64,000 nt of DNA from Bryobacterales bacterium (GTDB lineage: Bacteria; Acidobacteriota; Terriglobia; Bryobacterales; UBA6623), in contig JAPPMG010000096.1 in assembly GCA_028819215.1 (NCBI GenBank), positions 1 to 64,000 of the forward strand, given 5' to 3'. Positions 1 to 64,000 of the stretch are shown here, piece after piece (the first letter of the stretch is position 1; every line of letters begins with the position of its first letter). A model generated the notes under the pieces. That model made no database searches and was not told the DNA's origin. It saw nothing but the letters and a program-made list of their open reading frames with translations. Made by a program: the position numbers and the translations under genes.

Positions 1-52
1 CGAGGGCGGGCGCACCATCGGCGCCGGCACCGTCGCCTCCATCGTCGAGTAG
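1..52 (+). CDS. tuf: Elongation factor Tu, 3' end only
   Basis: Only the last 16 codons are present, reading [16 protein letters not shown] and then TAG. This is the conserved end of domain 3 of EF-Tu, the GTPase that delivers aminoacyl-tRNA to the ribosome. Its position just before rpsJ fits the usual junction between the str and S10 operons. The rest of the gene lies to the left of the window. Confidence 0.93.
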
Positions 53-95
53 GATCCGCGCCGCGGTCGAGAGGGCTGGAAGGACAGCGAAAGCG

Positions 96-413
<318 letters not shown>

Positions 414-456
414 GAGCGGCCCGACGAGCGAGCCTGACGCAGGAGAGGATGAAGCG

Positions 457-1086
457 ATGGCACCCGGGATCCTAGGAAAGAAGATCGGGATGACTCAGTT
501 CTTCGACGACGAAGGGCGCGTCGTGCCGGTCACGGTGCTCCAAGCCGGACCTTGCGTGGTCGTGCAGCGCAAGAACGTCGACCGCGACGGCTACGAGGCG
601 ATCCAGGTCGGCTTGGTCGACTTCATGCGGGAGAAGTTGGTCAAGAAGCCGCAGCGGGGGCATTTCGCCAAGGCCGACGTGGCGCCGATGCGCTTCCTGC
701 GGGAGTTCCGCCTCGAGGACGGGGCCGAGGGCTTCCAGCCCGGCGACCGCATCCTGGCGGAACACTTCAAGCCGAGCGAGAAGGTCAGCATCACCGGAAC
801 CAGCAAGGGCAAGGGCTTTCAGGGCGTGGTCAAGCGGCACGGCTTCCGCGGCGGACGCAAGACGCACGGCTCGATGTTCCATCGGGCGCCGGGATCCATC
901 GGCCAGAGCGCCTGGCCGTCGCGAGTCTTCAAAGGCGTGCGCCTGCCCGGCCGGATGGGCGGGAATCGCGTCACGGTCAGCGGCCTCGAGATTGTCGAGG
1001 TCCACCCTGACGACAACGTCATCCTGGTGCGGGGCGCCGTGCCGGGTCCGAACGGCGGATACGTGTCGATCCGGAGAGCGAGGTAG
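457..1086 (+). CDS. rplC: 50S ribosomal protein L3
   Basis: A 209-residue protein starting [14 protein letters not shown], the typical L3 N-terminus, and containing the [13 protein letters not shown] and MGGNRVTV segments that reach toward the peptidyl transferase centre. The ATG at 457 is preferred over upstream in-frame starts because AGGAGAG lies about 10 bases before it and the protein then aligns from residue 1. The gene lies in S10 operon order between rpsJ and rplD. Confidence 0.97.
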
Positions 1087-1092
1087 ACGGCG

Positions 1093-1716
1093 ATGCCGAC
1101 GGTGGACATAGTCGATCTGAACAACGAGAAGGTGGACACGCTCGAACTGGCCGACGCCGTCTTCGCGGCGGAGGCCAACGAGGGCTTGGTGCACCAAGTG
1201 ATCGTCGCTTACCAGGCAAACCAGCGCGCCGGCACTCACAAGGTCAAGACGCGCGGCGAGGTGGCCGGATCGGGCCGCAAGCTGTGGCGCCAGAAGGGCA
1301 CCGGGCGCGCCCGCAGCGGCTCGCGCCGCTCGCCGATTTGGCGCGGAGGCGGCACCGTGCACGGGCCGCGCCCGCGCAGTTACCACCAGAAGGTGCCGCG
1401 CAAGATGCAGGTCGCGGCCCTGCGCTCGACGCTGTCGGAGCGCCTGCGGGAGAACTGCATCACCGTCGTCCGTGACTTCGAACTGCCGAGCCATCGGACC
1501 AAGGAGTTCCGGCTCGTCTTGGAGGCGCTCGGCCTCGGGGGCAACGTGCTTGTGGTGGAAAACCAGCCGAACCAGAACTTGGAACTGTCGAGCCGCAACC
1601 TGCCCGAGGTGAAGCTGCTGCCGAGCTCGCGGCTCAATCCCTACGTCGTGCTCAAGTACAGGCGCATCCTGATGTCGGCCAGCGCGGCCCGCGCGTGCAG
1701 CGAGGTCCTCGCATGA
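1093..1716 (+). CDS. rplD: 50S ribosomal protein L4
   Basis: A 207-residue L4/L1e family protein. It has the conserved central loop with [16 protein letters not shown], which in L4 lines the exit tunnel, and the following [13 protein letters not shown] motif. L4 can act as an autogenous regulator of the S10 operon in some bacteria; nothing here shows whether that applies. The stop codon overlaps the rplW start (ATGA), so translational coupling is likely. Confidence 0.97.
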
Positions 1717-2000
1717 GCCCGTTCGAAGTCATCATCAGTCCGCACATCACGGAGAAGGCCGAGATGGCTCGCGTCCAGGGCGACACGCTCTGCTTCCGCG
1801 TCAATCCCAAGGCCACCAAGACGGACGTCAAGCACGCGGTGCGTTCGATCTTCAAGGTCGAGGTCGATTCCGTCCGCACCGCGAGATATATGGGCAAGAT
1901 GCGCCGGCAGGGGCGCTTCCAGGGGCGTCGCCCGGCTTGGAAGAAGGCCTACGTCAAGCTGAAGCCGGGCCAGAAGCCGGTGGAATACACGCAGGTGTAG
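1713..2000 (+). CDS. rplW: 50S ribosomal protein L23
   Basis: A 95-residue L23 protein ([13 protein letters not shown] at the N-terminus, [16 protein letters not shown] in the middle, [13 protein letters not shown] near the end). L23 lies at the tunnel exit and forms the docking site for trigger factor and SRP. The ATG at 1713 overlaps the rplD stop by four bases. An earlier in-frame start at 1695 would add six residues that do not align with the family, so it was not used. Confidence 0.96.
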
Positions 2001-2013
2001 GGGGCCGGAATCG

Positions 2014-2850
2014 ATGCCGATCAAGACGTACAGGCCGAGAACGCCCACGCGGCGTTTCCAGACCACCACGACGCGGGAAGAGCTGACCCGCGACCGTCCG
2101 GAGAAGTCCCTGACCAAGGGCAAGGTCAAGCACGGCGGCCGCAACAACCGCGGCCGCATCTGCATCCGCTTCCGGGGTGGCGGCAACAAGCGCCGCTACC
2201 GCGAGATCGACTTCAAGCGGCAGAAGCACGGCATCCCGGCCAAGGTCGCCGAGGTCGAATACGATCCGAACCGGTCGGCGAACATTGCTCTGCTGCATTA
2301 CGTGGATGGCGAGAAGCGCTACATCCTGCAGCCGGTCGGGCTCAAGCCCGGCATGCAGGTCGAATCCGGCGAGAACGCCGACATCCTGGTCGGCAACGCG
2401 CTGCCGTTGCGGCGCATCCCGCCCGGGACGCTGGTGCACAACGTCGAGTTGAAGCCGGGCAAGGGCGGGCAGATGGCCCGTGCCGCCGGATCCGAGATTC
2501 GCCTGATCTCGCGCGAGTCAGGCTACGCTCTGCTGCGCCTGCCATCCGGAGAGGTGCGCCGCGTGCTCGAGGACTGCATGGCGACGATCGGCCGCGTCGG
2601 CAACGTCGATCACGGCAATGTCTCTCTGGGCAAGGCGGGTCGCAAGCGCTGGCTGGGCAGGCGTCCGCACAACCGCGGCGTGACGATGAACCCGGTTGAC
2701 CACCCGCACGGCGGCGGCGAGGGGCGCACCTCCGGAGGGCGCCACCCGGTCACGCCGTGGGGCAAGCCGACGCGCGGCTACAAGACGCGCAGCAATCCGC
2801 GAACCGACCGCTACATCGTCTCCCGGCGCGGGAGCAAGAAGAAGGGCTAG
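2014..2850 (+). CDS. rplB: 50S ribosomal protein L2
   Basis: A 278-residue L2 protein of normal length. The diagnostic C-terminal motif [13 protein letters not shown] is intact, including the histidine implicated in peptidyl transferase centre assembly. The basic N-terminal region ([17 protein letters not shown]) is also canonical. L2 is one of the primary 23S rRNA binders and helps join the subunits. The gene is in standard order between rplW and rpsS. Confidence 0.98.
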
Positions 2851-2861
2851 GGAGCATCCAG

Positions 2862-3143
2862 ATGGGTCGTTCATTGAAAAAGGGGCCGTTCTACGACGAG
2901 CACCTCCACAAGAAGGTCGAAGCCCTGAACAACTCTGGCGAGAAGCGCGTCATCAAGACTTGGTCGCGCCGCTCCACGGTGCTGCCGGAGTGGGTCAGTC
3001 ACACCATCGCCGTGCACAACGGGCGCAAGTTCATTCCGGTGTTCATCACCGAGAACATGGTTGGGCACAAGCTGGGCGAGTTCGCCATGACGCGGACGTT
3101 CCGCGGGCATGCGGGAAGCGCGAAGTCTGGGCGCGGAGGGTAG
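2862..3143 (+). CDS. rpsS: 30S ribosomal protein S19
   Basis: A 93-residue S19 protein starting [10 protein letters not shown], with the conserved K-T-W-S-R-R-S-T and [24 protein letters not shown]-type blocks. S19 is in the head of the 30S subunit near the A site. The ATG at 2862 is chosen because it gives the exact family N-terminus and follows rplB by 11 bases; in-frame starts further upstream lie inside rplB. Confidence 0.97.
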
Positions 3144-3147
3144 CCGG

Positions 3148-3510
3148 ATGGATGCTGTCGCGAAATGGAACTACGTCCGGATCTCGCCTCAGAAGGCGCG
3201 ATTGGTGGCCGATCTCGTGCGCGGTCTGGATGCCGAGGAGGCGGCGGACGTGCTGCACCGCACCAACAAGCGCGCGGCCGGGCAGATTCTCAAGGTGCTG
3301 CAGTCGGCCGTGGCCAACGCCGAGGACCTGGGCGGCGAGGTCGAGGACCTGCGGATCAAGTCGATCGTTGTCAACGAGGGTCCGCGCATGAAGCGCATGC
3401 GGGCCGCGGCCCGCGGCCGCCCCGCCCCGTACGTGCACCGGCTGGCGCACATCGTGGTGACGGTCACCGATGACGGCGCCGGAGAGCAAGAGGAGTCCGA
3501 GGCAGCCTAG
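3148..3510 (+). CDS. rplV: 50S ribosomal protein L22
   Basis: A 120-residue L22 protein. It has the family pattern V-R-I-S-P-Q-K-A-R-L-V-A-D-L-V-R-G near the start and the beta-hairpin tip region K-R-M-R-A-A-A-R-G-R that projects into the exit tunnel, the site where macrolide resistance changes occur. The ATG at 3148 follows GCGGAGGG, and the next residues begin the conserved fold. The last ten residues are acidic. Confidence 0.95.
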   Translation: MDAVAKWNYVRISPQKARLVADLVRGLDAEEAADVLHRTNKRAAGQILKVLQSAVANAEDLGGEVEDLRIKSIVVNEGPRMKRMRAAARGRPAPYVHRLAHIVVTVTDDGAGEQEESEAA

Positions 3511-3540
3511 GCTGCGGGAGATTGCCGCGAAGGAGACGTG

Positions 3541-4419
3541 ATGGGCCAGAAAGTTCACCCCTACGGATTCCGCCTGGGCTACACCAAGGTCTGGCGGTCG
3601 CGCTGGTACGCCCAGAAGGGCTATGCCGACTTGGTCAACGAGGACATCGAGCTCAAGGCCATGCTGCGCAAGCGCCTCAAGGCGGCCGGCATCAGCTCGA
3701 TCGAGCTCGATCGCCCGGGCAATCGACTGCGCATCGCCATCCGCGCCGCGCGCCCGGGCATCATCATCGGGAAGAAGGGCTCCGAGATCGAGAAGCTCAA
3801 GGCCGAGCTGCAGCAGCAGACCAAGCGGGACATCTACATCGACATACAGGAGGTCCACCGGCCCGAGCTTGACGCGCAGCTGGTGGCCGAGTCCGTGGCC
3901 GTGCAGATCGAGAAGCGCGTCAGCTTCCGGCGCGCCATGCGCAAGTCGGTCGAATTTGCCCAGCGCTTCGGCTGCAAGGGCATCAAGATCTGGGTGGCGG
4001 GCAGGCTGAACGGCAAGATGATCGCCCGCAGCGAGTGGCACTTGCACGGGCGGCTGCCGCTGCAGACGCTTCGCGCCGACATCGACTACGGCTTCAGCGA
4101 GGCCAATACCACCTACGGCGTGCTGGGCGTGAAGTGTTGGATCTACAAGGGCGAGATCATCGACCCGCGCGGGGCGGCGATCCGCAAGACCGGCCGCGAG
4201 GATCCGGAGCCGGCCCGTCGGCGCGAGGCGCGCAGCCAGGCCGAGCAGGAGCGCGAGCGGCTGCGCCGCCCGACGGTCGCGGCTGCGGAGGACGCCCCCG
4301 AGACCGCCGCTCCGGTCGAGGCGCCTCCGGAAGCGCCGGTTTCTCCGCCTGCGGAGTCTGCCTTCCAGCCGCCGATGGCGGACACTGCCGGCGCCGACGC
4401 CGGCGAAAAGGAGGAATAG
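3541..4419 (+). CDS. rpsC: 30S ribosomal protein S3 with long C-terminal tail
   Basis: A 292-residue S3. Residues 1-210 are standard: [14 protein letters not shown] start, KH domain with the [10 protein letters not shown] loop, and the [15 protein letters not shown] end. The remaining roughly 80 residues are a low-complexity tail, first basic ([19 protein letters not shown]), then rich in Ala, Pro and Glu. S3 normally ends near 210-235 residues. The tail is probably disordered and of unknown role. The ATG at 3541 follows AGGAG; a GTG one codon upstream is possible. Confidence 0.97.
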
Positions 4420-4423
4420 CGCC

Positions 4424-4846
4424 GTGTTGATGCCCAAGAAGACGCGCTATCGCAAGATGCACCGCGGCAACCGCCGGGGCAAGGCGTGGCGCGGTTCCGG
4501 CCTGGACTTTGGCGACTACGGGCTCAAGGCGCTTGAGGCGGCTTGGATCACCGATCGCCAGATTGAGGCCGCCCGCATCGCTATCAGCCGCCGCGTCAAG
4601 CGCGGCGGCAAGCTGTGGATTCGGATTTTCCCCGACAAGTCGATCACCAAGAAGCCAGCCGAGACCCGCATGGGCAAGGGCAAGGGGGCTCCCGAGCAGT
4701 GGGTTGCGGTGGTCAAGCCCGGGCGCATGATGTTCGAGATCGAGGGCGTCGAGGAAAGCGTGGCGCGCCGCGCCATGCAGCTGGCCGCGCAAAAGCTGCC
4801 CATCCCGGTCAAGTTCGTCAGCCGATTCAGCGGAGAGTTGCTATGA
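4424..4846 (+). CDS. rplP: 50S ribosomal protein L16
   Basis: A 140-residue L16 protein. It reads [15 protein letters not shown] from a GTG start, matching the usual MLxPKxxKxRK N-terminus, and keeps the R-I-F-P-D-K-S and [18 protein letters not shown]-type blocks that contact the A-site tRNA elbow. Four bases separate it from the rpsC stop. Its own stop overlaps the rpmC start (ATGA). Confidence 0.96.
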
Positions 4847-5061
4847 AGGCCAGCGAGTATCGCGATCTGACTCTTGCCGAGCTCCAGCAAAAGGAGTCCG
4901 AGGCGCGGGAGCAGCTGTTCAGGCTGCGCTTCCAAATCTCGATGGGCCAGGCCGAGGGCGTGCGCAAGTACCGCGCCACCCGCAAGGACCTCGCTCGCAT
5001 CCTTACCGTGGCGGGCGAGAAGCGGCGGGCCGCAGCGGCAGCGGAGGGCACCGATGCCTGA
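4843..5061 (+). CDS. rpmC: 50S ribosomal protein L29
   Basis: A 72-residue L29 ([17 protein letters not shown] start, then [10 protein letters not shown] and [12 protein letters not shown]). It forms an antiparallel helical hairpin near the tunnel exit. It overlaps rplP by four bases and the following rpsQ by eight bases, so the three are translationally linked. The last ten residues are Ala-rich. Confidence 0.94.
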
Positions 5062-5359
5062 GCAGGGTCACAAGAACCGCAAGGTCGGCGTGGTGGTCTC
5101 GACCAAGGCCGCCAAGACCATCGTCGTGGAGGTCAGCCGGCGCGTGCAGCACCCGCTGTACCGCCGCTACATCACGCGCAAGAAGAAGTTCATGGCGCAT
5201 GACGAGCACGAGACGGCCAAGACGGGCGACCGGGTCTGCATTGTCGAGTGCCGCCCGCTGTCGAAGCGCAAGCACTGGCGGCTCGAGGAAGTCGTGCTGA
5301 AGGCGCCCCAGGTTGACATCAAGGTCCGCCGCCCGCGGCGGGAGGCGGCAGGCCGCTAG
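5054..5359 (+). CDS. rpsQ: 30S ribosomal protein S17
   Basis: A 101-residue S17 with the OB-fold signature: [16 protein letters not shown], then H-P-L-Y-R-R-Y and the [11 protein letters not shown] block. S17 binds 16S rRNA early in assembly of the small-subunit body. The ATG at 5054 lies inside the end of rpmC; the family N-terminus aligns from there. A short basic tail extends past the usual end. Confidence 0.95.
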
Positions 5360-5385
5360 GCCGGGGCCGACAGGAGGCAGACAGC

Positions 5386-5754
5386 ATGATCGGAATGCAG
5401 ACTAGGCTGACGGTGGCCGACAATTCGGGCGCCCGGCGCCTGATGTGCATCCTGCCCCGCGGCGGGTCGACAGGCCGCAAGGCCGGGCTGGGTGATGTTG
5501 TCATGGCGTCGGTGAAGGAGGCCGTGCCGGACTCGAACGTCAAGAAGGGCTCGGTCGTGCGTGCGGTCGTGGTGCGCATGCGCAAGGAGACGCGCCGCAA
5601 GGACGGCACGTACATCCGCTTTGACGAGAACGCAGCGGTGCTGGTCAACGAGTTGGGCGAGCCGGTGGGCACGCGCGTGTTCGGGCCGGTGGCGCGCGAG
5701 TTGCGCGACAAGCGCTTCATGAAGATCGTCTCGCTCGCGCCGGAGGTGCTCTGA
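5386..5754 (+). CDS. rplN: 50S ribosomal protein L14
   Basis: A 122-residue L14 of exactly typical length, starting [17 protein letters not shown] and ending [12 protein letters not shown]. It forms part of the intersubunit bridge region on the 50S side. A GGAGG lies upstream of the ATG. The stop overlaps the rplX start as TGATG. Confidence 0.97.
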
Positions 5755-6023
5755 TGCCGAAGATGCGCCGGCACCGCAAGCCCTTGGTCATGCACAAGAC
5801 CAAGGTCAAGAAGAACGACACTGTCGAGGTGCTGACGGGCCGCAGCAAGGGCCTGCAAGGTCGAGTTCTGCAAGTGGACCGCAAGCGGGGCCGGTTGCTG
5901 GTGGAAGGCGCCAACATGGTCAAGAAGCACGTCCGCCCCAATCCGCAGAAGCAGGTCAAGGGCGGCATTGCGGAGCGCGAATCGATGATGGATCTGTCGA
6001 ACGTAAAGGTGGTGAGCGAGTGA
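5754..6023 (+). CDS. rplX: 50S ribosomal protein L24
   Basis: An 89-residue L24 with the KOW motif: [20 protein letters not shown], followed by the [12 protein letters not shown] segment. L24 is an assembly initiator for the large subunit. It is slightly shorter than most L24 proteins (about 100 residues) because the C-terminal zinc-like extension is absent. It overlaps rplN and rplE by TGATG junctions. Confidence 0.94.
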
Positions 6024-6646
6024 TGGCCGGGCCGCGACTGAAAGAGAAGTACTCCGAGTCGGTGGCGCCGGCGCTCCGCGAGGAGTTCGGCTACAGCTCC
6101 CCGATGGCGATTCCCAGGCTGGTCGCCATCAAGCTCAACATCGGCATTGGCAAGATCATCCTGCAGAAGCAGGACGGAGGCCAGAAGAAGAAGGCTGCCA
6201 AGGGCGCGGCGGATGCCCAGGCCGGCCGGCGCGTGCCGGTCAACCAGCGCGTGGTGGACAGCACGGTGAAGGAACTGGCGGCGATCTCGGGCCAGAAGCC
6301 CGTCGTGACGTTGGCCAAGCGCCCGATCGCGGGGTTCAACCTGCGCGCAGGGGTGCCGGTGGGTTGCACCGTGACCTTGCGCGGGTCGCGCATGTGGGAA
6401 TTCCTGGACCGCTTGATCGCGGTCTCGCTGCCGCGCGTGCGCGACTTCCAAGGCGTCTCGCCGAAGCTTGACGGGCGCGGCAACTACACCCTGGGTATCC
6501 AGGAGCACACGATCTTCCCGGAGATCGACTACACCAAGGTCGAAGTGATGAAGGGCATGAACGTAACCATGATTACGACTGCTCGCACCGACCGCGAGGG
6601 CTACATGCTGCTCAGGCTGCTGGGCATGCCGTTCCGCGCCGCGTAG
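6023..6646 (+). CDS. rplE: 50S ribosomal protein L5 with a lysine/alanine-rich insertion
   Basis: A 207-residue L5; the family is normally near 180. The N-terminus ([19 protein letters not shown]), the [12 protein letters not shown] block and the [11 protein letters not shown] and PEIDYTKVE motifs are intact. About 25 extra residues (roughly 46-72, rich in Gln, Lys, Ala and Gly) sit between the N-I-G-I-G strand and the helix leading to E-L-A-A-I-S-G-Q. L5 binds 5S rRNA and the P-site tRNA. The ATG at 6023 overlaps the rplX stop. Confidence 0.95.
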
Positions 6647-6672
6647 GCGCGGCGAGGACCGCGAGGAGGATC

Positions 6673-6858
6673 ATGGCGACGAAGGCCAAGAAGGCGCGCG
6701 AGCGCAAGAAGCTGCCCTTTAAGGTGCGCTACCGGAACCGCTGCCGGCGCTGCGGGCGCCCGCGCGGCTACATGCGCAAGTTCGAGCTGTGCCGCATCTG
6801 TTTCCGCAACCTGGCGCTGAGCGGCGAACTGCCGGGCGTGGTCAAGAGCAGCTGGTAG
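6673..6858 (+). CDS. rpsZ: 30S ribosomal protein S14, zinc-binding type Z
   Basis: A 61-residue short-form S14. It has two CxxC pairs (C-R-R-C and C-R-I-C) around the G-R-P-R-G-Y core, which is the zinc-binding C+ form, and ends P-G-V-V-K-S-S-W as the family does. It lies in the normal spc operon slot between rplE and rpsH. GAGGAGG precedes the ATG. Confidence 0.96.
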
Positions 6859-6866
6859 GAGGCGAG

Positions 6867-7262
6867 ATGCACAGCGATCCAATCGCCGACATGCTGACGC
6901 GCATCCGCAACGGCATGACGGCCAGGCACCACAAGGTGGAGATCCCGGGCTCGAAGGTCAAGATCGAGCTGGCCCGGATTCTGAAGGAAGAGGGCTATGT
7001 CTCCAACTACCGCGTGGCCACGGACAACAACAAGAAGACCCTGAAGGTCTATCTCAAGTACCGCCCGGACAATCGGCCGGTGATCACGCGGCTGACACGC
7101 GTGTCCAAGCCCAGCCGCCGGGTGTACGTCGATGCCCAGCATATCCCGCGGGTGATCGGCGGCATGGGCGTCAGCGTGCTGACGACGTCCAAGGGCGTGA
7201 TGACGGGCAGGCAGGCCAAGGGCCTGGGTATTGGCGGAGAGGTGCTGTGCACGGTCTACTGA
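6867..7262 (+). CDS. rpsH: 30S ribosomal protein S8
   Basis: A 131-residue S8 protein starting MHSDPIADMLTRIRNG, with the C-terminal G-I-S-V-L-T-T-S-K-G-V-type motif (here G-V-S-V-L-T-T-S-K-G-V-M-T) and G-G-E-V-L-C-T-V-Y end. S8 nucleates the central domain of 16S rRNA and in some bacteria represses the spc operon. AGGAGG precedes the ATG at 6867, eight bases after the rpsZ stop. Confidence 0.97.
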   Translation: MHSDPIADMLTRIRNGMTARHHKVEIPGSKVKIELARILKEEGYVSNYRVATDNNKKTLKVYLKYRPDNRPVITRLTRVSKPSRRVYVDAQHIPRVIGGMGVSVLTTSKGVMTGRQAKGLGIGGEVLCTVY

Positions 7263-7290
7263 GGACCGTGGCTGGTGCGGGAGAGAGACG

Positions 7291-7824
7291 ATGTCGAGAA
7301 TTGGGAAGCTGCCGATCGAGGTGCCGGACGGCGTCAAGATCGGTATCGAGCCGGGTCGCCTCAGTGTGACGGGCCCCAAGGGCGAGCTCAGCGTTCCGGT
7401 TCCTGACGGGGTGGCCGCCGAGCTCGAGGAGCGCACCCTGCGCATTACCTGCGCGGATGCTTCGAGCGCGGCCATGCAGGGGCTGACCCGTGCGCTGGCG
7501 AACAATTCCGTCAAGGGCGTGACAGAAGGATTCAAGAAGCGCTTGGAGATTGTCGGCGTTGGCTACCGCGCCCAGAAGGTGGGGCGGGTGCTGAGCTTGC
7601 AGCTGGGCTACTCGCACCCCATCGAGGTGCTGCTGCCCGATGGCGTGGAGGCCAATATCGAGGGCAACACGAAGATCGAGCTGTCCGGGATCGACAAACA
7701 GGTCGTGGGCCAGGTGGCGGCCTCGATCCGTTCGCTGCGCAAGCCGGACCCGTACAAGCAGAAGGGCGTGCGGTACGAGGGCGAGCGCCTGCGCAGCAAG
7801 GAAGGCAAGAGCGGCGCCGCCTAG
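7291..7824 (+). CDS. rplF: 50S ribosomal protein L6
   Basis: A 177-residue L6 with its two related domains. It begins MSRIGKLPIEVPDGV; the second domain carries V-G-V-G-Y-R-A-Q-K and the end has R-K-P-D-P-Y-K-Q-K-G-V-R-Y. L6 lies near the sarcin-ricin loop and the factor-binding site. The ATG at 7291 follows a GAGAGAG stretch. Confidence 0.97.
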   Translation: MSRIGKLPIEVPDGVKIGIEPGRLSVTGPKGELSVPVPDGVAAELEERTLRITCADASSAAMQGLTRALANNSVKGVTEGFKKRLEIVGVGYRAQKVGRVLSLQLGYSHPIEVLLPDGVEANIEGNTKIELSGIDKQVVGQVAASIRSLRKPDPYKQKGVRYEGERLRSKEGKSGAA

Positions 7825-7851
7825 GCGCCGGATTGACGGAGCGAAACAAAG

Positions 7852-8289
7852 ATGGTTTCCCTGGTTGACCGGAATGCTCGGCGGCGGCGGGTGCATGCCC
7901 GCATCCGCAAGCGGTTGCGCGGTACCGCCGCGCGCCCGCGGCTGGCCGTGTTCCGCTCGCTGCGGCACACATACGCGCAGGTCATCGACGACGACGCCCA
8001 GCACACGCTGGCGGCCGCGTCTACGGTGGGCGCCGATTTCAGCGACTATGGCGGAAACGTGGCGGCCGCCACCAAGGTCGGCGAGATGATCGCCGAACGC
8101 GTGCGCGAGGCCGGTATCGAGCAAGTGGTGTTCGACCGAGGCGGGCACAACTTCAAGGGTCGCGTCCGGGCTGTGGCCGAAGCGGTGCAGCGGGCGGGCC
8201 TGCTGCCGCCGACGCGCGAGCGCCGGGCGCGCGAGGAGCCGGCGGCTGGGCAGGGCGGCCAGTCCGGCAAGGGTCGCAAGGCCAAGTAG
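7852..8289 (+). CDS. rplR: 50S ribosomal protein L18 with basic tail
   Basis: A 145-residue L18; the family is usually near 115-120. The core is standard: [24 protein letters not shown], and the [12 protein letters not shown] block that binds 5S rRNA. About 30 extra C-terminal residues are rich in Arg, Gln, Gly and Lys. The normal fold ends near the A-E-A-V-Q-R-A-G-L segment. It lies between rplF and rpsE as expected. Confidence 0.95.
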
Positions 8290-8315
8290 GCCGGACCGGT
8301 AGAGGGCAGGGATCG

Positions 8316-8834
8316 ATGGAAGCGAAACAGAACATTGAGCAGGCCGAGCTTCAGCTCACCGACGAGGTGGTGGAGATCAATCGCGTCACCAAGGTCGTCA
8401 AGGGCGGCAAGAACCTGAGCTTTTCCGCGCTGGTTGTGGTGGGCGACCCCGAGAAGCATGTCGTGGGCTTTGCCAAGGGCAAGGCCAAGGAGGTGCCTTC
8501 GGCGATCCGCAAGGCGATCGAGAAGGCGAAAAAGAATCTGATCCAGGTGAACGTGCTCGGCCCCACGATCCCGCACGAGGTGCTGGGAGTGTATGGAGCG
8601 GGCCGGGTCCTGCTCAAGCCGGCCCGCGAGGGCAAGGGCAAGATCGCGGGCGGTGCGGTGCGCAAGGTGGTCGAGGCCGCGGGCATCCAGAACGTGCTGA
8701 CGAAGTGCATCGGCTCGCGCAACCCGCACAACGTGATCAAGGCGACGTTCGACGCCTTGCAGCAGCTGCGCCACCACGAAGAGATCGCGCGGCTGCGCGG
8801 CAAGAGCGTGGGCGAGATCCGGGGCGGTGTGTGA
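8316..8834 (+). CDS. rpsE: 30S ribosomal protein S5
   Basis: A 172-residue S5 with the double-stranded RNA-binding fold: [22 protein letters not shown] followed by [10 protein letters not shown]. It ends in a normal S5 C-terminal domain. S5 contributes to decoding accuracy and mRNA unwinding. The stop overlaps the rpmD start as TGATG. Confidence 0.97.
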
Positions 8835-9013
8835 TGCCTGACATGGTCAAGATCCGGCTCAAGCGGAGCACGATCGGCGTTCCGGCCAAGCTCAAGCGGG
8901 TGGTTCAGGGACTCGGGCTGCGCAAGATCGGCCAGGTCGTGGAGCACCCCGAGGGCCCGGCCACGCGTGGCATGGTCGCGAAGGTTCCGCACTTGGTGGA
9001 AGTGATCGACTAG
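8834..9013 (+). CDS. rpmD: 50S ribosomal protein L30
   Basis: A 59-residue L30 (V-K-I-R-L-K-R-S-T-I-G, L-G-L-R-K-I-G-Q-V-V and the V-P-H-L-V-E-V end). It starts inside the rpsE stop. A second ATG three codons downstream (8843) would give a start closer to many homologues, so the exact first residue is uncertain. It lies between rpsE and rplO as in most bacteria. Confidence 0.94.
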   Translation: MPDMVKIRLKRSTIGVPAKLKRVVQGLGLRKIGQVVEHPEGPATRGMVAKVPHLVEVID

Positions 9014-9025
9014 GCGGTTGTGGCG

Positions 9026-9487
9026 ATGAAACTGAGCGAACTACATCCAGCCCCGGGATCGCGCCGGCCGCGCAAGCGCCGCGGCCGCGGCCCGGGATCG
9101 GGCTTGGGAGTGACGGCGGGGCGCGGCCAGAAGGGCCAGCGCTCCCGTTCCGGCTACAGCGGCAAGCGCGGCTTTGAGGGCGGCCAGATGCCGCTCGTGC
9201 GGCGCGTGCCCAAGCGCGGCTTCAGGAATCCGAACCGCAAGGAATACGCCGTGCTGAACGTGCAGCGATTCGAGGAATTGGCCGGGGACGAGTTCACCCC
9301 CGACAGCCTGCTCGCTGCCGGTACGGTCAGCCGGCTGCGCGATGGCCTCAAGATCTTGGGCAACGGGGACATCAGCCGGCCGATCACGGTGACGGCGCAC
9401 AAGTTCTCGGCGGTGGCCCGGGAGAAGATCGAGAAGGCGGGCGGCACGGCCCGGCTGGTCGCAGCGGGGGCGCAAGCGAAATCATGA
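9026..9487 (+). CDS. rplO: 50S ribosomal protein L15
   Basis: A 153-residue L15 beginning [12 protein letters not shown] and containing the glycine/arginine-rich loop ([19 protein letters not shown]) typical of the family. L15 is a late large-subunit assembly protein. A GTG two codons upstream (9020) is a possible alternative start. The stop overlaps the secY start by four bases. Confidence 0.95.
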
Positions 9488-10869
9488 AGTGGCTCGAAGC
9501 CTGCGTGAACGTGTTCCGCGTCCCGGACCTGCGCAACCGGCTCCTGTTCACGCTGTCGATGCTGGCGGTCTACCGCGTGGGCGGGCACATCCCCACTCCC
9601 GGCGTGAATACCGAGGAGTTGCAGCGCATCTTCGAGGCCGCGCGCGGCACAGCCCTGGGCTTCCTCGACCTGTTCTCCGGGGGGCAGCTCAGCCAGCTGA
9701 CCATCTTCGCCCTCGGGATCATGCCGTACATCACGGCTTCGATTATCTTGCAGCTGCTGACCGTGGCGGTGCCCACGCTGGAGCGGCTGCAAAAGGAGGG
9801 CGAGCTGGGCCGGCGCAAGATCACGCAGTGGACGCGCTATCTGACGATCGGCATCAGCATCGTGCAATCCTTCGCGTACGCGCAGCTCGTGGTGCAGCAG
9901 GGCCTTGCCTACGACCCCGGCTGGGGCTTCCGCCTGATGACGATCCTGACGCTCACCACGGGGACGGCGTTCATCATGTGGCTGGGCGAGCAGATCACCG
10001 AGCGGGGCATTGGCAACGGCATGTCGCTGATCATCTTCGCGGGCATCGTGGTCGGCCTGCCCGGAGCGACCCAGAACATCTACGAGAACGTCTTCGTGAC
10101 GGGGCAGTGGAACGTGCTGGCAGCGGTGGTGATCGTGGTTGCGATGGTGCTCGTGGTGGGCTTCATCGTCTTCGTAGAGCGCGGCGAGCGCAGGATCCCG
10201 GTGCAGTACGCGCGGCGCGTGGTGGGCAGGCGCATGATGGGCGGGCAGTCCACGCACCTGCCGCTGAAGGTCAACGCCGGGGGCGTGATCCCGGTCATTT
10301 TCGCCTCGTCGATCCTGTCGCTGCCGCAGACGCTGACCTTGATGTTCACCGAGAGCCCGTTCTTGTCGCGGCTGCTGGAATCGGTGCGGCCGGGCGAGCC
10401 GCTGTACGAGCTGATCTACGTGGTTGGCATCGTCTTCTTCTGCTTCTTCTATGTTTCGATCATCTTCAATCCCAACGAGGTGGCCGACAACATGCGCAAG
10501 TACGGAGGGTTCATTCCGGGCATCCGTTCCGGCAAGCCGAGCGCCGAGCACATCAACGACATCCTGACCAAGCTGACCCTGGTCGGCGGGCTGTACCTGG
10601 CCACGATCTCGCTGATTCCGGATCTGATGCTGCACGGGGCGAAGATCCACCACTTGCCCCTGATCGGCAACTGGGCCGACGCGAACATGCCGCGGTGGCT
10701 GCTGGACGGGCTGAATGTCAACTTCTACTTCGGCGGCACTTCGCTGCTGATCGTCGTCGGCGTGGCGATGGACACGGTCAATCAGATCGAGTCGCAGCTG
10801 CTGATGCGTCACTACGAAGGTTTCACGCCGCGCGCGGGCAGGATCCGGGGGCGCCATTCGCTTGCCTAG
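9484..10869 (+). CDS. secY: Preprotein translocase subunit SecY
   Basis: A 461-residue polytopic membrane protein with about ten hydrophobic segments. It is the channel of the Sec translocon. Family marks are G-G-H-I-P-T-P-G-V in the plug region after the first helix, [14 protein letters not shown], and the cytoplasmic loop [15 protein letters not shown]. It lies directly after rplO with an ATGA overlap, the usual spc operon position. Confidence 0.98.
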
Positions 10870-10910
10870 CGGGCGTTGCGCCCGGAGGGCGCGACGCGGA
10901 GAACTTGGCC

Positions 10911-11681
10911 ATGATCGTGCGCAAGAGTCCGATGGAGATCGAGCGGATGTACGCCAGCGGGCAACTCGTCGGCCGCGTGCTGGCAGCGCTGCGCGCCATG
11001 GTGCGGCCAGGCGTGACGACCATGGACTTGGAGGACAGGGCGGTCGCGATGATTCGCGAGGCTGGCGCCACCGCGGCCTTCAAGGGCTACTACGTGCCGG
11101 CCGCGCGCAAGAAGTTCCCGGCGGCCTTGTGCACGTCGGTGAATCATGAGGTCGTGCACGGCATCCCGTCGCGCAAGCGGGTGCTGCGCGAGGGCGATAT
11201 CGTCAAGGTTGACTGCGGCGTGCTGCTGGACGGCTACTATGGCGACTCGGCGACGACCATACCGGTCGGCTCCGTCTCGCGCGAGACGGAGCTCTTGCTG
11301 CGGATCACGTGCGAAGCCTTGGACCTAGCGATCGAGCAAATGGTCGAGGGGCGTCGCTTGTCCGATCTCAGCCACGCCGTGCAGGGACATGTCGAGGGCG
11401 CGGGATTCTCGATCGTGAAGGAGTTCGTGGGCCACGGCATCGGGCGCCAGTTGCACGAAGACCCGCAGGTGCCCAACCACGTAGACCCGAAGGTGCCGAA
11501 CCCGCGCCTGAGGGAGGGCATGGTACTGGCGATCGAGCCGATGGTCGCCGCCGGCGACGCGCGCACGCGGATCTTGCGGGACCGCTTCACGGCGGTCACC
11601 CGGGACGGTTCGAACGCCGCCCATTTCGAGCACTGCGTGGCTGTGACGGCGAACGGCCCGCGGTTGCTGACAGCGGTTTGA
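10911..11681 (+). CDS. map: Methionine aminopeptidase, type I
   Basis: A 256-residue enzyme that removes the initiator methionine. The metal-binding set is visible: the N-H-E-V-V-H-G-I-P histidine, the D-C-G-V and G-D-S-A aspartates, G-H-G-I-G-R-Q-L-H-E, and the A-I-E-P-M glutamate. The ATG at 10911 is chosen because the sequence aligns from MIVRKSPMEIERM; the open frame extends far upstream only because it shadows secY. adk, often between secY and map, is absent. Confidence 0.97.
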   Translation: MIVRKSPMEIERMYASGQLVGRVLAALRAMVRPGVTTMDLEDRAVAMIREAGATAAFKGYYVPAARKKFPAALCTSVNHEVVHGIPSRKRVLREGDIVKVDCGVLLDGYYGDSATTIPVGSVSRETELLLRITCEALDLAIEQMVEGRRLSDLSHAVQGHVEGAGFSIVKEFVGHGIGRQLHEDPQVPNHVDPKVPNPRLREGMVLAIEPMVAAGDARTRILRDRFTAVTRDGSNAAHFEHCVAVTANGPRLLTAV

Positions 11682-11701
11682 AGGATGGAACGCGGGCAAG
11701 C

Positions 11702-11947
11702 ATGGGCGCGAAGCGCGGAGCGAAGCAGGACGGCGGCGAGGCTGCGGAAGTCTCGGGCACGGTCTTGGAAGAGCTGCCGAGCCTGCTCTACCGCGTGCGG
11801 CTCGACAGCGGCCACACGGTGGCCGCGGCGGCGACCGGACGCTACCGGATGGACTTCCTCCGGCTGCTGCCGGGAAGTCGAGTGCGGCTGCGCCTGTCGC
11901 CGCGGGACGCGACTAGGGCGAGGATAGTAGGACGGGTGGAGCAATGA
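11702..11947 (+). CDS. infA: Translation initiation factor IF-1, divergent
   Basis: An 81-residue protein matching the IF-1 S1/OB fold: [16 protein letters not shown], then [12 protein letters not shown] and [11 protein letters not shown]. In most IF-1 proteins the central segment is close to H-I-S-G-K-M-R-M; here it is A-A-A-T-G-R-Y-R-M. The N-terminus carries about ten extra residues. Location between map and rpmJ is canonical. It is clearly homologous, but unusually diverged; another infA copy elsewhere is possible. Confidence 0.85.
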
Positions 11948-12057
11948 AGGTACGGGCATCTGTGAAGAGGCTTTGCAAGGATTGCAAGATCATTCGGCGG
12001 CAGGGCGTCCTGCGGGTGATCTGCAGCAACCCCAGGCACAAGCAGCGCCAGGGCTGA
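11944..12057 (+). CDS. rpmJ: 50S ribosomal protein L36
   Basis: A 37-residue L36 reading [19 protein letters not shown] and ending N-P-R-H-K-Q-R-Q-G. It has the zinc ligand pattern C-x2-C, C and H of the C+ form (cysteines at 11, 14 and 27, histidine at 32). It overlaps the infA stop by four bases. It stabilises 23S rRNA near the peptidyl transferase centre. Confidence 0.96.
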
Positions 12058-12076
12058 GCTGGCGAGGAGAGCGAAC

Positions 12077-12457
12077 ATGGCGAGACTGGAAGGCGTCGAC
12101 ATCCCCGACAACAAGCGGGCGGAAGTGTCGCTGACATATCTGTACGGCATCGGGTTCACGCGGGCGCGCTCGCTGCTGCACCGTGCCGGCATCGACTTCG
12201 GCAAGCGCATGGGGGACTTGGATGACCGTGAGATCACCGCCCTGCGCAAGCTGCTGGAAGACGAGCAAGCGGTCGAGGGCGATCTGCGCAAGGAAGTGCA
12301 GCTCAACATCCGGCGCTTGATGGAGATTGGCTGCTACCGCGGCCTGCGGCATCGGCGCGGCCTGCCCGTCCGAGGCCAGCGGACGCATACCAACGCGCGC
12401 AGTCGCAAGGGCGCGCGGCGGGGTCAGATCGCCAACAAGAAGAAGGCGACCAAGTAG
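12077..12457 (+). CDS. rpsM: 30S ribosomal protein S13
   Basis: A 126-residue S13 with G-V-D-I-P-D-N-K-R, the L-T-Y-L-Y-G-I-G segment, and the C-terminal [18 protein letters not shown] block that contacts P-site tRNA. GGAGAG precedes the ATG. It opens the alpha operon section (rpsM-rpsK-rpsD-rpoA-rplQ). Confidence 0.97.
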
Positions 12458-12476
12458 GCGCTAGGGGAGTGGACTG

Positions 12477-12878
12477 ATGGCAAATCCGAAGGGCAAGGGC
12501 AAGAAGCGCTTCAAGAGCCGGCAGAAGAAGAACGTGCCGGTCGCGATCGTGCACGTCCAGGCGACGTTCAACAACACGATTGTCACCTTCACCGACTTGG
12601 AAGGGCGCACGATCTCGTGGTCGAGCGCCGGCTCGCTGGGCTTTCGCGGTTCCCAGAAGGGCACGCCGTTCGCCGCGCAGCAGGCCAGCCTGACGGCCGC
12701 CAACGCGGCCAAGGAACACGGCGTCGGCCGCGTGGCGGTGCGCGTGAAGGGGCCTGGCGGCGGCCGCGAATCGGCGATCCGCGCGCTTGCGACCGCGGGC
12801 ATCCAGGTCACGCACATCAAGGACGTGACTCCGATCCCGCACAACGGCTGCCGGCCGCCGAAGAAGCGCCGGGTCTGA
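12477..12878 (+). CDS. rpsK: 30S ribosomal protein S11
   Basis: A 133-residue S11. Signature blocks are [12 protein letters not shown], the [19 protein letters not shown] segment, and the C-terminal [16 protein letters not shown]11 forms part of the platform around the E site. The length is normal. Confidence 0.98.
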
Positions 12879-12894
12879 GGGCAGGGAGAATCGC

Positions 12895-13512
12895 ATGGCA
12901 CGAAACCGAGGGCCGGTCGTGCGCCGTTCGCGGCGCTTGGGCATGGCATTGGATCCGAAGTCGGAACGCTTGCTTGACAAGCGCCCGTATGCGCCGGGCC
13001 AGCACGGCAAGACGCAGCGCCCGCGCAAGATGCTCGGCTATGCCCTGCAGATGCAGGAGAAGCAGCGCGCGCGCTTCATGTATGATGTACTTGAGCGCCA
13101 GTTCCGCACGTACTACGAGCGTGCCGCCCGGCAGCCGGGCGTCGTGGGTGACAACCTGCTGACAATGCTGGAGCGGCGCTTGGACAACGTGGTATTCCGC
13201 ATGGGCTTCGCCGTTTCCCGGCGCCAGGCCCGGCAGATCGTCAACCACGGGCACGTGCAAGTTAATGGCGGCAAGGTTGACATCCCCTCGTATCAGGTGG
13301 CGGACGGCGATGTTGTCGAGATTCGCGAGCGGAGCCGGGAGCACGGCGGCATCCGGCTAGCCTTGGAGGCGCCGGTTTCGCCGTCTCTGCCGGCTTGGCT
13401 GGAGAGGGCGTCGGACGAGCTCCGCGGGCGCGTGCTCGCAGCGCCGTCCAAAGAGGACCTCGAGAACACGCAGATCAACGCGCAATTGATCGTCGAGTTG
13501 TATTCGCGGTAG
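12895..13512 (+). CDS. rpsD: 30S ribosomal protein S4
   Basis: A 205-residue S4 with the S4 RNA-binding motif in the middle ([29 protein letters not shown]). The N-terminal zinc cysteines found in some S4 proteins are absent, so this is the C-minus form. S4 initiates assembly of the 5' domain of 16S rRNA and is a proofreading protein. GGGAGA precedes the ATG. Confidence 0.97.
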
Positions 13513-13564
13513 CGCCTGGGCAATCCACGTCGCGAGCGCAGAGCAAGGGAGAGGCAGAGATCAG

Positions 13565-14560
13565 ATGTTGTGGAAAGGATTCCAGAAGCCGAAGCGCCTA
13601 GCGGTCAACTCGGACTCCCTCAAGGAGACGTACGGCAGCTTCAGCGCCCAGCCGTTCGAGCGGGGTTTCGGGACGACCATCGGCAATTCGCTCCGGCGGG
13701 CGCTGCTGAGCTCGATCGAGGGCGCGGCGATCACCGCGATTCGCATCGAGGGCGTTTCCCACGAGTTCAGCTCGATCCCGGGCGTTGTCGAGGATGCGTC
13801 GGACATCATCCTGAACCTGAAGCAGATCCCTCTGCAGCTGCACGGCGAGGGCGCGCGCACGATCCGGCTGCGCGTCACCGAGCCCGGCGACGTGACCAGC
13901 GGGGCGATCGAGGCCGACTCGGGCGTGGTGATCTTGGACCCGAACGTCCATATCGCCACGATCAACGACGAGGCCGTGCTGGATGTCGAGATGCGTGTTC
14001 GGATGGGGCGCGGATACGTCTCGGCTGAGAAGAACTACGAGGAGGATCTGGCGGTGGACTTTATTCCGATCGATTCGGTCCATTCGCCGGTGCATCGAGT
14101 CAAGTACGGAGTCGAGCAGGCGCGCCTCGGCCAGACGACTGACTTCGAGAAGCTGAACCTCGAGCTGTGGACCAACGGCGCGGTGACGCCGCAGGACGCG
14201 ATTGGCCTGGCGGCGAAGTTGCTGAAGGATCACATGCAGATTTTCATCAACTTCGAGGAGGATGCCGCGCTGGAGGACGTGCTGCCGGAGGCCGAGGGCG
14301 ATCTCACGGCTGAGCACTTCAACAAGTCGATCGAGGATCTCGAACTCTCGGTGCGTTCGTTCAACTGCCTGAAGAACGCCAACATCCAGACGATCGGGGA
14401 TCTGGTGGTGCGCACCGAGAGCGACATGATGCGCGTGAAGAATTTCGGCCGCAAGTCGCTGCTAGAGATCAGCGACATCCTGCAGTCGATGGGCTTGGAG
14501 TTCGGCATGTTGCAGGACGAGCGCGGACGGCTGGTTCCGCGGCAGTCCAGCGAAGGGTAG
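13565..14560 (+). CDS. rpoA: DNA-directed RNA polymerase subunit alpha
   Basis: A 331-residue alpha subunit. The N-terminal domain starts [12 protein letters not shown] and has the dimerisation block [21 protein letters not shown]. The C-terminal domain (about 255-315) has the helix-hairpin-helix-like fold with [14 protein letters not shown] and G-R-K-S-L-L-E-I that binds UP elements and activators. The gene sits in its standard place between rpsD and rplQ. Confidence 0.98.
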
Positions 14561-14579
14561 AGAGCGGGGAGCCACGGCG

Positions 14580-15122
14580 ATGAGGCACAGGAAGGGCGGC
14601 TTCAAGCTGCAGCGCAACCCGTCGGCGCGACGGGCATTGCTGCGCGGCTTGACCACGAGCTTGATCTTGCACGAGCGGATCGAGACGACGGTCACGAAGG
14701 CGAAGGCGGTGCGGCCCAAGGTGGAACAGGTGATCACGTTGGCCAAGCGCGACACCCTGCACGCCCGGCGCCAGGCGGCCGCGTATCTGTTCGAGCCGAA
14801 GGCGGTGAAGAAGCTGTTCGACACAATCGGCCCGCGCTTCGCGGACCGCCAGGGCGGCTATACGCGCATCATGCGCCTAGGCACCAGGTCCGGCGACGGC
14901 GCCGAAACAGCCATTCTGGAGCTGCTCGGAGCCCAGTTAGAAAAGAAGGCCGAGACCAAGCGGCGGCGGCGAGAGTCGCGCATGAATCGCGAATCGGACG
15001 CGGCGGCCGAGACTGCGGCAGAGCCTGTCGAAGCAGCCGAAGCTGCGGCCGAGCCCGTCGAAACGGCCGAGGCTGCGCCGGACCCTCGAGAGTCCGGCGC
15101 CGAAGACAAACCCAGGGATTGA
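14580..15122 (+). CDS. rplQ: 50S ribosomal protein L17 with acidic alanine-rich tail
   Basis: A 180-residue L17. The first 120 residues are canonical ([22 protein letters not shown], then T-K-A-K-A-V-R-P and the Y-T-R-I-M-R-L block). The last 55-60 residues are a low-complexity tail built from imperfect repeats of A-A-E-P-V-E and A-E-A-A. Most bacterial L17 proteins end near 120 residues. The stop overlaps a TTG start of the next gene. Confidence 0.95.
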
Positions 15123-16201
15123 CGCCGTTGGCGCTATTGGGGACCTTCTCCTGGCGACTGCCAAGGGCGGGCGTAGCGCCCGCTGCACTCGCTTGCCTGC
15201 TGGCCTGGGCCGCCGCCTGCCAAGGGCCTGGCGGGGAGGAGCTCGTGGCCGAGGTTAACGGCGAGCGGATCACGTCCTCCGATCTTGACCGCTATCGCTG
15301 GTCGAAGTTGCCGGACGGCCAAGAGCTGACAGAGCAGCCCGACGCCAGCCAAGAGGCGTCGCAACGCTTCGTGCTGTTGCGCGAATTGATCGACCAGCGC
15401 ATGCTGGTGCAGCGCGCGGCGGAGATGGGCTTGGTCGCGACCGACGCGGAGGTCGACGCGGCCGTGGAACGCCACGTGGTCGAATATGGCACGCAAGCGG
15501 CCCTGGAAGGGTTTCTCGACGACAAGGGACTGTCGCTCGGCGACTTCCGGACGGAATTGCGCCACAGGCTGACCATCGAGCGGCTGATCCATGCCGAGAT
15601 CTCGTCCCGCGTGGAGGTCGGCGCAGACGAGATGCGGGAGTACTACGACAGCCACGAGAGCGCCTTTTCCGTGTACGAGGAGCAGATGCACTTAGCGCAG
15701 ATCCTTGTCTCCGCCTCGGCGGTGTCGCCGATACCGAACCTGCGCAATGATGACGCCACCGGACCCGATGCGGCGCGCGAGAAGATCGAGTGGATTCGCG
15801 AAGAGCTTGCAAGTGGGGCTGAGTTTGAAAAGATGGCGCGGGAGTATTCCGAAGACCCGACCTATGCCGCTACTGGGGGTGACATGGGTTTCATTCCGCA
15901 GTCGGCCCTGGAATCGACCGACATCCGCCTGAGACGCGAGATGGTCGCGCTGGAGCCAGGCGAATATTCGAAGATCGTGGAGATGGATGGCGAGTTCCGC
16001 ATCCTGCACCTGATCTCGATCGAGCCGGCCGGACAGCGCCCGTTTGACGACCAAGACGTGCAGCGCTCGATCCGGGCGGTGCTGATGAACCGCAAGGAGC
16101 AGGTGCTGCGGGCGGCTTTCTATGAGGTCGAGCGCAATCGAGCCACGATTCGAAACTATCTCGCCGAGCGGATCACGGCCGAGTACGGCGTGGCGAACTG
16201 A
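15119..16201 (+). CDS. Exported parvulin-type peptidyl-prolyl isomerase (SurA/PrsA-like)
   Basis: A 360-residue protein. An N-terminal hydrophobic segment ends in A-W-A-A-A-C-Q, a plausible lipoprotein signal. Then comes a SurA-N-like helical region ([12 protein letters not shown]) and a PPIC domain (L-A-Q-I-L-V-S, then E-Y-S-E-D-P-T and G-G-D-M-G-F-I-P). Such proteins help fold outer-membrane or exported proteins. The start is a TTG overlapping the rplQ stop by four bases, so it is read as the tail of the alpha operon. The exact start is uncertain. Confidence 0.85.
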
Positions 16202-16244
16202 GCTTCCGCAGCTGTCGCGGGAGCGTGATATACTCCCATCTCCG

Positions 16245-16832
16245 GTGCATGTCGCAGACGGCATTCTACCAGTCGCCGGCTGCGTCGCCGCGCATGTGGC
16301 GAGTTGTGCCTGGCTGGGCCTCAGTTGTCGCAAGGTCGAAGTCGCGGAGGCCTCCAAGATGGGGCTCGGCGCCGCGGCGGCGTTCGTTGTGTCGATGATT
16401 CAGTTCCCGGTCTTGGGTGTTCCGATGCACTTGGGCCTGTACGGGCTGCTGGGCATCGTGCTGGGGCGAAGGGCATTTCCGGTGCTGTATGCTAGCCTGC
16501 TGTTCCAAGCCCTGCTGCTCCAGCACGGAGGGCTGTTGTCGCTCGGCGTGAACGCCGTGAACATGGGTTCGGGCACCCTCATCGGCTGGGGGGCATGGCG
16601 GCTATCGCGAGTGCCGCCGCCCGCCCGCGCCGCAGCGGGGGGCTTTCTCGGAGCCATGGTCCCCGTGTTGCTGCTAGCGTGGGAGTTCAAGCTGGCGGAC
16701 TACGGGCGCGGCCTGTTCGCTGTAGCGGCAGTCCTGGCCGTCGTCGCCGTGCTGGAAGCGGCCGTGACACTCTTGGCGGTAGGGTTTTTCGGGCGCGTGA
16801 AGCCCGAGATCTTGCTGCCGCAGCAACAATGA
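16245..16832 (+). CDS. cbiM: ECF nickel/cobalt transporter substrate-specificity component (CbiM/NikM)
   Basis: A 195-residue membrane protein starting H-V-A-D-G-I-L-P after the initiator. The His-containing N-terminus is the metal ligand region in CbiM/NikM, and the family then has several hydrophobic helices, as here (P-M-H-L-G-L-Y-G-L-L-G-I, N-A-V-N-M-G). GTG at 16245 is chosen because it places the ligand histidine at position 2, as CbiM needs. It is 43 bases after the isomerase gene and overlaps the next gene by four bases. Confidence 0.85.
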   Translation: MHVADGILPVAGCVAAHVASCAWLGLSCRKVEVAEASKMGLGAAAAFVVSMIQFPVLGVPMHLGLYGLLGIVLGRRAFPVLYASLLFQALLLQHGGLLSLGVNAVNMGSGTLIGWGAWRLSRVPPPARAAAGGFLGAMVPVLLLAWEFKLADYGRGLFAVAAVLAVVAVLEAAVTLLAVGFFGRVKPEILLPQQQ

Positions 16833-17263
16833 GCGGTCGAATTGCCTCCATTGCGGCCTTAGCCCTCTTGCTTCCGGCAGGGTCAAGCGCCCATGGCCTC
16901 ACGGCTGAGATCATTCCCTCTGGGCGGGCTGTGAGTGTGAAATGCTCGTATACCAACGGCGATCCGGCCGAAGCAGAGGTATTGGTCAAGTCCCCGTCTG
17001 ACGCCACCAGCTACTTCGCGATCATTCGTACCGATCCGTCGGGAGTAGCGCACTTCGAGCCGGACGTTGCAGGACAGTGGAGCCTGACCGCGGACGATGG
17101 TTTGGGCCATCGCGCCAGCTTGGAGTTCAGCGTGGACGGCGAGGGTGTCGTGCAAAGCATTGACGGCGGAGCCTCTTCTCTGGTCCGCTACGCGCTGCTG
17201 GCGCTGGCCTGCACGGGCCTATTGGCCTGGTGGCTGCTGCTCAAGCGCAGGGCGGACGCATGA
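16829..17263 (+). CDS. Exported CbiL/NikL-like accessory subunit of the Ni/Co transporter
   Basis: A 144-residue protein with an N-terminal signal sequence (hydrophobic L-A-L-L-L-P-A-G-S-S-A before H-G), an Ig-like extracytoplasmic domain (T-D-P-S-G-V-A-H-F-E-P, G-Q-W-S-L-T) and a C-terminal membrane helix ending L-L-K-R-R. This is the layout of the NikL/CbiL-type third component in some ECF nickel systems. The family call rests on that layout and on the gene lying between cbiM and cbiQ, with four-base overlaps on both sides. Confidence 0.65.
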   Translation: MSGRIASIAALALLLPAGSSAHGLTAEIIPSGRAVSVKCSYTNGDPAEAEVLVKSPSDATSYFAIIRTDPSGVAHFEPDVAGQWSLTADDGLGHRASLEFSVDGEGVVQSIDGGASSLVRYALLALACTGLLAWWLLLKRRADA

Positions 17264-17970
17264 GGCCGTTCGACGCTGCCCTTGCGGCGCCTGCCTCGCC
17301 CCTCGCTCTGGCCGATCCCCTGGTCAAGCTGAGTGCGGCGCTGTGCGCGGTGCTGGTGATTTCGACCTTCCGGCCCGGCGTCGACTGGCGCTGCCTCGCG
17401 GCCATCGGGATTCTGGCCGCGCTGTGGCTGGCGGCGCGCGTGCCGGCACGGTACGTGGTCCGCCGGCTCTTGGTGGCGACACCGTTCATCGCGATGGCGG
17501 CGGCCCTGCCCCTTGCCGCCAGCCTGCCGCAGGGCGGGGCGGTATCCTTCGCGGTCGTGTGGAAGGCCTATTCGGCCATTCTGCTGCTCTCGCTACTGGC
17601 GGCAACCACGCCCGTCGAAGACATTGTCGACTCCTTGCGCAGACTGGGAGTGCCTAGGGGCTTCGCCTTGACAACCGTGCTGATGCACCGCTATCTGTTC
17701 GTGCTGCTCGAGGAATGGCGGGGAATCGCTCGGGCGCGCGAATGCCGGACTGGCGGCACGGTAAGGGTCGGTCGCGTTCGCATGTTTGCCAATCAGGTCG
17801 CGATGGTGTTCGTAAGGGGTTGGGACCGCTCCCAGCGGGTGGCACAAGCGTTGGTGACGCGGGGCTTCCAGGGAGATTTCCCACGCCCCGGACGGTCGCG
17901 GCCGCCTCTGAGCCAGATCGCTTGCGGCGTCGCGCTGCCGCTCGCGATCGGGCTGTTACGGATCGCGTAG
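17260..17970 (+). CDS. cbiQ: ECF nickel/cobalt transporter transmembrane component CbiQ
   Basis: A 236-residue membrane protein. It has several hydrophobic helices, the L-A-D-P-L-V-K-L-S N-terminal block and the cytoplasmic A-R-E-C-R-T-G-G segment, with W-D-R-S-Q-R-V-A-Q-A-L-V-T-R-G-F toward the end. These correspond to the coupling helices of T-components (A-R-G and R-G-motifs), which grip the ATPases. No CbiO-type ATPase gene follows: the next gene is on the other strand and overlaps this 3' end by 15 bases. Confidence 0.85.
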   Translation: MRPFDAALAAPASPLALADPLVKLSAALCAVLVISTFRPGVDWRCLAAIGILAALWLAARVPARYVVRRLLVATPFIAMAAALPLAASLPQGGAVSFAVVWKAYSAILLLSLLAATTPVEDIVDSLRRLGVPRGFALTTVLMHRYLFVLLEEWRGIARARECRTGGTVRVGRVRMFANQVAMVFVRGWDRSQRVAQALVTRGFQGDFPRPGRSRPPLSQIACGVALPLAIGLLRIA

Positions 17971-18777
17971 GTCCAAGCGGCGAGCCCAGATGTTGCGGTA
18001 GCGCACCGGGTTGCCGTGTGCCTGCAGCAGCACGCCCAGCTCCGCTTCGTGCGGAGTGTACTCGCTCGTCTTGCGGTGCCGCATGGGACCCATCATCTGC
18101 TTGCGGTGGTGCAGCAGCACGCCATTGTGGAACACGGTGACGAAAGCCGGCTTCTCCAACTTGTCGCCAGCGAAGCGGGGTGCCTCGAAGATGATGTCGT
18201 ATGCCTGCCACTCGCCTGGCTTGCGCGAGGCGTTGACCATTGGCGGGTATTGCCCGTAGATCGCTCCTGCCTGCCCGTCGGCGTAGCTGATGTTGTCGTA
18301 CGAATCTAGGACTTGGATCTCATAAAGTCCCATGATCAAGATGCCGCTGTTTCCGCGCTGTTGGCTATTTCCGCGTGGCTCGGCTGGAGCGGCCCACTCG
18401 ATATGCAGCTGCACGTCGCCGAACTCCTGCTTGGTGATGTGGCTGCCGGTGCCGGGCACGACCTCCATGTATCCGTTCTCGACCTTCCAAGTCGGCGCCG
18501 AAGTCTCGCCGCGCTTGCGCTCGAGCCAGTTCGACAAGTCTCCGCCATCGAAGAGCACGATCGCGTCCGATGGCGGCAGGCCCGGCTCGGACTGCGTGCT
18601 GGCCGTGCCGGGCTCGACTATGCGAGGCCTTGGCCTGGCGTCGTCATGCACGCGCCAGCGATCGCCGGGCAGGAACGGCGTGTCGGTATAGCCGGTCGGG
18701 GCCGGACGACCGTCGTTCTCGGCCGCCGTGGCCACGGCCAGCGCGCTGAACAGTGCTATGGCGATGCTTCTCTTCAT
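17956..18777 (-). CDS. Secreted DUF1080 protein (3-keto-disaccharide hydrolase-like)
   Basis: A 273-residue protein with a cleavable signal peptide (MKRSIAIALFSALAVATAA). The DUF1080 jelly-roll (LamG-like) fold shows in L-F-D-G-G-D-L-S-N-W, then W-K-V-E-N-G-Y-M-E-V, F-G-D-V-Q-L-H-I-E-W, and G-N-S-G-I-L-I-M-G-L-Y-E-I-Q-V-L-D-S-Y. DUF1080 proteins are common in Acidobacteria and Planctomycetes; characterised members act on 3-keto-glycosides. The substrate here is unknown. It converges on cbiQ. Confidence 0.85.
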   Translation of the reverse strand: MKRSIAIALFSALAVATAAENDGRPAPTGYTDTPFLPGDRWRVHDDARPRPRIVEPGTASTQSEPGLPPSDAIVLFDGGDLSNWLERKRGETSAPTWKVENGYMEVVPGTGSHITKQEFGDVQLHIEWAAPAEPRGNSQQRGNSGILIMGLYEIQVLDSYDNISYADGQAGAIYGQYPPMVNASRKPGEWQAYDIIFEAPRFAGDKLEKPAFVTVFHNGVLLHHRKQMMGPMRHRKTSEYTPHEAELGVLLQAHGNPVRYRNIWARRLDLRDP

Positions 18778-18813
18778 GGGAGCCTCTCAGAGACTACAGT
18801 ATTCCACAAGACT

Positions 18814-18837
18814 GACCGGGCCGAAGCATTCCCGGTC
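18814..18837. promoter_or_regulatory. Inverted repeat in a divergent promoter region
   Basis: Perfect 7-base arms GACCGGG (18814-18820) and CCCGGTC (18831-18837) flank a 10-base loop. It lies in the 80-base gap between the divergent DUF1080 gene (starts at 18777) and the DUF2007 gene (starts at 18858). It could be an operator or a chance hairpin; there is no further evidence. Confidence 0.25.
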
Positions 18838-18857
18838 TGATAGACTGCCTGAGTCTT

Positions 18858-19106
18858 ATGCAACCGCCACGCACCGAAGACAGCCTGGTCACCGTGTTCT
18901 CCTCAAGGAGCCACTTGGCCAATGTCGAGGCAGAAGTCATCCAATCGCTGCTCGAGTCAGCCGGCATCGAGTGCTGGCTCGCACGAGAGAACGTAATCCA
19001 ACAGCCGGTAGGCAACGTGCTGGTGAAGGTGCTAGAGTCCCACGCGGACGATGCCAAGGCCCTGCTCCGCGACGCCGTGGCGGCGTCCGAGGCGGACGAG
19101 CGATGA
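18858..19106 (+). CDS. DUF2007 small protein (putative signal-transducing protein)
   Basis: An 82-residue soluble protein. The pattern V-T-V-F-S-S-R-S-H-L-A-N-V-E-A-E-V-I-Q-S-L-L-E, then G-I-E-C-W-L-A and the A-K-A-L-L-R-D end match the DUF2007 family, a ferredoxin-like fold related to PII-type folds with no fixed function. The stop overlaps the start of the phosphatase gene by four bases, so the two are translationally coupled. Confidence 0.75.
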   Translation: MQPPRTEDSLVTVFSSRSHLANVEAEVIQSLLESAGIECWLARENVIQQPVGNVLVKVLESHADDAKALLRDAVAASEADER

Positions 19107-20734
19107 GCCGGGTCGCGCAATGGCTGGCTTGCGTGCTCGCGCTGGCAGCATTGGCGCTGGCAGTGGCTTTGAGCCAACCCGGCCGCGAGCCTCCGCCGCG
19201 GCTGGTAGTGCTGCTTGCGATCGACCAGCTGCGCGCCGATTACATCACCCGGTTCGAGTCGCACTACAGCGGGGGACTGCGCTGGCTGCTGGAGCACGGG
19301 GCCTACTTCACCGACTCCTCGTATCGCCATTCGGGCACCGTGACCGGCGCTGGGCACGCGACGATCGCGACGGGCATGCATCCGTCCACCCACGGAATCG
19401 TCGGCAATTCTTGGCGGGAAGCGGGCAAGGGCGCGATCTATTGTGTGAGTGACGACCGGTATGCCGCGGTGGGCGGCCCCGGCGATGGCGCCTCGCCGCG
19501 CGCGCTATTGGCGGAAACGCTGGGGGACAGGCTCAAGGCGAGCAGTCCGGAATCCGTAGTCTACTCGCTGTCGACCAAGGATCGCTCGGCCGTTCTGCTG
19601 GGAGGGCGGCGCGCCGATGGCGCCTTCTGGTATAGCCCAGACTGCGGCTGCCTCGTCTCGTCGACATACTACGCCGGCACGCTTCCGGACTGGCTGCGGG
19701 AATTCAACGACGCAGGACCGGCGTCGTCCTATGCGGGGCGTGACTGGACCAGGCTCTTGGATGATGTTGCCCTTTACGAACGGCTGGCGCGCGCGGATTC
19801 CTTCCCGACCGAAGGCGGAGGCACGGACAGCGTGTTTCCGCACAGCCTCGGCGAGACGGACTTTGAATCGACCCTGACCAGGACTCCGTTTTCGGACGAA
19901 ATCGTGCTGGACGCGGCGCTGGCGGCCGTCCGCTCGGGCGAGCTCGGCGCCGATGAAGCCCCGGACCTGCTAGCGATCGGTCTCTCTGCGACGGACGCGA
20001 TCGGGCACAGGTATGGCCCGTTCAGTCAGGAAGCGATGGACAACCACCTGCGCTTGGACCGTCGATTGGGGCAGTTTCTGTCTGCATTGGACGAGGAGGT
20101 GGGCTTGGAGCGGGTCGCGATCGCATTGACTGCGGACCACGGTGCGCTCCCGCTGGTAGAACACCTGGCTGCCGAAGGGGTTGACGCCCTGCGGCTGTCC
20201 ACCGCGGAATTCTGGAGCGCGGCGGGGCCCGGGATCGAATCGTGCGGGTCCGGCGACATGGCCGAGACTGTCGACAGTGCCGCCGGCAGAAATCTCTATT
20301 GGAACGAGGCCGGATTGTTGGCGCGGGGTGCGTCGCGGCTCGACGCAAGCCGGTGCGTGGCCGAGCTGCTGCGGTCGCAGCCCGTCGTCGAGGAAGTTTG
20401 GACTGCCGAGCAGCTCGTTGCTGGCGGCGGTCGCGGCGTTGCGCTGCTGTTTGAGAATTCTTACTTCGCATCGCGCTCTCCGCACTTGCAGGTGCAGTTT
20501 CGCCCGCACGTCTATCCGGGCGGGTCGACCGGCACCGGCCACGGAACAGCGCACGACTACGATCGCCGCGTGCCCGTGCTGCTGGCGGGATCCGGCATCG
20601 TGCCGGGACGCTATCGCGAAGTGGCAGGGCCGGAAGACGTGGCGCCCACGCTGGGGGTCGTTCTGGGACTGGACATGAGCTTAGAGCGCGACACCCGCGT
20701 GTTGCGGGAGGCGCTGCTCCGCCGCAGCGAATGA
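19103..20734 (+). CDS. Exported alkaline phosphatase / type I phosphodiesterase, PafA-like
   Basis: A 543-residue protein with an N-terminal hydrophobic segment (residues 6-25), consistent with export or membrane anchoring. Alkaline phosphatase superfamily marks are A-I-D-Q-L-R-A-D (metal aspartate D41), the nucleophile T81 in G-T-V-T-G-A-G-H-A-T, and the metal site T-A-D-H-G-A later. This T-G-A-G-H-A-T block is shared with PafA-like phosphatases. Substrate (phosphomonoester or diester) cannot be told. It sits between DUF2007 and a lyase-like gene, with four-base overlaps on both sides. Confidence 0.85.
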   Translation: MSRVAQWLACVLALAALALAVALSQPGREPPPRLVVLLAIDQLRADYITRFESHYSGGLRWLLEHGAYFTDSSYRHSGTVTGAGHATIATGMHPSTHGIVGNSWREAGKGAIYCVSDDRYAAVGGPGDGASPRALLAETLGDRLKASSPESVVYSLSTKDRSAVLLGGRRADGAFWYSPDCGCLVSSTYYAGTLPDWLREFNDAGPASSYAGRDWTRLLDDVALYERLARADSFPTEGGGTDSVFPHSLGETDFESTLTRTPFSDEIVLDAALAAVRSGELGADEAPDLLAIGLSATDAIGHRYGPFSQEAMDNHLRLDRRLGQFLSALDEEVGLERVAIALTADHGALPLVEHLAAEGVDALRLSTAEFWSAAGPGIESCGSGDMAETVDSAAGRNLYWNEAGLLARGASRLDASRCVAELLRSQPVVEEVWTAEQLVAGGGRGVALLFENSYFASRSPHLQVQFRPHVYPGGSTGTGHGTAHDYDRRVPVLLAGSGIVPGRYREVAGPEDVAPTLGVVLGLDMSLERDTRVLREALLRRSE

Positions 20735-21885
20735 TGCCGGTCCGGTGGCGCAAGGGCGCTCGCGGTCCGTCAGAGCACGTGACGTTCCGCGATCCCGAGA
20801 CCGGAGTTCGCGTGCATCGCCTGACCGGTCACGCCTCGATCAGCCATCCCACGTACTTCTTGCAGTGTTCGTTCGCTCCGGACCAGTCGTCCGTGTTGTT
20901 CACCGGCTATCGCAGCGGCACCGCGCAACTATTCTCAGCCGGATTTCCGGACGGAGAAATTTGCCAATTGACGGATGGCGCGGCGATTCATCCGTTTTCG
21001 GCACTGATCGCGCCGGATGGCGCGATCCTGTTCGTGCGCGCCGGATCGATTTGGCGGCTCGAGCCCGACAGCTTGCAGGAGAGTTTGATCCTCGAAAGCG
21101 GCGGGCAGCTCGGCGAGTGTTCCCTGAGCGCTGACGGAGAGTGGTATGTGGCCGCCTGCAAGCGCCCGGATGGTTGGGGCTTGGTCGTTGGCACGCTGGA
21201 CGGCAGGACGAGCGGATTCATTGGATTCCCGCGCACCGTCATCCACCCGCAGTTCAACCCCGTGGCCCCCGAGTGGATCGAATTCGCCGGCGATCCGGCG
21301 CCGCGCATGCACCGCGTGCGCCGCGACGGCACCGGCATGGAGTGCCTCCACGAGCACGGCAATGACGAGTTCATCGTGCACGAGACGTTCTTGGGCCAGA
21401 GCGAGGACTTGGTGTTCAGCGTCTGGCCGTTCGCGCTCCGGCGCTTGGATTGGCGCACTGGCGCTATATCGACGGTTAGCGAGTTCAACGCTTGGCACAT
21501 CACCCCGAATCGAGCCGGCACGCAGATTCTGTGCGACACGGCGCATCCCGACATCGGACTGCAGCTGGTTGACGTGGCCAGCGGGTCGCGCAGGCAACTG
21601 TGCCGATCCGGGGCGAGCTCGCAAGGCACGCAGTGGCTCCTGTCGCGCTACGCAGTGGCCGAAGACTGGGCGCGGGCGCGGGCAGCCGCCGACAACCGGC
21701 GGTCGCTGAGTTGGATGGAGATGGCCGCGGACAGCGTGTACGGGCCCCAGTGGACACATCCCCACCCATCGTTCTCCCGCGATGAGACGATGGTCGTCTT
21801 CGCAAGCGACATGTCGGGCTGCACGCAGGTCTACGTGGCGGAAATCGCGGAGCGGGCCTCGCCCTCAGCTGGCGAGGTTGAATAG
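20731..21885 (+). CDS. Oligogalacturonate lyase-like beta-propeller (PL22 family)
   Basis: A 384-residue protein without a signal peptide, made of WD40/TolB-like blades (F-A-P-D-Q-S-S-V-L-F-T-G, L-S-A-D-G-E-W, F-S-R-D-E-T-M-V-V-F-A-S-D). It has Q340-W-T-H343-P-H345, the Q-x2-H-x-H spacing of the metal ligands known in PL22 oligogalacturonate lyases, and H217 in an H-E-T-F motif could be the fourth ligand. These enzymes split short pectin fragments in the cytoplasm. It may also be a non-catalytic relative. Confidence 0.7.
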   Translation: MMPVRWRKGARGPSEHVTFRDPETGVRVHRLTGHASISHPTYFLQCSFAPDQSSVLFTGYRSGTAQLFSAGFPDGEICQLTDGAAIHPFSALIAPDGAILFVRAGSIWRLEPDSLQESLILESGGQLGECSLSADGEWYVAACKRPDGWGLVVGTLDGRTSGFIGFPRTVIHPQFNPVAPEWIEFAGDPAPRMHRVRRDGTGMECLHEHGNDEFIVHETFLGQSEDLVFSVWPFALRRLDWRTGAISTVSEFNAWHITPNRAGTQILCDTAHPDIGLQLVDVASGSRRQLCRSGASSQGTQWLLSRYAVAEDWARARAAADNRRSLSWMEMAADSVYGPQWTHPHPSFSRDETMVVFASDMSGCTQVYVAEIAERASPSAGEVE

Positions 21886-22647
21886 GCCGCGGAAGTTCGC
21901 GCTGGTCTGCAGCGCCACATCTTCGAACGCGACTCCCTTCACGCTTGCCAGCATACGCGCCGTCTCGACGACGAAGCGCGGCTCGTTGCGGCGGATCGCG
22001 CGGTGCGGTGCTGGCGTGAGGTAAGGCGAGTCCGTTTCGACCAAGACTCGGTCCATGGGCGTCCAACGCGCTGTCGTGCGCAAGTCCTCGGACCGAGCGA
22101 AGGTTAGCACGCCCGAAAACGACAGCAGAAAGCCCATCTCCAAGCACCGCAGCGCCTGAGCGGAATCCCCGGTGAAGCAATGCATGATGCCGCCGATGCC
22201 GTTGCCAGCCCAGTGTGAGCCAAGCAGGTCGAGGGTGTCGTCCCAAGCGTCCCGCGTGTGGATCGAGATCGGCTTGCGCCGGCTGGCGGCGATCTCCATC
22301 TGCCGGACAAAGACCCGCCGCTGGACCTCGCGCGGCGAATTGTCGTAGTGATAGTCGAGTCCGATCTCTCCGACCGCCAGCACTCTCGGGTGGTCGCACA
22401 GGGCCTCTACACGGGCGGCGGCGGCCGCGTCGAACTTGGCCGCGTCGTGGGGGTGCACTCCCACCGTGGCCGCGATATCGTCGTGCCGGTCGGCGATGCG
22501 GATGGCCGCTTCCAAGTCCGGCGGTCCGTCGCCTGTTCCGATAGCGAGCATGTAGGAAACACCCGCCTGACGCGCCCTGGAGATCACCTCCTCGCGGTCG
22601 GCATCGAACGCGGCGCCATCGAGATGGCAGTGGGAATCGACCAGCAT
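21865..22647 (-). CDS. tatD: TatD family metal-dependent hydrolase
   Basis: A 260-residue TIM-barrel hydrolase (TatD/YcfH type). It starts M-L-V-D-S-H-C-H-L-D-G, with the H-x-H metal site, then G-V-H-P-H-D, G-E-I-G-L-D-Y-H-Y-D, the I-H-T-R-D-A-W-D histidine, H-C-F-T-G and V-E-T-D-S-P-Y-L-T-P. The family includes 3'-5' exonucleases and D-aminoacyl-tRNA deacylases. It converges on the PL22 gene (21-base overlap of the 3' ends) and lies 22 bases downstream of metG, so probably shares its transcript. Confidence 0.92.
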   Translation of the reverse strand: MLVDSHCHLDGAAFDADREEVISRARQAGVSYMLAIGTGDGPPDLEAAIRIADRHDDIAATVGVHPHDAAKFDAAAAARVEALCDHPRVLAVGEIGLDYHYDNSPREVQRRVFVRQMEIAASRRKPISIHTRDAWDDTLDLLGSHWAGNGIGGIMHCFTGDSAQALRCLEMGFLLSFSGVLTFARSEDLRTTARWTPMDRVLVETDSPYLTPAPHRAIRRNEPRFVVETARMLASVKGVAFEDVALQTSANFRGLFNLAS

Positions 22648-22669
22648 CGTCGACCGCCGGGAACGGGCT

Positions 22670-24631
22670 CTATCCGAGGCGAGCCCCGATCGGGGCCTCG
22701 GCGGAGAAGTCCGCCAAGTGCGGTTCGCCGTCCTCTCCTGTCGCGGCGATCAACATGCCTTGGGACAGGTGTCCCATCATCTTGCGCGGCTTGAGGTTGG
22801 CGACCACCGCAATGCGTCTTCCCACCAACTCGTCCGGGCCGTACTTCTCGGCAATGCCTGCGAGGATGGTGCGTGGCTCGGCCTCGCCGATGTCCACTGA
22901 CAGTTCCAGGAGCTTGCGCGACTTCTTGACCCGCTCGGCTGCCCGCACCACGCCCACCCGCATGTCGACCTTGGCGAAGTCACCGATCTCGATTTCGGGA
23001 GTGTCGATTTCGATGGCCTGCGGCGCCGGCGTGCCCCCCATGAGCTGGGCCTGCTCCTCCAATGCCTCGGCTTCGAGCGCCTCCATGCTCTCCACAGATT
23101 TCGCGACATCGAGCCGGGGGTATACCGCAGCTTGCCCGCCGACATCAGTTCCGGCGGCCAGCCCGCCCCACTCCAGCTGGTCCAGTCGCTGCTCCGCAAC
23201 AGCGCCGTCTTGACCGAGCATTTCCCAGATTCTCTGCGCTCCCGCCGGGATGACCGGTGCCAGCAGCACGCAGGAGACTCGCAGCGCCTCGGCCGTGTTG
23301 TAGAGGGTGGCTTCCAGCTGGCGTCTGGAGTCCAAGTCCCCTTCTCGTGCAAGCACCCAAGGCTTGTGCTCGACGATGTACTTGTCGGTCCGGGCGAGTA
23401 GCGACCAGATCGTCTCCAGCGCCTTGGAGAACGCGAACTCGCGGTAGAGTTCGATGGCTCTTTCAATGCAGAGTGTCGCCAGTGGAGTTAGGTCGTGTCC
23501 CGGTATTCCGCTTGCCGGCTTTGGGGGGATCTTGCCGCCACAGTAACGCGACAGCATGGACGAGGTCCGGCTAGCCAGGTTGCCGATTCCGTTTGCCAGA
23601 TCGGCGTTGTATCGCACTGTCAGCGCCTCGTGAGAAAAGTTTCCGTCCTGGCCGAAAACGATCTCGCGCAGCAGGTAGTAGCGCAGGCCGTCCACGCCCA
23701 CGACCCGCTTGATGGGCAGTGCCCGCACGATGTTGCCCTTTGTCTTGGACATCTTGCCGCCTTGGAAGATAAGCCAGCCGTGAGCCCATACCTGCTTGGG
23801 CAGGGGCAGGTCGGCCGCCATCAGGAACGCGGGCCAGTAGACGGCGTGAAAGCGGACGATCTCCTTGCCGACCAAGTGGACGTCAATCGGCCACAGGCGG
23901 TCGTAGTCCGACCCCAGCCCGTCGCGTTCCCCATAGCCGATCGCGCTCATGTAGGTCGTGAGCGCGTCGAACCAGACGTAGAACACGTGCTCGGGATCGT
24001 TGGGCAGGGGGATTCCCCAGCGCAGCGTCGAACGGCTGATCGACAGGTCGTTCAGGCCCGCCCGCACGAATGCCATAACCTCGTTGCGCCGGGTATCGGG
24101 CTGGACGAACTCGGGCTGGGATTCGTACAGCTCGAGCAGTCTGTCCTGAAAGGCGGAGAGGCGGAAGAAGTAGTTCTCCTCGGTGACCGTCGTGATCATT
24201 TCCGGATCAGCGGCCGCGGCTTCCTCGTCGGTGACAAAGGCTTCGTCGCCGAGGTGGTACTTGCCGGTGTAGCTGCCCTTGTAGATCGCGCCGTTAGCCA
24301 GGCAGCGCTCGAAGATCTTGCGCACGGCCAGGGCGTGGCGCGGATCGCTGGTGCGCCGGAAGAAGTCGCATTCCAGGCCCAGTTCGTCCCATTCAGTGCG
24401 AAAGGCCGCCGAGATGCGATCAGTGAACTGCTGCGGCTCCAGACCCGCGGCGGCCGCCGACCGCTCGACCTTCTGCCCGTGCTCGTCGCTGCCCGTCGTC
24501 AGGTAGGCATCGTCGCCCAGCATGCGCCGCATCCGCTTGATCGTATCGGCCACGATCGTCGTATAGGCATGCCCGATGTGGGGCGCGGCGTTGACGTAGT
24601 AGATGGGCGTCGAGATATAGAATTTCGGCAT
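22670..24631 (-). CDS. metG: Methionyl-tRNA synthetase with C-terminal tRNA-binding domain
   Basis: A 653-residue class I synthetase. The catalytic core has P-H-I-G-H near residue 17 (HIGH) and G-K-M-S-K-T-K-G (KMSKS). The zinc-knuckle region reads K-Y-H-L-G-D-E-A-F-V-T-D-E-E-A with no cysteine cluster, so this is the zinc-less type. The last 110 residues are an EMAPII-like OB fold (F-A-K-V-D-M-R-V-G-V-V) that binds tRNA and dimerises. It begins 52 bases downstream of the larC stop. It is essential for initiation and elongation. Confidence 0.97.
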   Translation of the reverse strand: MPKFYISTPIYYVNAAPHIGHAYTTIVADTIKRMRRMLGDDAYLTTGSDEHGQKVERSAAAAGLEPQQFTDRISAAFRTEWDELGLECDFFRRTSDPRHALAVRKIFERCLANGAIYKGSYTGKYHLGDEAFVTDEEAAAADPEMITTVTEENYFFRLSAFQDRLLELYESQPEFVQPDTRRNEVMAFVRAGLNDLSISRSTLRWGIPLPNDPEHVFYVWFDALTTYMSAIGYGERDGLGSDYDRLWPIDVHLVGKEIVRFHAVYWPAFLMAADLPLPKQVWAHGWLIFQGGKMSKTKGNIVRALPIKRVVGVDGLRYYLLREIVFGQDGNFSHEALTVRYNADLANGIGNLASRTSSMLSRYCGGKIPPKPASGIPGHDLTPLATLCIERAIELYREFAFSKALETIWSLLARTDKYIVEHKPWVLAREGDLDSRRQLEATLYNTAEALRVSCVLLAPVIPAGAQRIWEMLGQDGAVAEQRLDQLEWGGLAAGTDVGGQAAVYPRLDVAKSVESMEALEAEALEEQAQLMGGTPAPQAIEIDTPEIEIGDFAKVDMRVGVVRAAERVKKSRKLLELSVDIGEAEPRTILAGIAEKYGPDELVGRRIAVVANLKPRKMMGHLSQGMLIAATGEDGEPHLADFSAEAPIGARLG

Positions 24632-24683
24632 AGCGGGACGCTAGTTCTAGTCTTGCACGGCGGCCGGCCCCGGGATCGCGCTG

Positions 24684-25865
24684 CTAGGCGTCCCGGCTCT
24701 GCAGGTACGCTCGGTGCGCCTGTTCCCAGACCCGCTTGAATGGCACGCCGTGTTGGCGGGCCAGCTTGCGGCAGTCCTCGTACTCCGGAGCAAACGTTGC
24801 TCCGGCGGCGCCGGGCGGCCCGGACGTCTTCACGCGCACCGTGCCGTAGCTGGTGCTGACCTCGGTCCACGCGCGCGGCAGCGCCCTGCGCCTGGCCGAG
24901 ACCTCGCGGATCCCGAGCGTCGAGGTCTCCGCCAGGACCATCGCTCCGAGTCGCTCCCGGTCGCCAGGGCTGGCGAGCACCGTCAGGGTGAAGCCGGGAC
25001 GGTTCTTTTTCATTTGCACCGGCGTGAGCGTTACGTCGAGGGCTCCGGATTCAAGCAGCCGCTCCATGGCGAATCCCGCCATCTCGGGAGTCATGTCGTC
25101 GATGTTCGCTTCGAGGATCCAGACTTGCTCTGGCGGCGTGTCGGCCTGCTGGGCCTTGCCGATCAGCACGCGGACCAAGTTGGCTCTCTCCGGAAAGTCG
25201 CGCGATCCGGCACCGTAGCCGCTGTGAGAGATGCGCATCGCCGGGGGCGGGCCAAAGCCTTCGCTGAGCGTCACGGCCAGAGCCGCGCCCGTCGGCGTGG
25301 TGAGTTCTACGCTCGGGCCGTCGGAATAAGTGGGCACCCCTTCCAGCAAGCGCGCCGTTGCCGGCGCTGGCACTGGCATCGTACCGTGCGCTGCCTGCAC
25401 GGTCCCGCTGCCCAAGTTGATCGGAGAACACCAGACCCTGTCGATCCCCAGAGCGCACAGGCCGGCGCACGAGCCAACGATGTCCGCGATCGAGTCGTAC
25501 GCTCCGACTTCATGGAAGTGCACCTTCTCGACCGGAATGGCGTGGGAGCGGGCTTCGACCTCGCCGAGGCGCCGAAAGACGCTAGTGCTGTCCCGCTTCA
25601 CCCGTTCGTCCAAGGTCGACTCGCCGATGATGCGCTCGATCGTTGCGAGCGATCGGTGGCTGTGGTCGTGGCCAGCCTCGACACTCACCTTGGTGCCCGC
25701 AAGCCCGCCCCGCTTGACTGGTTCGGCGCGCAGTGCCAGGCCGTCCACGCCGAGTTTGGCGATCTCGGCTTGGAGCACGGCGACATCCAGGCCGGCGTCC
25801 ACCAAGGCTCCCAGCAGCATGTCGCCGGCGATGCCGGAAAAGCAGTCGAGGTAGCAGATTGTCAC
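24684..25865 (-). CDS. larC: Nickel-pincer cofactor biosynthesis protein LarC
   Basis: A 393-residue LarC protein, the nickel-insertion enzyme that finishes the nickel-pincer nucleotide cofactor of LarA-type racemases. Family marks are T-I-C-Y-L-D-C-F-S-G-I-A-G-D-M, a histidine-rich loop (G-H-D-H-S-H), the F-H-E-V-G-A-Y-D-S-I-A-D-I block, P-T-G-A-A-L-A, and E-A-N-I-D-D-M-T-P-E. GTG at 25865 is preferred because the conserved N-terminus begins there; 43 more codons are open upstream but unlike the family. No larA, larB or larE is in the window. Confidence 0.9.
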   Translation of the reverse strand: MTICYLDCFSGIAGDMLLGALVDAGLDVAVLQAEIAKLGVDGLALRAEPVKRGGLAGTKVSVEAGHDHSHRSLATIERIIGESTLDERVKRDSTSVFRRLGEVEARSHAIPVEKVHFHEVGAYDSIADIVGSCAGLCALGIDRVWCSPINLGSGTVQAAHGTMPVPAPATARLLEGVPTYSDGPSVELTTPTGAALAVTLSEGFGPPPAMRISHSGYGAGSRDFPERANLVRVLIGKAQQADTPPEQVWILEANIDDMTPEMAGFAMERLLESGALDVTLTPVQMKKNRPGFTLTVLASPGDRERLGAMVLAETSTLGIREVSARRRALPRAWTEVSTSYGTVRVKTSGPPGAAGATFAPEYEDCRKLARQHGVPFKRVWEQAHRAYLQSRDA

Positions 25866-26969
25866 GGGAACGGGAGCGGCAGCGTCGGCCTGCTGGGATG
25901 CGCCCAGACTAGCACGCGGGCTCTTCAGGCACCTGTTTACGCCCTTGGAAGACTCGAATGAATCGCCGTGATCGCTTCGTGCCATCGGGAACACTGCCGA
26001 CTGCGGCTAACCGAGGATACGGTCGCCTACCGTCGATGCGGCCGCTCTCCGCAGCGAAGCTCTTGGCGGTTCGCAGAGAAGCTATCCGTCTTCGGCGTCT
26101 ATCCTTTGGTGCCTAAGCGCTCGGTTTAGGCGACGCTTGACGCGCTTACCGTTTCCGGGCCGACGCAGGTTGGCCAGCAGGAAGCGCCAGCGAGTAGTCC
26201 AGTCGTAAGCATCGCCGTCCATTTTCTGACGTGGTGCGCGTCGCATATTGGCTGGCACTGCTTGTTCCCAGCGCCTTGGTAATCCTAGCATTCGTGGGGG
26301 CTGAGACTCGCTGGCCTTGGTCGGTCGAAAGCACGGGAGAATGCGCATGGGCGACAAATACGTCGTTCGAACATCGGACGAGGAACGCAAGATTCAGTAC
26401 CCGAGACTCCCGTATTGGCCCGTCGCCGCAATGCGGCCGGAACTGCTCGTCGCGCCTGCAGCAGAAGCGGCTGGTGCTCAAACTGGGAATCGTCTGCTCG
26501 ATCAAGCAGCAGACTGAAATCATGACCGGGGCGCGAGCCGCAGCACCGTTTGATTCTGGACGGGACGGCCCTACGGTTCGTGCCGGGGTTGGAGGAGGTG
26601 CTGGACACCCGCGGACTACCATCAGCGTCCGGTATCGAATGGAGCACGGGAATAGTCGTCGCAATCATCGAATAGCAACCATGTTGGCGGGCAGAGAGCC
26701 CCGTCCGAACGAAGACAGCGGAGGCCCGTCAAGCGACTCCAGTGGCCATCCCTCCCGTCGACAGCCGTAGAAGCGACAGACGGCCCGTAGCGCCCATCCT
26801 CCAGCCAAGATGGCGAGAGGCTCGATGCCAACCCGTCACCAACAGACTCAATACGTGAGAGCTGCCATAGATTAGTGTCCGTGATCATCTGATCCAGGCA
26901 CGACCTAGAGATTGGGGTAATCGACCGTACGACAGTGGCTTGTCCGACGAAGCAGTCCGGAGATGCCAG
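25866..26969. other. Gene-poor stretch (about 1.1 kb)
   Basis: No convincing gene lies between larC and the HigBA pair. Several overlapping open frames of 60-180 codons run on both strands here, but none resembles a protein family over its length, and codon use looks random. The only recognisable trace is the possible IS630-type transposase remnant at 26347-26675. The region reads as decayed or non-coding accessory DNA. Confidence 0.6.
26347..26675 (+). pseudogene. Possible decayed IS630-type transposase remnant
   Basis: Two short stretches recall IS630-family transposases. One (from 26347) reads M-G-D-K-Y-V-V-R-T-S-D-E-E-R, like the K-Y-I/V-V-x-L-x-E-E-E-R N-terminus of that family. A second, in another reading frame (from 26577), reads F-V-P-G-L-E-E-V-L-D-T-R-G-L-P, like the F-V-A-x-M-E-D-V-L-D-V-Y region. 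The DNA between is too short for an intact gene. No terminal repeats were found. This is a by-eye match and may be chance. Confidence 0.3.
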
Positions 26970-27290
26970 CTACGCGGCGATCCGCTTGCGAGCTTGCGCC
27001 AAGTCGTATCGCGCCTGGCGCCACAACCATCCCTCCGCACTGCCCCATCCGGCGGATTCGAGCCGCAAGGCGAGCGCTGGGGTGATGCCGCAATGGCCGT
27101 GGACAACCCTCGACAGCGTCTTGCGATCAACGCCTAGCCGCCTAGCGGCCGCGCTCACATTAGGCTCACCGCCGCACTCTGCCGCGTCCGGCCCGATGCA
27201 GCCACTCGCTATCGCGCCGCCCGGATGCGGCGGGTTCCGCCGCAACGCAGCATCCTCCGTCGCTGTGATCTCGATCTCACCCGCGTCCAT
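26970..27290 (-). CDS. higA: HigA-type antitoxin, HTH domain
   Basis: A 106-residue protein. It has P-P-H-P-G near the start, like HigA, and a helix-turn-helix with V-S-A-A-A-R-R-L-G-V-D-R-K-T-L-S-R-V-V-H-G, then I-T-P-A-L-A-L-R-L and W-L-W-R-Q-A-R-Y-D-L. It should bind and neutralise the adjacent HigB toxin and repress the operon. It follows higB by nine bases with a strong GGAGGG ribosome binding site. About 10 extra residues sit between the P-P-H-P-G motif and the HTH compared with most HigA proteins. Confidence 0.85.
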   Translation of the reverse strand: MDAGEIEITATEDAALRRNPPHPGGAIASGCIGPDAAECGGEPNVSAAARRLGVDRKTLSRVVHGHCGITPALALRLESAGWGSAEGWLWRQARYDLAQARKRIAA

Positions 27291-27299
27291 GATGCCCTC

Positions 27300-27584
27300 C
27301 TAGTGGTGATAGTTCTCGTACCGTACACCGCGCACGTCCTCACCGTCCATGCGGAACGTGATGCGCCAGCCGTGCGACACCTTGACGGCCCATTCGCCGG
27401 CCCGCAGGCCGTGCAGGCGATGCAGCCGGTAGGTCGGTAGCGACAGGTCTTGCAGCGGCCGCGGGCCATCCAGCAGGTCCAGTATCTCCCGTATCCGCCG
27501 GATGTGCGCCGGATTGATCCCACGGACATCATCGCGTCGGAATAGGCGCTCTGCCGGGCCGCGCTTGAAGCTCCGTATCGCCAC
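27300..27584 (-). CDS. higB: HigB-type toxin, RelE/ParE superfamily
   Basis: A 94-residue protein matching HigB along its length: S-F-K-R-G-P-A-E-R-L-F, then R-G-I-N-P-A-H-I-R-R-I-R-E-I-L-D-L-L, the L-P-T-Y-R-L-H-R-L-H-G block, W-A-V-K-V-S-H-G-W-R-I-T-F-R, and Y-E-N-Y-H-H. HigB toxins are ribosome-dependent mRNA endonucleases. The start is a GTG at 27584 with no clear ribosome binding site, perhaps a leaderless message. It lies upstream of higA, the order typical of HigBA. Confidence 0.9.
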   Translation of the reverse strand: MAIRSFKRGPAERLFRRDDVRGINPAHIRRIREILDLLDGPRPLQDLSLPTYRLHRLHGLRAGEWAVKVSHGWRITFRMDGEDVRGVRYENYHH

Positions 27585-27590
27585 TACAGT

Positions 27591-27615
27591 CTGTGTACCA
27601 GATATCGGTACACAG
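27591..27615. promoter_or_regulatory. Palindromic operator of higBA
   Basis: A perfect inverted repeat: arms CTGTGTACC (27591-27599) and GGTACACAG (27607-27615) around AGATATC. It starts six bases upstream of the higB GTG. GTGTACC/GGTACAC arms resemble those bound by HigA-like repressors. This position, over the promoter or start of the message, fits autorepression by HigA. The assignment as the HigA site is inference; the repeat itself is exact. Confidence 0.7.
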
Positions 27616-27926
27616 GGTAACCCAATCCGGCACTTGCGTGTGGACGTATCGAGCCCCGGGGGAGAGCCTCCGGGGAGACCTCGTCAATGAACGATCGTCT
27701 GTTCGGGCCCAAACTGACCGTGGGGCATGCGCACCAATGTAGGTGAGGGCTTAGCTACCTGGCTCCGCCTGTCATCGCTCATAGCGGTGTGGCGTGTTTC
27801 AACCTCGAATGATCCCTGGAATATGAGTGTATGGGTAAAAGTAGTCTAGAATAAGACAATTAAATTGATTATATTTCTTAATAAACAAGAAATATACCTA
27901 TATAATACGAATATATATCGAGTTCA
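27616..27926. other. Intergenic stretch turning AT-rich
   Basis: This 311-base gap separates the divergent higB and metallophosphoesterase genes. I see no open frame worth reporting. The last 95 bases (from about 27832) are strikingly AT-rich against the GC-rich surroundings, which suggests acquired DNA, and contain the promoter at 27878-27906. Confidence 0.5.
27878..27906 (+). promoter_or_regulatory. Sigma-70-like promoter in AT-rich DNA
   Basis: A consensus TATAAT (27901-27906) lies 17 bases after TTAATA (27878-27883), four of six matching TTGACA. It is within the AT-rich block and 21-42 bases before the two possible starts of the metallophosphoesterase gene. Good spacing and a perfect -10 make it the best promoter match I noticed by eye. 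Confidence 0.6.
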
Positions 27927-27947
27927 ATGTCCAACGCAGGAAACATC

Positions 27948-28625
27948 ATGAGCGATGCCCTCCGAACGTCGGCCAGCGCCAAGAGCCGCAAGCCGAACAT
28001 GAAGAGTCTCTACAATCCGCCCGGTTACTCGGCGGCGACTGAAGCGCTGCTGGTTACGACGCCGCGGCAACGCCTCACCGTCAACCCCGAGACTACTTGG
28101 TTCACGGCTGACACACACCTCGGCCACGCCAACATTATTCATCTGTGCGACCGGCCCTTCCAATCGGTCGAGGCAATGGACACCACCATCTGCCATAACC
28201 TCAGCGTCATCCCGGCCGGTCACACACTAATCCACCTAGGCGATGTGGCTTGGCGCAGGAGGCGCAGCATCTTGATTCCCGACCACCGTAAGATCCGTCG
28301 AATTCTGATCCGGGGCAACCACGACATTCAGACCGAGTCGGTCTCAGGATGGGATGCAGTGGTCGACTATCTCGAAGTGTCCCTTTCATCGAGCGGCGGC
28401 ACGCTCGTTGTCTTGTCTCACTACCCGTTCGAGGAATGGAACGGCTTCTATCGCGGAGCCCTTCACCTGCATGGCCATACCCACAACAAGCTCCCGCCGA
28501 TCGTCACCCCGAAGGGCGGTCGCGTCGACGTCGGCGTCGACGCATGGGACTTTCGGCCCCTTCGCCTCAACAGCGTCTATGAACGGCTCGAGTCCCTCAG
28601 AGCGAAGACCGCCGCTAAGCAATGA
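27948..28625 (+). CDS. Phage-type calcineurin-like metallophosphoesterase
   Basis: A 225-residue metallophosphoesterase. The motif set is T-A-D-T-H-L-G-H-A-N-I, H-L-G-D-V, R-G-N-H-D, the S-H-Y-P histidine and H-G-H-T-H, so all five metal-binding blocks are present. This small form is often carried by phages and other mobile DNA; substrate is unknown. ATG at 27948 follows CAGGAAA; an in-frame ATG at 27927 is the alternative. It stands alone behind an AT-rich promoter, next to a toxin-antitoxin pair, as expected for an acquired gene. Confidence 0.82.
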   Translation: MSDALRTSASAKSRKPNMKSLYNPPGYSAATEALLVTTPRQRLTVNPETTWFTADTHLGHANIIHLCDRPFQSVEAMDTTICHNLSVIPAGHTLIHLGDVAWRRRRSILIPDHRKIRRILIRGNHDIQTESVSGWDAVVDYLEVSLSSSGGTLVVLSHYPFEEWNGFYRGALHLHGHTHNKLPPIVTPKGGRVDVGVDAWDFRPLRLNSVYERLESLRAKTAAKQ

Positions 28626-28881
28626 CGGTTCCTTCTTGGCAGCCGAAGCGTCACCGGACCGAGCGCACGCGACCAGTGGCGATCTCCGCCGCCGACGAAG
28701 AGACCGGCGGGCCGCCTCTGCTCACGTCTTCGACATGCTTCTCGACTTTCCGCGTCCGCGAGCCCTTCTGTCTCGGGTGGCCTGTAATCGCAGTGGGGAA
28801 GCCTATTACTCGATCCGATTTGATGTGAACGTCCGTTCCGACGGAAAGTGAACACCTCGGAGCGACGCGATGCGACCAAGC

Positions 28882-29811
28882 TCACAATGCGCTACCGCTG
28901 GCACCCCCGTCACGTGGATCCCCGTTCGCCTTTGGAGCCTGCGCCCCGACCAGCTCCAAGAATGCCCGCGACGCCTGCGAGAGATACCTGCCTAGCGGAT
29001 AGACGAGATGGATCTGCCGTTCCATGCCAAGTTCCCGAACGGCAACCTCGCACAGCGCGCTGCTCTCGATTTGGCGCTCCACGCACATCTTCGGCAGGAA
29101 CGCCACGCCGAGATTTCTCTGCACCAAGCGCCGGATCGTCTCGATCGTGGGCATCTCAATCTCCATGTTGAGCGGCACTGCGTGCAGCCGGAACGTTTCG
29201 ATCACGCGCGCCCTGTATGGCGACACCACGTTGTGGGCGATAAACGTCTCCGAGCCGAGCTCGGCAATGCTGACGCTCTTGCGGCCCGCCAGACGGTGAT
29301 GGGGCGAAACGACGAAGGTCAGGCGGTCGTCGTAGAGCCGGAACAGGCTCAGGTTGGGGTCGCCTGGGTCGTAGCTGATGGCCCCTAGTTCGAGCGAACC
29401 GTCGCGCACCGCTTGCGGGATCTGGCTGGAAAGGCTGCGTCGCAGCTCGACTTGGATGCCGGGATGCTCATGTCGGAACCGCTCTACGTGCCCGAGCAGG
29501 TACAGCGCCGTCGATTCATTGGCGCCGATGGTGAGCTTGCCGGCCGCGCGGTTGCGCAGATCCGACAAGGCCACGCGCATCTCGCGCTCCAGCGTGAAGA
29601 ACTCCTTGCTGTAGGCGCTGACCTTGCGCCCCGCGTCGGTCAGTCGCAGGGCTCGCGTGGACCGGTCGATCAGGATCACGCCCAGATCGTCTTCCAGCCG
29701 CCTCAGCGCCAGCGAGATGGCAGGCTGCGAGCGGAAGAGCCTCTGTCCGGCCCTCGAGAAGCTGCCCTCCTCGGCCACCGTTTCAAAGAGCTTCAGGAGA
29801 GCCAGATCCAT
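28882..29811 (-). CDS. LysR family transcriptional regulator
   Basis: A 309-residue LysR regulator. The N-terminal HTH is clear (L-L-K-L-F-E-T-V-A-E-E-G-S-F-S-R-A-G, S-Q-P-A-I-S-L-A-L-R-R-L-E), followed by the linker helix and a periplasmic-binding-like effector domain. It is divergent from leuA with 86 bases between them. Such pairs usually have the LysR protein regulate its neighbour, so leucine pathway control, perhaps with isopropylmalate as co-inducer, is the likely role; that is inference. Confidence 0.88.
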   Translation of the reverse strand: MDLALLKLFETVAEEGSFSRAGQRLFRSQPAISLALRRLEDDLGVILIDRSTRALRLTDAGRKVSAYSKEFFTLEREMRVALSDLRNRAAGKLTIGANESTALYLLGHVERFRHEHPGIQVELRRSLSSQIPQAVRDGSLELGAISYDPGDPNLSLFRLYDDRLTFVVSPHHRLAGRKSVSIAELGSETFIAHNVVSPYRARVIETFRLHAVPLNMEIEMPTIETIRRLVQRNLGVAFLPKMCVERQIESSALCEVAVRELGMERQIHLVYPLGRYLSQASRAFLELVGAQAPKANGDPRDGGASGSAL

Positions 29812-29841
29812 AATTGGAGCTAATTATATTTCAAAATAATT
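29810..29841. promoter_or_regulatory. LysR-type half-sites between the regulator and leuA
   Basis: Three alternating 6-base half-sites are present: ATAATT (29810-29815), AATTAT (29822-29827) and ATAATT (29836-29841). Each neighbouring pair forms an exact inverted repeat, with spacers of 6 and 8. The first overlaps the LysR start codon. The stretch is AT-rich against GC-rich surroundings, typical for a divergent LysR control region. Binding is inferred. Confidence 0.5.
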
Positions 29842-29897
29842 AAAATTTGCTTTATTACTGCCGGAGCGAGTACGTTGAAGCGTAGGAACGCGATTCG

Positions 29898-31082
29898 ATG
29901 TCCGATCAGGTACATATATTCGACACCACTTTGCGCGATGGCGAGCAGTCTCCGGGCTGCAGCATGACCACGCCCGAGAAGCTGCGAGTGGCCAGGCATT
30001 TGGTCGACATGGGCGTGGATGTTATCGAGGCCGGATTTCCGATCGCCTCGGAGGGAGATTTCGAGGCCGTCCGCGCGGTCTGCCGCGAGCATCCGGGAGC
30101 GTACTTGGCAGCGTTGGCGCGGGCGGTGCCGATCGATATCGAGCGGGCCGCCCAGTCGCTGGACGGCCATGCCAAGCCACGCATCCACTGCTTCATCGCA
30201 ACCAGCGAGATTCATCTTCGGTACAAGTTCAACAAGTCGCAGGAGCAGGTGCTGGAAGAGGCCGTGGAGGGCGTGGAGTTGGCCAGGCGGTACGTCGACG
30301 ACGTGGAGTTTTCCGCCGAGGATGCGACGCGCACGGAAATCGGCTATCTCTGCCGCGTGTGCGAGGCGGCGGTGGATGCCGGCGCAGGCGTGGTCAACAT
30401 TCCAGACACGGTGGGCTTCATGACCCCCGACGACTACGCCGAGAAGATCGCCCGGGTGGTCGAAGCGGTGGGCGACCGGGCGGAAATCAGCGTCCATACC
30501 CACGACGATCTCGGATTGGCGGTGGCTAACTCGATCGCCGCCTTGCACGCGGGCGCGCGCCAGATCGAGTGCGCGCTCAACGGCATTGGCGAGCGGGCCG
30601 GAAACTGCTCGCTGGAAGAGGTGGTCGCAATCATGATGGTGCGCCGAGACCGCGTGCCGTACCACTGCGGCATCGATGCCACCAGGCTGTATCCTGCCAG
30701 CCAGGCTCTCAGCGAGTGCATCACGTTCGGCCCGCAGCCGAACAAGGCCATCGTGGGCCGCAATGCATTCGCCCACGAAGCCGGGATTCACCAGGACGGC
30801 TACCTCAAGCACCGCACGACGTACGAAATCATGACGCCGGACTCGGTTGGCGTTCCTGGCTCGCAGTTGATCTTGGGCAAGCACAGCGGCCGGCACGCGC
30901 TGCACCAGCGTGTCGAGCAGCTGGGCTACGGGGACTTGGGACGCGACGATCTGCGCAGGGTGTACGAGGCCTTCACGCGGCAGGCTGACTCGCGCAAGGG
31001 CCTTACCGACGACGACATTGTCGTGTTGCTGGACGATCTCGGTTTCGAGCCTGTGGGAGAGGTCCTGGCAGGCACCGCATAG
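29898..31082 (+). CDS. leuA: 2-isopropylmalate synthase lacking the regulatory domain
   Basis: A 394-residue DRE-TIM synthase. It has F-D-T-T-L-R-D-G-E-Q-S-P-G, the V-H-T-H-D-D metal histidines, N-G-I-G-E-R-A-G-N, A-H-E-A-G-I-H-Q-D-G and L-G-K-H-S-G-R-H-A. It makes 2-isopropylmalate from 2-oxoisovalerate and acetyl-CoA, the first leucine step. Standard LeuA has about 510 residues with a leucine-sensing C-terminal dimer domain; here it ends just after the linker region, with no coding continuation. Homocitrate synthase is less likely given the LeuA-type blocks. Confidence 0.87.
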   Translation: MSDQVHIFDTTLRDGEQSPGCSMTTPEKLRVARHLVDMGVDVIEAGFPIASEGDFEAVRAVCREHPGAYLAALARAVPIDIERAAQSLDGHAKPRIHCFIATSEIHLRYKFNKSQEQVLEEAVEGVELARRYVDDVEFSAEDATRTEIGYLCRVCEAAVDAGAGVVNIPDTVGFMTPDDYAEKIARVVEAVGDRAEISVHTHDDLGLAVANSIAALHAGARQIECALNGIGERAGNCSLEEVVAIMMVRRDRVPYHCGIDATRLYPASQALSECITFGPQPNKAIVGRNAFAHEAGIHQDGYLKHRTTYEIMTPDSVGVPGSQLILGKHSGRHALHQRVEQLGYGDLGRDDLRRVYEAFTRQADSRKGLTDDDIVVLLDDLGFEPVGEVLAGTA

Positions 31083-31228
31083 GTTTTCTGGGGCGGGCCC
31101 GGCTGTAACCCCCGCACCCGCCTTATCGTCTCTATGTTTTCAGCACCGAAAGGCCGTTTCGGCTAGTCGAAGGCTGTATAAACCTAGGCTGTGCATTCAC
31201 TGCGCGGCACCGCTGGCCCGGAGGCTTC

Positions 31229-31810
31229 ATGGTTCACCTTTCTCTCCAAGCTCTAGCCGTTGCGCTTTGTGCGCTGCTAGTGATTCCGCCGCCCGTGCGT
31301 GCGCAGGACGCGGCGATCCAGATTCGCGTGCTTGTCGGCGAGGGCGGGATCAACAACATCAACCAGAACGTTGCCGCCGAGCCCGTCATCGAGGTGGTGG
31401 ACGCGACGGGCAAGCCCGTGGCCAAGGCCGCGGTCACGTTGCGGTCTCCCGCCTCCGGTCCGAGTGTGACGTTCTTCGGCGCGTCCCGCGTCGCCACTAT
31501 GACTACGGACGACCAGGGCCGCGTGCGCGTATCGGGAATGCTCCCCAACACGATCGAGGGCACGTTCCAGATCGACGTGGAGGCGGAGTACAACAACAGC
31601 ATGGCGACTGCGGCCATCACGCAGTCGAATGCAGTGGCTCCGGGTGATGTCCGGCCGAAGCGCCGAGGCATCGGCTGGCGCGTGATCGCAGCGATCAGCG
31701 CGGGGGCAACGGTCGGAATCGTAGCCGCGGCCTTGCGTGGCGGTACGGCTTCGCAGCCAACGCCGACCGCGATCTCGATCGGCTCCGTAACAGTTAGCGG
31801 GCCTCGCTAG
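31229..31810 (+). CDS. Exported protein with Ig-like domain and C-terminal membrane helix
   Basis: A 193-residue protein I cannot name. It has a signal peptide (L-A-V-A-L-C-A-L-L-V-I-P-P-P-V-R-A before Q-D), then a beta-rich domain with A-T-G-K-P-V-A-K-A-A-V-T-L-R-S-P and T-D-D-Q-G-R-V-R-V-S-G, the pattern of a Big1/carboxypeptidase-regulatory Ig fold. A basic stretch is followed by a likely membrane helix (V-I-A-A-I-S-A-G-A-T-V-G-I-V-A-A) and a short tail. Similar exported proteins are common in Acidobacteria. It lies 55 bases upstream of the repeat protein. Confidence 0.7.
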   Translation: MVHLSLQALAVALCALLVIPPPVRAQDAAIQIRVLVGEGGINNINQNVAAEPVIEVVDATGKPVAKAAVTLRSPASGPSVTFFGASRVATMTTDDQGRVRVSGMLPNTIEGTFQIDVEAEYNNSMATAAITQSNAVAPGDVRPKRRGIGWRVIAAISAGATVGIVAAALRGGTASQPTPTAISIGSVTVSGPR

Positions 31811-31864
31811 GGTGCGCCCATGGACGACACCGCCAGACTACGAAGAGCCTCTAGAGACAGAACC

Positions 31865-34456
31865 ATGAAGACGTTCTTGAACGTGATCCCCACCGTGCTC
31901 TTGGCAGCTGCTTTGACGGCACCGTTGGGTGCGCAGCTGACAGTCACGCAGGAGGGTGTCAGCGATCCCTCCACGCTGGGCGAGACGGTGACCCTCGATT
32001 CGACCGGAATCGGCCAGCGCGTAACGAGCCGCCTGTACTTGCAGTTCGACCCCGGCCTGGCCTCATCGCTGACACTGCGAAGTGTGCGCGTGATCGGTTC
32101 GCCGGAATTCAGCTACGAGCTCAAGGACGTTACGCGACTGCCCGTCGCGATCCAGAACGAACTCCGACTGGACTTGTTCGTGTTCTACCTGCCCAGCAGT
32201 CCCGGCCCCGCCCAGGCAACGTTGGAATTGACGCTGCGCACCGAGGGGTCCGACCTGCTGCCGTCGGATACCGTCTACGCCGTCAACTTGGTCGGCAGGG
32301 TGCCGGCCTACTCCCTGTCGTATGTCTTGCCGGGGACCGGTCGCGTGGACGTGCCGCCGGCGGGCACCGTCAGGTTCGGGCATAAGCCGACTGGCGTGTC
32401 CTCGGAGGCCACTCTGGTCCTGACCAATATCGGAAGCGCACCCGGTTTCGTGAACAGCTTCCAGCTTTCAGGCACAACTGCGTTTGCGCCCGTTGATCCT
32501 CCCACTTTCCCGACTCGGCTAGAGCCGGGCGGCAGCTTGAACGTCCAACTCGGATTCCGGCCGTCATCGACATTCTTGTACAGCGGGGAGTTGCGGGTCA
32601 TTCTGGATCGCAGCCCGGCGCTGCGGTATGCGCTGTCGGGGCAGGGCGGTGACCTGTTTAGCTTCCGCGTTGTCTCGTACGCCTCGGGCTCGAATGCTGG
32701 CAGGTCTGAGCGGGTCCAGTCGGGCACACCCATCGTGTTCGGACAGGACGCGAACTCAGTGCAGGTTGTTGCGGAGAACATCCGGCAGAGCGCGCTTCTG
32801 CTGGAATCGATCAGTCTTTCCGGCCCATTCGTTATGGTCGACGCCCCCCAGCTTCCAAGAACTGTCGCGCCGGGCGGTAGCGTTGTGGTCACGATCGAGC
32901 CGAATCCAGCTGCGGGCGTCGACGTGGCGGGGGAGTTGGTCATTGGGGGTGCCGTGTTCCCGCTGTCGATCAACGCACCGACCCTACCGTCTGTCCGCTA
33001 CACTTCGACTGGTGGGGCCTTGCGGCCGGGCGAGCAGACTTCGCTCGGCCTGAGCTTGGCAAGTCCCTACCCGGTCAACATCAGCGGCACATTGCACCTG
33101 ACCTCAGAGTCGCTGGAAGCCTCTCGCGATGTGTCGCTGCAGTGGTCCAGCGGCGGGACTGTCGTTGATTTCGAGATCCCTGCCGGACAGACCGCTGCGG
33201 CGTTTGCCGGGGGCGCGTCGGCGATCGAGTTCCAAGCCGGCTTGGTTTCGGGCGAGATCGTGATTTCGGCCCGGTTCGCGGCCGACCCATGGGGCATCGA
33301 CATCACACCCGTCCTCGCGCCCGAGGTGCGCTACAGCGTCGATATCGCGAACCTGCCCGAGGTGACATTCTCCCAAGCGGGAGGCGCGGTCGATGCGGGC
33401 AAAGACATCGCATTGGGCCTGAGTCTGGCGGCACCGTACCCGGAAGATATCGCGGGAACGCTCGAACTTTCCTTCACGGCGTCGGATATTGCCGGGGCCG
33501 GAGGGGCCTGGGCTGGCGGACGTCAGGTCTCGTTCCAGATTCCTGCGGGCGGCACGGAGGCCATGTTCGGCGACAATCGAGCCACCGAGTTCTCTGCACC
33601 GACCTCCGAGGGCGAGCTGACCGTCACGGCGCGGTTTGCGACGGCGGACGCGGGGGCGGATCTCACGCCGGATCCGGCACCGGAGCTGGTGTATAGCGTG
33701 CAAGTCCTTCCTTTGCCCGCGCTGAGCTTTTCGCACAGCGGCGGAACGGTGGGAGCAGCAGAACAGGTTTCGATGCAAGTCAGCATCGCCGAAACCTATC
33801 CGAACGATATCGTGGGAGCCTTGAACTTGGCGGTTGAGACGCGCAGGTTCGCGGCCGATCCGACCGTCCAGTGGGCAAGCGGCGGGCGCCAGGCGTTCTT
33901 CGTCATCTTCGCTAGCACGACCGAGGCGATTTTCACGGGGCAGGCGACATCCAATGCATTCCAGACTGGGACGGTCGCAGGTGAGATCGTCCTAACCGCC
34001 CAGCTCTTCTCGGTCCCGAACGGTTACGCCAACACCTCCATAGATCGAGTAGTTTCAGCCTCGGCGGATATTACACCTGACACAAGGCCTGAACTTCGGT
34101 TCAATGTGCGGGAAGCCGAACCGGTCTTGCAGCGGGTCGCCTTGGCCGGCACCGGTCAAGGTGGGTTCAACCTGCAAGTGACAGGCTTCAGCACTACGCG
34201 GCAGGTTGATTCGCTGACGTTCGCATTCACCGCCAGCAGCGGCTCGGTGCTGGAGAGCGATTCCATCACTGTGGACGTCGCGGATTCGTTCACGACCTAC
34301 TTCGAGAGCAACCAGTCAGCGGCGACGGGTGGCAGGTTCACCGCCACGGTGAACTTTAGCGTAGACGAGGGCGCTTTTGAAGACATTGGAGCGGTGTCGG
34401 TCACAGCGACCAACTCCTTGGGGACGTCGAACTCGGTCTCGCTCAATCTGAACTGA
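31865..34456 (+). CDS. Large exported protein with three tandem repeat domains
   Basis: An 863-residue protein with a signal peptide (MKTFLNVIPTVLLAAALTAP, then L-G-A-Q). Residues 165-260 and about 290-370 look like ASH/choice-of-anchor D Ig modules. Residues 377-748 hold three tandem repeats (see the repeat entry). The C-terminal 110 residues are a separate beta-rich domain. No catalytic motif or membrane anchor is visible, so a secreted or surface structural or adhesive role is likely. ATG at 31865 is chosen because the signal peptide begins there; 15 in-frame codons precede it. Confidence 0.75.
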   Translation: MKTFLNVIPTVLLAAALTAPLGAQLTVTQEGVSDPSTLGETVTLDSTGIGQRVTSRLYLQFDPGLASSLTLRSVRVIGSPEFSYELKDVTRLPVAIQNELRLDLFVFYLPSSPGPAQATLELTLRTEGSDLLPSDTVYAVNLVGRVPAYSLSYVLPGTGRVDVPPAGTVRFGHKPTGVSSEATLVLTNIGSAPGFVNSFQLSGTTAFAPVDPPTFPTRLEPGGSLNVQLGFRPSSTFLYSGELRVILDRSPALRYALSGQGGDLFSFRVVSYASGSNAGRSERVQSGTPIVFGQDANSVQVVAENIRQSALLLESISLSGPFVMVDAPQLPRTVAPGGSVVVTIEPNPAAGVDVAGELVIGGAVFPLSINAPTLPSVRYTSTGGALRPGEQTSLGLSLASPYPVNISGTLHLTSESLEASRDVSLQWSSGGTVVDFEIPAGQTAAAFAGGASAIEFQAGLVSGEIVISARFAADPWGIDITPVLAPEVRYSVDIANLPEVTFSQAGGAVDAGKDIALGLSLAAPYPEDIAGTLELSFTASDIAGAGGAWAGGRQVSFQIPAGGTEAMFGDNRATEFSAPTSEGELTVTARFATADAGADLTPDPAPELVYSVQVLPLPALSFSHSGGTVGAAEQVSMQVSIAETYPNDIVGALNLAVETRRFAADPTVQWASGGRQAFFVIFASTTEAIFTGQATSNAFQTGTVAGEIVLTAQLFSVPNGYANTSIDRVVSASADITPDTRPELRFNVREAEPVLQRVALAGTGQGGFNLQVTGFSTTRQVDSLTFAFTASSGSVLESDSITVDVADSFTTYFESNQSAATGGRFTATVNFSVDEGAFEDIGAVSVTATNSLGTSNSVSLNLN
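32993..34108 (+). repeat. Three tandem domain repeats of about 121 residues
   Basis: Within the 863-residue protein, three modules begin at residues 377, 499 and 619. Each opens with V/L-x-F/Y-x-x-S/A-G-G and then carries L-S-L-A-S-P-Y-P-V-N-I-S-G-T-L (396-410), L-S-L-A-A-P-Y-P-E-D-I-A-G-T-L (519-533) or V-S-I-A-E-T-Y-P-N-D-I-V-G-A-L (639-653). All end near the next module with a T-P-x-x-A/R-P-E-L/V motif. The copies are clearly related but diverged, so the duplication is old. Confidence 0.8.
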
Positions 34457-34465
34457 TTTCCGCAG

Positions 34466-34494
34466 AACGGGCGGGCACTCCGCGCCCGCCCGTT
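34466..34494 (+). terminator. Rho-independent terminator-like hairpin
   Basis: Perfect 11-base arms AACGGGCGGGC (34466-34476) and GCCCGCCCGTT (34484-34494) flank a 7-base loop, followed by T. It lies 10 bases after the repeat-protein stop and before gluQ. The stem is very stable; the T run is short, so termination efficiency is uncertain. Confidence 0.7.
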
Positions 34495-34519
34495 TCACAC
34501 GCGGCCAAGGCGGGTAGAG

Positions 34520-35458
34520 GTGGCCGGCCCGGATCGCAAGCTTCGGACTCGATTCGCGCCTAGTCCCACCGGTTACCTGCACTTGGGCCATGTGGCTCAC
34601 ATGTTGTACGTGTGGGGCGTAGCGGAGATTCTGGGCGCCGAAGTCTTGCTCAGGATCGAAGATCATGACCGCCAGCGGAGTCAGCGCCGGTATGAGCGCG
34701 AACTATTGCGTGACTTGGAGTGGCTAGGATTCGAGCCGGTGAATCGGCTCGCCGAGCGGTCGAGCAGCTATCGCCAGAGCGACTGCCACGAAGCCTTCGC
34801 GCATGCCCTGCGCCGATTGGAGCGCAGCTACCCGGTCTATCGCTGCGTTTGTACCCGCAAGCAGCTCGCGGATGCCGCAGACCCGGAGGCGTTCGGCGAG
34901 CAGCCTTACCCGGGTACGTGCAGGAATGCCGCTCATCCAGCCTCGCAGCCTCACGGCTTGCGGCTGGCATGGGAGCCGGATGCCGCCGCCGAGGCGTTCA
35001 CCGACGGGTTGCTGGGCCGGCATCGGCAAGAGCCGCGCGAGCAGTGCGGAGACCTGCTGCTGCGGGATCGCAACGGGAACTGGAGCTACCAATTCTCGGT
35101 CACGGTCGATGACGTGCGCCACGGCGTGGATTTCGTGGTTCGCGGGGAAGACCTGCTACAGTCGACCGGCCGCCAGTTGCGGCTGGCCCGGATGCTGGGT
35201 GCGGTCAAGCGGCCGGCCTTTTACCACCACCCCTTGGTCCGCGATGCGCGAGGAGCGAAGCTGGGCAAGCGGCAGGGCTCTCCGGCTGTCCGCGAATTGC
35301 GCCAGGGCGGCATCTGCGCGGCCAGGGTGCTTGGCGAGGCGGCGTCCGGGGCTGGCCTGATTCCTGAGCCGAGGGCCATCCCCGCGAACGCGGCTGCCGA
35401 GCTGATAGCGGTACGCCATCCCGGGCTCGGGCGTCGAGACGATCCTGGCCGAGGGTGA
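34520..35458 (+). CDS. gluQ: Glutamyl-Q tRNA(Asp) synthetase
   Basis: A 312-residue class I synthetase paralogue lacking the anticodon-binding domain. It makes glutamyl-queuosine at the wobble base of tRNA(Asp). Key blocks are F-A-P-S-P-T-G-Y-L-H-L-G-H (HIGH), R-I-E-D-H-D, and K-L-G-K-R (KMSKS-like). The zinc set Y-R-C-V-C and Y-P-G-T-C is present. It starts at a GTG, after the terminator hairpin, and its 3' end faces the DnaC-like gene. Confidence 0.9.
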   Translation: MAGPDRKLRTRFAPSPTGYLHLGHVAHMLYVWGVAEILGAEVLLRIEDHDRQRSQRRYERELLRDLEWLGFEPVNRLAERSSSYRQSDCHEAFAHALRRLERSYPVYRCVCTRKQLADAADPEAFGEQPYPGTCRNAAHPASQPHGLRLAWEPDAAAEAFTDGLLGRHRQEPREQCGDLLLRDRNGNWSYQFSVTVDDVRHGVDFVVRGEDLLQSTGRQLRLARMLGAVKRPAFYHHPLVRDARGAKLGKRQGSPAVRELRQGGICAARVLGEAASGAGLIPEPRAIPANAAAELIAVRHPGLGRRDDPGRG

Positions 35459-35472
35459 AAGCTATCCGAGAC

Positions 35473-36246
35473 TCAGCCGCGGCTGCGGGATGCGACTGCA
35501 ACGGGTCGTTCAGTGACCGGCACGGCAACTGGCACCGGCACACAGATGGATTCGAGCATTTCGGCGCATTGGCGTCCGATGCGCTGGGCGAGCGTGTCTT
35601 GGGATCGCGCGGCGGCGTACATCGCCTGCGTGCCGAGCTGAGTCTCCGCTGCCATCGTGGCAAGCGGCAGCCCCGTAGTGGCCAACAGGCCCAGCCTGTT
35701 GTGGTAGCGATGCTTGACGATTGAGTAGATCGTGTCTTGGGCCCAATCCGTGGGCCTGCGCTCGCCAAGCGATTCGATCAACAGCACGTCTACAGACTTG
35801 ACCTTGGCTGCGAGCTCTTCACGCTCGTCGGCAGCGTCGCCGGGGCGGCTCTGGAGGGCCTGTAACAAGTCTTGATATTCGAAGAAGAGACAGCTCAAGC
35901 CCTTGTCTGCCAGCCGCTTCAGCGTCGCCACGGCTAGGTGCGTCTGCCGTTCCATGGTGCCGCCGTGAAAAATGAGCCCTTTCGATGGCTCGATCGGAAA
36001 GCCATCAGCGAACCGCATGCCCTTGGCCATCGCCGCGGTCAGGATTTGGTGCTTCTGGGGCTCCGTGGCATAGACCCCGGCACTGAAGTTGTCAAAGCTG
36101 GCGTCGGCAAAGCGAGGCGGCAAGCGCAGCGGGCCGTACTGTGAAGCGACTCCGCCGCCCTCGTGGCAACGGCACCGCTTGGACGCAGTGAAGCCTCCCG
36201 GCAGCTGCACTTGCACCCAGCCCGTGTCTCGGCATTCGCTGCACAT
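35473..36246 (-). CDS. DnaC/IstB-like protein with eroded ATPase motifs
   Basis: A 257-residue DnaC-like protein. The N-terminus has a zinc-knuckle-like C2-x2-C5 and C25-x-C27. The expected P-loop position holds G95-G-T-M-E-R-Q101-T-H103 instead of G-P-P-G-T-G-K-T-H, so the glycines and catalytic lysine are gone. Walker B is L-L-I-E-S-L-G-E (both acidic residues altered), and sensor 1 reads T-T-G-L rather than T-T-N-L. Downstream T-D-W-A-Q-D-T-I, H-R-Y-H-N-R and Q-R-I-G-R confirm the family. ATG at 36246 is preferred because it starts at the knuckle. It lies 40 bases after the biotin-carrier gene. Confidence 0.72.
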   Translation of the reverse strand: MCSECRDTGWVQVQLPGGFTASKRCRCHEGGGVASQYGPLRLPPRFADASFDNFSAGVYATEPQKHQILTAAMAKGMRFADGFPIEPSKGLIFHGGTMERQTHLAVATLKRLADKGLSCLFFEYQDLLQALQSRPGDAADEREELAAKVKSVDVLLIESLGERRPTDWAQDTIYSIVKHRYHNRLGLLATTGLPLATMAAETQLGTQAMYAAARSQDTLAQRIGRQCAEMLESICVPVPVAVPVTERPVAVASRSRG

Positions 36247-36286
36247 CGTAGTTGCCGGGAACGCGGACGAAGCCCGTATCTCTATC

Positions 36287-36775
36287 CTATTCAACCACCA
36301 CCAAGGTGTCCCCGGCCGAAACCGAATCGCCCGCGCTGACGTGGACAGCCGCGACCCGTCCGGCACAGGGGGAGCGCAGCTCATTCTGCATCTTCATCGC
36401 TTCCACCACCAAGAGACCTTGGTCACTGCGAACCTCGTCGCCGACCTGCACTCGCACAGACAGCACCTTGCCGGGCATCGGCGTGCGTACCGCTTGCGAG
36501 CCGCCGGCCGCCAATCCCGCCATGTCACCCGACAGGCGTCGCGGGTCGCGAATCTCGACAGCAAGCGCCGTTCCGGCCACATGGGCCTCATACGAGCCTT
36601 GGGCGGACCGATTGACGACGACGGTGTGCTGGCTCCCGTCCACGATCACCGAGTAGCTGTCCCGACCTATGCAGCGAATGTTCGTCTCCGAACGACGCCC
36701 GTCGATCTCGCACGAATCCGGGCCGATGCGCAGGCTCCACGGGGTGCCGTCCACGACGAGGTCGACCTTCTTCAT
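36287..36775 (-). CDS. Biotin carboxyl carrier protein (acyl-CoA carboxylase type)
   Basis: A 162-residue protein. Residues 1-90 are a poorly conserved beta-rich region as in the end of MCC/PCC alpha subunits; residues 95-162 form the biotinyl domain with E-A-M-K128-M, the biotinylated lysine. The start at 36775 overlaps the biotin carboxylase stop by four bases. With that gene it makes a split version of an alpha chain. The carboxyltransferase is not in the window. Confidence 0.9.
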   Translation of the reverse strand: MKKVDLVVDGTPWSLRIGPDSCEIDGRRSETNIRCIGRDSYSVIVDGSQHTVVVNRSAQGSYEAHVAGTALAVEIRDPRRLSGDMAGLAAGGSQAVRTPMPGKVLSVRVQVGDEVRSDQGLLVVEAMKMQNELRSPCAGRVAAVHVSAGDSVSAGDTLVVVE

Positions 36776-38292
36776 CGCTCCGTGCCTCGGGCCGCGACAC
36801 TCTCGATTCTCCCGTAGCGCTTCCACGCCGAGTTTGGCTGCAGGCTCGCCGAGGCTTGATCGGCAGCGCGGCCCTGCTCCGCTTGGATCACCGCGAGGAC
36901 GGCTGCCAGACGCGCCTCGAGCGACGGGGCCGATGCGGCGCTCGCGGCCGGGTCGATGCCGCGCGCTAGGAACCCGGTGTCAATGTCGCCGGCTTGGAAC
37001 TGCGGATCCTCCATCAATTCGCGAAAGAACCCCAGGGTCGTGGCGATGCCGCTGATGGTCGCCTCGCGCAGCGCGCCCCGCAGCCTGTCGATGGCTTCCG
37101 CCCTGGTCGGCGCCCAAGCGCAGAGCTTGGCGATCAATGGGTCGTACTGGATCGGGACAGTCCAGCCTTCGTCTGCACCGGAATCGACCCGGATGCCGGG
37201 ACCGCCCGGCATTGCCATGCGCCGGATCAGGCCGGGAGAAGGCATGAAGTTGGCGCTGGCGTCTTCCGCATACACGCGGCACTCCATGGCGTGGCCGCGA
37301 AACCGGACCGCTTCTTGGGAGAAGCCCAGCGTTTCGCCGGCCGCCACGCGGACCTGCTGCTTGACAAGATCCATTCCCGTCACCAGTTCGGTGACGGGAT
37401 GCTCGACCTGCAAGCGGGTGTTCATTTCCAAGAAGTAGAAGCGGCAGTCGGCGTCCATGAGGAACTCGATCGTGCCCGCATTGGCATAGCCGATGGCGCT
37501 GGCTGCTGCGATGGCCGCCGAATAGAGCTGCTCGCGGACATGGGGGTTTGCTTCTACCAGCGGCGAGGGGCTCTCTTCGAGCACCTTCTGGTGCCGCCGC
37601 TGCAGGCTGCATTCGCGCTCGCCGAGGTGGACCACGGCCCCGTGCTCGTCGGCTAGGATTTGGACTTCGACATGGTGCGGGCGGAGGATCGCCTTCTCCA
37701 AGTACACTGCACCGTCCCCGAACGCTTCTAGGGCTTCGCCTTGCGCTTGTTCCCAGGCGCTCTCGAGCTGTGCAGGCGACTCTACTAGGCGCATCCCCTT
37801 GCCGCCGCCGCCGGCGGACGCCTTGAGCATCACCGGGTAGCCGATCTGACTGGCCAAGGCAGCGGCTTGGCGAGAATCCGTTGCCTCTGGCGTGCCGGGA
37901 ACAACCGGGACGCCTGCCTGCGACATGAGCTCGCGGGCGCGCGTCTTGATTCCCATGGAGCGAATCGCAGCTGCGGGCGGCCCGATGAACTTGATCCCCG
38001 CGCCCTCGCAGGCTTGGGCGAACTCCGCGTTTTCGCTGAGGAAGCCATAGCCTGGGTGGATGGCATTCGCTCCCGCCGAGCCGGCCGCGTCCAATACGCG
38101 GTCGATATTGAGGTAGCTCTCGGCCGGAGGGGCGGCGCCGACGGCGCAGGCCTCATCGGCTAGTCGGACGTGCTTTGCCTCGCGGTCGGCGTCCGAATAG
38201 ATGGCGACCGTTGCGATGCCCATTTCGCGGCACGTGCGTATGATCCGCACCGCGATCTCGCCGCGGTTGGCTACCAATATCTTGCGGAACAC
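36772..38292 (-). CDS. accC: Biotin carboxylase subunit of an acyl-CoA carboxylase
   Basis: A 506-residue ATP-grasp enzyme that carboxylates biotin. It starts MFRKILVANRGEIAVR and has K-A-S-A-G-G-G-G-K-G-M-R, E-C-S-L-Q-R-R-H-Q-K, F-L-E-M-N-T-R-L-Q-V-E-H-P-V-T-E and the C-terminal biotin carboxylase domain. The final 60 residues are a linker-like extension. Longer than the ~450-residue AccC, it is nearer to MCC/PCC alpha chains, cut before the biotinyl domain. The acyl-CoA substrate is unknown. Confidence 0.93.
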   Translation of the reverse strand: MFRKILVANRGEIAVRIIRTCREMGIATVAIYSDADREAKHVRLADEACAVGAAPPAESYLNIDRVLDAAGSAGANAIHPGYGFLSENAEFAQACEGAGIKFIGPPAAAIRSMGIKTRARELMSQAGVPVVPGTPEATDSRQAAALASQIGYPVMLKASAGGGGKGMRLVESPAQLESAWEQAQGEALEAFGDGAVYLEKAILRPHHVEVQILADEHGAVVHLGERECSLQRRHQKVLEESPSPLVEANPHVREQLYSAAIAAASAIGYANAGTIEFLMDADCRFYFLEMNTRLQVEHPVTELVTGMDLVKQQVRVAAGETLGFSQEAVRFRGHAMECRVYAEDASANFMPSPGLIRRMAMPGGPGIRVDSGADEGWTVPIQYDPLIAKLCAWAPTRAEAIDRLRGALREATISGIATTLGFFRELMEDPQFQAGDIDTGFLARGIDPAASAASAPSLEARLAAVLAVIQAEQGRAADQASASLQPNSAWKRYGRIESVAARGTER

Positions 38293-38333
38293 AGAGGGAT
38301 ACGGCCTGGAACTGGATATACCGTGCGCCCGGA

Positions 38334-40316
38334 TCAGTTCAGGTACAGGAACGAATTGAGGTTGAACATGGCGAGGGCGAACTCGCGCAGCGAATTGTCG
38401 GCGAGGAAGTTGCGCGCGATCAGCGCCTCATCGTCGGTCGGAGGTCTGCCGGCGGCAAGCAGGTACGCCTGATTGACGATGCTGTCTAGGTCGCGGCCGG
38501 CTTCCCGGTCGAGCCGAGCGGCAAACCGCGCGGCAAGCTCGTTCGAGATCGATCCGTTAAGCAGTTCCAGCGATTGCGGCGCGTGCGTGCTCGACTCGCG
38601 GCGGGCGCAGCTGGTGAGCAGCGCCGGCTGGTCGAAGACTTCCATGAACGGCAGGCGCAGGTTGCGCTTCGCGAGCAGGTAGATCGATCGGCGGCGGTGC
38701 TGGGCTGGGTCGGCGGGCACACGCCATTGGGTCGGGTCGTACAAGAGATCCACCAACGCGTCTTCAACGGGCAGCATGACGCTCTTGCCGCCGTATGCGA
38801 GATTGATCTCTCCGGCAGCGGCAAGCATTGCATCGCGCACCTCCTCGGCGCCTAGGCGGCGGCGAGGACCGCGCCACAGGAGTCGATTGGACGCGTCCTG
38901 CTGCATTCCGCGCTCTTCCTGGGCCGGGTTGTGAGAGGCTTGCCGATAGGCGCTGCTGGTCAGGATCAGCCGATGCACGTGTTTGACGCTCCAGCCCGAC
39001 TCGACGAGCTCGTTGGCGAGGTAGTCGAGCAGGGCCGGATGGCTGGGACGTCCGCCCATGGCGCCGAAATCGTTCGGAGTGTCGACGATCCCCCGGCCGA
39101 AGTAGCCCTGCCAGATCCGGTTGACCGCCACGCGCGCGGTCAGGGGGTGCCCGGGAGACGTGATCCACCCGGCCAGGCGTGAGCGCGGGTTCTCTACGTC
39201 CGGAGGGAGCGTCGGGGCGTCTTCGGGAAGCAGCACTCCCAGGGGGCGGGGGTCGACCGGCTGGAGCGGCTTTGTGTGGTCGCCCCGGTCGAGCAGGCGA
39301 ACCTGATTGCGGTCCTCGGAACCGTTCTGCACCGTCGCTAGCGTCGGCGGCGGTTCCGGCAATTGCGACTCGAGGGCGTCATGCTCGGCCTGCAGGCGCA
39401 GCCGCTGCTCACCCTCGGCCAGCTTGATCTCCCCGCGCAGGGACTTCATCTTCGTGGCGATTTCCTTGGTCGCCTTTTGCCACTCTTCAATGGTGGAGTC
39501 CGAGTCGAACACCAGATTCGCTTCGCGCGACGCGCCGAAGTAGGCTTGCAACCGGTAGTAATCGACCTGGCGGATGGGGTCGAACATGTGGTCGTGACAG
39601 CGCGCGCAGCCCACGGTCAGGCCGAGAAGCGCCGTCCCGACGATGTCGGTCCGTTCGGTGAGGACTTCGTTGCGGCTCGAGGCCACCTCTTGGTTGCCGG
39701 CGTTGCGGCGGACGGGTCCGAGGCGGTGGAATCCTGCTGCAGCCAGCATCTCTCGGTCCGCTTGCGATTGCGGCCCGACCGCAGCCATCTCATCGCCGGC
39801 GAGTTGCTCCGCGATGAAGCGGTCCAGCGGCTTGTCGCGATTGAAAGACTCGATCACATAGTCGCGGTAGCGCCACAATCCGGGCAGGTAGCGGTCGTAC
39901 TCGAACCCTTCGGTCTCCGCGAATCGCACCACGTCCAGCCAGCGCTGGGCGGCGCGCTCGCCCCAGCGGGGGCTGGACATCAGGCGGTCCACCAGCCTCT
40001 CCCAGGCGTCGGGCGATCGGTCGCTGACAAATGCCTCCAACTCTGCAGGCGTTGGCGGCAAGCCAGTGGCGTCAAAGTAGGCTCGCCGAGCTAGCGCGAC
40101 GCGCCGGGCCTCCGGTGCAGGCCGCAGTCCGGCGGCCGCAAGCCGGTTCCAGACGAAGGCGTCGACCGGGCTTGAAACCCAATCGGAGTCAGCGACCGGT
40201 GGAACGGCAGCTTGGCGCTGCTGGAACGACCAGAAGCTGCGCTCGCGGTCGCTATACTCCGCCGCCGCCAAGGTCAATGGCATCGCGAGCAGCAAGGTCG
40301 CGGCTAAGAGTCTCAT
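38334..40316 (-). CDS. Secreted DUF1549/DUF1553 protein
   Basis: A 660-residue protein with a signal peptide (MRLLAATLLLAMPLTLAAA). The DUF1549 part has F-V-W-N-R-L-A, R-A-Y-F-D-A-T-G-L-P-P-T-P-A, and G-C-A-R-C-H-D-H-M-F-D-P, a CxxCH-like motif. The DUF1553 part has T-A-R-V-A-V-N-R-I-W-Q-G-Y-F-G and the S-L-E-L-L-N-G end. Such proteins abound in Planctomycetes and Acidobacteria, often beside DUF1501 and cytochrome modules; neither is here. ATG at 40316 is chosen at the signal peptide; upstream codons are the shadow of the next gene. Function unknown. Confidence 0.87.
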   Translation of the reverse strand: MRLLAATLLLAMPLTLAAAEYSDRERSFWSFQQRQAAVPPVADSDWVSSPVDAFVWNRLAAAGLRPAPEARRVALARRAYFDATGLPPTPAELEAFVSDRSPDAWERLVDRLMSSPRWGERAAQRWLDVVRFAETEGFEYDRYLPGLWRYRDYVIESFNRDKPLDRFIAEQLAGDEMAAVGPQSQADREMLAAAGFHRLGPVRRNAGNQEVASSRNEVLTERTDIVGTALLGLTVGCARCHDHMFDPIRQVDYYRLQAYFGASREANLVFDSDSTIEEWQKATKEIATKMKSLRGEIKLAEGEQRLRLQAEHDALESQLPEPPPTLATVQNGSEDRNQVRLLDRGDHTKPLQPVDPRPLGVLLPEDAPTLPPDVENPRSRLAGWITSPGHPLTARVAVNRIWQGYFGRGIVDTPNDFGAMGGRPSHPALLDYLANELVESGWSVKHVHRLILTSSAYRQASHNPAQEERGMQQDASNRLLWRGPRRRLGAEEVRDAMLAAAGEINLAYGGKSVMLPVEDALVDLLYDPTQWRVPADPAQHRRRSIYLLAKRNLRLPFMEVFDQPALLTSCARRESSTHAPQSLELLNGSISNELAARFAARLDREAGRDLDSIVNQAYLLAAGRPPTDDEALIARNFLADNSLREFALAMFNLNSFLYLN

Positions 40317-40390
40317 CGGCGGGGTGCCCGCAACAATTGTACCCGACAGCGCCCGTGCCGCGGTCGTTTCCGCTCTTCTTCGGGCGGCAA

Positions 40391-41476
40391 TCAGGTCTTG
40401 CCCGAATCGATCAGCGTGGCGATCCAGCGCGCGTCCGGGTAGCCCTCCAGCGCCAGCTTCACGCTGATGGTCAACGGCGTGGAGAGCAGCATGCCGACCG
40501 GGCCGAGCAGGAAGCCCCAGAACACCAATGACATGAACACCACCAGCGGCGACAAGCCGACGCCGTCCCCCATGAATTGCGGCTCGATCAGGCCGCCGAT
40601 GACGACGTTGATCGCGACGTATCCCAAGGCAACCACGAATGCGGTGCCCCCTCCATACTGCACGGCGGCCGTCAGCACGGCCGGAATCGCGGCGATGAAA
40701 GAGCCGATGTTGGGGATGAAATTGAGCAGGAAACCGAGCAGGCCCCAGAAGATCGCGTAGTCTACCCCCAGCATCCAGACCCACAGGGTGATCGCGGTCC
40801 CGGTCGCCAGGCTGGTCAGCGTCTTGATGGCGAGGTATTTCTGCACCGATCTCGCGAACGCTTCGAAGTGTTCCCACGTCCGGCCGGACCCCGCCAGGAG
40901 AGGCTGGAGTTTCTTGGGGAGCCGGAACGCCTCCAGCAGCATGAACGTTACGGTCAGCACCGCCATCAGCGACTTGGTGACGATGTTCCCGAATTGCAGC
41001 AGGGTCGCTCCGGCCAGCTGGGCCGTCGAGCCGAGGATCCGATTCAGATCCGATTGATCCCACACGCTGTCGGAAATCTGCTGGATGCCAATCCTCGCCA
41101 GCCAGTCTTCCAAGCTTGCCAGCGCCTGCTCCCAAGCGCTCAGCAGGCGCGCTTGGTAGCCCGGCATGCTGTTCGCGAAATCGCTGAGCGAGGCTGCCGC
41201 GAGCAGGCCGACCAAACCCACAACGCCGCCGATGCTGAGAATCACCATCAAGATTGCAAGCCAGCGGGGCACGCGATGGCGATGAAGCCAGAACACGGGC
41301 GGCCCGGCCAATATCGCGAGAAAGACCGAGAGCAAGAACGGGACCACGATCACCGCTGCGAGCTTGATGCCCGCTGCCACGACGACAAATGCCGCCATGG
41401 CCAGCAGCGCGTTGGCAATACTGGGGCCACGTTCCTGCACTGTTGATCTAGCAGCGGCGCATGACCTCGGGCACAT
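40391..41476 (-). CDS. AI-2E family (PerM/YdiK-like) membrane protein
   Basis: A polytopic membrane protein of up to 361 residues. It has an N-terminal pair of helices, a soluble stretch, then Y-L-A-I-K-T-L-T-S-L-A-T-G, N-F-I-P-N-I-G-S-F-I-A-A-I-P-A, and G-F-L-L-G-P-V-G-M-L-L-S-T-P-L-T, typical of the AI-2E/UPF0118 family. Members export AI-2 or act as antiporters; most are uncharacterised. The first ATG may be too early; a GTG at 41440 is possible. Confidence 0.85.
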   Translation of the reverse strand: MCPRSCAAARSTVQERGPSIANALLAMAAFVVVAAGIKLAAVIVVPFLLSVFLAILAGPPVFWLHRHRVPRWLAILMVILSIGGVVGLVGLLAAASLSDFANSMPGYQARLLSAWEQALASLEDWLARIGIQQISDSVWDQSDLNRILGSTAQLAGATLLQFGNIVTKSLMAVLTVTFMLLEAFRLPKKLQPLLAGSGRTWEHFEAFARSVQKYLAIKTLTSLATGTAITLWVWMLGVDYAIFWGLLGFLLNFIPNIGSFIAAIPAVLTAAVQYGGGTAFVVALGYVAINVVIGGLIEPQFMGDGVGLSPLVVFMSLVFWGFLLGPVGMLLSTPLTISVKLALEGYPDARWIATLIDSGKT

Positions 41477-41586
41477 CGGCAGGCAGCGGCCGCAATTTCA
41501 GCATAACCCCAGCGTAGGGCGCGAACCGCTACCCCGGCTTGCCGTATCGGATACACTGGCTAGTTCGCCTCGGAGGCGGGAACCTC

Positions 41587-42849
41587 ATGGAATCGTCCAG
41601 CAAGAAATTCTTCGGCCCGTGGATCATTGCCAGCTGCTTCGTTACGTTCGGCCTGTCCACGGGATTTCCCTACTACAACATCGCCTTCTTCTTTGACTAT
41701 TTCCGCGACGGCCACTCCTGGCCGGTGGAACTGGTAACGCTGGGCGCGCCAATCGCCGTGCTGCTGACCATCTGGATCGGCCCGGTGATCGTGCCCAAGA
41801 CGTCGCCCCGCAAGCTGATCCTGATCGGCACCTTCCTGACGTTCCTCTCGTTTCAGTGGTTCGGCCGGCTGAGCGGAAACCAGTACGAGTATTACGCCGC
41901 GTGGTGCGTTTACATGGCCGGGTACTTCCTGTCAGGTCCGATTCCGCACCAAGTCATCATCTCGAACTGGTACAAGCGTCGTCGCGGCATGGCCATGGGG
42001 ATCGCATATGTGGGCGTGGCCGTGATCGGTGCGGCATGTAACCTGCTCACGCCTTACCTGACCAGAACATTGGACCACTATACTGACGCGCTCCGGGCAT
42101 TGAGCTTTCTGATGATGATCGCGTGGCCGCTGGCGTTCTTCGTGATCCGCGATAAGCCCGAAGATATGGGGCAGCTACCCGATGGCGCGCAAAGTGCGGG
42201 TGATGCCGAAGTAGCGGCCGCGGCCGGGGAGTTGGCGGAGACAGAGTCCGCAAAGACCTTTGGGGAGCTTTCCCGCCGTTCCTCGTTCTGGTTGCTGCTG
42301 GTAGGTAGCGCGGCCTCGATCGGGTCGATCGCCGCCGTCAACTTTCTGATGAAGTTCGTCTACGAAGAACAGGGATTCACCGACCAGGTCGCGAGGGACA
42401 ATGTTTGGGCAAGGGCTTCCTATACGTATCTGCTATCCAGCATCTCGGGCCGGCTGCTTGCTGGTTGGCTCGCTGACAAGCTGCCGCGCAAGTATGTGAT
42501 GCTGGCCACTTACATCATCGTGGCCCTCGCAATTCCCTTGCTATTTCTGGTGACGCCGGAGCAGCCCAACATGGTTTTCCTGTTTGCGATCGTGTTTGGC
42601 CTCGCAATGGGCGCGGACTACATGCTGATCCCGCTGATGGCTGCCGACCAGTTCGGCTTGCGCTCGCTGGGCAAGGCCATGTCGGCGATCCTGCCGAGCG
42701 ACACGATCTTGCAGTTTTGGACGCCTCGCTTCATCGCCGTGCTAGCGGGTCGCTTGGCGGGCTACTCGCAGGCGCTGTGGGCTGTGTTCGGCCTAGCGGC
42801 GCTGGGGGCTGTGGCGATCGGGCTGCTGCCTCGCAAACGGCGCGATTGA
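41587..42849 (+). CDS. MFS transporter (monocarboxylate/oxalate-formate antiporter-like)
   Basis: A 420-residue membrane protein with about 12 helices. Membership of the oxalate-formate antiporter/monocarboxylate porter side of MFS is suggested by G-F-P-Y-Y-N-I-A-F-F-F near the start, the N-W-Y-K-R-R-R-G-M-A-M-G-I motif after helix 4, and the S-G-R-L-L-A-G-W-L-A-D-K-L-P-R block at loop 8-9. The ATG follows GGAGG. Substrate is unknown. It is a lone gene. Confidence 0.85.
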   Translation: MESSSKKFFGPWIIASCFVTFGLSTGFPYYNIAFFFDYFRDGHSWPVELVTLGAPIAVLLTIWIGPVIVPKTSPRKLILIGTFLTFLSFQWFGRLSGNQYEYYAAWCVYMAGYFLSGPIPHQVIISNWYKRRRGMAMGIAYVGVAVIGAACNLLTPYLTRTLDHYTDALRALSFLMMIAWPLAFFVIRDKPEDMGQLPDGAQSAGDAEVAAAAGELAETESAKTFGELSRRSSFWLLLVGSAASIGSIAAVNFLMKFVYEEQGFTDQVARDNVWARASYTYLLSSISGRLLAGWLADKLPRKYVMLATYIIVALAIPLLFLVTPEQPNMVFLFAIVFGLAMGADYMLIPLMAADQFGLRSLGKAMSAILPSDTILQFWTPRFIAVLAGRLAGYSQALWAVFGLAALGAVAIGLLPRKRRD

Positions 42850-42978
42850 TCGCTTGAAGAGGACTCGGAGCGGAGGCGGCGGACGAGCCTTACGCAGGGC
42901 GAAGCCATGCTAGGGCGTTCCCCCAGCCAAGCCTCAGCCGCACGGGCCGGAACGGCTCCGGAGTCGAAATTCGGGCGG

Positions 42979-43677
42979 CTAGCCGGCGCGACGTGCCGAT
43001 TTGATGATCACCGGCGTCAGCGGGACGTCTTGGTGCCCCATCTTGCTTCCAGTCGGCACCTGCGCGATGGACTCGACCACGTCCATGCCCTCGACCACCT
43101 TGCCGAACACACAGTAGCCCCAGCCATCGCGCGCGTTTTCCTTGTCGAGAAATTGGTTCGTCTGGTGGTTGATGAAGAACTGCGCCGATGCACTGTGCGG
43201 ATTGGGAGTCCTCGCCATGGCTACCGTGTACTTGGTGTTCGCCATCGAGCCGGACTCGTTCTTGATGGGGGGGCGCGTCGGCTTTTCCTGCATCCCTGGA
43301 ACGAACCCGCCCCCTTGGATCATGAACTTCGGAATCACGCGGTGAAAAATCGTGCCGTCATAGAACCCGTCATCCACGTACTGCAGGAAGTTGGCCACCG
43401 TTTCCGGCGCGCGGTCAGGATACAGCTCCAAGACCAGCGTGCCCTTGTCGGTTTCCAGGCTAACTCGCGGGGGCCCGGCCGGCTCTTCCGGCGGCGCCGG
43501 CTCGGGCTCTGCCTTCGCTTCCGGTTCTGGTTCGGGCTCTGGTGCGGGCGGTGCCTCTTGAGCCTCGGCCGGCTCTTCCGGTGGTGCAGATTCGGGCGGT
43601 GCCTCGCCGCCGCCGCAGCCGGCCAACAGCAACATCACTGCGGCCATGATCAAGAAAAGGGCTAGCTTGATGAGCAT
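42979..43677 (-). CDS. Cyclophilin-type peptidyl-prolyl isomerase lipoprotein
   Basis: A 232-residue lipoprotein. The lipobox is L-L-A-G-C at residue 21; then comes a Pro/Glu-rich linker of about 45 residues. The cyclophilin domain has T-I-F-H-R-V-I-P-K-F-M-I-Q-G-G, the A-M-A-R-T-P-N-P-H-S-A-S-A-Q-F-F-I-N block and the Y-C-V-F-G-K-V end. Catalytic Arg, Phe and Gln positions are kept. It probably helps fold outer-surface proteins. It converges on the MFS gene. Confidence 0.92.
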   Translation of the reverse strand: MLIKLALFLIMAAVMLLLAGCGGGEAPPESAPPEEPAEAQEAPPAPEPEPEPEAKAEPEPAPPEEPAGPPRVSLETDKGTLVLELYPDRAPETVANFLQYVDDGFYDGTIFHRVIPKFMIQGGGFVPGMQEKPTRPPIKNESGSMANTKYTVAMARTPNPHSASAQFFINHQTNQFLDKENARDGWGYCVFGKVVEGMDVVESIAQVPTGSKMGHQDVPLTPVIIKSARRAG

Positions 43678-43773
43678 GTCAGTGTTCCTCTAGCGTGACT
43701 GGCGACCGGCGCCAGACACCCCAGTGTACATCAGGGTCAGCCGGGGCCGGAGGCTCGAGCCGCCGCGGTCTGC

Positions 43774-44820
43774 TCAGGAGATCCGGCCTCCGCAGCTCGA
43801 ACCCGAGCCGGCCGTGCAGCCGTAGCAGTGCTGCCCGCTGACGATTCGCCTGGTCGCGAGCCGCTCCGGGTCGAAATCACGAATGTGCCGCGGCGCTCCC
43901 AAGGCCAGCTCCAGTTCCAGCATCTGGTTGAAATCGCAGTCGTAGAGGCGCCCGTCCCAGCCCACCGAGATCATTGATCGACACATCACCCCCATCGCGG
44001 CGGCCGGATTGAACGCGTCGACAAGCTGCTCCATATAGCGCTTGTGGTTGCCGCTGCGGACCAGATAGTCACGATAGCGGCCGATGGGCATGTTCGTGAT
44101 CGTGTACAACGAATTAAACACGACTTGGTAGCGGGTGCTCAGTTCCCGTCGGAAGTCGGCCTCGATGGCGTCTTGATCCGGCGGCAGGAAAGCCCCGGTG
44201 GGGTTGTAGACCAGGTTCAGCTCCAACCCGCTGCCAGGCCTGCCGTAACCTAGCTCATTGAGCTTGCGCAGGCCCAGGATGGACTTGGCGAAGACGCCGT
44301 CGCCGCGCTGGGCGTCAGTCCGGCTGCCGAGAAAGTATGGCAGGCTGGCAACGACCTGGACGCAGTGCTGGGCTAGGAAGGCGGCCAACCCGGCCTGGGA
44401 ACGCATGACCAGCACGGTCAGATTGCAGCGGTCGACGACTTTGCAGCCAAGCCCGCGAACTTGCTCGACGAACCAGCGGAAGCTCGGGTTCAACTCGGGT
44501 GCGCCCCCCGTCAGGTCCACGTCAGGCTGGCCGATTCGCTTGATCGCGTCGAGGCACAGCTCGAATGTCTCCCGCGACATGTTTTCCTGCGTGCGATCCG
44601 GGCCCGCGTCGACATGGCAGTGCTTGCAGGTCTGGTTGCAGAACTTGCCGACGTTGATCTGGACGACGTCTATGCCTCCGGCGACTAGCGGTTCGATGCC
44701 CGCTTCGGCTAGGCGAGAGTCGAACGGCTGGAAGGCCGTTTCGCCGTCCAGTTGGAGGATACGGAATTCCCTGTCGGCATCTGCAAGCGGACGACGCTCT
44801 GCTGGAAGGGGATTGCCCAT
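43774..44820 (-). CDS. arsS: Arsenosugar biosynthesis radical SAM protein ArsS
   Basis: A 348-residue radical SAM enzyme. The cluster motif is C-N-Q-T-C-K-H-C (CxxxCxxC), followed by H-V-D-A-G-P-D-R, the marker of ArsS. A C-terminal C-Y-G-C-T-A-G-S-G-S-S-C-G-G-R-I-S cysteine region is typical of DUF3641. ArsS attaches a 5'-deoxyadenosyl group in arsenosugar synthesis. It starts six bases after the peroxidase-like gene, as in known ArsS operons. No ArsM methyltransferase is nearby. Confidence 0.88.
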   Translation of the reverse strand: MGNPLPAERRPLADADREFRILQLDGETAFQPFDSRLAEAGIEPLVAGGIDVVQINVGKFCNQTCKHCHVDAGPDRTQENMSRETFELCLDAIKRIGQPDVDLTGGAPELNPSFRWFVEQVRGLGCKVVDRCNLTVLVMRSQAGLAAFLAQHCVQVVASLPYFLGSRTDAQRGDGVFAKSILGLRKLNELGYGRPGSGLELNLVYNPTGAFLPPDQDAIEADFRRELSTRYQVVFNSLYTITNMPIGRYRDYLVRSGNHKRYMEQLVDAFNPAAAMGVMCRSMISVGWDGRLYDCDFNQMLELELALGAPRHIRDFDPERLATRRIVSGQHCYGCTAGSGSSCGGRIS

Positions 44821-44826
44821 CGATCG

Positions 44827-45159
44827 CTACATGCTGATCTTGGAGGCAATGTTGCGCATTTGCAAGCCGTGCACCAGCGCAGATCCTCCCTTGATCGCCG
44901 AAGCCACGTGAACCGCCTCGGTCATCTGTTCTAGGTTGGAGCCCTGTTCAAGGCAGCCTTGCGTGTACGCATCGATGCAGTAGGGACACTGCACGGCGTG
45001 GGCCACTGCCAAGGCGATCAGGTTCTTCTCGCGCTCGCTTAGCGCGCCCGGCTGAAAGACGGCCCCGTACCAAGAGTTGAACTTGTCCCACAGTTCCGGC
45101 GCGTCATTGCCCATCTCGGCAAAGCGGGGCAGGTCGTCTGGATCATAGTATCCGTCCAT
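44827..45159 (-). CDS. Arsenosugar biosynthesis-associated peroxidase-like protein
   Basis: A 110-residue AhpD-fold protein. It has the Y-D-P-D-D-L-P-R-F start, the catalytic-type C-P-Y-C in A-V-Q-C-P-Y-C-I-D-A-Y-T-Q-G, and H-V-A-S-A-I-K-G-G. Alkylhydroperoxidase-like proteins of this size occur directly upstream of arsS, as here. The biochemical role in arsenosugar formation is not settled. ATG at 45159 is chosen; longer in-frame versions reach into the divergent promoter region. Confidence 0.85.
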   Translation of the reverse strand: MDGYYDPDDLPRFAEMGNDAPELWDKFNSWYGAVFQPGALSEREKNLIALAVAHAVQCPYCIDAYTQGCLEQGSNLEQMTEAVHVASAIKGGSALVHGLQMRNIASKISM

Positions 45160-45292
45160 TGCTCGCAATCCCCCCGTTCGGCACTCGGCCGAGTTAATCA
45201 AGTATAGGCGGTCGCGCCACCGGCCATCCCTCGTAGGAACGGGCAAGCGGGCCGCGGAAGCCTCTCGGGAAAATGCTACGCTGGCCGGGAAG

Positions 45293-45946
45293 ATGACTGG
45301 ATGGATCTCCCGCGCTCGCTTGCTCCTGGCCGTGCTGCCGTGTTCGCTCGGCGCGGAAGTGCCGGAAGGATTCCGGCCGATTTTCAACAGCCAGAACCTT
45401 GCCGGCTGGCATATGAGCCTGACCAGCCACCATGGCGACACAAAGGAGTGGCGCGTGTTTGAAGGCGCATTGGTCGGCAAGCAGGACCGGGAAGGGAACG
45501 GCGGCATCCTGCTCACGGACGAGCAGTTCGGCGACTTCGAAGTCTACTTGGAGATCAAGCCTGATTTCGGCTGCGATGGTGGCGTGTTCCTGCGCTCAAC
45601 GGGCAGCGGGCAGGCGTACCAGGTCATGCTCGACTACCTCGCCGGGGGGAATCTAGGGGGCGTCTACGGGGAGCAATTGGAAAGCCTTGGCGACCAGCGG
45701 TCGGATGGCTGGGAAAAGGTGTGGAGGAAGGATGATTGGAATTCCCTGCGCGCCCGCATTCAGGGCGAGGCGCCCCACATCGAAGTCTGGCTCAACGGCT
45801 CGAAAATCACGGATTTCAGGGACTCTAAGAACCGCCTACCGCAAGGCGCCACCGAGGGAGCCATCGCCGTGCAGGTTCACGGCGGGAATCGCTGTAGTCC
45901 GGGCTTGGAGCACCGCTTCCGCAACATCGCGGTCCGCGAGCTCTAG
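45293..45946 (+). CDS. Secreted DUF1080 protein, second copy
   Basis: A 217-residue DUF1080 protein with a short signal peptide (L-L-L-A-V-L-P-C-S-L-G-A). It shows F-N-S-Q-N-L-A-G-W-H, W-R-V-F-E-G-A-L-V-G, G-G-I-L-L-T-D-E-Q-F-G-D-F-E-V, and G-V-F-L-R-S-T-G-S-G-Q-A-Y-Q-V. This is the second DUF1080 protein in the window (first at 17956-18777), and the two are divergent in sequence. It faces the flippase-like gene, with a four-base overlap of the ends. Confidence 0.87.
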   Translation: MTGWISRARLLLAVLPCSLGAEVPEGFRPIFNSQNLAGWHMSLTSHHGDTKEWRVFEGALVGKQDREGNGGILLTDEQFGDFEVYLEIKPDFGCDGGVFLRSTGSGQAYQVMLDYLAGGNLGGVYGEQLESLGDQRSDGWEKVWRKDDWNSLRARIQGEAPHIEVWLNGSKITDFRDSKNRLPQGATEGAIAVQVHGGNRCSPGLEHRFRNIAVREL

Positions 45947-46863
45947 GCTTGATCGGGCTGGGCGGTTCGAGGCATCAGCAGCCCGACCGCCAGCCAAGCC
46001 AATTCCATGGTCACCACCCAAAGCCGCATCGCAACAGCCAGGGTCATCGCCGTGCCGGCGGCGATCGCTTGGGACAGCAGCAGCCCGAGTATGCCTTCTC
46101 GGACGCCCATCCCTGCAGGCGCCACCATGGTAATCAGGGCCGTCACCCAAGCCAAGGCGTAAGAGCCCGCGATGTAGGCGAAGCGCCCGGCGTCTAGGCC
46201 GGGCAGCAGGGCACGGGCGAAGCTGGCCATTGCAAACGCCAGCAGCGCCCACATCACGACGTACAGGGCCCAGATGCCCAGCATGCGGGTCGTGCGGATC
46301 TCGAGCGGGCGGAATGGCTGCTTGAGCAAGCGAGCCAAGCGCACTGCCCAAGCGTTGAATACCGGGGGGTATACGACCGCACAGGCGAGCAGGGGGAACG
46401 CGAACAGGGCGTAGCGCTGCCACTCGGCCAGCGAGGAGGATGCCACGCCGCCATGCCAAGCGGCCACGACCGTGGCGGCGAGTGCGGCCAAGGTCATGTC
46501 GAGTATCGTCGCAGCCAGGCAGGCCGCCGCGCTCACGCCGTGGCGGCGCGTAAGGTAGATGCGGGCGGCGAATTGCCAGATGCCGCCTGGAACGTAGCGG
46601 CTCAGCTCGGACTTGCGGTAGATGCGGTAGATCTCCCAATACGGCACGACGTGGTCGAAGCCCCTCAGCAGGCGCGTCCAGCCGAGCGGTCGAACCAGAT
46701 GCCACGCGGCCCCAAGCGCGAACGACACCGCGAGCCAGGGCAGATCGAGCCGCCACGGCTCCGCCCGCACCTCCTGCCAATTGCCATAGATCATGCGGCC
46801 GATGAACCAGGCCAAGACTAGGGGCACGAGGGCCTTTAGGACGGGCAGTGCGCGCTTAGTCAC
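45943..46863 (-). CDS. YbhN/UPF0104-like integral membrane protein (LPG-synthase TM domain)
   Basis: A 306-residue protein with several hydrophobic helices. G-A-A-W-H-L-V-R-P-L-G-W, Y-R-K-S-E-L-S-R-Y-V-P-G-G-I-W and the E-G-I-L-G-L-L-L-S block near the end fit the lysylphosphatidylglycerol synthase TM/UPF0104 family, whose members flip or modify lipids. It has no catalytic aminoacyl-transfer domain. Its start overlaps the end of the GT2 gene by eight bases, so the two act together, perhaps in lipid-linked sugar transport. Confidence 0.78.
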   Translation of the reverse strand: MTKRALPVLKALVPLVLAWFIGRMIYGNWQEVRAEPWRLDLPWLAVSFALGAAWHLVRPLGWTRLLRGFDHVVPYWEIYRIYRKSELSRYVPGGIWQFAARIYLTRRHGVSAAACLAATILDMTLAALAATVVAAWHGGVASSSLAEWQRYALFAFPLLACAVVYPPVFNAWAVRLARLLKQPFRPLEIRTTRMLGIWALYVVMWALLAFAMASFARALLPGLDAGRFAYIAGSYALAWVTALITMVAPAGMGVREGILGLLLSQAIAAGTAMTLAVAMRLWVVTMELAWLAVGLLMPRTAQPDQA

Positions 46864-47782
46864 GGGTCTCCTCGATCGCCGCTGCTAGCAGCGGCGACGG
46901 ATCAGCCGCGTTGTGGAGCGCGCACTCCGCGACCCAGCCCAAGGCCAGAAAGGCCAATGCGCCGCTGCCCAAGGCGACGGCGAACGCCGTGGCTGCCAAC
47001 GAAACCGTGGGGTGAAGCCACGGCGACAAAGCCAAGCCGAGCAGCCCAGCCCCTCCCAAGCCGCAGCACAGGGCCAGGTATCCGAATGCGTGTGCCGGAC
47101 GGTCGCGAAACCGAGTCCTCAGCAGCACGGTTCCCAGATCGACGAAGCCTTTGGCCAGACGGCTCAGGCCGTACTTCGAGCGGCCGTAACGACGCGCTCG
47201 GTGGCGTACTACGATCTCGGTGACGCGGTAGCCTTGGTGCGCGGCAAAGACTGGGATGAACCGGTGCTGGTCCCCATAGATCTTCAAGCTCTTGACCACC
47301 TCCGACCGGTAGCACTTGAACCCGCAGTTCATGTCGTGGAGCCCAAGGCCCGTGGCGGAGCGCATCACGAAATTGAAGAGGCGCGAAGCTACGACCTTGT
47401 GAAGGGGGTCGCGGCGTACCCTCTTCCAGCCCGAGACCAAGTCATATCCCTCGGCGAGCTTGGCGAGAAAGGCCGGGATTTCGGCCGGGTCGTCTTGCAG
47501 GTCACCGTCCATCGTGAAGACAACCGGCGCAGTGCAGCGCGCGAAGCCCGCCATCAGCGCGGCAGACTTGCCGGATTGGGCGCGGAACTTGACCAGCCGA
47601 ATTCGTCCGGGGGAGTGCAGTGCCGTCAAGCGCTGCCAGGTCGTGTCGGTGCTGCCGTCGTCGATAAACAAGATTTCGTAGTCTTCCGGCAACACGGCCT
47701 GCAGCTGTCGCGCTAGCTCTTCGACGGATTCCCCCTCGTTGCGGACGGGGATGACCACCGAGATTTCGGGATTGGCAGGCAT
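46856..47782 (-). CDS. Family 2 glycosyltransferase, polyprenyl-phosphate sugar type
   Basis: A 308-residue protein. It begins M-P-A-N-P-E-I-S-V-V-I-P-V-R-N-E-G-E-S and has I-D-D-G-S-T-D-T-T, D-G-D-L-Q-D-D-P (DxD) and G-W-K-R-V-R-R-D motifs of DPM1/ArnC-like enzymes that add a sugar to undecaprenyl phosphate. Two C-terminal membrane helices follow (A-F-G-Y-L-A-L-C-C-G, F-A-V-A-L-G-S-G-A-L-A-F-L-A). A start seven codons upstream (47803) is possible. It is coupled to the membrane protein downstream. Confidence 0.9.
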   Translation of the reverse strand: MPANPEISVVIPVRNEGESVEELARQLQAVLPEDYEILFIDDGSTDTTWQRLTALHSPGRIRLVKFRAQSGKSAALMAGFARCTAPVVFTMDGDLQDDPAEIPAFLAKLAEGYDLVSGWKRVRRDPLHKVVASRLFNFVMRSATGLGLHDMNCGFKCYRSEVVKSLKIYGDQHRFIPVFAAHQGYRVTEIVVRHRARRYGRSKYGLSRLAKGFVDLGTVLLRTRFRDRPAHAFGYLALCCGLGGAGLLGLALSPWLHPTVSLAATAFAVALGSGALAFLALGWVAECALHNAADPSPLLAAAIEETRD

Positions 47783-48149
47783 GGTCGGCGAATGGCCGAT
47801 CATAGCGAGTCAGGCTAGCGGCGGGCAAGATGAGGGGAGAGCCGCGAGAAGGCGAGCCGATTCCCGCCGAGGCCCGTGCCGCGTCCCGCGAAGGCCTGAA
47901 ACGGGATGTGGGCCTAGACAATGGACTCTGTGCCTTGGACTGGCGCCCCGGATTGCAGCGCCGCTGCAACCGGGCCGAGAGTGTCTTGCTGCGCGCAGGG
48001 CCGCCGTCTCGTCAGCAGCGCTGAGGGCGCAGGCGCAACACGAGCGCTGCACTCGGGTGAATGCCCGCCGCTGGGCGTTTCCGCCGCCATTCCCAGCGGG
48101 CGATTTGACATTGCATGGTCGAATCAGCGAGCGTGAAGCGTAGGCGACC
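47783..48149. other. Intergenic stretch
   Basis: This 367-base GC-rich gap lies between the divergent glycosyltransferase and rhodanese genes. Open frames cross it but none looks like a protein. A weak inverted repeat (CCGCTGGG and CCCAGCGG, 16-base loop) lies about 60 bases upstream of the rhodanese gene. The gap should hold two divergent promoters; no clear match to consensus was found. Confidence 0.4.
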
Positions 48150-48581
48150 ATGGAACTCAAGCGCATTTCACCGGACGAGGCACGCGACCTGCTTGAGTCG
48201 GGAGAGGGCTACGTCTACTTGGACGTGCGCTCAATCCCCGAATTCGAGCAAGGCCACGCGCCCGGAGCCAAGAACATCCCCTTGCTGCATCGGACTGCAA
48301 TCGGCATGCAGCCGAACGAGGAGTTCGTCGACGTCTGCGAGCGGGCGCTGGGCAAGGATGCCAAGATCATCACTGCTTGCCTGAAGGGCGGGCGATCGAT
48401 GCGTGCCGCGCAAGTACTGCAGGCGAATGGCTTCACCGATGTCGTTGACATGCGCGGCGGATTCGACGGCGAATCCAATCCGCTGGGGCAGATCGTTTAC
48501 GACGGCTGGGCTCGGCGCGGGCTGCCGGTCACGACCGAGGCTGCGGACGACGAGACCTATTCAGGGCTTTCCAAGCGCTGA
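48150..48581 (+). CDS. Rhodanese-like protein
   Basis: A 143-residue single rhodanese domain. It has V-Y-L-D-V-R-S-I-P-E-F near the start, H-A-P-G-A-K-N-I-P, and the active-site loop C77-L-K-G-G-R-S, so a sulfurtransferase activity is plausible. The C-terminal 25 residues are a short extension. It is a lone gene whose 3' end faces the UPF0173 hydrolase. Confidence 0.88.
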   Translation: MELKRISPDEARDLLESGEGYVYLDVRSIPEFEQGHAPGAKNIPLLHRTAIGMQPNEEFVDVCERALGKDAKIITACLKGGRSMRAAQVLQANGFTDVVDMRGGFDGESNPLGQIVYDGWARRGLPVTTEAADDETYSGLSKR

Positions 48582-48596
48582 GCGTCGCGCCTTCGC

Positions 48597-49301
48597 TCAC
48601 CAGTTGAAGGCCACGCCGGGCTCCAGCTCGCGCACCTCTACCCCGGACTCGGCGCCGAGTTCCTCCCTGAGCTTGGCCGCGGTCCCCGTCAGCAGGGGAA
48701 ACGTCTTGTAGTGGATCGGGATCACTAGCTTCGGCTGCAGGAATTCGCAGGCCAAGGCTGCTTCCTTCGGTCCCATCGTGAACCGGTCTCCGATGGGCAG
48801 CATGGCCAAGTCGGGCTCGTAGAGGCGCCGGATCAGGCTCATGTCGCTGAACACGTTGGTATCGCCGGCATGATAGAAGGCGCGGCCGTCGGGCTGGCGG
48901 ACGACTAGGCCGGCAGGCTCGCCGGCATAGATGATCTTGCCGTCCTCTAGGATCGAGCTACTGTGCTGGGCTTGCGTCATCGAGACCCGCACGCCCTTGC
49001 TGTGGTAGCAGCCGCCCTTGTTCATGCCGACCGCGTTCGGGACGGCCTTGGACTCCAGCCACATCGAAATCTCGGCGTTGCAAACGATCTCCGGCTCGAA
49101 CTTCTCGACGAGCGACCGCAGGTCGCTCAGATCCAGGTGGTCGAAGTGTCCGTGAGTGATCAGCACCATATCGACGGGCGAGACGTCGTAGCCGGACGGG
49201 AAGGCGGGGTTGCCTGTCAGCCAAGGGTCGATCAGGATCGCCGGGCCGTCCCCGACCCTGATGTGAAACGTGGAGTGGCCGAGCCAGGTGAAGCTTGTCA
49301 T
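48597..49301 (-). CDS. UPF0173 metallo-beta-lactamase-fold hydrolase
   Basis: A 234-residue metallo-beta-lactamase fold protein. The T-W-L-G-H-S-T-F start, H-G-H-F-D-H-L-D metal block, A-G-D-T-N-V-F-S-D and P-I-G-D-R-F-T-M-G-P-K-E-A-A, then P-I-H-Y-K-T-F, define the UPF0173/UlaG-like group. It is a metal-dependent hydrolase of unknown substrate. ATG at 49301 is used because it begins the conserved strand; a longer form to 49346 would add 15 unconserved residues. Confidence 0.9.
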   Translation of the reverse strand: MTSFTWLGHSTFHIRVGDGPAILIDPWLTGNPAFPSGYDVSPVDMVLITHGHFDHLDLSDLRSLVEKFEPEIVCNAEISMWLESKAVPNAVGMNKGGCYHSKGVRVSMTQAQHSSSILEDGKIIYAGEPAGLVVRQPDGRAFYHAGDTNVFSDMSLIRRLYEPDLAMLPIGDRFTMGPKEAALACEFLQPKLVIPIHYKTFPLLTGTAAKLREELGAESGVEVRELEPGVAFNW

Positions 49302-49342
49302 TGACGATGTATCCGGTGTCTGGCAGGCGTTGCCCGATCGTA

Positions 49343-49816
49343 TCACTGCCTGCGGGCCCGTCTGCGCGGAGCTTGCCGCATGGCGCGGCCGGACTCGGCC
49401 TCATGCCCGAGTGGCTTGCGCGGCGGGTCGCTCGGGACGAGCCTCAAGATCGTGCCCGCCAGATCGTTCTGCTCGCGCGGCCCCTTCTCGAGCACGACAT
49501 CGGCCCCCGTGGACTCCGCGGTCAGCGCGAAGGTCCGCACATGGCCGGACAGGATCACCACGGGCACGTCCGGGGCCAGCTCCCGGAGCCGCCGAACCAC
49601 CTCGTCGCCCCGCATGCCGGGCATCCGATAGTCAGTGACGACGACGCTGAAGGGGGCGTCATCGGCACATTCCTGAAAACGCTCCAAGCCGGCCGCGCCG
49701 CTCTCTGAGACTTCGACCTCGTACCCTAGATCTCGCAGGATCGCCTGGCGCGCGCGAGACCCGATGCGATTGTCATCAATGAGCAAGACCTTCGGGCGTG
49801 CGGGGACGCGAGACAT
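49343..49816 (-). CDS. Single-domain response regulator
   Basis: A 157-residue receiver domain. It has V-L-L-I-D-D-N at the acidic pocket, the phospho-acceptor aspartate in V-V-T-D-Y-R-M-P-G-M, I-L-S-G-H at the threonine/serine position, and L-E-K-G at the lysine. There is no output domain, only a basic 30-residue tail. No sensor kinase is adjacent. A start eight codons earlier (49840) is possible. Confidence 0.88.
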   Translation of the reverse strand: MSRVPARPKVLLIDDNRIGSRARQAILRDLGYEVEVSESGAAGLERFQECADDAPFSVVVTDYRMPGMRGDEVVRRLRELAPDVPVVILSGHVRTFALTAESTGADVVLEKGPREQNDLAGTILRLVPSDPPRKPLGHEAESGRAMRQAPRRRARRQ

Positions 49817-49933
49817 GGTTTTGGAGACTATAGCAAACACCCAAGGAAGAGCCTCAACACTCTCGCGAAGGTTCGACAGAATGCGAGGCGGCGCACGCTG
49901 GAGGTCGGGCTCCGGGGCCGCGGCCGGCGGTGT

Positions 49934-51100
49934 CTATTCCACCTCGCGAGGTGCTGTATAGCCCGTGCGCGCGACGATCTGGTACTTGATTCGCTTGTTC
50001 TTCTTGCCGGTGATTCGCAGTTCTTTGTTGGTGTTTGGGTCCACCAAGCGCACGGTAATCTTGCGGAACGTTCCGTCGCGCTTGGTGTTGGACGGCTGGT
50101 AGACCGCCGTGTATTGGTTGCGCATCAGGTAGTTCAAGCTCTGGAAGATCGTCGGGAACTCCCCATAGAAGCGCGGGAAGAACGAGAAGCCGCCCGTTTC
50201 CTTAGTGAATGTGCGCAACTGGTTGTCCGCTTGCAGCCAGCCGATGCGAGTCGCTCCCCCGACGTAACCGTAAGAATCCAGCATCTCCTTGAGCATCTGG
50301 CCTAGGCCGATGGCGTGTACCGTGACGCCGGCCTCCTGCACGATCTTGCGCGCTTGCGAAAAGTTCAGCCGGCTGAAGGTGTCCTCGCCGCTCGAGAGCA
50401 GGACGACGGCCTTTCGCCCCTCGATCTCGGACATGCGCTGGACGGTGTCGGCCAGCGCGTCGAAGAGGTTGGACTCGCTGTAGGCCGCGATGCGGAGCCG
50501 CTGCAGGGCGTTGTTGATCTCCCGCCGGTCTTGGGTGAAGTCGGCTAGGATTTCCGGCCGCAGGTCGTAGGCGATCACCGCGACCCAGTCTTCCGGGCGC
50601 AGCGTTTCGACAAAGCCGTAGGTCGCGGTGAGGGTCTGGTACCAGGTTTCGCTCCAGTAGCTCTGCCAGCGGTTGCTGAACTCGATCAGCAGGGCCACCG
50701 TGGCAGGGGCCTGGGTCGGACCCACGCTAATGATCTTCTGCGGAACGCCGTCCTCCAAGATCTGGAAGTTGCCGGGAGGGATATTGGGAATGAACTGCCC
50801 CTTGTTGTCCAGTACCGCGATGTCCACGGTGACCACATTGGTGTCGGCGGTGAACAGAGGCTGCTGCTCAGGCGCCCGCTGCGGGGCGCGGGTTTGCACG
50901 CGCGGCAGATCCGCGGGCGCATCGGGTGGGCTTCCCGGCCCGGGAACGGTCCCAGGCCTGCGCGGGGCGTCTGGCCGCGGCCTTCTCGGCTGGTCGCCGA
51001 TCGGGCCTTGGGCCTGCAGCGTGGCGACCGCGGGTGCTAGCAACGCCACAGTGCCGAGCACGGCGACCGCCCTGAGTAGGTTCAACTTGCAATGCGGCAT
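49934..51100 (-). CDS. Exported VWFA-related Acidobacterial domain protein
   Basis: A 388-residue protein with a signal peptide (L-N-L-L-R-A-V-A-V-L-G-T-V-A-L-L-A-P-A), a Pro/Arg-rich linker, then a VWA domain. V-D-I-A-V-L-D-N-K-G-Q-F-I, N-F-Q-I-L-E-D-G-V-P-Q-K-I and the C-terminal R-K-I-T-V-R-L-V-D-P-N fit the VWFA-related Acidobacterial family. The MIDAS position, usually D-x-S-x-S, reads E-F-S-N-R, so metal binding is doubtful. Function is unknown; it gives the best clue to the host lineage. ATG at 51100 is the signal peptide start. Confidence 0.83.
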   Translation of the reverse strand: MPHCKLNLLRAVAVLGTVALLAPAVATLQAQGPIGDQPRRPRPDAPRRPGTVPGPGSPPDAPADLPRVQTRAPQRAPEQQPLFTADTNVVTVDIAVLDNKGQFIPNIPPGNFQILEDGVPQKIISVGPTQAPATVALLIEFSNRWQSYWSETWYQTLTATYGFVETLRPEDWVAVIAYDLRPEILADFTQDRREINNALQRLRIAAYSESNLFDALADTVQRMSEIEGRKAVVLLSSGEDTFSRLNFSQARKIVQEAGVTVHAIGLGQMLKEMLDSYGYVGGATRIGWLQADNQLRTFTKETGGFSFFPRFYGEFPTIFQSLNYLMRNQYTAVYQPSNTKRDGTFRKITVRLVDPNTNKELRITGKKNKRIKYQIVARTGYTAPREVE

Positions 51101-51430
51101 CGTTATCTTCCCCGATCTGCTGGTGCGTCTGCTCATTATCTCGGACGAGCCGGACAAGCTAATGGTAACTCCCATTGCCGCACGAGTCCGGTTGCCAAGC
51201 TTCCGACAGGGCACCTTTGCGGACATGAATTGCAGAAACGGCCGGGCAGAACCCATAATCGGCGGCGATCGCTGCGCGCAAGCGCGCTTGGCACGCCGCC
51301 TGCATGACAGTCGCATTCAGTCCGCTGGCGAGGGTTGCGGCGCGTCGCTGGCCTAGGCCAAGGCGCGCCCGAGCGCGGCGTCACCTTGGTGCAACTGCAG
51401 CGGCTAGCAGGACCGGCGGGGTGCCAAGAC
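51101..51430. other. Intergenic stretch upstream of the VWFA gene
   Basis: This 330-base gap separates the VWFA gene from the small exported protein upstream. An open frame continues in from the VWFA gene but encodes a basic, non-conserved extension; no other gene is apparent. It should hold the VWFA promoter, which I cannot place. Confidence 0.4.
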
Positions 51431-51799
51431 TCAGTTCTCGGGCTTGAGCTTGAAGTTGTAGATCAGCTCGCTGCGGCTGTCAAAGCTTGACACTGTGCGC
51501 GTCTTGCTTTGCCTGCCTTCGGCCAAGGCTTTGAGCTCGTAGTCCACGTTCGGGTCGAGGCCGTGAAAGTAGTAGTCGCCGTTGTCGTTGGTGTGGAATG
51601 ACTTCACGTCGAGCGTGCGCGTGTGCTTCAACTGCACGATGCCGCGGATGCCCTCCTCGTGTTCGTCAGTGACCTGGCCCTTGACCGAGCGGGTCGGGTC
51701 CACTTTCTTCTTTTTCTTGAAGCCCGTGAACTGGGCATGGGCGAGCGGGACGACCGACACGGTGCCCAGCAACAGCAGGCTGCGGCGTGTGCGTTGCAT
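51431..51799 (-). CDS. Small exported carboxypeptidase-regulatory-like protein
   Basis: A 122-residue protein: a signal peptide (L-L-L-L-G-T-V-S-V-V-P-L-A-H-A before Q-F), a lysine cluster (K-K-K-K-K), and one Ig-like regulatory domain with S-V-K-G-Q-V-T-D, T-N-D-N-G-D-Y-Y-F-H-G-L-D-P and Y-E-L-K-A, as in the TonB-carboxypeptidase CarboxypepD_reg fold. It has no catalytic motif. It lies 13 bases downstream of a similar gene. Function is unknown. Confidence 0.72.
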   Translation of the reverse strand: MQRTRRSLLLLGTVSVVPLAHAQFTGFKKKKKVDPTRSVKGQVTDEHEEGIRGIVQLKHTRTLDVKSFHTNDNGDYYFHGLDPNVDYELKALAEGRQSKTRTVSSFDSRSELIYNFKLKPEN

Positions 51800-51812
51800 G
51801 TGTGCTCTTATC

Positions 51813-52214
51813 CTACTGCGAATCAGGCCGATTCTTCGTTCGACCGCCCTTCTTGCGCGGTTCGAGGATCAGGTTGGCGGTCGACTTCTCGATGCCATAG
51901 ACCGTCACGGTGCGTTGGCTTTGGGCGAATCTCGGCGCGCTGGCAGTGACCACGTACGTGGCGTCACCGGCCGGCACGCGGATCCTGTACTCGCCGCGGT
52001 AGTTCGTGATCGCTCGGTACTTCTTTTTCGGCTTGGCCTCATCGTAGGCCACGACGCGCGCCCCTTCCAAGGCCAGGTACGAACCGCGGAAGACTGTGCC
52101 GAACAGCAGGGCTTGCTCTGGAGGGCGCTCTTGCGCCATTGTTGCCTCACCCAGCGTGGCTAGCACCGCGAGGGCGGCGGCTAGGCACGCTCGGCGGCGT
52201 GCGTCAACCGACAT
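51813..52214 (-). CDS. Small exported carboxypeptidase-regulatory-like protein, upstream paralogue
   Basis: A 133-residue protein with a signal peptide (A-C-L-A-A-A-L-A-V-L-A-T-L-G) and one regulatory-like domain (L-F-G-T-V-F-R-G-S-Y-L-A-L-E-G-A-R-V-V, I-T-N-Y-R-G-E-Y-R-I-R-V-P-A-G, L-I-L-E-P-R-K-K). It pairs with the next gene, sharing the Y-R/N-D-G-D/E-Y-type strand but little else. A longer start at 52238 is possible. Function is unknown. Confidence 0.7.
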   Translation of the reverse strand: MSVDARRRACLAAALAVLATLGEATMAQERPPEQALLFGTVFRGSYLALEGARVVAYDEAKPKKKYRAITNYRGEYRIRVPAGDATYVVTASAPRFAQSQRTVTVYGIEKSTANLILEPRKKGGRTKNRPDSQ

Positions 52215-52316
52215 GCTCACCTCATGCTCACGCGACATCTTTCGCCGAAGGACGAGAGTGTGCCGCCAGCCCGTCCGGCGACGCGCCGGCCTGCTGCAGC
52301 GCGATGTCCCCGCCCG

Positions 52317-52571
52317 TCAGACGGCGGCCTTGCGTCCGTATTTCTTGTTGAACCGCTCGATCCGGCCCTCGGAGTCGACGAGCTTGCGCTTGCCAGTGTA
52401 GAACGGATGGGAGTGCGAAGAGATCGCGAGGTCGTACAGAGGGTATTCCTTGCCGTCAATCGTGGTGGTCTTGTCGGTCTTGGCCGTCGAGCGAGTAATC
52501 CATTCGGTGTTGGTAGTCACGTCGCGGAAGACGACCTCTCTGTAGTTCTCGGGATGGATGCCTGGTTTCAT
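52317..52571 (-). CDS. rpmE2: 50S ribosomal protein L31 type B
   Basis: An 84-residue L31. It begins [17 protein letters not shown] and has the [10 protein letters not shown] block of type B (YkgM-like). The cysteines of the zinc-binding type A are absent. L31 bridges the subunits. It is separate from the main ribosomal cluster. Type B forms are often used under zinc limitation, but here it could be the only copy. Confidence 0.93.
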
Positions 52572-52826
52572 CGGGGTATCCCCTGCGGGCGATTCCGGGT
52601 CGGCGCCTAGGTGATGGTGGCGAAGAACGATCCGTCCGGTGCCCGTATGACTTCACTATAGCGGAACGCGGGTTCGCCCGGCCAGCCTGACCGCACTGTC
52701 AGCGTCGAGCTCGATTCCGATTGGCAGGCAGACGGAATCAATCGCGGAATCCAAGCCCGCGGCTAGCGGGCCGAGGGATTGTCTGATCGGGGGAGGATCG
52801 TCCCGCGCGGACCAGGTCCCAAGCAT

Positions 52827-54737
52827 CTAGTTGGCAGGGTGTCCGGGCGGAACGGAGAGGTTTGAAAGTAAGACCTTGCCGCCGCCCGAGGCGACGGTAT
52901 GCAACCGACCCGCCCCTAGCAGCCGCTCGAAGCGGCCGCGATCCTCTTCGAACGCCGCGAGATACACGGGTCGCTGCTGAGCCCAGAGGTCGGGCAGGTC
53001 CGAATCGGCGAGGAATACATCAGGTGCCCCGGGCGCATTGGAGCCGTACTCGATGTTGTTCTTGCGTCCGTTGAGCAGCAAGGCCGGCTGATCGGTGTAG
53101 TAGGCCAGCGAGGAGAATGCGTAGTATTCGCGATCTAGGATCAACTGTCCGGGAGGAGAGCGCAGATAGGCAGCGGCCAGCGGCCGCGATGACAGGTGCG
53201 GGTCGAACGCTCCCATGGCCCAATGGGCAGCCTGCAAGAACAGCAGGGAGGAGCATGCCAGGGCAGCCGCCGCCCAGCTCCGGCGCAGCAGCCAGCCCCC
53301 GAAGGCCCCGAGCGCGAGCGCGAGCGCTGCGAGCGCGAGCGGCCCGCGCAAGTACGCGAACGCGGCGAGCGTTAGGTCGTGGAAATGCCCCAGAGCGAGC
53401 GTGTAAGCCTCCGGGTTGCTGGTCAGCGCCGAGGCGATGTCTCCCTCTGCCGGAAGCCTTCGGACCATCATGAACACCGCTAGCGCGGCTGCGGTCCCAC
53501 ACCCGCAGACTGTCGCCGCGGCGCGAGCGCACCACCGCAAGAGCGGGGCGGACGATACAGCTGTGCTGGCAAGCAGTAGCGCGGCGGGCGCGTAGGCGGG
53601 CAAGGTGTAGTATTCCTGGGTGGTCGAGGCGGAGAAGAACAGCAGCGTGAAGCCGCAAGCGCACAGCATCAGGGAGTGCGTTCGACGCTTGCGGTCAGAC
53701 GCGCCCAAGCCGAGCTTGTGCAATCCCACGAGCAGGCCGCTCCAAGGGAACAGCCAAACGATGTGCCCCAACCACAGCCACGCGATGTTCACGCGGTCGT
53801 AGTCGACCGGGTACCGCAGCCCTAGGTAGCGCAGCAGGTGCTCGTTGATGAAGTAGCGCCAGAAGAATCCCCTGTATAGTCCCGGCCCGCTGTCTAGCGC
53901 AAACTCCAAGAACGGCGGGTGGCGTAGGATCGCGAGCACGTGCCATGGCGCGGCGACCAGCAGCGTGATCGCGAACGCACTCGGCAGGCCAAGCCGCCGC
54001 CACGCCTCGCCCGAGCGCCACTTGCCAACGGCGAGCATGTAGAGCGCGATGGCGCCCAACGGGAGCACGATGGCTACGAGACCCTTGAACAGCAGCCCGA
54101 CGCCCAGCGCCGCGCCGGCCCGGCGCATGTGGGCTCGCGCCTGTCGCAGCGTGCCCTCTTGAGAGCGCAGGAAACACGCGAGCACAAAGAGCGTCGTGCA
54201 TGCCACGTAAACGTCAGGGATCCGCACCCTGGTGAATAAGAACAGCCCGCAACACGTGGCCAGGCCGACGCCTGCGTAGAGCCCGCCCGGCTCGCCCAGC
54301 GACCACCGCCCGAGGCGCCACGCGAGCCAGCACAGCAGTACGGCGGCTAGAGCCGCGGGTAGGCGTGCCGCCCAGTCGTGCACGCCGAACGCTGCGAACG
54401 ACAGCGCGATCGCCCACACCTGGCCCGGCGGCTTGTCGAAGTACGGCACTCCGTTGAGACGCGCCGTGACCCAGTCCCCGGATTGCAGCATGTCGCGCGC
54501 GATCTGGGCATAGGCGGAATCCACGTCGTCGAGCAGGGACGGCGGACTCGAGATCGTGCCGAGGAAGGCGATCCCGGCGACCGCCACGACAGCCCAGCCG
54601 TGGAGCCGGGCGCTACGCAGCCGGCCGCAGAATGCGCCACGCCTGAAACCCGTCGCCAGGGTCTGTGCCCGGGATGGTCGACAGGGCTTGGGTGGCCTTC
54701 CAGCCCGCTCGCGCTGCGACGGCCTTGGCGACGACAT
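52827..54737 (-). CDS. ArnT-like/GT83 membrane glycosyltransferase
   Basis: A 586-636-residue protein with about 12 hydrophobic segments. Early on it has D-D-V-D-S-A-Y-A-Q-I-A-R-D-M, the acidic loop of GT-C glycosyltransferases, and F-D-K-P-P-G, the K-P-P motif of ArnT/PMT-like enzymes that use polyprenyl-phosphate sugars. The first helix starts near H-G-W-A-V-V-A-V-A-G-I. The start is uncertain: ATG at 54737 overlaps rsmB by 125 bases; GTG at 54587 would cut into the first helix. The substrate is unknown. Confidence 0.8.
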   Translation of the reverse strand: MSSPRPSQRERAGRPPKPCRPSRAQTLATGFRRGAFCGRLRSARLHGWAVVAVAGIAFLGTISSPPSLLDDVDSAYAQIARDMLQSGDWVTARLNGVPYFDKPPGQVWAIALSFAAFGVHDWAARLPAALAAVLLCWLAWRLGRWSLGEPGGLYAGVGLATCCGLFLFTRVRIPDVYVACTTLFVLACFLRSQEGTLRQARAHMRRAGAALGVGLLFKGLVAIVLPLGAIALYMLAVGKWRSGEAWRRLGLPSAFAITLLVAAPWHVLAILRHPPFLEFALDSGPGLYRGFFWRYFINEHLLRYLGLRYPVDYDRVNIAWLWLGHIVWLFPWSGLLVGLHKLGLGASDRKRRTHSLMLCACGFTLLFFSASTTQEYYTLPAYAPAALLLASTAVSSAPLLRWCARAAATVCGCGTAAALAVFMMVRRLPAEGDIASALTSNPEAYTLALGHFHDLTLAAFAYLRGPLALAALALALGAFGGWLLRRSWAAAALACSSLLFLQAAHWAMGAFDPHLSSRPLAAAYLRSPPGQLILDREYYAFSSLAYYTDQPALLLNGRKNNIEYGSNAPGAPDVFLADSDLPDLWAQQRPVYLAAFEEDRGRFERLLGAGRLHTVASGGGKVLLSNLSVPPGHPAN

Positions 54738-55842
54738 GTTGGTTCTCCTCCGGTTCCAGCGAACAGGTCGCGTAGACCATCTGCCCGCCGGGCGCCAGCG
54801 CGTCCATGGCATTCTTCAGGATGCGCGCTTGTCGAGCGCTGAGCGAATCGAGATCGTCCGGCTTGAGGCGCCACTTGATTTCCGGATTGCGCGCCAGAGT
54901 GCCTGTGCCGGAACATGGGGCGTCGACCAGTATGCGATCGAACTTCCGCCGAAACGGCAGCGGACGCTCGGCATCCAGGGCCAGCAGTTGAATTCTCCGG
55001 CTGCCCAGCCGGCGCATTGCATGCAAGCGTCTTACGCGCCTGTCGCCGGCCACCACCGGCGCGCCTTCGGCAAGCTGGCGGGACTTGCCGCCCGGCGCTG
55101 CGCAAACGTCCAGCACCGGCGAGCCCGGCGAACCTGCCAGCAACTCGGCGACGCGCTGCGAATTGATGTCCTGAAAGCCGAGCGCATCGCCGGCTGCCTG
55201 CCGGGCGGCCGGCACGCTTCCCTGTGCGAGACGATAGGCGCGGGCCAGATCCGTCTGCTCTGCCCACACTCCCGCGCTCTCCAGGCGGGCCAGCACCTCA
55301 GCCGCGTCTGCTGACGGGCGCAGCCGGAAATATGTCGCGGGCTGCCGCAGGTTGGCTTGCAGCAGCGCCTCGCACGTGTCGGAGCCGAATTCTCTCTGCC
55401 AGCGTCGCAGCAGCCAGTCGGGATGGCACAGGCGCGCGGATTCGGCCGATGGCGGAAGCGGGGGCAGGTGGCGCAGGATCGCGTTTACCAATCCCGCGGC
55501 CGATCCCTTGCGTGCTTGTCTCACCAGTTCAACGGACTGAGAGACGGCGGCATGATCCGGGACGCCGTCCATGTGGCGCATTTGATACGCCCCGAGCCGC
55601 AAGGCGGTCACCACTTCGGCATCCATGGCTTCCAGGGACCGGCTCGTCTTGGCGGCGATCAGGTGGTCGAGTTCGCCCTGCCGCCTCAGGCATCCAAGCA
55701 CTGTCTTGGTGACAAAGGCCTTCGCGCGAGCGCCGATTCCCTCCAGCCGCCGTGAATGCAGCAACTCATCCGAATAAGCCCCGTCCCGCTCGACACGCAA
55801 AAGCAGGTCGAAGGCCAGCCTCCTCGCCTCCACGACCGCCAC
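54613..55842 (-). CDS. rsmB: 16S rRNA (cytosine-967 C5) methyltransferase
   Basis: A 409-residue RsmB/Sun protein. The N-terminal NusB-like helical domain occupies residues 1-130 (K-A-F-V-T-K-T-V-L-G, G-A-Y-Q-M-R-H-M). The methyltransferase has D-V-C-A-A-P-G-G-K-S-R, V-D-A-P-C-S-G-T-G-T and the catalytic Y-A-T-C-S-L-E-P-E-E-N. It modifies 16S rRNA. It overlaps the membrane glycosyltransferase downstream, so both may share a transcript. It is divergent from the RsbW-like gene. Confidence 0.94.
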   Translation of the reverse strand: MAVVEARRLAFDLLLRVERDGAYSDELLHSRRLEGIGARAKAFVTKTVLGCLRRQGELDHLIAAKTSRSLEAMDAEVVTALRLGAYQMRHMDGVPDHAAVSQSVELVRQARKGSAAGLVNAILRHLPPLPPSAESARLCHPDWLLRRWQREFGSDTCEALLQANLRQPATYFRLRPSADAAEVLARLESAGVWAEQTDLARAYRLAQGSVPAARQAAGDALGFQDINSQRVAELLAGSPGSPVLDVCAAPGGKSRQLAEGAPVVAGDRRVRRLHAMRRLGSRRIQLLALDAERPLPFRRKFDRILVDAPCSGTGTLARNPEIKWRLKPDDLDSLSARQARILKNAMDALAPGGQMVYATCSLEPEENQHVVAKAVAARAGWKATQALSTIPGTDPGDGFQAWRILRPAA

Positions 55843-55964
55843 GCCTAGCCACGATAGCAGAGCCGTCCCCCGCCCGCGTCCTCGTGGAGCTTACGGCCCG
55901 TGCTAAAATCCGCCACGTCTGGTGGGGGCTTCCTACGGCTTCCAGACGTCGAGCAAGGCCAGCC

Positions 55965-56387
55965 ATGTTCGGGGAAGTTGCTGTGCGGATCGTGAGCGAT
56001 CCGAAGTGGCTGCGCTTGGTCCGCGCGGTGGTCGAGCAGAGCTGTCTCGTGTTCGGCGCTCGCGAGGAGTCGGCGACCGCAGTGGTGCTGGCCGTCAACG
56101 AAGCGGTGTCGAATGTCATGCGCCACGGCTACGGGGGCGATACCACACGTCCTATCCAGATCGCTTGCCGGCGGGACGGCGAGATGATCGAAGTGCGCAT
56201 CTGCGACGATGGCATAGAGGCTGAATTTCTCTCGCGCGAGCTTCTCCCGCCCGACGAGTTGCGTGCCGGGGGGCGGGGCCTGTACATGATCCGCGCGCTG
56301 ATGGACGAGATCGAGTACCGGCGCGAGGACGGCCAGAATCGCATGTACTTGAGAAAGCACTTGCTGCAGCATGTGGCCGAGTCTTGA
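55965..56387 (+). CDS. RsbW-like anti-sigma/serine kinase (HATPase)
   Basis: A 140-residue GHKL ATPase domain. The N box is N45-E-A-V-S-N50-V-M-R-H-G-Y, the G1 box is I-C-D-D-G83, and G2 is G-G-R-G-L-Y-M-I. This is the compact HATPase_c_2 form found in RsbW/SpoIIAB-like kinases that phosphorylate STAS partners. The ATG at 55965 is chosen as the start of the conserved fold. It is followed 18 bases later by a STAS gene, its expected substrate. No sigma factor is adjacent. Confidence 0.88.
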   Translation: MFGEVAVRIVSDPKWLRLVRAVVEQSCLVFGAREESATAVVLAVNEAVSNVMRHGYGGDTTRPIQIACRRDGEMIEVRICDDGIEAEFLSRELLPPDELRAGGRGLYMIRALMDEIEYRREDGQNRMYLRKHLLQHVAES

Positions 56388-56405
56388 AGGGAGGGCGCAA
56401 GCGAG

Positions 56406-56741
56406 ATGCTGCGGATAGACATCGAGCAGATGGCGGAAGCCGCTGTTGTGCGCGTCGCGGGCGACGCCGACATGGCGTCTTCGACGCAGTTGCGCGAGGC
56501 TGTCCTCAGCCTGCTGGAGAACTGCTCACAGGGTCGGGTACTCGTCAGCATGTCGGAAACGACCTACATCGACAGCTCCGCCGTGGCGAGCCTGGTCGAG
56601 GGCCTGCAACTCGCCACGCGCCGGAGAGTCAGGTTCGGGCTTGCCGGCCTCCGAGAGGGGCCGATCCAAGTGCTGCGCAGCACCCGGCTGATCGATGTGT
56701 TCGAAGTGCATGACTCGGAGGAAGATGCATTGAGGGCCTGA
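56406..56741 (+). CDS. STAS domain protein (anti-sigma antagonist or MlaB-like)
   Basis: A 111-residue STAS protein. The phosphorylation loop is Y-I-D56-S57-S58-A-V-A-S-L, as in SpoIIAA/RsbV. In E. coli, MlaB is a STAS protein of the MlaFEDB lipid transporter, and here the gene lies directly before mlaE, so it may fill that role, be a partner-switch antagonist of the upstream kinase, or both. The sequence alone does not decide. Confidence 0.87.
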   Translation: MLRIDIEQMAEAAVVRVAGDADMASSTQLREAVLSLLENCSQGRVLVSMSETTYIDSSAVASLVEGLQLATRRRVRFGLAGLREGPIQVLRSTRLIDVFEVHDSEEDALRA

Positions 56742-56764
56742 GTTGGCCCGAGCGCTCGCGCGGC

Positions 56765-57562
56765 ATGACGTTGCTTGAATCCGTGGGTCGTTTCTCGATC
56801 CGGCAGGCCGAGTACATCGGCCGCCTGGCTATTCAATTCTGGTACTGCTTGCGTTTCTCGGTGCGTGCCAGCCCGTTCCAGGGACGCGGCCTGCGCTGGC
56901 AGCGCACGCTGCGCCAGATGGGCGATATCGGGGTTCGATCCTTGCCCGTGCTGTGTTTGGTGTCGGGCGCCACCGGCATGATCATGGCTCTGCAAGCGGG
57001 CGCGGAATTGCGCCGCTTCGGGGCCATGGAAGCCATCGTCACCATGGTCGGCACCACGATGACGCGCGAACTCGGCCCCCTGATGGCTGCGATCGTGGTG
57101 ATCGGCCGGTCCGGCTCGGCGATCTCGGCCGAGGTGGCCACGATGGCGGTCACCGAGGAACTTGACGCGCTACGAGCGATGGCCCTCGACCCAATCGATT
57201 TCGTTCTCGTGCCCAAGTATCTGGCGATGCTTGTGATGCTGCCCTGCCTCACCGTGATGAGCGTGTTTTCCGGGATCTTGGCAGGCGGCGTGTTCGCGTA
57301 TTTCACGCTGGACCTGACGCTGTTGGCGTACCTCTCGCGCACGGCTGAGATCCTGCTCATGCGGGATATCGTCAGCGGCTTGGTCAAGGCGGTGATCTTC
57401 GGCTCGATCATCGTGCACGTAAGCTGCTTGGAAGGCTTCACGGTCAGCGGCGGACCGGTGGGCGTCGGCCACTCCACAACCAGCGCCGTGGTGAAATCCA
57501 TCTTCTTGGTGGTGCTGGCAGACCTGCTCTGCACGACCTTCTTCTATTTCTTCTGGCGATGA
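56765..57562 (+). CDS. mlaE: MlaE-type lipid ABC transporter permease
   Basis: A 265-residue permease with the MlaE family core: G-A-T-G-M-I-M-A-L-Q-A-G, T-M-T-R-E-L-G-P-L-M-A-A-I, G-R-S-G-S-A-I-S-A-E-V-A-T-M and the E-L-D-A-L-R-A-M-A-L-D-P loop. It forms the inner-membrane channel of the Mla/MCE phospholipid pathway. The end overlaps the mlaF start by four bases. It lies 23 bases after the STAS gene. Confidence 0.95.
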   Translation: MTLLESVGRFSIRQAEYIGRLAIQFWYCLRFSVRASPFQGRGLRWQRTLRQMGDIGVRSLPVLCLVSGATGMIMALQAGAELRRFGAMEAIVTMVGTTMTRELGPLMAAIVVIGRSGSAISAEVATMAVTEELDALRAMALDPIDFVLVPKYLAMLVMLPCLTVMSVFSGILAGGVFAYFTLDLTLLAYLSRTAEILLMRDIVSGLVKAVIFGSIIVHVSCLEGFTVSGGPVGVGHSTTSAVVKSIFLVVLADLLCTTFFYFFWR

Positions 57563-58392
57563 CCGAAGCGACCGGATCGACCACCAAGCGGAGCGACCTG
57601 CCCCGCCAAGCCGGCCGTGATCCGGTGATCTCGGTCCGCGACTTGAAAGTCCGCTATGGCGAGCGCACAGTGCTGGACGGAGTCAGTCTCGACATCTATC
57701 AGGGCGAGACGATGGTGATCTTGGGAGGCTCCGGCTCTGGCAAGACTACATTGCTGAGGCACATGGAGGGACTGGAGCGCCCGGCAGAGGGCAGCGTCAC
57801 CGTCAAGGGAGTCGATCTGGGCACGGCGTCGCGCACGACACTGACAGCGCTGCGCCGATCAATGGGCGTGTCGTTCCAGAGCGCCGCCATGTTCAACTCG
57901 ATGACAGTCGGCGACAACGTGGCGCTACCGCTGCTTGAGCACAGCACTCTGGCGGAGTCCACGATCCGGGTCATGGTCCGCATCAAGCTGCAACAGGTCG
58001 GCCTCACTCATGTCGAGGATCTGTACCCAACGCAGCTTTCGGGCGGAATGCGCAAGCGCGCGTCGCTGGCACGCGCGCTGGCGCTGGATCCGGAGATCCT
58101 GTTCTTCGACGAGCCGTCCGCGGGTCTGGACCCCGTCATCGCGGCGGGGCTTGACGACCTCATCCTGCACTTGAAGTCCGCCTTTTCGATCACGATCGTT
58201 GTCGTGACGCACGAGTTGACCAGCGCCTTCCTGATCGCTGATCGCATGTGTATGATCTACGAGGGCAAGATCTTGGCTGTCGGAACCGTGGACGAAATTC
58301 GCAGCAACCCCGATCCGCGCGTCCAGCAGTTTATCCGACGCGAGGCGGACCAGCCTAGCGAGGCGTCAAGCCGATACATCGTGGGGGCCTGA
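57559..58392 (+). CDS. mlaF: MlaF-type ABC transporter ATPase
   Basis: A 277-residue ABC ATPase. Walker A is G56-G-S-G-S-G-K-T; the signature is L-S-G-G-M-R-K-R, Walker B is I-L-F-F-D-E-P, and the switch is V-T-H-E. The C-terminal E-I-R-S-N-P-D-P-R-V-Q-Q-F-I is typical of MlaF. It powers phospholipid transport with MlaE and MlaD. It abuts mlaD directly. Confidence 0.95.
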   Translation: MTEATGSTTKRSDLPRQAGRDPVISVRDLKVRYGERTVLDGVSLDIYQGETMVILGGSGSGKTTLLRHMEGLERPAEGSVTVKGVDLGTASRTTLTALRRSMGVSFQSAAMFNSMTVGDNVALPLLEHSTLAESTIRVMVRIKLQQVGLTHVEDLYPTQLSGGMRKRASLARALALDPEILFFDEPSAGLDPVIAAGLDDLILHLKSAFSITIVVVTHELTSAFLIADRMCMIYEGKILAVGTVDEIRSNPDPRVQQFIRREADQPSEASSRYIVGA

Positions 58393-59379
58393 TTGACCAA
58401 CGAAGCCAAAGTCGGATTGCTGGTGATCGCGGCGCTCGCGATCTCGGTCACCACGTTCCTGATCGCGGCCAACGTCCATTTCACCGGCCGGACCCATACG
58501 TACCGCACGTACTTCAGCTACATCGGTGGCTTGGATGCCGGGAACCTGGTGCGCTTCGGCGGCCGCAAGGGCGGCACGATTCAATCCGTCGAGCCTTGGG
58601 CGGAAGACATGACCAAGACCGAGGTCGTTTTCGAACTGCTGACGGAGATTCCCGTCAACGAGCAGTCGGTGGCCACGATCGCCAGCTTGAACGCTCTGGG
58701 GCAGAACTACTTGGAGGTCATGCCCGGGTCCAGCTCTGCCCCGCGCATCGAGCCCGGAGGAGTGGTTCCGTCCGTGGAAGCGCTTACCTTTACGGACCTG
58801 ACGCGCAAGGTGGCGACGGTAGCAGACGACGCAGTGGAGCTGATGGTGAGCATGGACGCCAGAATCACCACCGTGATCGACGACCTGCGCGTCCTGTTGG
58901 GAAACCTGCAGGAGCTAACCGGCGAGCAGAACCAGCGCAACGTTGCGCGGATGTTGGAAAACACGAATGAATTCCTAGAGACGCAAACGCCGAAGATAGA
59001 CAGCCTGACGACTGAGCTCAGCCACACCTTGACGCGGATCGAGGAACTGACGGCCGACTTCCAACGGCTGGCGCTGGACGCGGACGACACCGTGCTCAAC
59101 ATCAACCGCACCGTGGACGAGACGCGCGAGCCGCTCAAAAGTGGCTTGAACGAGCTTGAGGGCGCCCTGCGCGACGCGCAGCTGCTCTTGAAGGACGCGC
59201 GGGCCCTGCTGCTGGTCAACGAAGGCAACATCAGCGAAGTCATCGAGAACTTTCGCGCCACTTCCGAGAATATCGAGGCCCTGAGCTCCGACCTGCGCCA
59301 ACGGCCATGGTCGATCCTGCGGGGCAAGCCGAAGCCGGATCGCGACGTGCCCCCGGTCTCGGGCATGCCCGGCAATTGA
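58393..59379 (+). CDS. mlaD: MCE-domain substrate-binding protein MlaD
   Basis: A 328-residue protein. One N-terminal membrane helix (L-L-V-I-A-A-L-A-I-S-V-T-T-F-L-I-A) precedes an MCE domain (G-L-D-A-G-N-L-V-R-F-G-G-R-K-G-G-T-I, N-A-L-G-Q-N-Y-L-E-V). The C-terminal half is a long coiled coil with hydrophobic heptads (E-L-T-G-E-Q-N-Q, L-N-E-L-E-G-A-L). E. coli MlaD is 183 residues, so this is a long-tailed MCE form. The start is TTG, just after mlaF. No mlaC or mlaA is in the window. Confidence 0.92.
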   Translation: MTNEAKVGLLVIAALAISVTTFLIAANVHFTGRTHTYRTYFSYIGGLDAGNLVRFGGRKGGTIQSVEPWAEDMTKTEVVFELLTEIPVNEQSVATIASLNALGQNYLEVMPGSSSAPRIEPGGVVPSVEALTFTDLTRKVATVADDAVELMVSMDARITTVIDDLRVLLGNLQELTGEQNQRNVARMLENTNEFLETQTPKIDSLTTELSHTLTRIEELTADFQRLALDADDTVLNINRTVDETREPLKSGLNELEGALRDAQLLLKDARALLLVNEGNISEVIENFRATSENIEALSSDLRQRPWSILRGKPKPDRDVPPVSGMPGN

Positions 59380-60395
59380 TGTCGGCGCCGATAGACCTCA
59401 GCGCCGACAGCGCCGTTGGGCTCCTCGACGGGCGCCTCGAGCTGTCGCCGGCGGCGATGGCTCGCCTTCTGGCGGGCGGTGTCTCCAACACGGTCGTGCT
59501 GGTCGAGGACGGCGACCAGCGGATCGTCCTCAAGCAGGCCCTGCCGCGCCTGCGCGTGCGCGACGAATGGCTGGCGGACCGCGCGCGGGTCCTGCGGGAA
59601 TGGGCGGTGATCAACGCGCTTGGCGAGGTTCTGCCAAAGGGGCGGCTGCCTGAGCTGCTGTTTTGCGATGAACCCAACTTCCTGTACGCGATGCGAGCCG
59701 CTCCTGCAGGCAGCGCGGACTGGAAGACCATCCTCCTAGCGGGCCGCTGCGATAGCGCGATGGCGCGCCAGGCCGGGGCGACGCTGGGACTGGCAGCGCG
59801 CGCGACTTGGGGCGCAGCAGCCTTCGAGCGATCTTTCTCGGACCGGACAGCGTTCAACCAGCTGCGCACCGATCCGTACTACCGGACGATCGCTCGGCGG
59901 CATCCATGCCTAGCCGAGCGCGTCGAGCAGTGGGTTGCGGAGAGCGCCGTGCGTAACGTGGCGATGGTGCATGGCGACTGGAGCCCGAAGAACCTGCTCG
60001 TCAGCGAGGCGGGCATGATGTGCATCGACTTCGAGTGCGCGCATTTCGGCGATCCCAGCTACGACGCGGGCTTCTTGTTAAACCATCTCATCCTGAAGGC
60101 ATTTCACCGGCCGGCGATCGCTGGAAGCTATCTCGGCCTGGCGCGCGCAGCGCTCTGTTGGACACTCGCGATGCTGCCGACGGCGGGACTGGGCTGGTTC
60201 GAGGCGGCCAGCGTCCGGCATCTCGCGTTCTTAATGCTGGCGCGCGTGGACGGCAAGTCTCCGGCCGAGTACTTAGACGACGGGAAACGCGAGGCCGTAC
60301 GCCGCTTGGCTCTGTGCTTGATCGAGGCGGAGCCGCGCAGCTTGGGCGCAACGCTCGCACACGCCGAACGGGCGCTGGATAGCTTGGCGCCGTGA
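59379..60395 (+). CDS. Aminoglycoside phosphotransferase/methylthioribose kinase-like protein
   Basis: A 338-residue APH-fold kinase. It has the nucleotide-loop G-G-V-S-N-T-V-V-L-V, the lysine in R-I-V-L-K-Q-A, the catalytic V-H-G-D-W-S-P-K-N-L-L and metal-binding C-I-D-F-E-C-A. The family includes antibiotic kinases, MtnK and choline kinases; the substrate is unknown. The start overlaps the mlaD stop (TGATG), so it belongs to the same operon, perhaps acting on a lipid or sugar. Confidence 0.8.
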   Translation: MSAPIDLSADSAVGLLDGRLELSPAAMARLLAGGVSNTVVLVEDGDQRIVLKQALPRLRVRDEWLADRARVLREWAVINALGEVLPKGRLPELLFCDEPNFLYAMRAAPAGSADWKTILLAGRCDSAMARQAGATLGLAARATWGAAAFERSFSDRTAFNQLRTDPYYRTIARRHPCLAERVEQWVAESAVRNVAMVHGDWSPKNLLVSEAGMMCIDFECAHFGDPSYDAGFLLNHLILKAFHRPAIAGSYLGLARAALCWTLAMLPTAGLGWFEAASVRHLAFLMLARVDGKSPAEYLDDGKREAVRRLALCLIEAEPRSLGATLAHAERALDSLAP

Positions 60396-60398
60396 ACG

Positions 60399-61544
60399 CT
60401 ACTGTGCGGCCTTGATGGCTTCGAGAGTTTGCGCGGCCTGCGCCTGCATCGGGTTCGGGACGCGTGCCGCCTCGCCCATCCAGCGCGTGGCTTGGGCGAT
60501 GTTGTCGCCCGCGATGTCCAGTTTGACGTAGCAGAATCCCAGCATGTAGGAAAGGATTCCGTAACGCTCGCCGCCCTCGGCCTTGATGGCGTCGACGGTT
60601 TGGAGCAGGTGGCGGCGCGCGGTGCGCCAAGCCCCCTTCTGGAACTGGCCTGTACCGGCCACGTAGTGGGCCAGGGCAGTGAACTTCTTCTTGTTCGCGT
60701 CCCAGTCCTCGCCGGAGACTCCCTCCGGCGCCGGCTTCTCTTCCATCAGCTTGATCAGCTGCTCGGAGCGGGCGTCGACCTCGTCGTAGTTCTTTTGGCT
60801 GAGAGCGATCTCGGCCAGCGTGAAGAGATACTGCTCGTTGCCCGGATTCTTTTCCAGGGCCCGTTCCATGGCACCGACCATGCCCGCGACGTCTCCGGCC
60901 TGCTGGTAAGCGATCACGTACTTATCCTCGATGCCGGCCGCGTACTGGCTCTCGGGGTAGAGTTCCAGCAGCTTGTCCATGAACTGGACCTGTTGGGCGG
61001 GAGCGCTCTGGGTGATCCCGACGTTGAGCGCCCACTCGGTGTACTGCACCACGCCATTGGCGTAGTCGACCGAACTCTCGTAGAGCATTTCCTCGTCCTC
61101 GGTTGGATCGTCCGGCGGTGGCGCCGCGGCTTCCTTGTCGGCCATCGGCTTGGTCATCGACAAGCTCTCCAAGAGCTCGGGCCACTGCATGGCGTTGAGC
61201 AGCGCTTGGTTCTGGTTGTGGCGCACTTCCAGATCTTCGGGCACGTATTCCAGCAGCCGCGCCCCGACCGTGGCAGCGTCCGACCAGCGCTCGGTCTGGG
61301 TGTACAGGCCCTGCAACTGGAGCAGCACGTACCCCAGATAGCCGCTCTCCGGGTAGTCGTTCAGGAACCCCTCGAGGATGCCGATCCGCTCGTCAGCCTC
61401 CTCGGCGATGCCCGCCTCGGTCAGGACCGCGCCCTCGGGCGATTGGGAGTCGATTTCGACATCTCGGATCTCTAGCGTGGCCTGCGCAAAGAGCGCCGAC
61501 GCGCACGCCAACAGGGCTAACAGGAGTGCGAAACGGGACTTCAT
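60399..61544 (-). CDS. Exported TPR-repeat protein
   Basis: A 381-residue protein with a signal peptide (MKSRFALLLALLACASALFA). The rest is helical with TPR-like repeats: G-Y-L-G-Y-V-L-L-Q-L-Q-G-L-Y-T-Q, A-D-D-V-A-G-M-type and A-L-E-K-N-P-G-N-E-Q-Y-L-F-T-L-A-E-I-A-L. It has no catalytic motif, so a periplasmic scaffold role is likely. Its 3' end faces the APH-like gene. It is a stand-alone gene. Confidence 0.78.
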   Translation of the reverse strand: MKSRFALLLALLACASALFAQATLEIRDVEIDSQSPEGAVLTEAGIAEEADERIGILEGFLNDYPESGYLGYVLLQLQGLYTQTERWSDAATVGARLLEYVPEDLEVRHNQNQALLNAMQWPELLESLSMTKPMADKEAAAPPPDDPTEDEEMLYESSVDYANGVVQYTEWALNVGITQSAPAQQVQFMDKLLELYPESQYAAGIEDKYVIAYQQAGDVAGMVGAMERALEKNPGNEQYLFTLAEIALSQKNYDEVDARSEQLIKLMEEKPAPEGVSGEDWDANKKKFTALAHYVAGTGQFQKGAWRTARRHLLQTVDAIKAEGGERYGILSYMLGFCYVKLDIAGDNIAQATRWMGEAARVPNPMQAQAAQTLEAIKAAQ

Positions 61545-61667
61545 GATGGATCTCCGGGAACACATCATCATATGGTGAATCGCGGTCCCGAATCAAGCCG
61601 CCGCAACGAATTCGAATCGTGCCGGGACGAAACCGCCGGCCTGCAGGCACCAGCTCGGCGGGTTGCG

Positions 61668-62501
61668 TCACCTCCACGGCAGGTGAGTGACAGCCGGGCT
61701 GCCAGATCCCTGCAGCCGCAGTTCGACGCCGGCTCGGCCGAGCACTGCAGCGATCCATCCGGTCGGCTTGTGCTCCTCGAAAGAGAATCCCACCGCGGGC
61801 AGGCGGACATGGTGCACTCCTCCGACTTGGCCCACGCAATACTCGTGGTCATGCGCTGTGACAACCGCTTGGACGCACTGCCGGCGCCGGGCGAGCCCAA
61901 CCAAGTCGGAGAAGTCGCTGCAGCCCTCGCTGCTGGATTCGCCCGGGTGATGGAGGAAGACGATCGTGAGCGAGGGCGGCTCCGCCTCCAGCTCGCCCTC
62001 GAGCCATGCGAGCTGCGCGCGGCCGATCTCGCCACCCACAGTTTGAGAATCGATGCTCGAATCTAGGGCGATCAGTCGAAACGGCGGCTGCTCCACGACC
62101 GCGGCCAGCCACTGAGGAGGCCGGTCGCTGCGGTTCGCAAGACGGGCCAGCAGGTTGCCACGGTCGTCATGGTTGCCCACTGCCAGCACCACCGCCGCCT
62201 GCTTGGCCAGCGGATGCATGATGTCAAAGAAGCGCTCGTAGTCGTCGCTGTGGCCAAGCGACCAGGCCAGATCGCCGTTAACCAGCACTCCGGAGGGTTG
62301 GAACTGCCGCATTTCCCCAACGGCTCGCTCCAGCTGGCGAGCTGGCTGGAAGCCGCGTTGGCTGACACCGGCGTCGCCGCAGATGTGAGTGTCGGAGGCC
62401 CAGGCCCAGCGCGTGGTCCCGCCGGTCTTCAGGGTGCAGCGGTAGACCACCCCGGAGCCATGCTCCGCAGAGAGCGATGGCCTGCCCGAAAGCAAGATCA
62501 C
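61668..62501 (-). CDS. Calcineurin-like metallophosphoesterase (CpdA/Icc-like)
   Basis: A 277-residue phosphoesterase. The metal motifs are S-D-T-H, N-G-D-L-A, G-N-H-D-D, and the later F-L-H-H-P-G and T-A-H-D-H-E-Y. This order fits cyclic-nucleotide or purple-acid-type phosphodiesterases. The first 30 residues are not conserved and may include a start that is too early. Function is not known. Confidence 0.85.
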   Translation of the reverse strand: MILLSGRPSLSAEHGSGVVYRCTLKTGGTTRWAWASDTHICGDAGVSQRGFQPARQLERAVGEMRQFQPSGVLVNGDLAWSLGHSDDYERFFDIMHPLAKQAAVVLAVGNHDDRGNLLARLANRSDRPPQWLAAVVEQPPFRLIALDSSIDSQTVGGEIGRAQLAWLEGELEAEPPSLTIVFLHHPGESSSEGCSDFSDLVGLARRRQCVQAVVTAHDHEYCVGQVGGVHHVRLPAVGFSFEEHKPTGWIAAVLGRAGVELRLQGSGSPAVTHLPWR

Positions 62502-62519
62502 GAATTGTCTGCCAGACAG

Positions 62520-62924
62520 CTAGCGTCCGAGGATGTCAAACGTCGTAGTCCCGGCCACTCGCACCTTCGCGTACACCTCGACCCATTCCGTGTGGGCGGG
62601 GTGCTTGGCATATACCTCCAGCGCGGCCTCGTCGGCCATCTCCATGCAGACGCCGGACTGGCGCACCATGGGCTCGTCTTGGTTCCGCCCGAACTGTCGC
62701 AGCGGTCGCCGCAGCTTGCCCACCCAAACTCTCTCGAGTCCTTCGATCTTGTCGGGCAATTCATTGGTCGCCTTCATGAAGGCGGCCCAGTCGGCGTCGG
62801 TGGCGGTCTCGATCTCGGTGAAAGCGAAGCAGTGCATTAGCTTCTTCTCGCCTGCGGCGGCATCGGCGGGCAGGAAAGCCAGCATGACCAAGAGCGTGGA
62901 GCAAAGCAGGGTGATACGTCTCAT
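62520..62924 (-). CDS. Exported Dabb (stress-responsive A/B barrel) protein
   Basis: A 134-residue protein with a signal peptide (L-L-C-S-T-L-L-V-M-L-A-F-L-P-A-D-A). The fold is a Dabb-type alpha/beta barrel: H-C-F-A-F-T-E, L-P-D-K-I-E-G-L, E-A-A-L-E-V-Y-A-K-H-P-A-H-T-E-W-V. Exported Dabb proteins of this type are common in Acidobacteria and Planctomycetes. Function is unknown. It lies 18 bases upstream of the phosphoesterase gene. Confidence 0.8.
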   Translation of the reverse strand: MRRITLLCSTLLVMLAFLPADAAAGEKKLMHCFAFTEIETATDADWAAFMKATNELPDKIEGLERVWVGKLRRPLRQFGRNQDEPMVRQSGVCMEMADEAALEVYAKHPAHTEWVEVYAKVRVAGTTTFDILGR

Positions 62925-62986
62925 GATTTGCATCATAGCCCACTGCCCGGTCCCAAGCCCGGGCCGCTCCCGCTAAACTAGCTTGC

Positions 62987-64000
62987 GTGTTCCGATTGCT
63001 CCTCGCGGTCCTGTTGGCCGCGCATCTCTACGCCGCGCAGCGGCCGAATATCGTCTTTGTCTACACCGATGACCAAGCCGGCTGGGCGTTGGGCTTGGCT
63101 GGCCACCCCCACGCGTCCACGCCCAACATGGACAAGCTGTTCCGGCGGGGGGCCTACCTGCCGAACTCTTTCACGGTCACGCCGGTTTGCTCGCCCTCGA
63201 GGGCGAGCCTGATCTCGAGCCGCTACGGAAGCGAGGTCGGCCTCACGGACTGGCTCAATCCCAGGCGCGAGCCGTACATGGGCTTGGGCGCCGACATTCT
63301 CACCTGGCCGCGGCTGCTCAAGGATGCCGGATACCGGACCGGGCTCGTGGGCAAGTGGCATCTGGGCTTGCTGGACGAGCAGCACCCGACGCAGAGGGGC
63401 TACGAGTACTTCATGGGATTTCGCGGAGGCGGGACCACGCCCGTCGACCCCGTCCTCGAGAAGGATGGCAAGCAGCGTCAGTTCAACGGCCTGACCGCTG
63501 ACATTCTGACATCGGACGCCTTGGAGTACATCGAGCGAGTCCGCGACGAGACCTTCCTGCTCTCCCTGCACTACCGCGCCCCGCATGCGCGCTGGCTTCC
63601 AGTAGCGCCCGAGGATTGGGCGCCGTTCGACGGCCTCAACCCGATCATCCCCAATCCTGGCTTCCCGTACTTGGATCTGGAGCGCGTGCGCCGCATGACG
63701 CGCGAGTACCTCGCCAGCACCAAGAGCGTCGACCGCAACATTGGCCGACTGCTGGCCAAGCTTGATGAGCTCGGCCTCGCCGAAAGCACCGTGATCGTAT
63801 ACACCAGCGATCACGGCTACAACATGGGGGAGAGCGGCGTCTGGCACAAGGGAAACGGACACTACGTGCTGACCCGCAATCCTCCGGCCACGGCGAACAT
63901 ACCTGACGGCCAGCGCCCGAACATGTGGGATCGCTCGATACGCGTGCCGACCGCGGTCGTGTGGCCCGGCCAAGTCGGGGCCGGAACGGTGATCGAGGGC
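62987..64000 (+). CDS. Exported sulfatase, 3' part cut off
   Basis: The first 338 codons of a type I sulfatase. A short signal peptide (L-L-L-A-V-L-L-A-A-H-L-Y-A-A) precedes R-P-N-I-V-F-V-Y-T-D-D-Q. The formylglycine site is C68-S-P-S-R72. H-V-G/K-W-H-type K-W-H-L-G and T-S-D-H-G-Y follow as metal/sulfate residues. It starts at a GTG. The rest lies beyond the right edge. It should remove sulfate from sulfated polysaccharides or esters; the substrate is unknown. Confidence 0.92.
   Translation, partial: MFRLLLAVLLAAHLYAAQRPNIVFVYTDDQAGWALGLAGHPHASTPNMDKLFRRGAYLPNSFTVTPVCSPSRASLISSRYGSEVGLTDWLNPRREPYMGLGADILTWPRLLKDAGYRTGLVGKWHLGLLDEQHPTQRGYEYFMGFRGGGTTPVDPVLEKDGKQRQFNGLTADILTSDALEYIERVRDETFLLSLHYRAPHARWLPVAPEDWAPFDGLNPIIPNPGFPYLDLERVRRMTREYLASTKSVDRNIGRLLAKLDELGLAESTVIVYTSDHGYNMGESGVWHKGNGHYVLTRNPPATANIPDGQRPNMWDRSIRVPTAVVWPGQVGAGTVIEG

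Follow-up and report, generated by a model that had tools for sequence, protein, structure and literature searches.

A DnaC-like AAA+ protein without ATPase motifs that is retained across a genus of Bryobacterales

The window analysed here, a stretch of 64 000 nt from a Bryobacterales genome assembly (contig JAPPMG010000096.1), encodes a DnaC-like protein that we take, at about even odds (probability roughly 0.5), to be an AAA+ protein that has become inactive, formerly a helicase loader and presumably retained for binding without ATP, most probably to DnaB. Judged by its sequence the protein can hardly bind or hydrolyse ATP, since it has lost the glycines and lysine of the P-loop, the catalytic acid of Walker B, sensor I and the greater part of box VII. 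A preliminary description of this DNA had proposed a pseudo-ATPase relative of the helicase loaders that is kept for binding; the family, the loss and the retention are borne out by homology, by loss in 11 of 11 members of the genus, whose acidobacteria are uncultured, and by purifying selection respectively, whereas binding as the reason for the retention is something that we infer.

The locus and the family of the protein

The gene is the last of a trio that begins with accC, and the three members are as follows.

35473..36246, minus strand: DnaC-like protein without ATPase motifs, 257 aa, N-terminus MCSECRDTGW (translation of the ORF)
36287..36826, minus strand: biotin carboxyl carrier protein (Pfam Biotin_lipoyl, 3.2e-20), upstream of the dnaC-like gene and in the same transcription unit, an order that is conserved
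36772..38292, minus strand: biotin carboxylase AccC (Pfam CPSase_L_D2, Biotin_carb_N and Biotin_carb_C), gene 1 of the accC-carrier-dnaC trio

The biotin-operon context described earlier is thus correct, with accC (38292-36772) and the carrier gene (36826-36287) on the same strand as the DnaC-like gene, of which the 5.86 Mb genome holds one copy. A glutamyl-queuosine-tRNA-synthetase-like gene (Pfam tRNA-synt_1c; 34520-35458, plus strand) converges on the DnaC-like gene with a gap of about 15 bp, an arrangement also seen in congeners and in a genome of the same family (G014), and positions 31820-34456 encode an 878-residue protein in which a HYDIN/ASH-type Ig-like domain is accompanied by internal repeats and which lies near leuA and is conserved in the genus.

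Kinship with DnaC is evident both in the sequence and in the predicted fold. The PHROG 50 profile ('DnaC-like helicase loader') matches residues 2-199, including the N-terminal Cys module, at 1.3e-24, and the best match among solved structures is to Aquifex aeolicus DnaC (PDB 3ec2; 7e-14, family profile 2.9e-37), well above those to DnaI and IstB. Pfam IstB_IS21 (PF01695) scores 27 bits against a cut-off of 24, the NCBIfam DnaC match (8.6e-08) is under its cut-off, PADLOC gives a weak match only, and profile matches to DnaI begin downstream of the four-Cys module. The closest structure to an AlphaFold model of the protein (mean pLDDT 82) is again 3ec2 (Z 22.4, rmsd 1.9 over 168 residues), followed at Z 18-20 by DnaI, E. 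coli DnaC, DnaA and IstB; the underlying alignment comprised 5 congeners and 44 relatives from viral contigs, mostly intact, and the predicted model may therefore lean to the family fold. A 6-sequence model with a pLDDT of 36 was discarded. These matches agree with the DnaC kinship recognized in the preliminary description and contradict the notion that the family is unrelated to DnaC.

The protein shares the Pfam family PF01695 with IstB of IS21 elements, and an IstB was considered and rejected. IstB follows istA in a transposon, whereas the window gene has lost its ATPase site and lies in a chromosomal trio with accC and the biotin carrier as neighbours, conserved across the order.

The former nucleotide site and the residues that are kept

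The following positions, all on the minus strand, mark the slots of the former ATPase motifs and the principal retained or genus-specific residues; 'intact' refers to the 49 aligned orthologues from other genera of the order.

36166..36243: N-terminal zinc-knuckle-like segment CxxC...CxC (Cys 2, 5, 25 and 27); Cys invariant in 11/11 congeners and 49/49 intact
35965..35967: His94, fixed in the genus; 11/11 in the genus, 0/49 intact
35941..35964: former Walker A slot, GGTMERQT; Gly98, Gly100 and Lys101 lost
35764..35787: former Walker B slot, VLLIESLG; catalytic Asp/Glu replaced by Ser in 10/11 and by Gly in 1/11
35743..35751: retained half of the ssDNA-contact tetrad, Thr166 and Trp168 (S177 and Y179 of E. 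coli DnaC); Thr/Ser in 11/11, Trp in 11/11
35668..35685: former sensor I, LATTGL; Asn replaced by Gly, Ala or Ser in 11/11, Asn in 49/49 intact
35542..35601: former box VII (Arg-finger region), QDTLAQRIGRQCAEMLESIC; intact consensus RARSRLFEMC
35506..35514: C-terminal DYR position (likely sensor II), lost; Asp in 0/11 against 49/49 intact, Arg in 7/11 against 49/49

As reported earlier, GGTMERQT occupies the place of GxPGxGKT at the same length. The Walker A lysine is kept in a single congener of the 11 (G006) and both glycines of GxG are lost in every one; six different fillings of the slot occur in the genus (n=11; GGTMERQT, GGSIEWRT, GGSPAKMT, GGPTTEMT, GGSPRDKT and GSDMDRVR), and it ranks 15th of 148 five-residue segments in variability, which places it among the more variable core stretches within the genus. 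The previous claim that both Walker B acids had gone is right for the second, catalytic one, which corresponds to E170 of E. coli DnaC and is Ser159 in the window protein, but not for the first, which is conservatively Glu here, Asp in six of the ten other congeners and one or the other acid in all 11. The loss of the sensor I Asn (TTN to TTG, Gly192 in the window protein) stands as described. Three losses come in addition to those noted before; they concern Arg230 of box VII, the DYR Asp and, in the ssDNA tetrad, the aromatic residue (Pro135 here). Arg230, a position to which the arginine finger is assigned by alignment inference, is Met in the window protein and five congeners, which together are the six closest species, and Arg in the other 5 of 11.

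The pattern of loss is not due to chance, since among 56 columns with a conservation of 95 % or more across the 49 intact orthologues, not one of the nine nucleotide-site columns (assigned by hand) is kept in 11/11 congeners as against 27 of the 47 others (Fisher p 0.0019). Mapped through the 6qel alignment, the equivalents of E. coli DnaC K112 (10/11), E170 (11/11), N203 (11/11) and F146 (11/11) are lost in the genus, and all four are absent from the window protein. The Aquifex DnaC (PDB 3ec2/3ecc), despite its common AAA+ fold and its standing as the best match, differs in that its Walker A, Walker B and sensor I are all intact; its structure was determined with ADP-BeF3. The window protein has neither Walker A (GxxGxGKT) nor the catalytic acid of Walker B, the sensor I Asn or the box VII arginine finger, and with DnaC descent but none of these features it is better regarded as a variant than as a working member of the DnaC family.

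What is kept in the window protein includes T102, H103 and L104, the four Cys residues, W168, R164 and R180; Thr102 is conserved in 9/11 congeners, and Cys, Gly and Trp positions are invariant in 11/11. The ssDNA tetrad of E. coli DnaC (PDB 6qel/6qem), whose AAA+ domain is homologous, consists of K143, F146, S177 and Y179, and these correspond to Gln132, Pro135, Thr166 and Trp168, so that half of it is represented; the N-terminal helicase-binding domain of E. coli DnaC is, by contrast, unmatched by the four-Cys module. Residues that are fixed in the genus and rare among intact members include H94, L131, A146, S159, K178 and L195, and these may point to a new constraint more than to simple erosion.

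History of the loss and the linkage to accC

A single-copy DnaC-like ATPase with a zinc knuckle is present in 131 of 149 sampled acidobacterial genomes, most of them drafts and probably metagenome assemblies; those relatives that carry a name are metagenome assemblies of Bryobacterales and Terriglobia. An orthologue was found in 60 of 61 related genomes, the exception (G011) being 74 % complete and also without DnaB and DciA matches. Each of the 11 genomes analysed from the genus has a single copy, with a broken P-loop, and elsewhere in the order 49/49 aligned orthologues have GxGKTHLA, D-D in Walker B and the sensor I Asn, while GKT is present in 90/90 orthologues from the rest of the phylum (a further 40 phylum matches lie outside this count). 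The P-loop reported as eroded in the preliminary description is broken in all congeners (11/11), and in none of the orthologues of the order (0/49) or the remaining phylum (0/90). As all congeners are broken and all other genera intact, we interpret this as an old, lineage-specific loss and not as a decaying copy; the earlier argument from the open frame against recent decay extends to the whole genus, since all 11 congeners share the loss with frames open in 11/11, and recent decay of a single copy was rejected for this reason.

In phylogenetic trees the genus forms one clade with a support of 100/100 and a long stem, and when viral and phylum sequences are included it joins G014 (96/86), whose DnaC-like gene is intact and which also has the GluQ-like, Ig-like and leuA genes as neighbours. 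Alignment and tree together show the gene to be that of a resident acidobacterial DnaC-like AAA+ protein, inherited vertically. Horizontal gain from a motif-less phage was rejected, since the genus groups with the intact G014 and not with a viral clade that has DSLG in Walker B. The simplest reading of the tree would be one loss event on the genus stem, with the long branches as a caveat.

The order accC-carrier-dnaC is the same in 11/11 congeners, in other members of the family and in much of the order, so that orthology rests on position as well as sequence. The intact orthologues (for example in G014 and G015) share with the window gene the knuckle, the trio and, for the most part, the position, and are distinguished by ATPase motifs that are complete in 49/49 within the order and by an intact P-loop in 90/90 within the phylum. 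The trio was found in 0/60 stretches from the rest of the phylum, and recurrent neighbours outside the order look like dnaJ, hspR, dnaK, a sigma factor and SSB (sequences read by eye). Because the linkage to accC is equally present with intact orthologues it must be older than the loss of the ATPase, and the carboxylase operon, to which a tie had been suggested, does not account for it.

The same observation weakens the proposal that the protein is a dead AAA+ scaffold recruited away from the helicase, for example as a regulator or partner of the biotin-carboxylase operon. This seems unlikely to us, although the co-directional linkage to accC and the carrier gene in 11/11 congeners and much of the order fits it, the genus-fixed His94 and Lys178 suggest a new surface, and the known helicase machinery (DciA and DnaB) is complete without a DnaC-like protein. 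The residues that are kept are, however, those of the family core, including the DNA-contact residue Trp168, and the linkage predates the loss.

Helicase machinery, constraint and possible roles

DciA is present in 11/11 congeners, each of which has one DnaB with an intact Walker A, and a by-eye comparison found nothing specific that would indicate a coordinated change of DnaB in the genus. A search for an intact DnaC orthologue elsewhere in the genome, which the preliminary description had asked for, found none among the PF01695-family matches: the strong ones in the window genome look like IS21 IstB on ORF reading (IstB-like copies on contigs C70 and C86), the weaker ones are taken as DnaA and other AAA proteins from their length and matched region only, and the single-contig congener G008 has only the DnaC-like gene and a DnaA-sized match. 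With DciA in 11/11 and no intact DnaC found, loading probably falls to DciA, which acts independently of ATP, so that nothing may have kept the DnaC-like protein from losing its ATPase activity. DciA (DUF721) is, like the window protein, without a P-loop, and is an ATP-independent helicase operator, although it belongs to an unrelated family and is encoded separately in the same genomes. The sampled genomes of the acidobacterial family f25 (e.g. G087, G147 and G157) have a DciA match and no DnaC-like gene, and the gene can therefore be lost.

By alignment and tree the nucleotide engine was dismantled in the ancestor of the genus, most simply once; retained under purifying selection were an AAA+ core of predicted fold, the N-terminal module with its four Cys and two of the four ssDNA-contact positions. 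We propose that the protein most likely still binds the helicase. The N-terminal module would hold the helicase DnaB, the inert core could act as a scaffold or make a weak contact with ssDNA without an ATP switch, and DciA would carry ATP-independent loading in the genus. Biochemical precedents in DnaC and DnaI indicate that an inert AAA+ core with a Cys module could still hold DnaB. The helicase-binding domain of E. coli DnaC, on its own and free of the ATPase, reaches about half of wild-type DnaB loading, and DnaC with a mutated Walker A comes close to the wild type (PMC8213410); the N-terminal domain of Bacillus DnaI is a zinc fold that contacts DnaB (PMC3791466). DnaI (PDB 4m4w, 2w58) likewise has its AAA+ domain after a zinc-binding module, here a four-Cys module of putative kinship, and is distinguished by an AAA+ ATPase with an intact site. 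Against this reading, half of the ssDNA tetrad is lost, and the gene evolves several times faster than in the intact clades, so that constraint is relaxed. The fuller version of this proposal, in which a DnaC-family loader has turned into an ATP-independent helicase chaperone beside DciA, its inactive scaffold kept across the genus, we put forward only tentatively. DnaB loading by the intact acidobacterial relatives is itself putative.

This last point leads to a reading that we consider rather improbable, namely that the intact acidobacterial family is some other DnaA/DnaC-like regulator, and that the genus lost a regulator's ATP switch and not that of a loader. A survey from 2016 counted dna[CI] genes as resident in no more than 5 of 26 phyla, Acidobacteria not being among the named domestications, and reported that dciA was lost wherever dna[CI] arrived (PMC5109545). 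In our sample of 149 acidobacterial genomes DciA is present in at least 92 (a minimum figure, because of the short DciA profile), the DnaC-like ATPase in the 131 given above and both in at least 79, contrary to the reported mutual replacement, and the recurrent neighbours outside the order look like dnaJ, hspR and dnaK and not like helicase genes. Against a regulator, A. aeolicus DnaC is the best match in sequence, well above DnaI and IstB, and also the first by fold, and the intact members conserve the tetrad with which DnaC contacts ssDNA.

The reading frames are open in all 11 species, and the codon substitutions indicate purifying selection. ML omega (IQ-TREE) is 0.276 for the six closest species, 0.160 for all eleven and 0.104 for the five divergent ones, as against 0.014-0.066 in seven intact sets (omega is from a one-ratio model, and dS in the wider sets may be saturated), so that constraint is relaxed several-fold (0.10-0.28 vs 0.01-0.07) and yet far from absent. 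For the six closest species the median pairwise dN/dS (NG86) is 0.385, compared with 0.126 for accC, 0.311 for the carrier gene and 0.241 for the GluQ-like gene. In neutral simulations scaled to dS, all six frames stayed open in 0/400 runs and all eleven in 0/300. A pseudogene or a gene in outright decay was rejected on these grounds.

A slower decay under relaxed selection, in which the ATPase became dispensable once DciA sufficed and the gene is drifting toward loss, would account for the raised omega, the long branches, the variability of the P-loop slot and the state of family f25, which has dispensed with the gene and kept DciA. We nevertheless give it little chance, since frames that neutral simulations lose are all open, the Cys, Gly and Trp positions do not vary, the gene is present in each of the 11 species of the genus and ML omega is well below 1. 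That nucleotide is still bound through a rebuilt, non-canonical site is hardly credible: Thr102 in 9/11, the first Walker B acid in 11/11 and the Lys of G006 might point that way, but there is no new consensus, because the P-loop fillings differ between subclades, and the genus has in addition lost sensor I and the catalytic acid.

Clamp loaders and origin complexes are known to contain AAA+ subunits that are inactive. Our searches of an open-access library yielded no inactive helicase loader of the DnaC/DnaI type. The loss of the ATPase together with retention of the gene in a relative of DnaC suggests an ATP-independent binding protein, and the genus with its surroundings provides a natural series, consisting of intact sister genera, apparently one event on the stem and 11 descendants with differing P-loop fillings, in which it can therefore be tested what portion of a DnaC-like protein remains useful once ATP is no longer used. 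The survey of this phylum also brings to light many genomes that have both a resident DnaC-like ATPase and DciA, despite the 2016 survey (PMC5109545).

Some of the other sequences have peculiarities of their own. L182, L184 and L186 (from G080, G064 and G107) are without the Cys knuckle and the sensor I Asn in the profile alignment and have the P-loop, which is the opposite of what the window genus shows. Orthologues in four genomes of family f6 (G118, G169, G078 and G196; three of genus g50 and one of g75) have one in-frame stop inside the match, which may be a recoded stop or a shared frame problem. Four sequences from viral contigs (L349, L368, L375 and L379) form the clade with DSLG in Walker B, without the sensor I Asn and with an intact P-loop; they are the nearest partial analogues of the motif loss that we found, and are possibly loaders that bind ATP and do not hydrolyse it.
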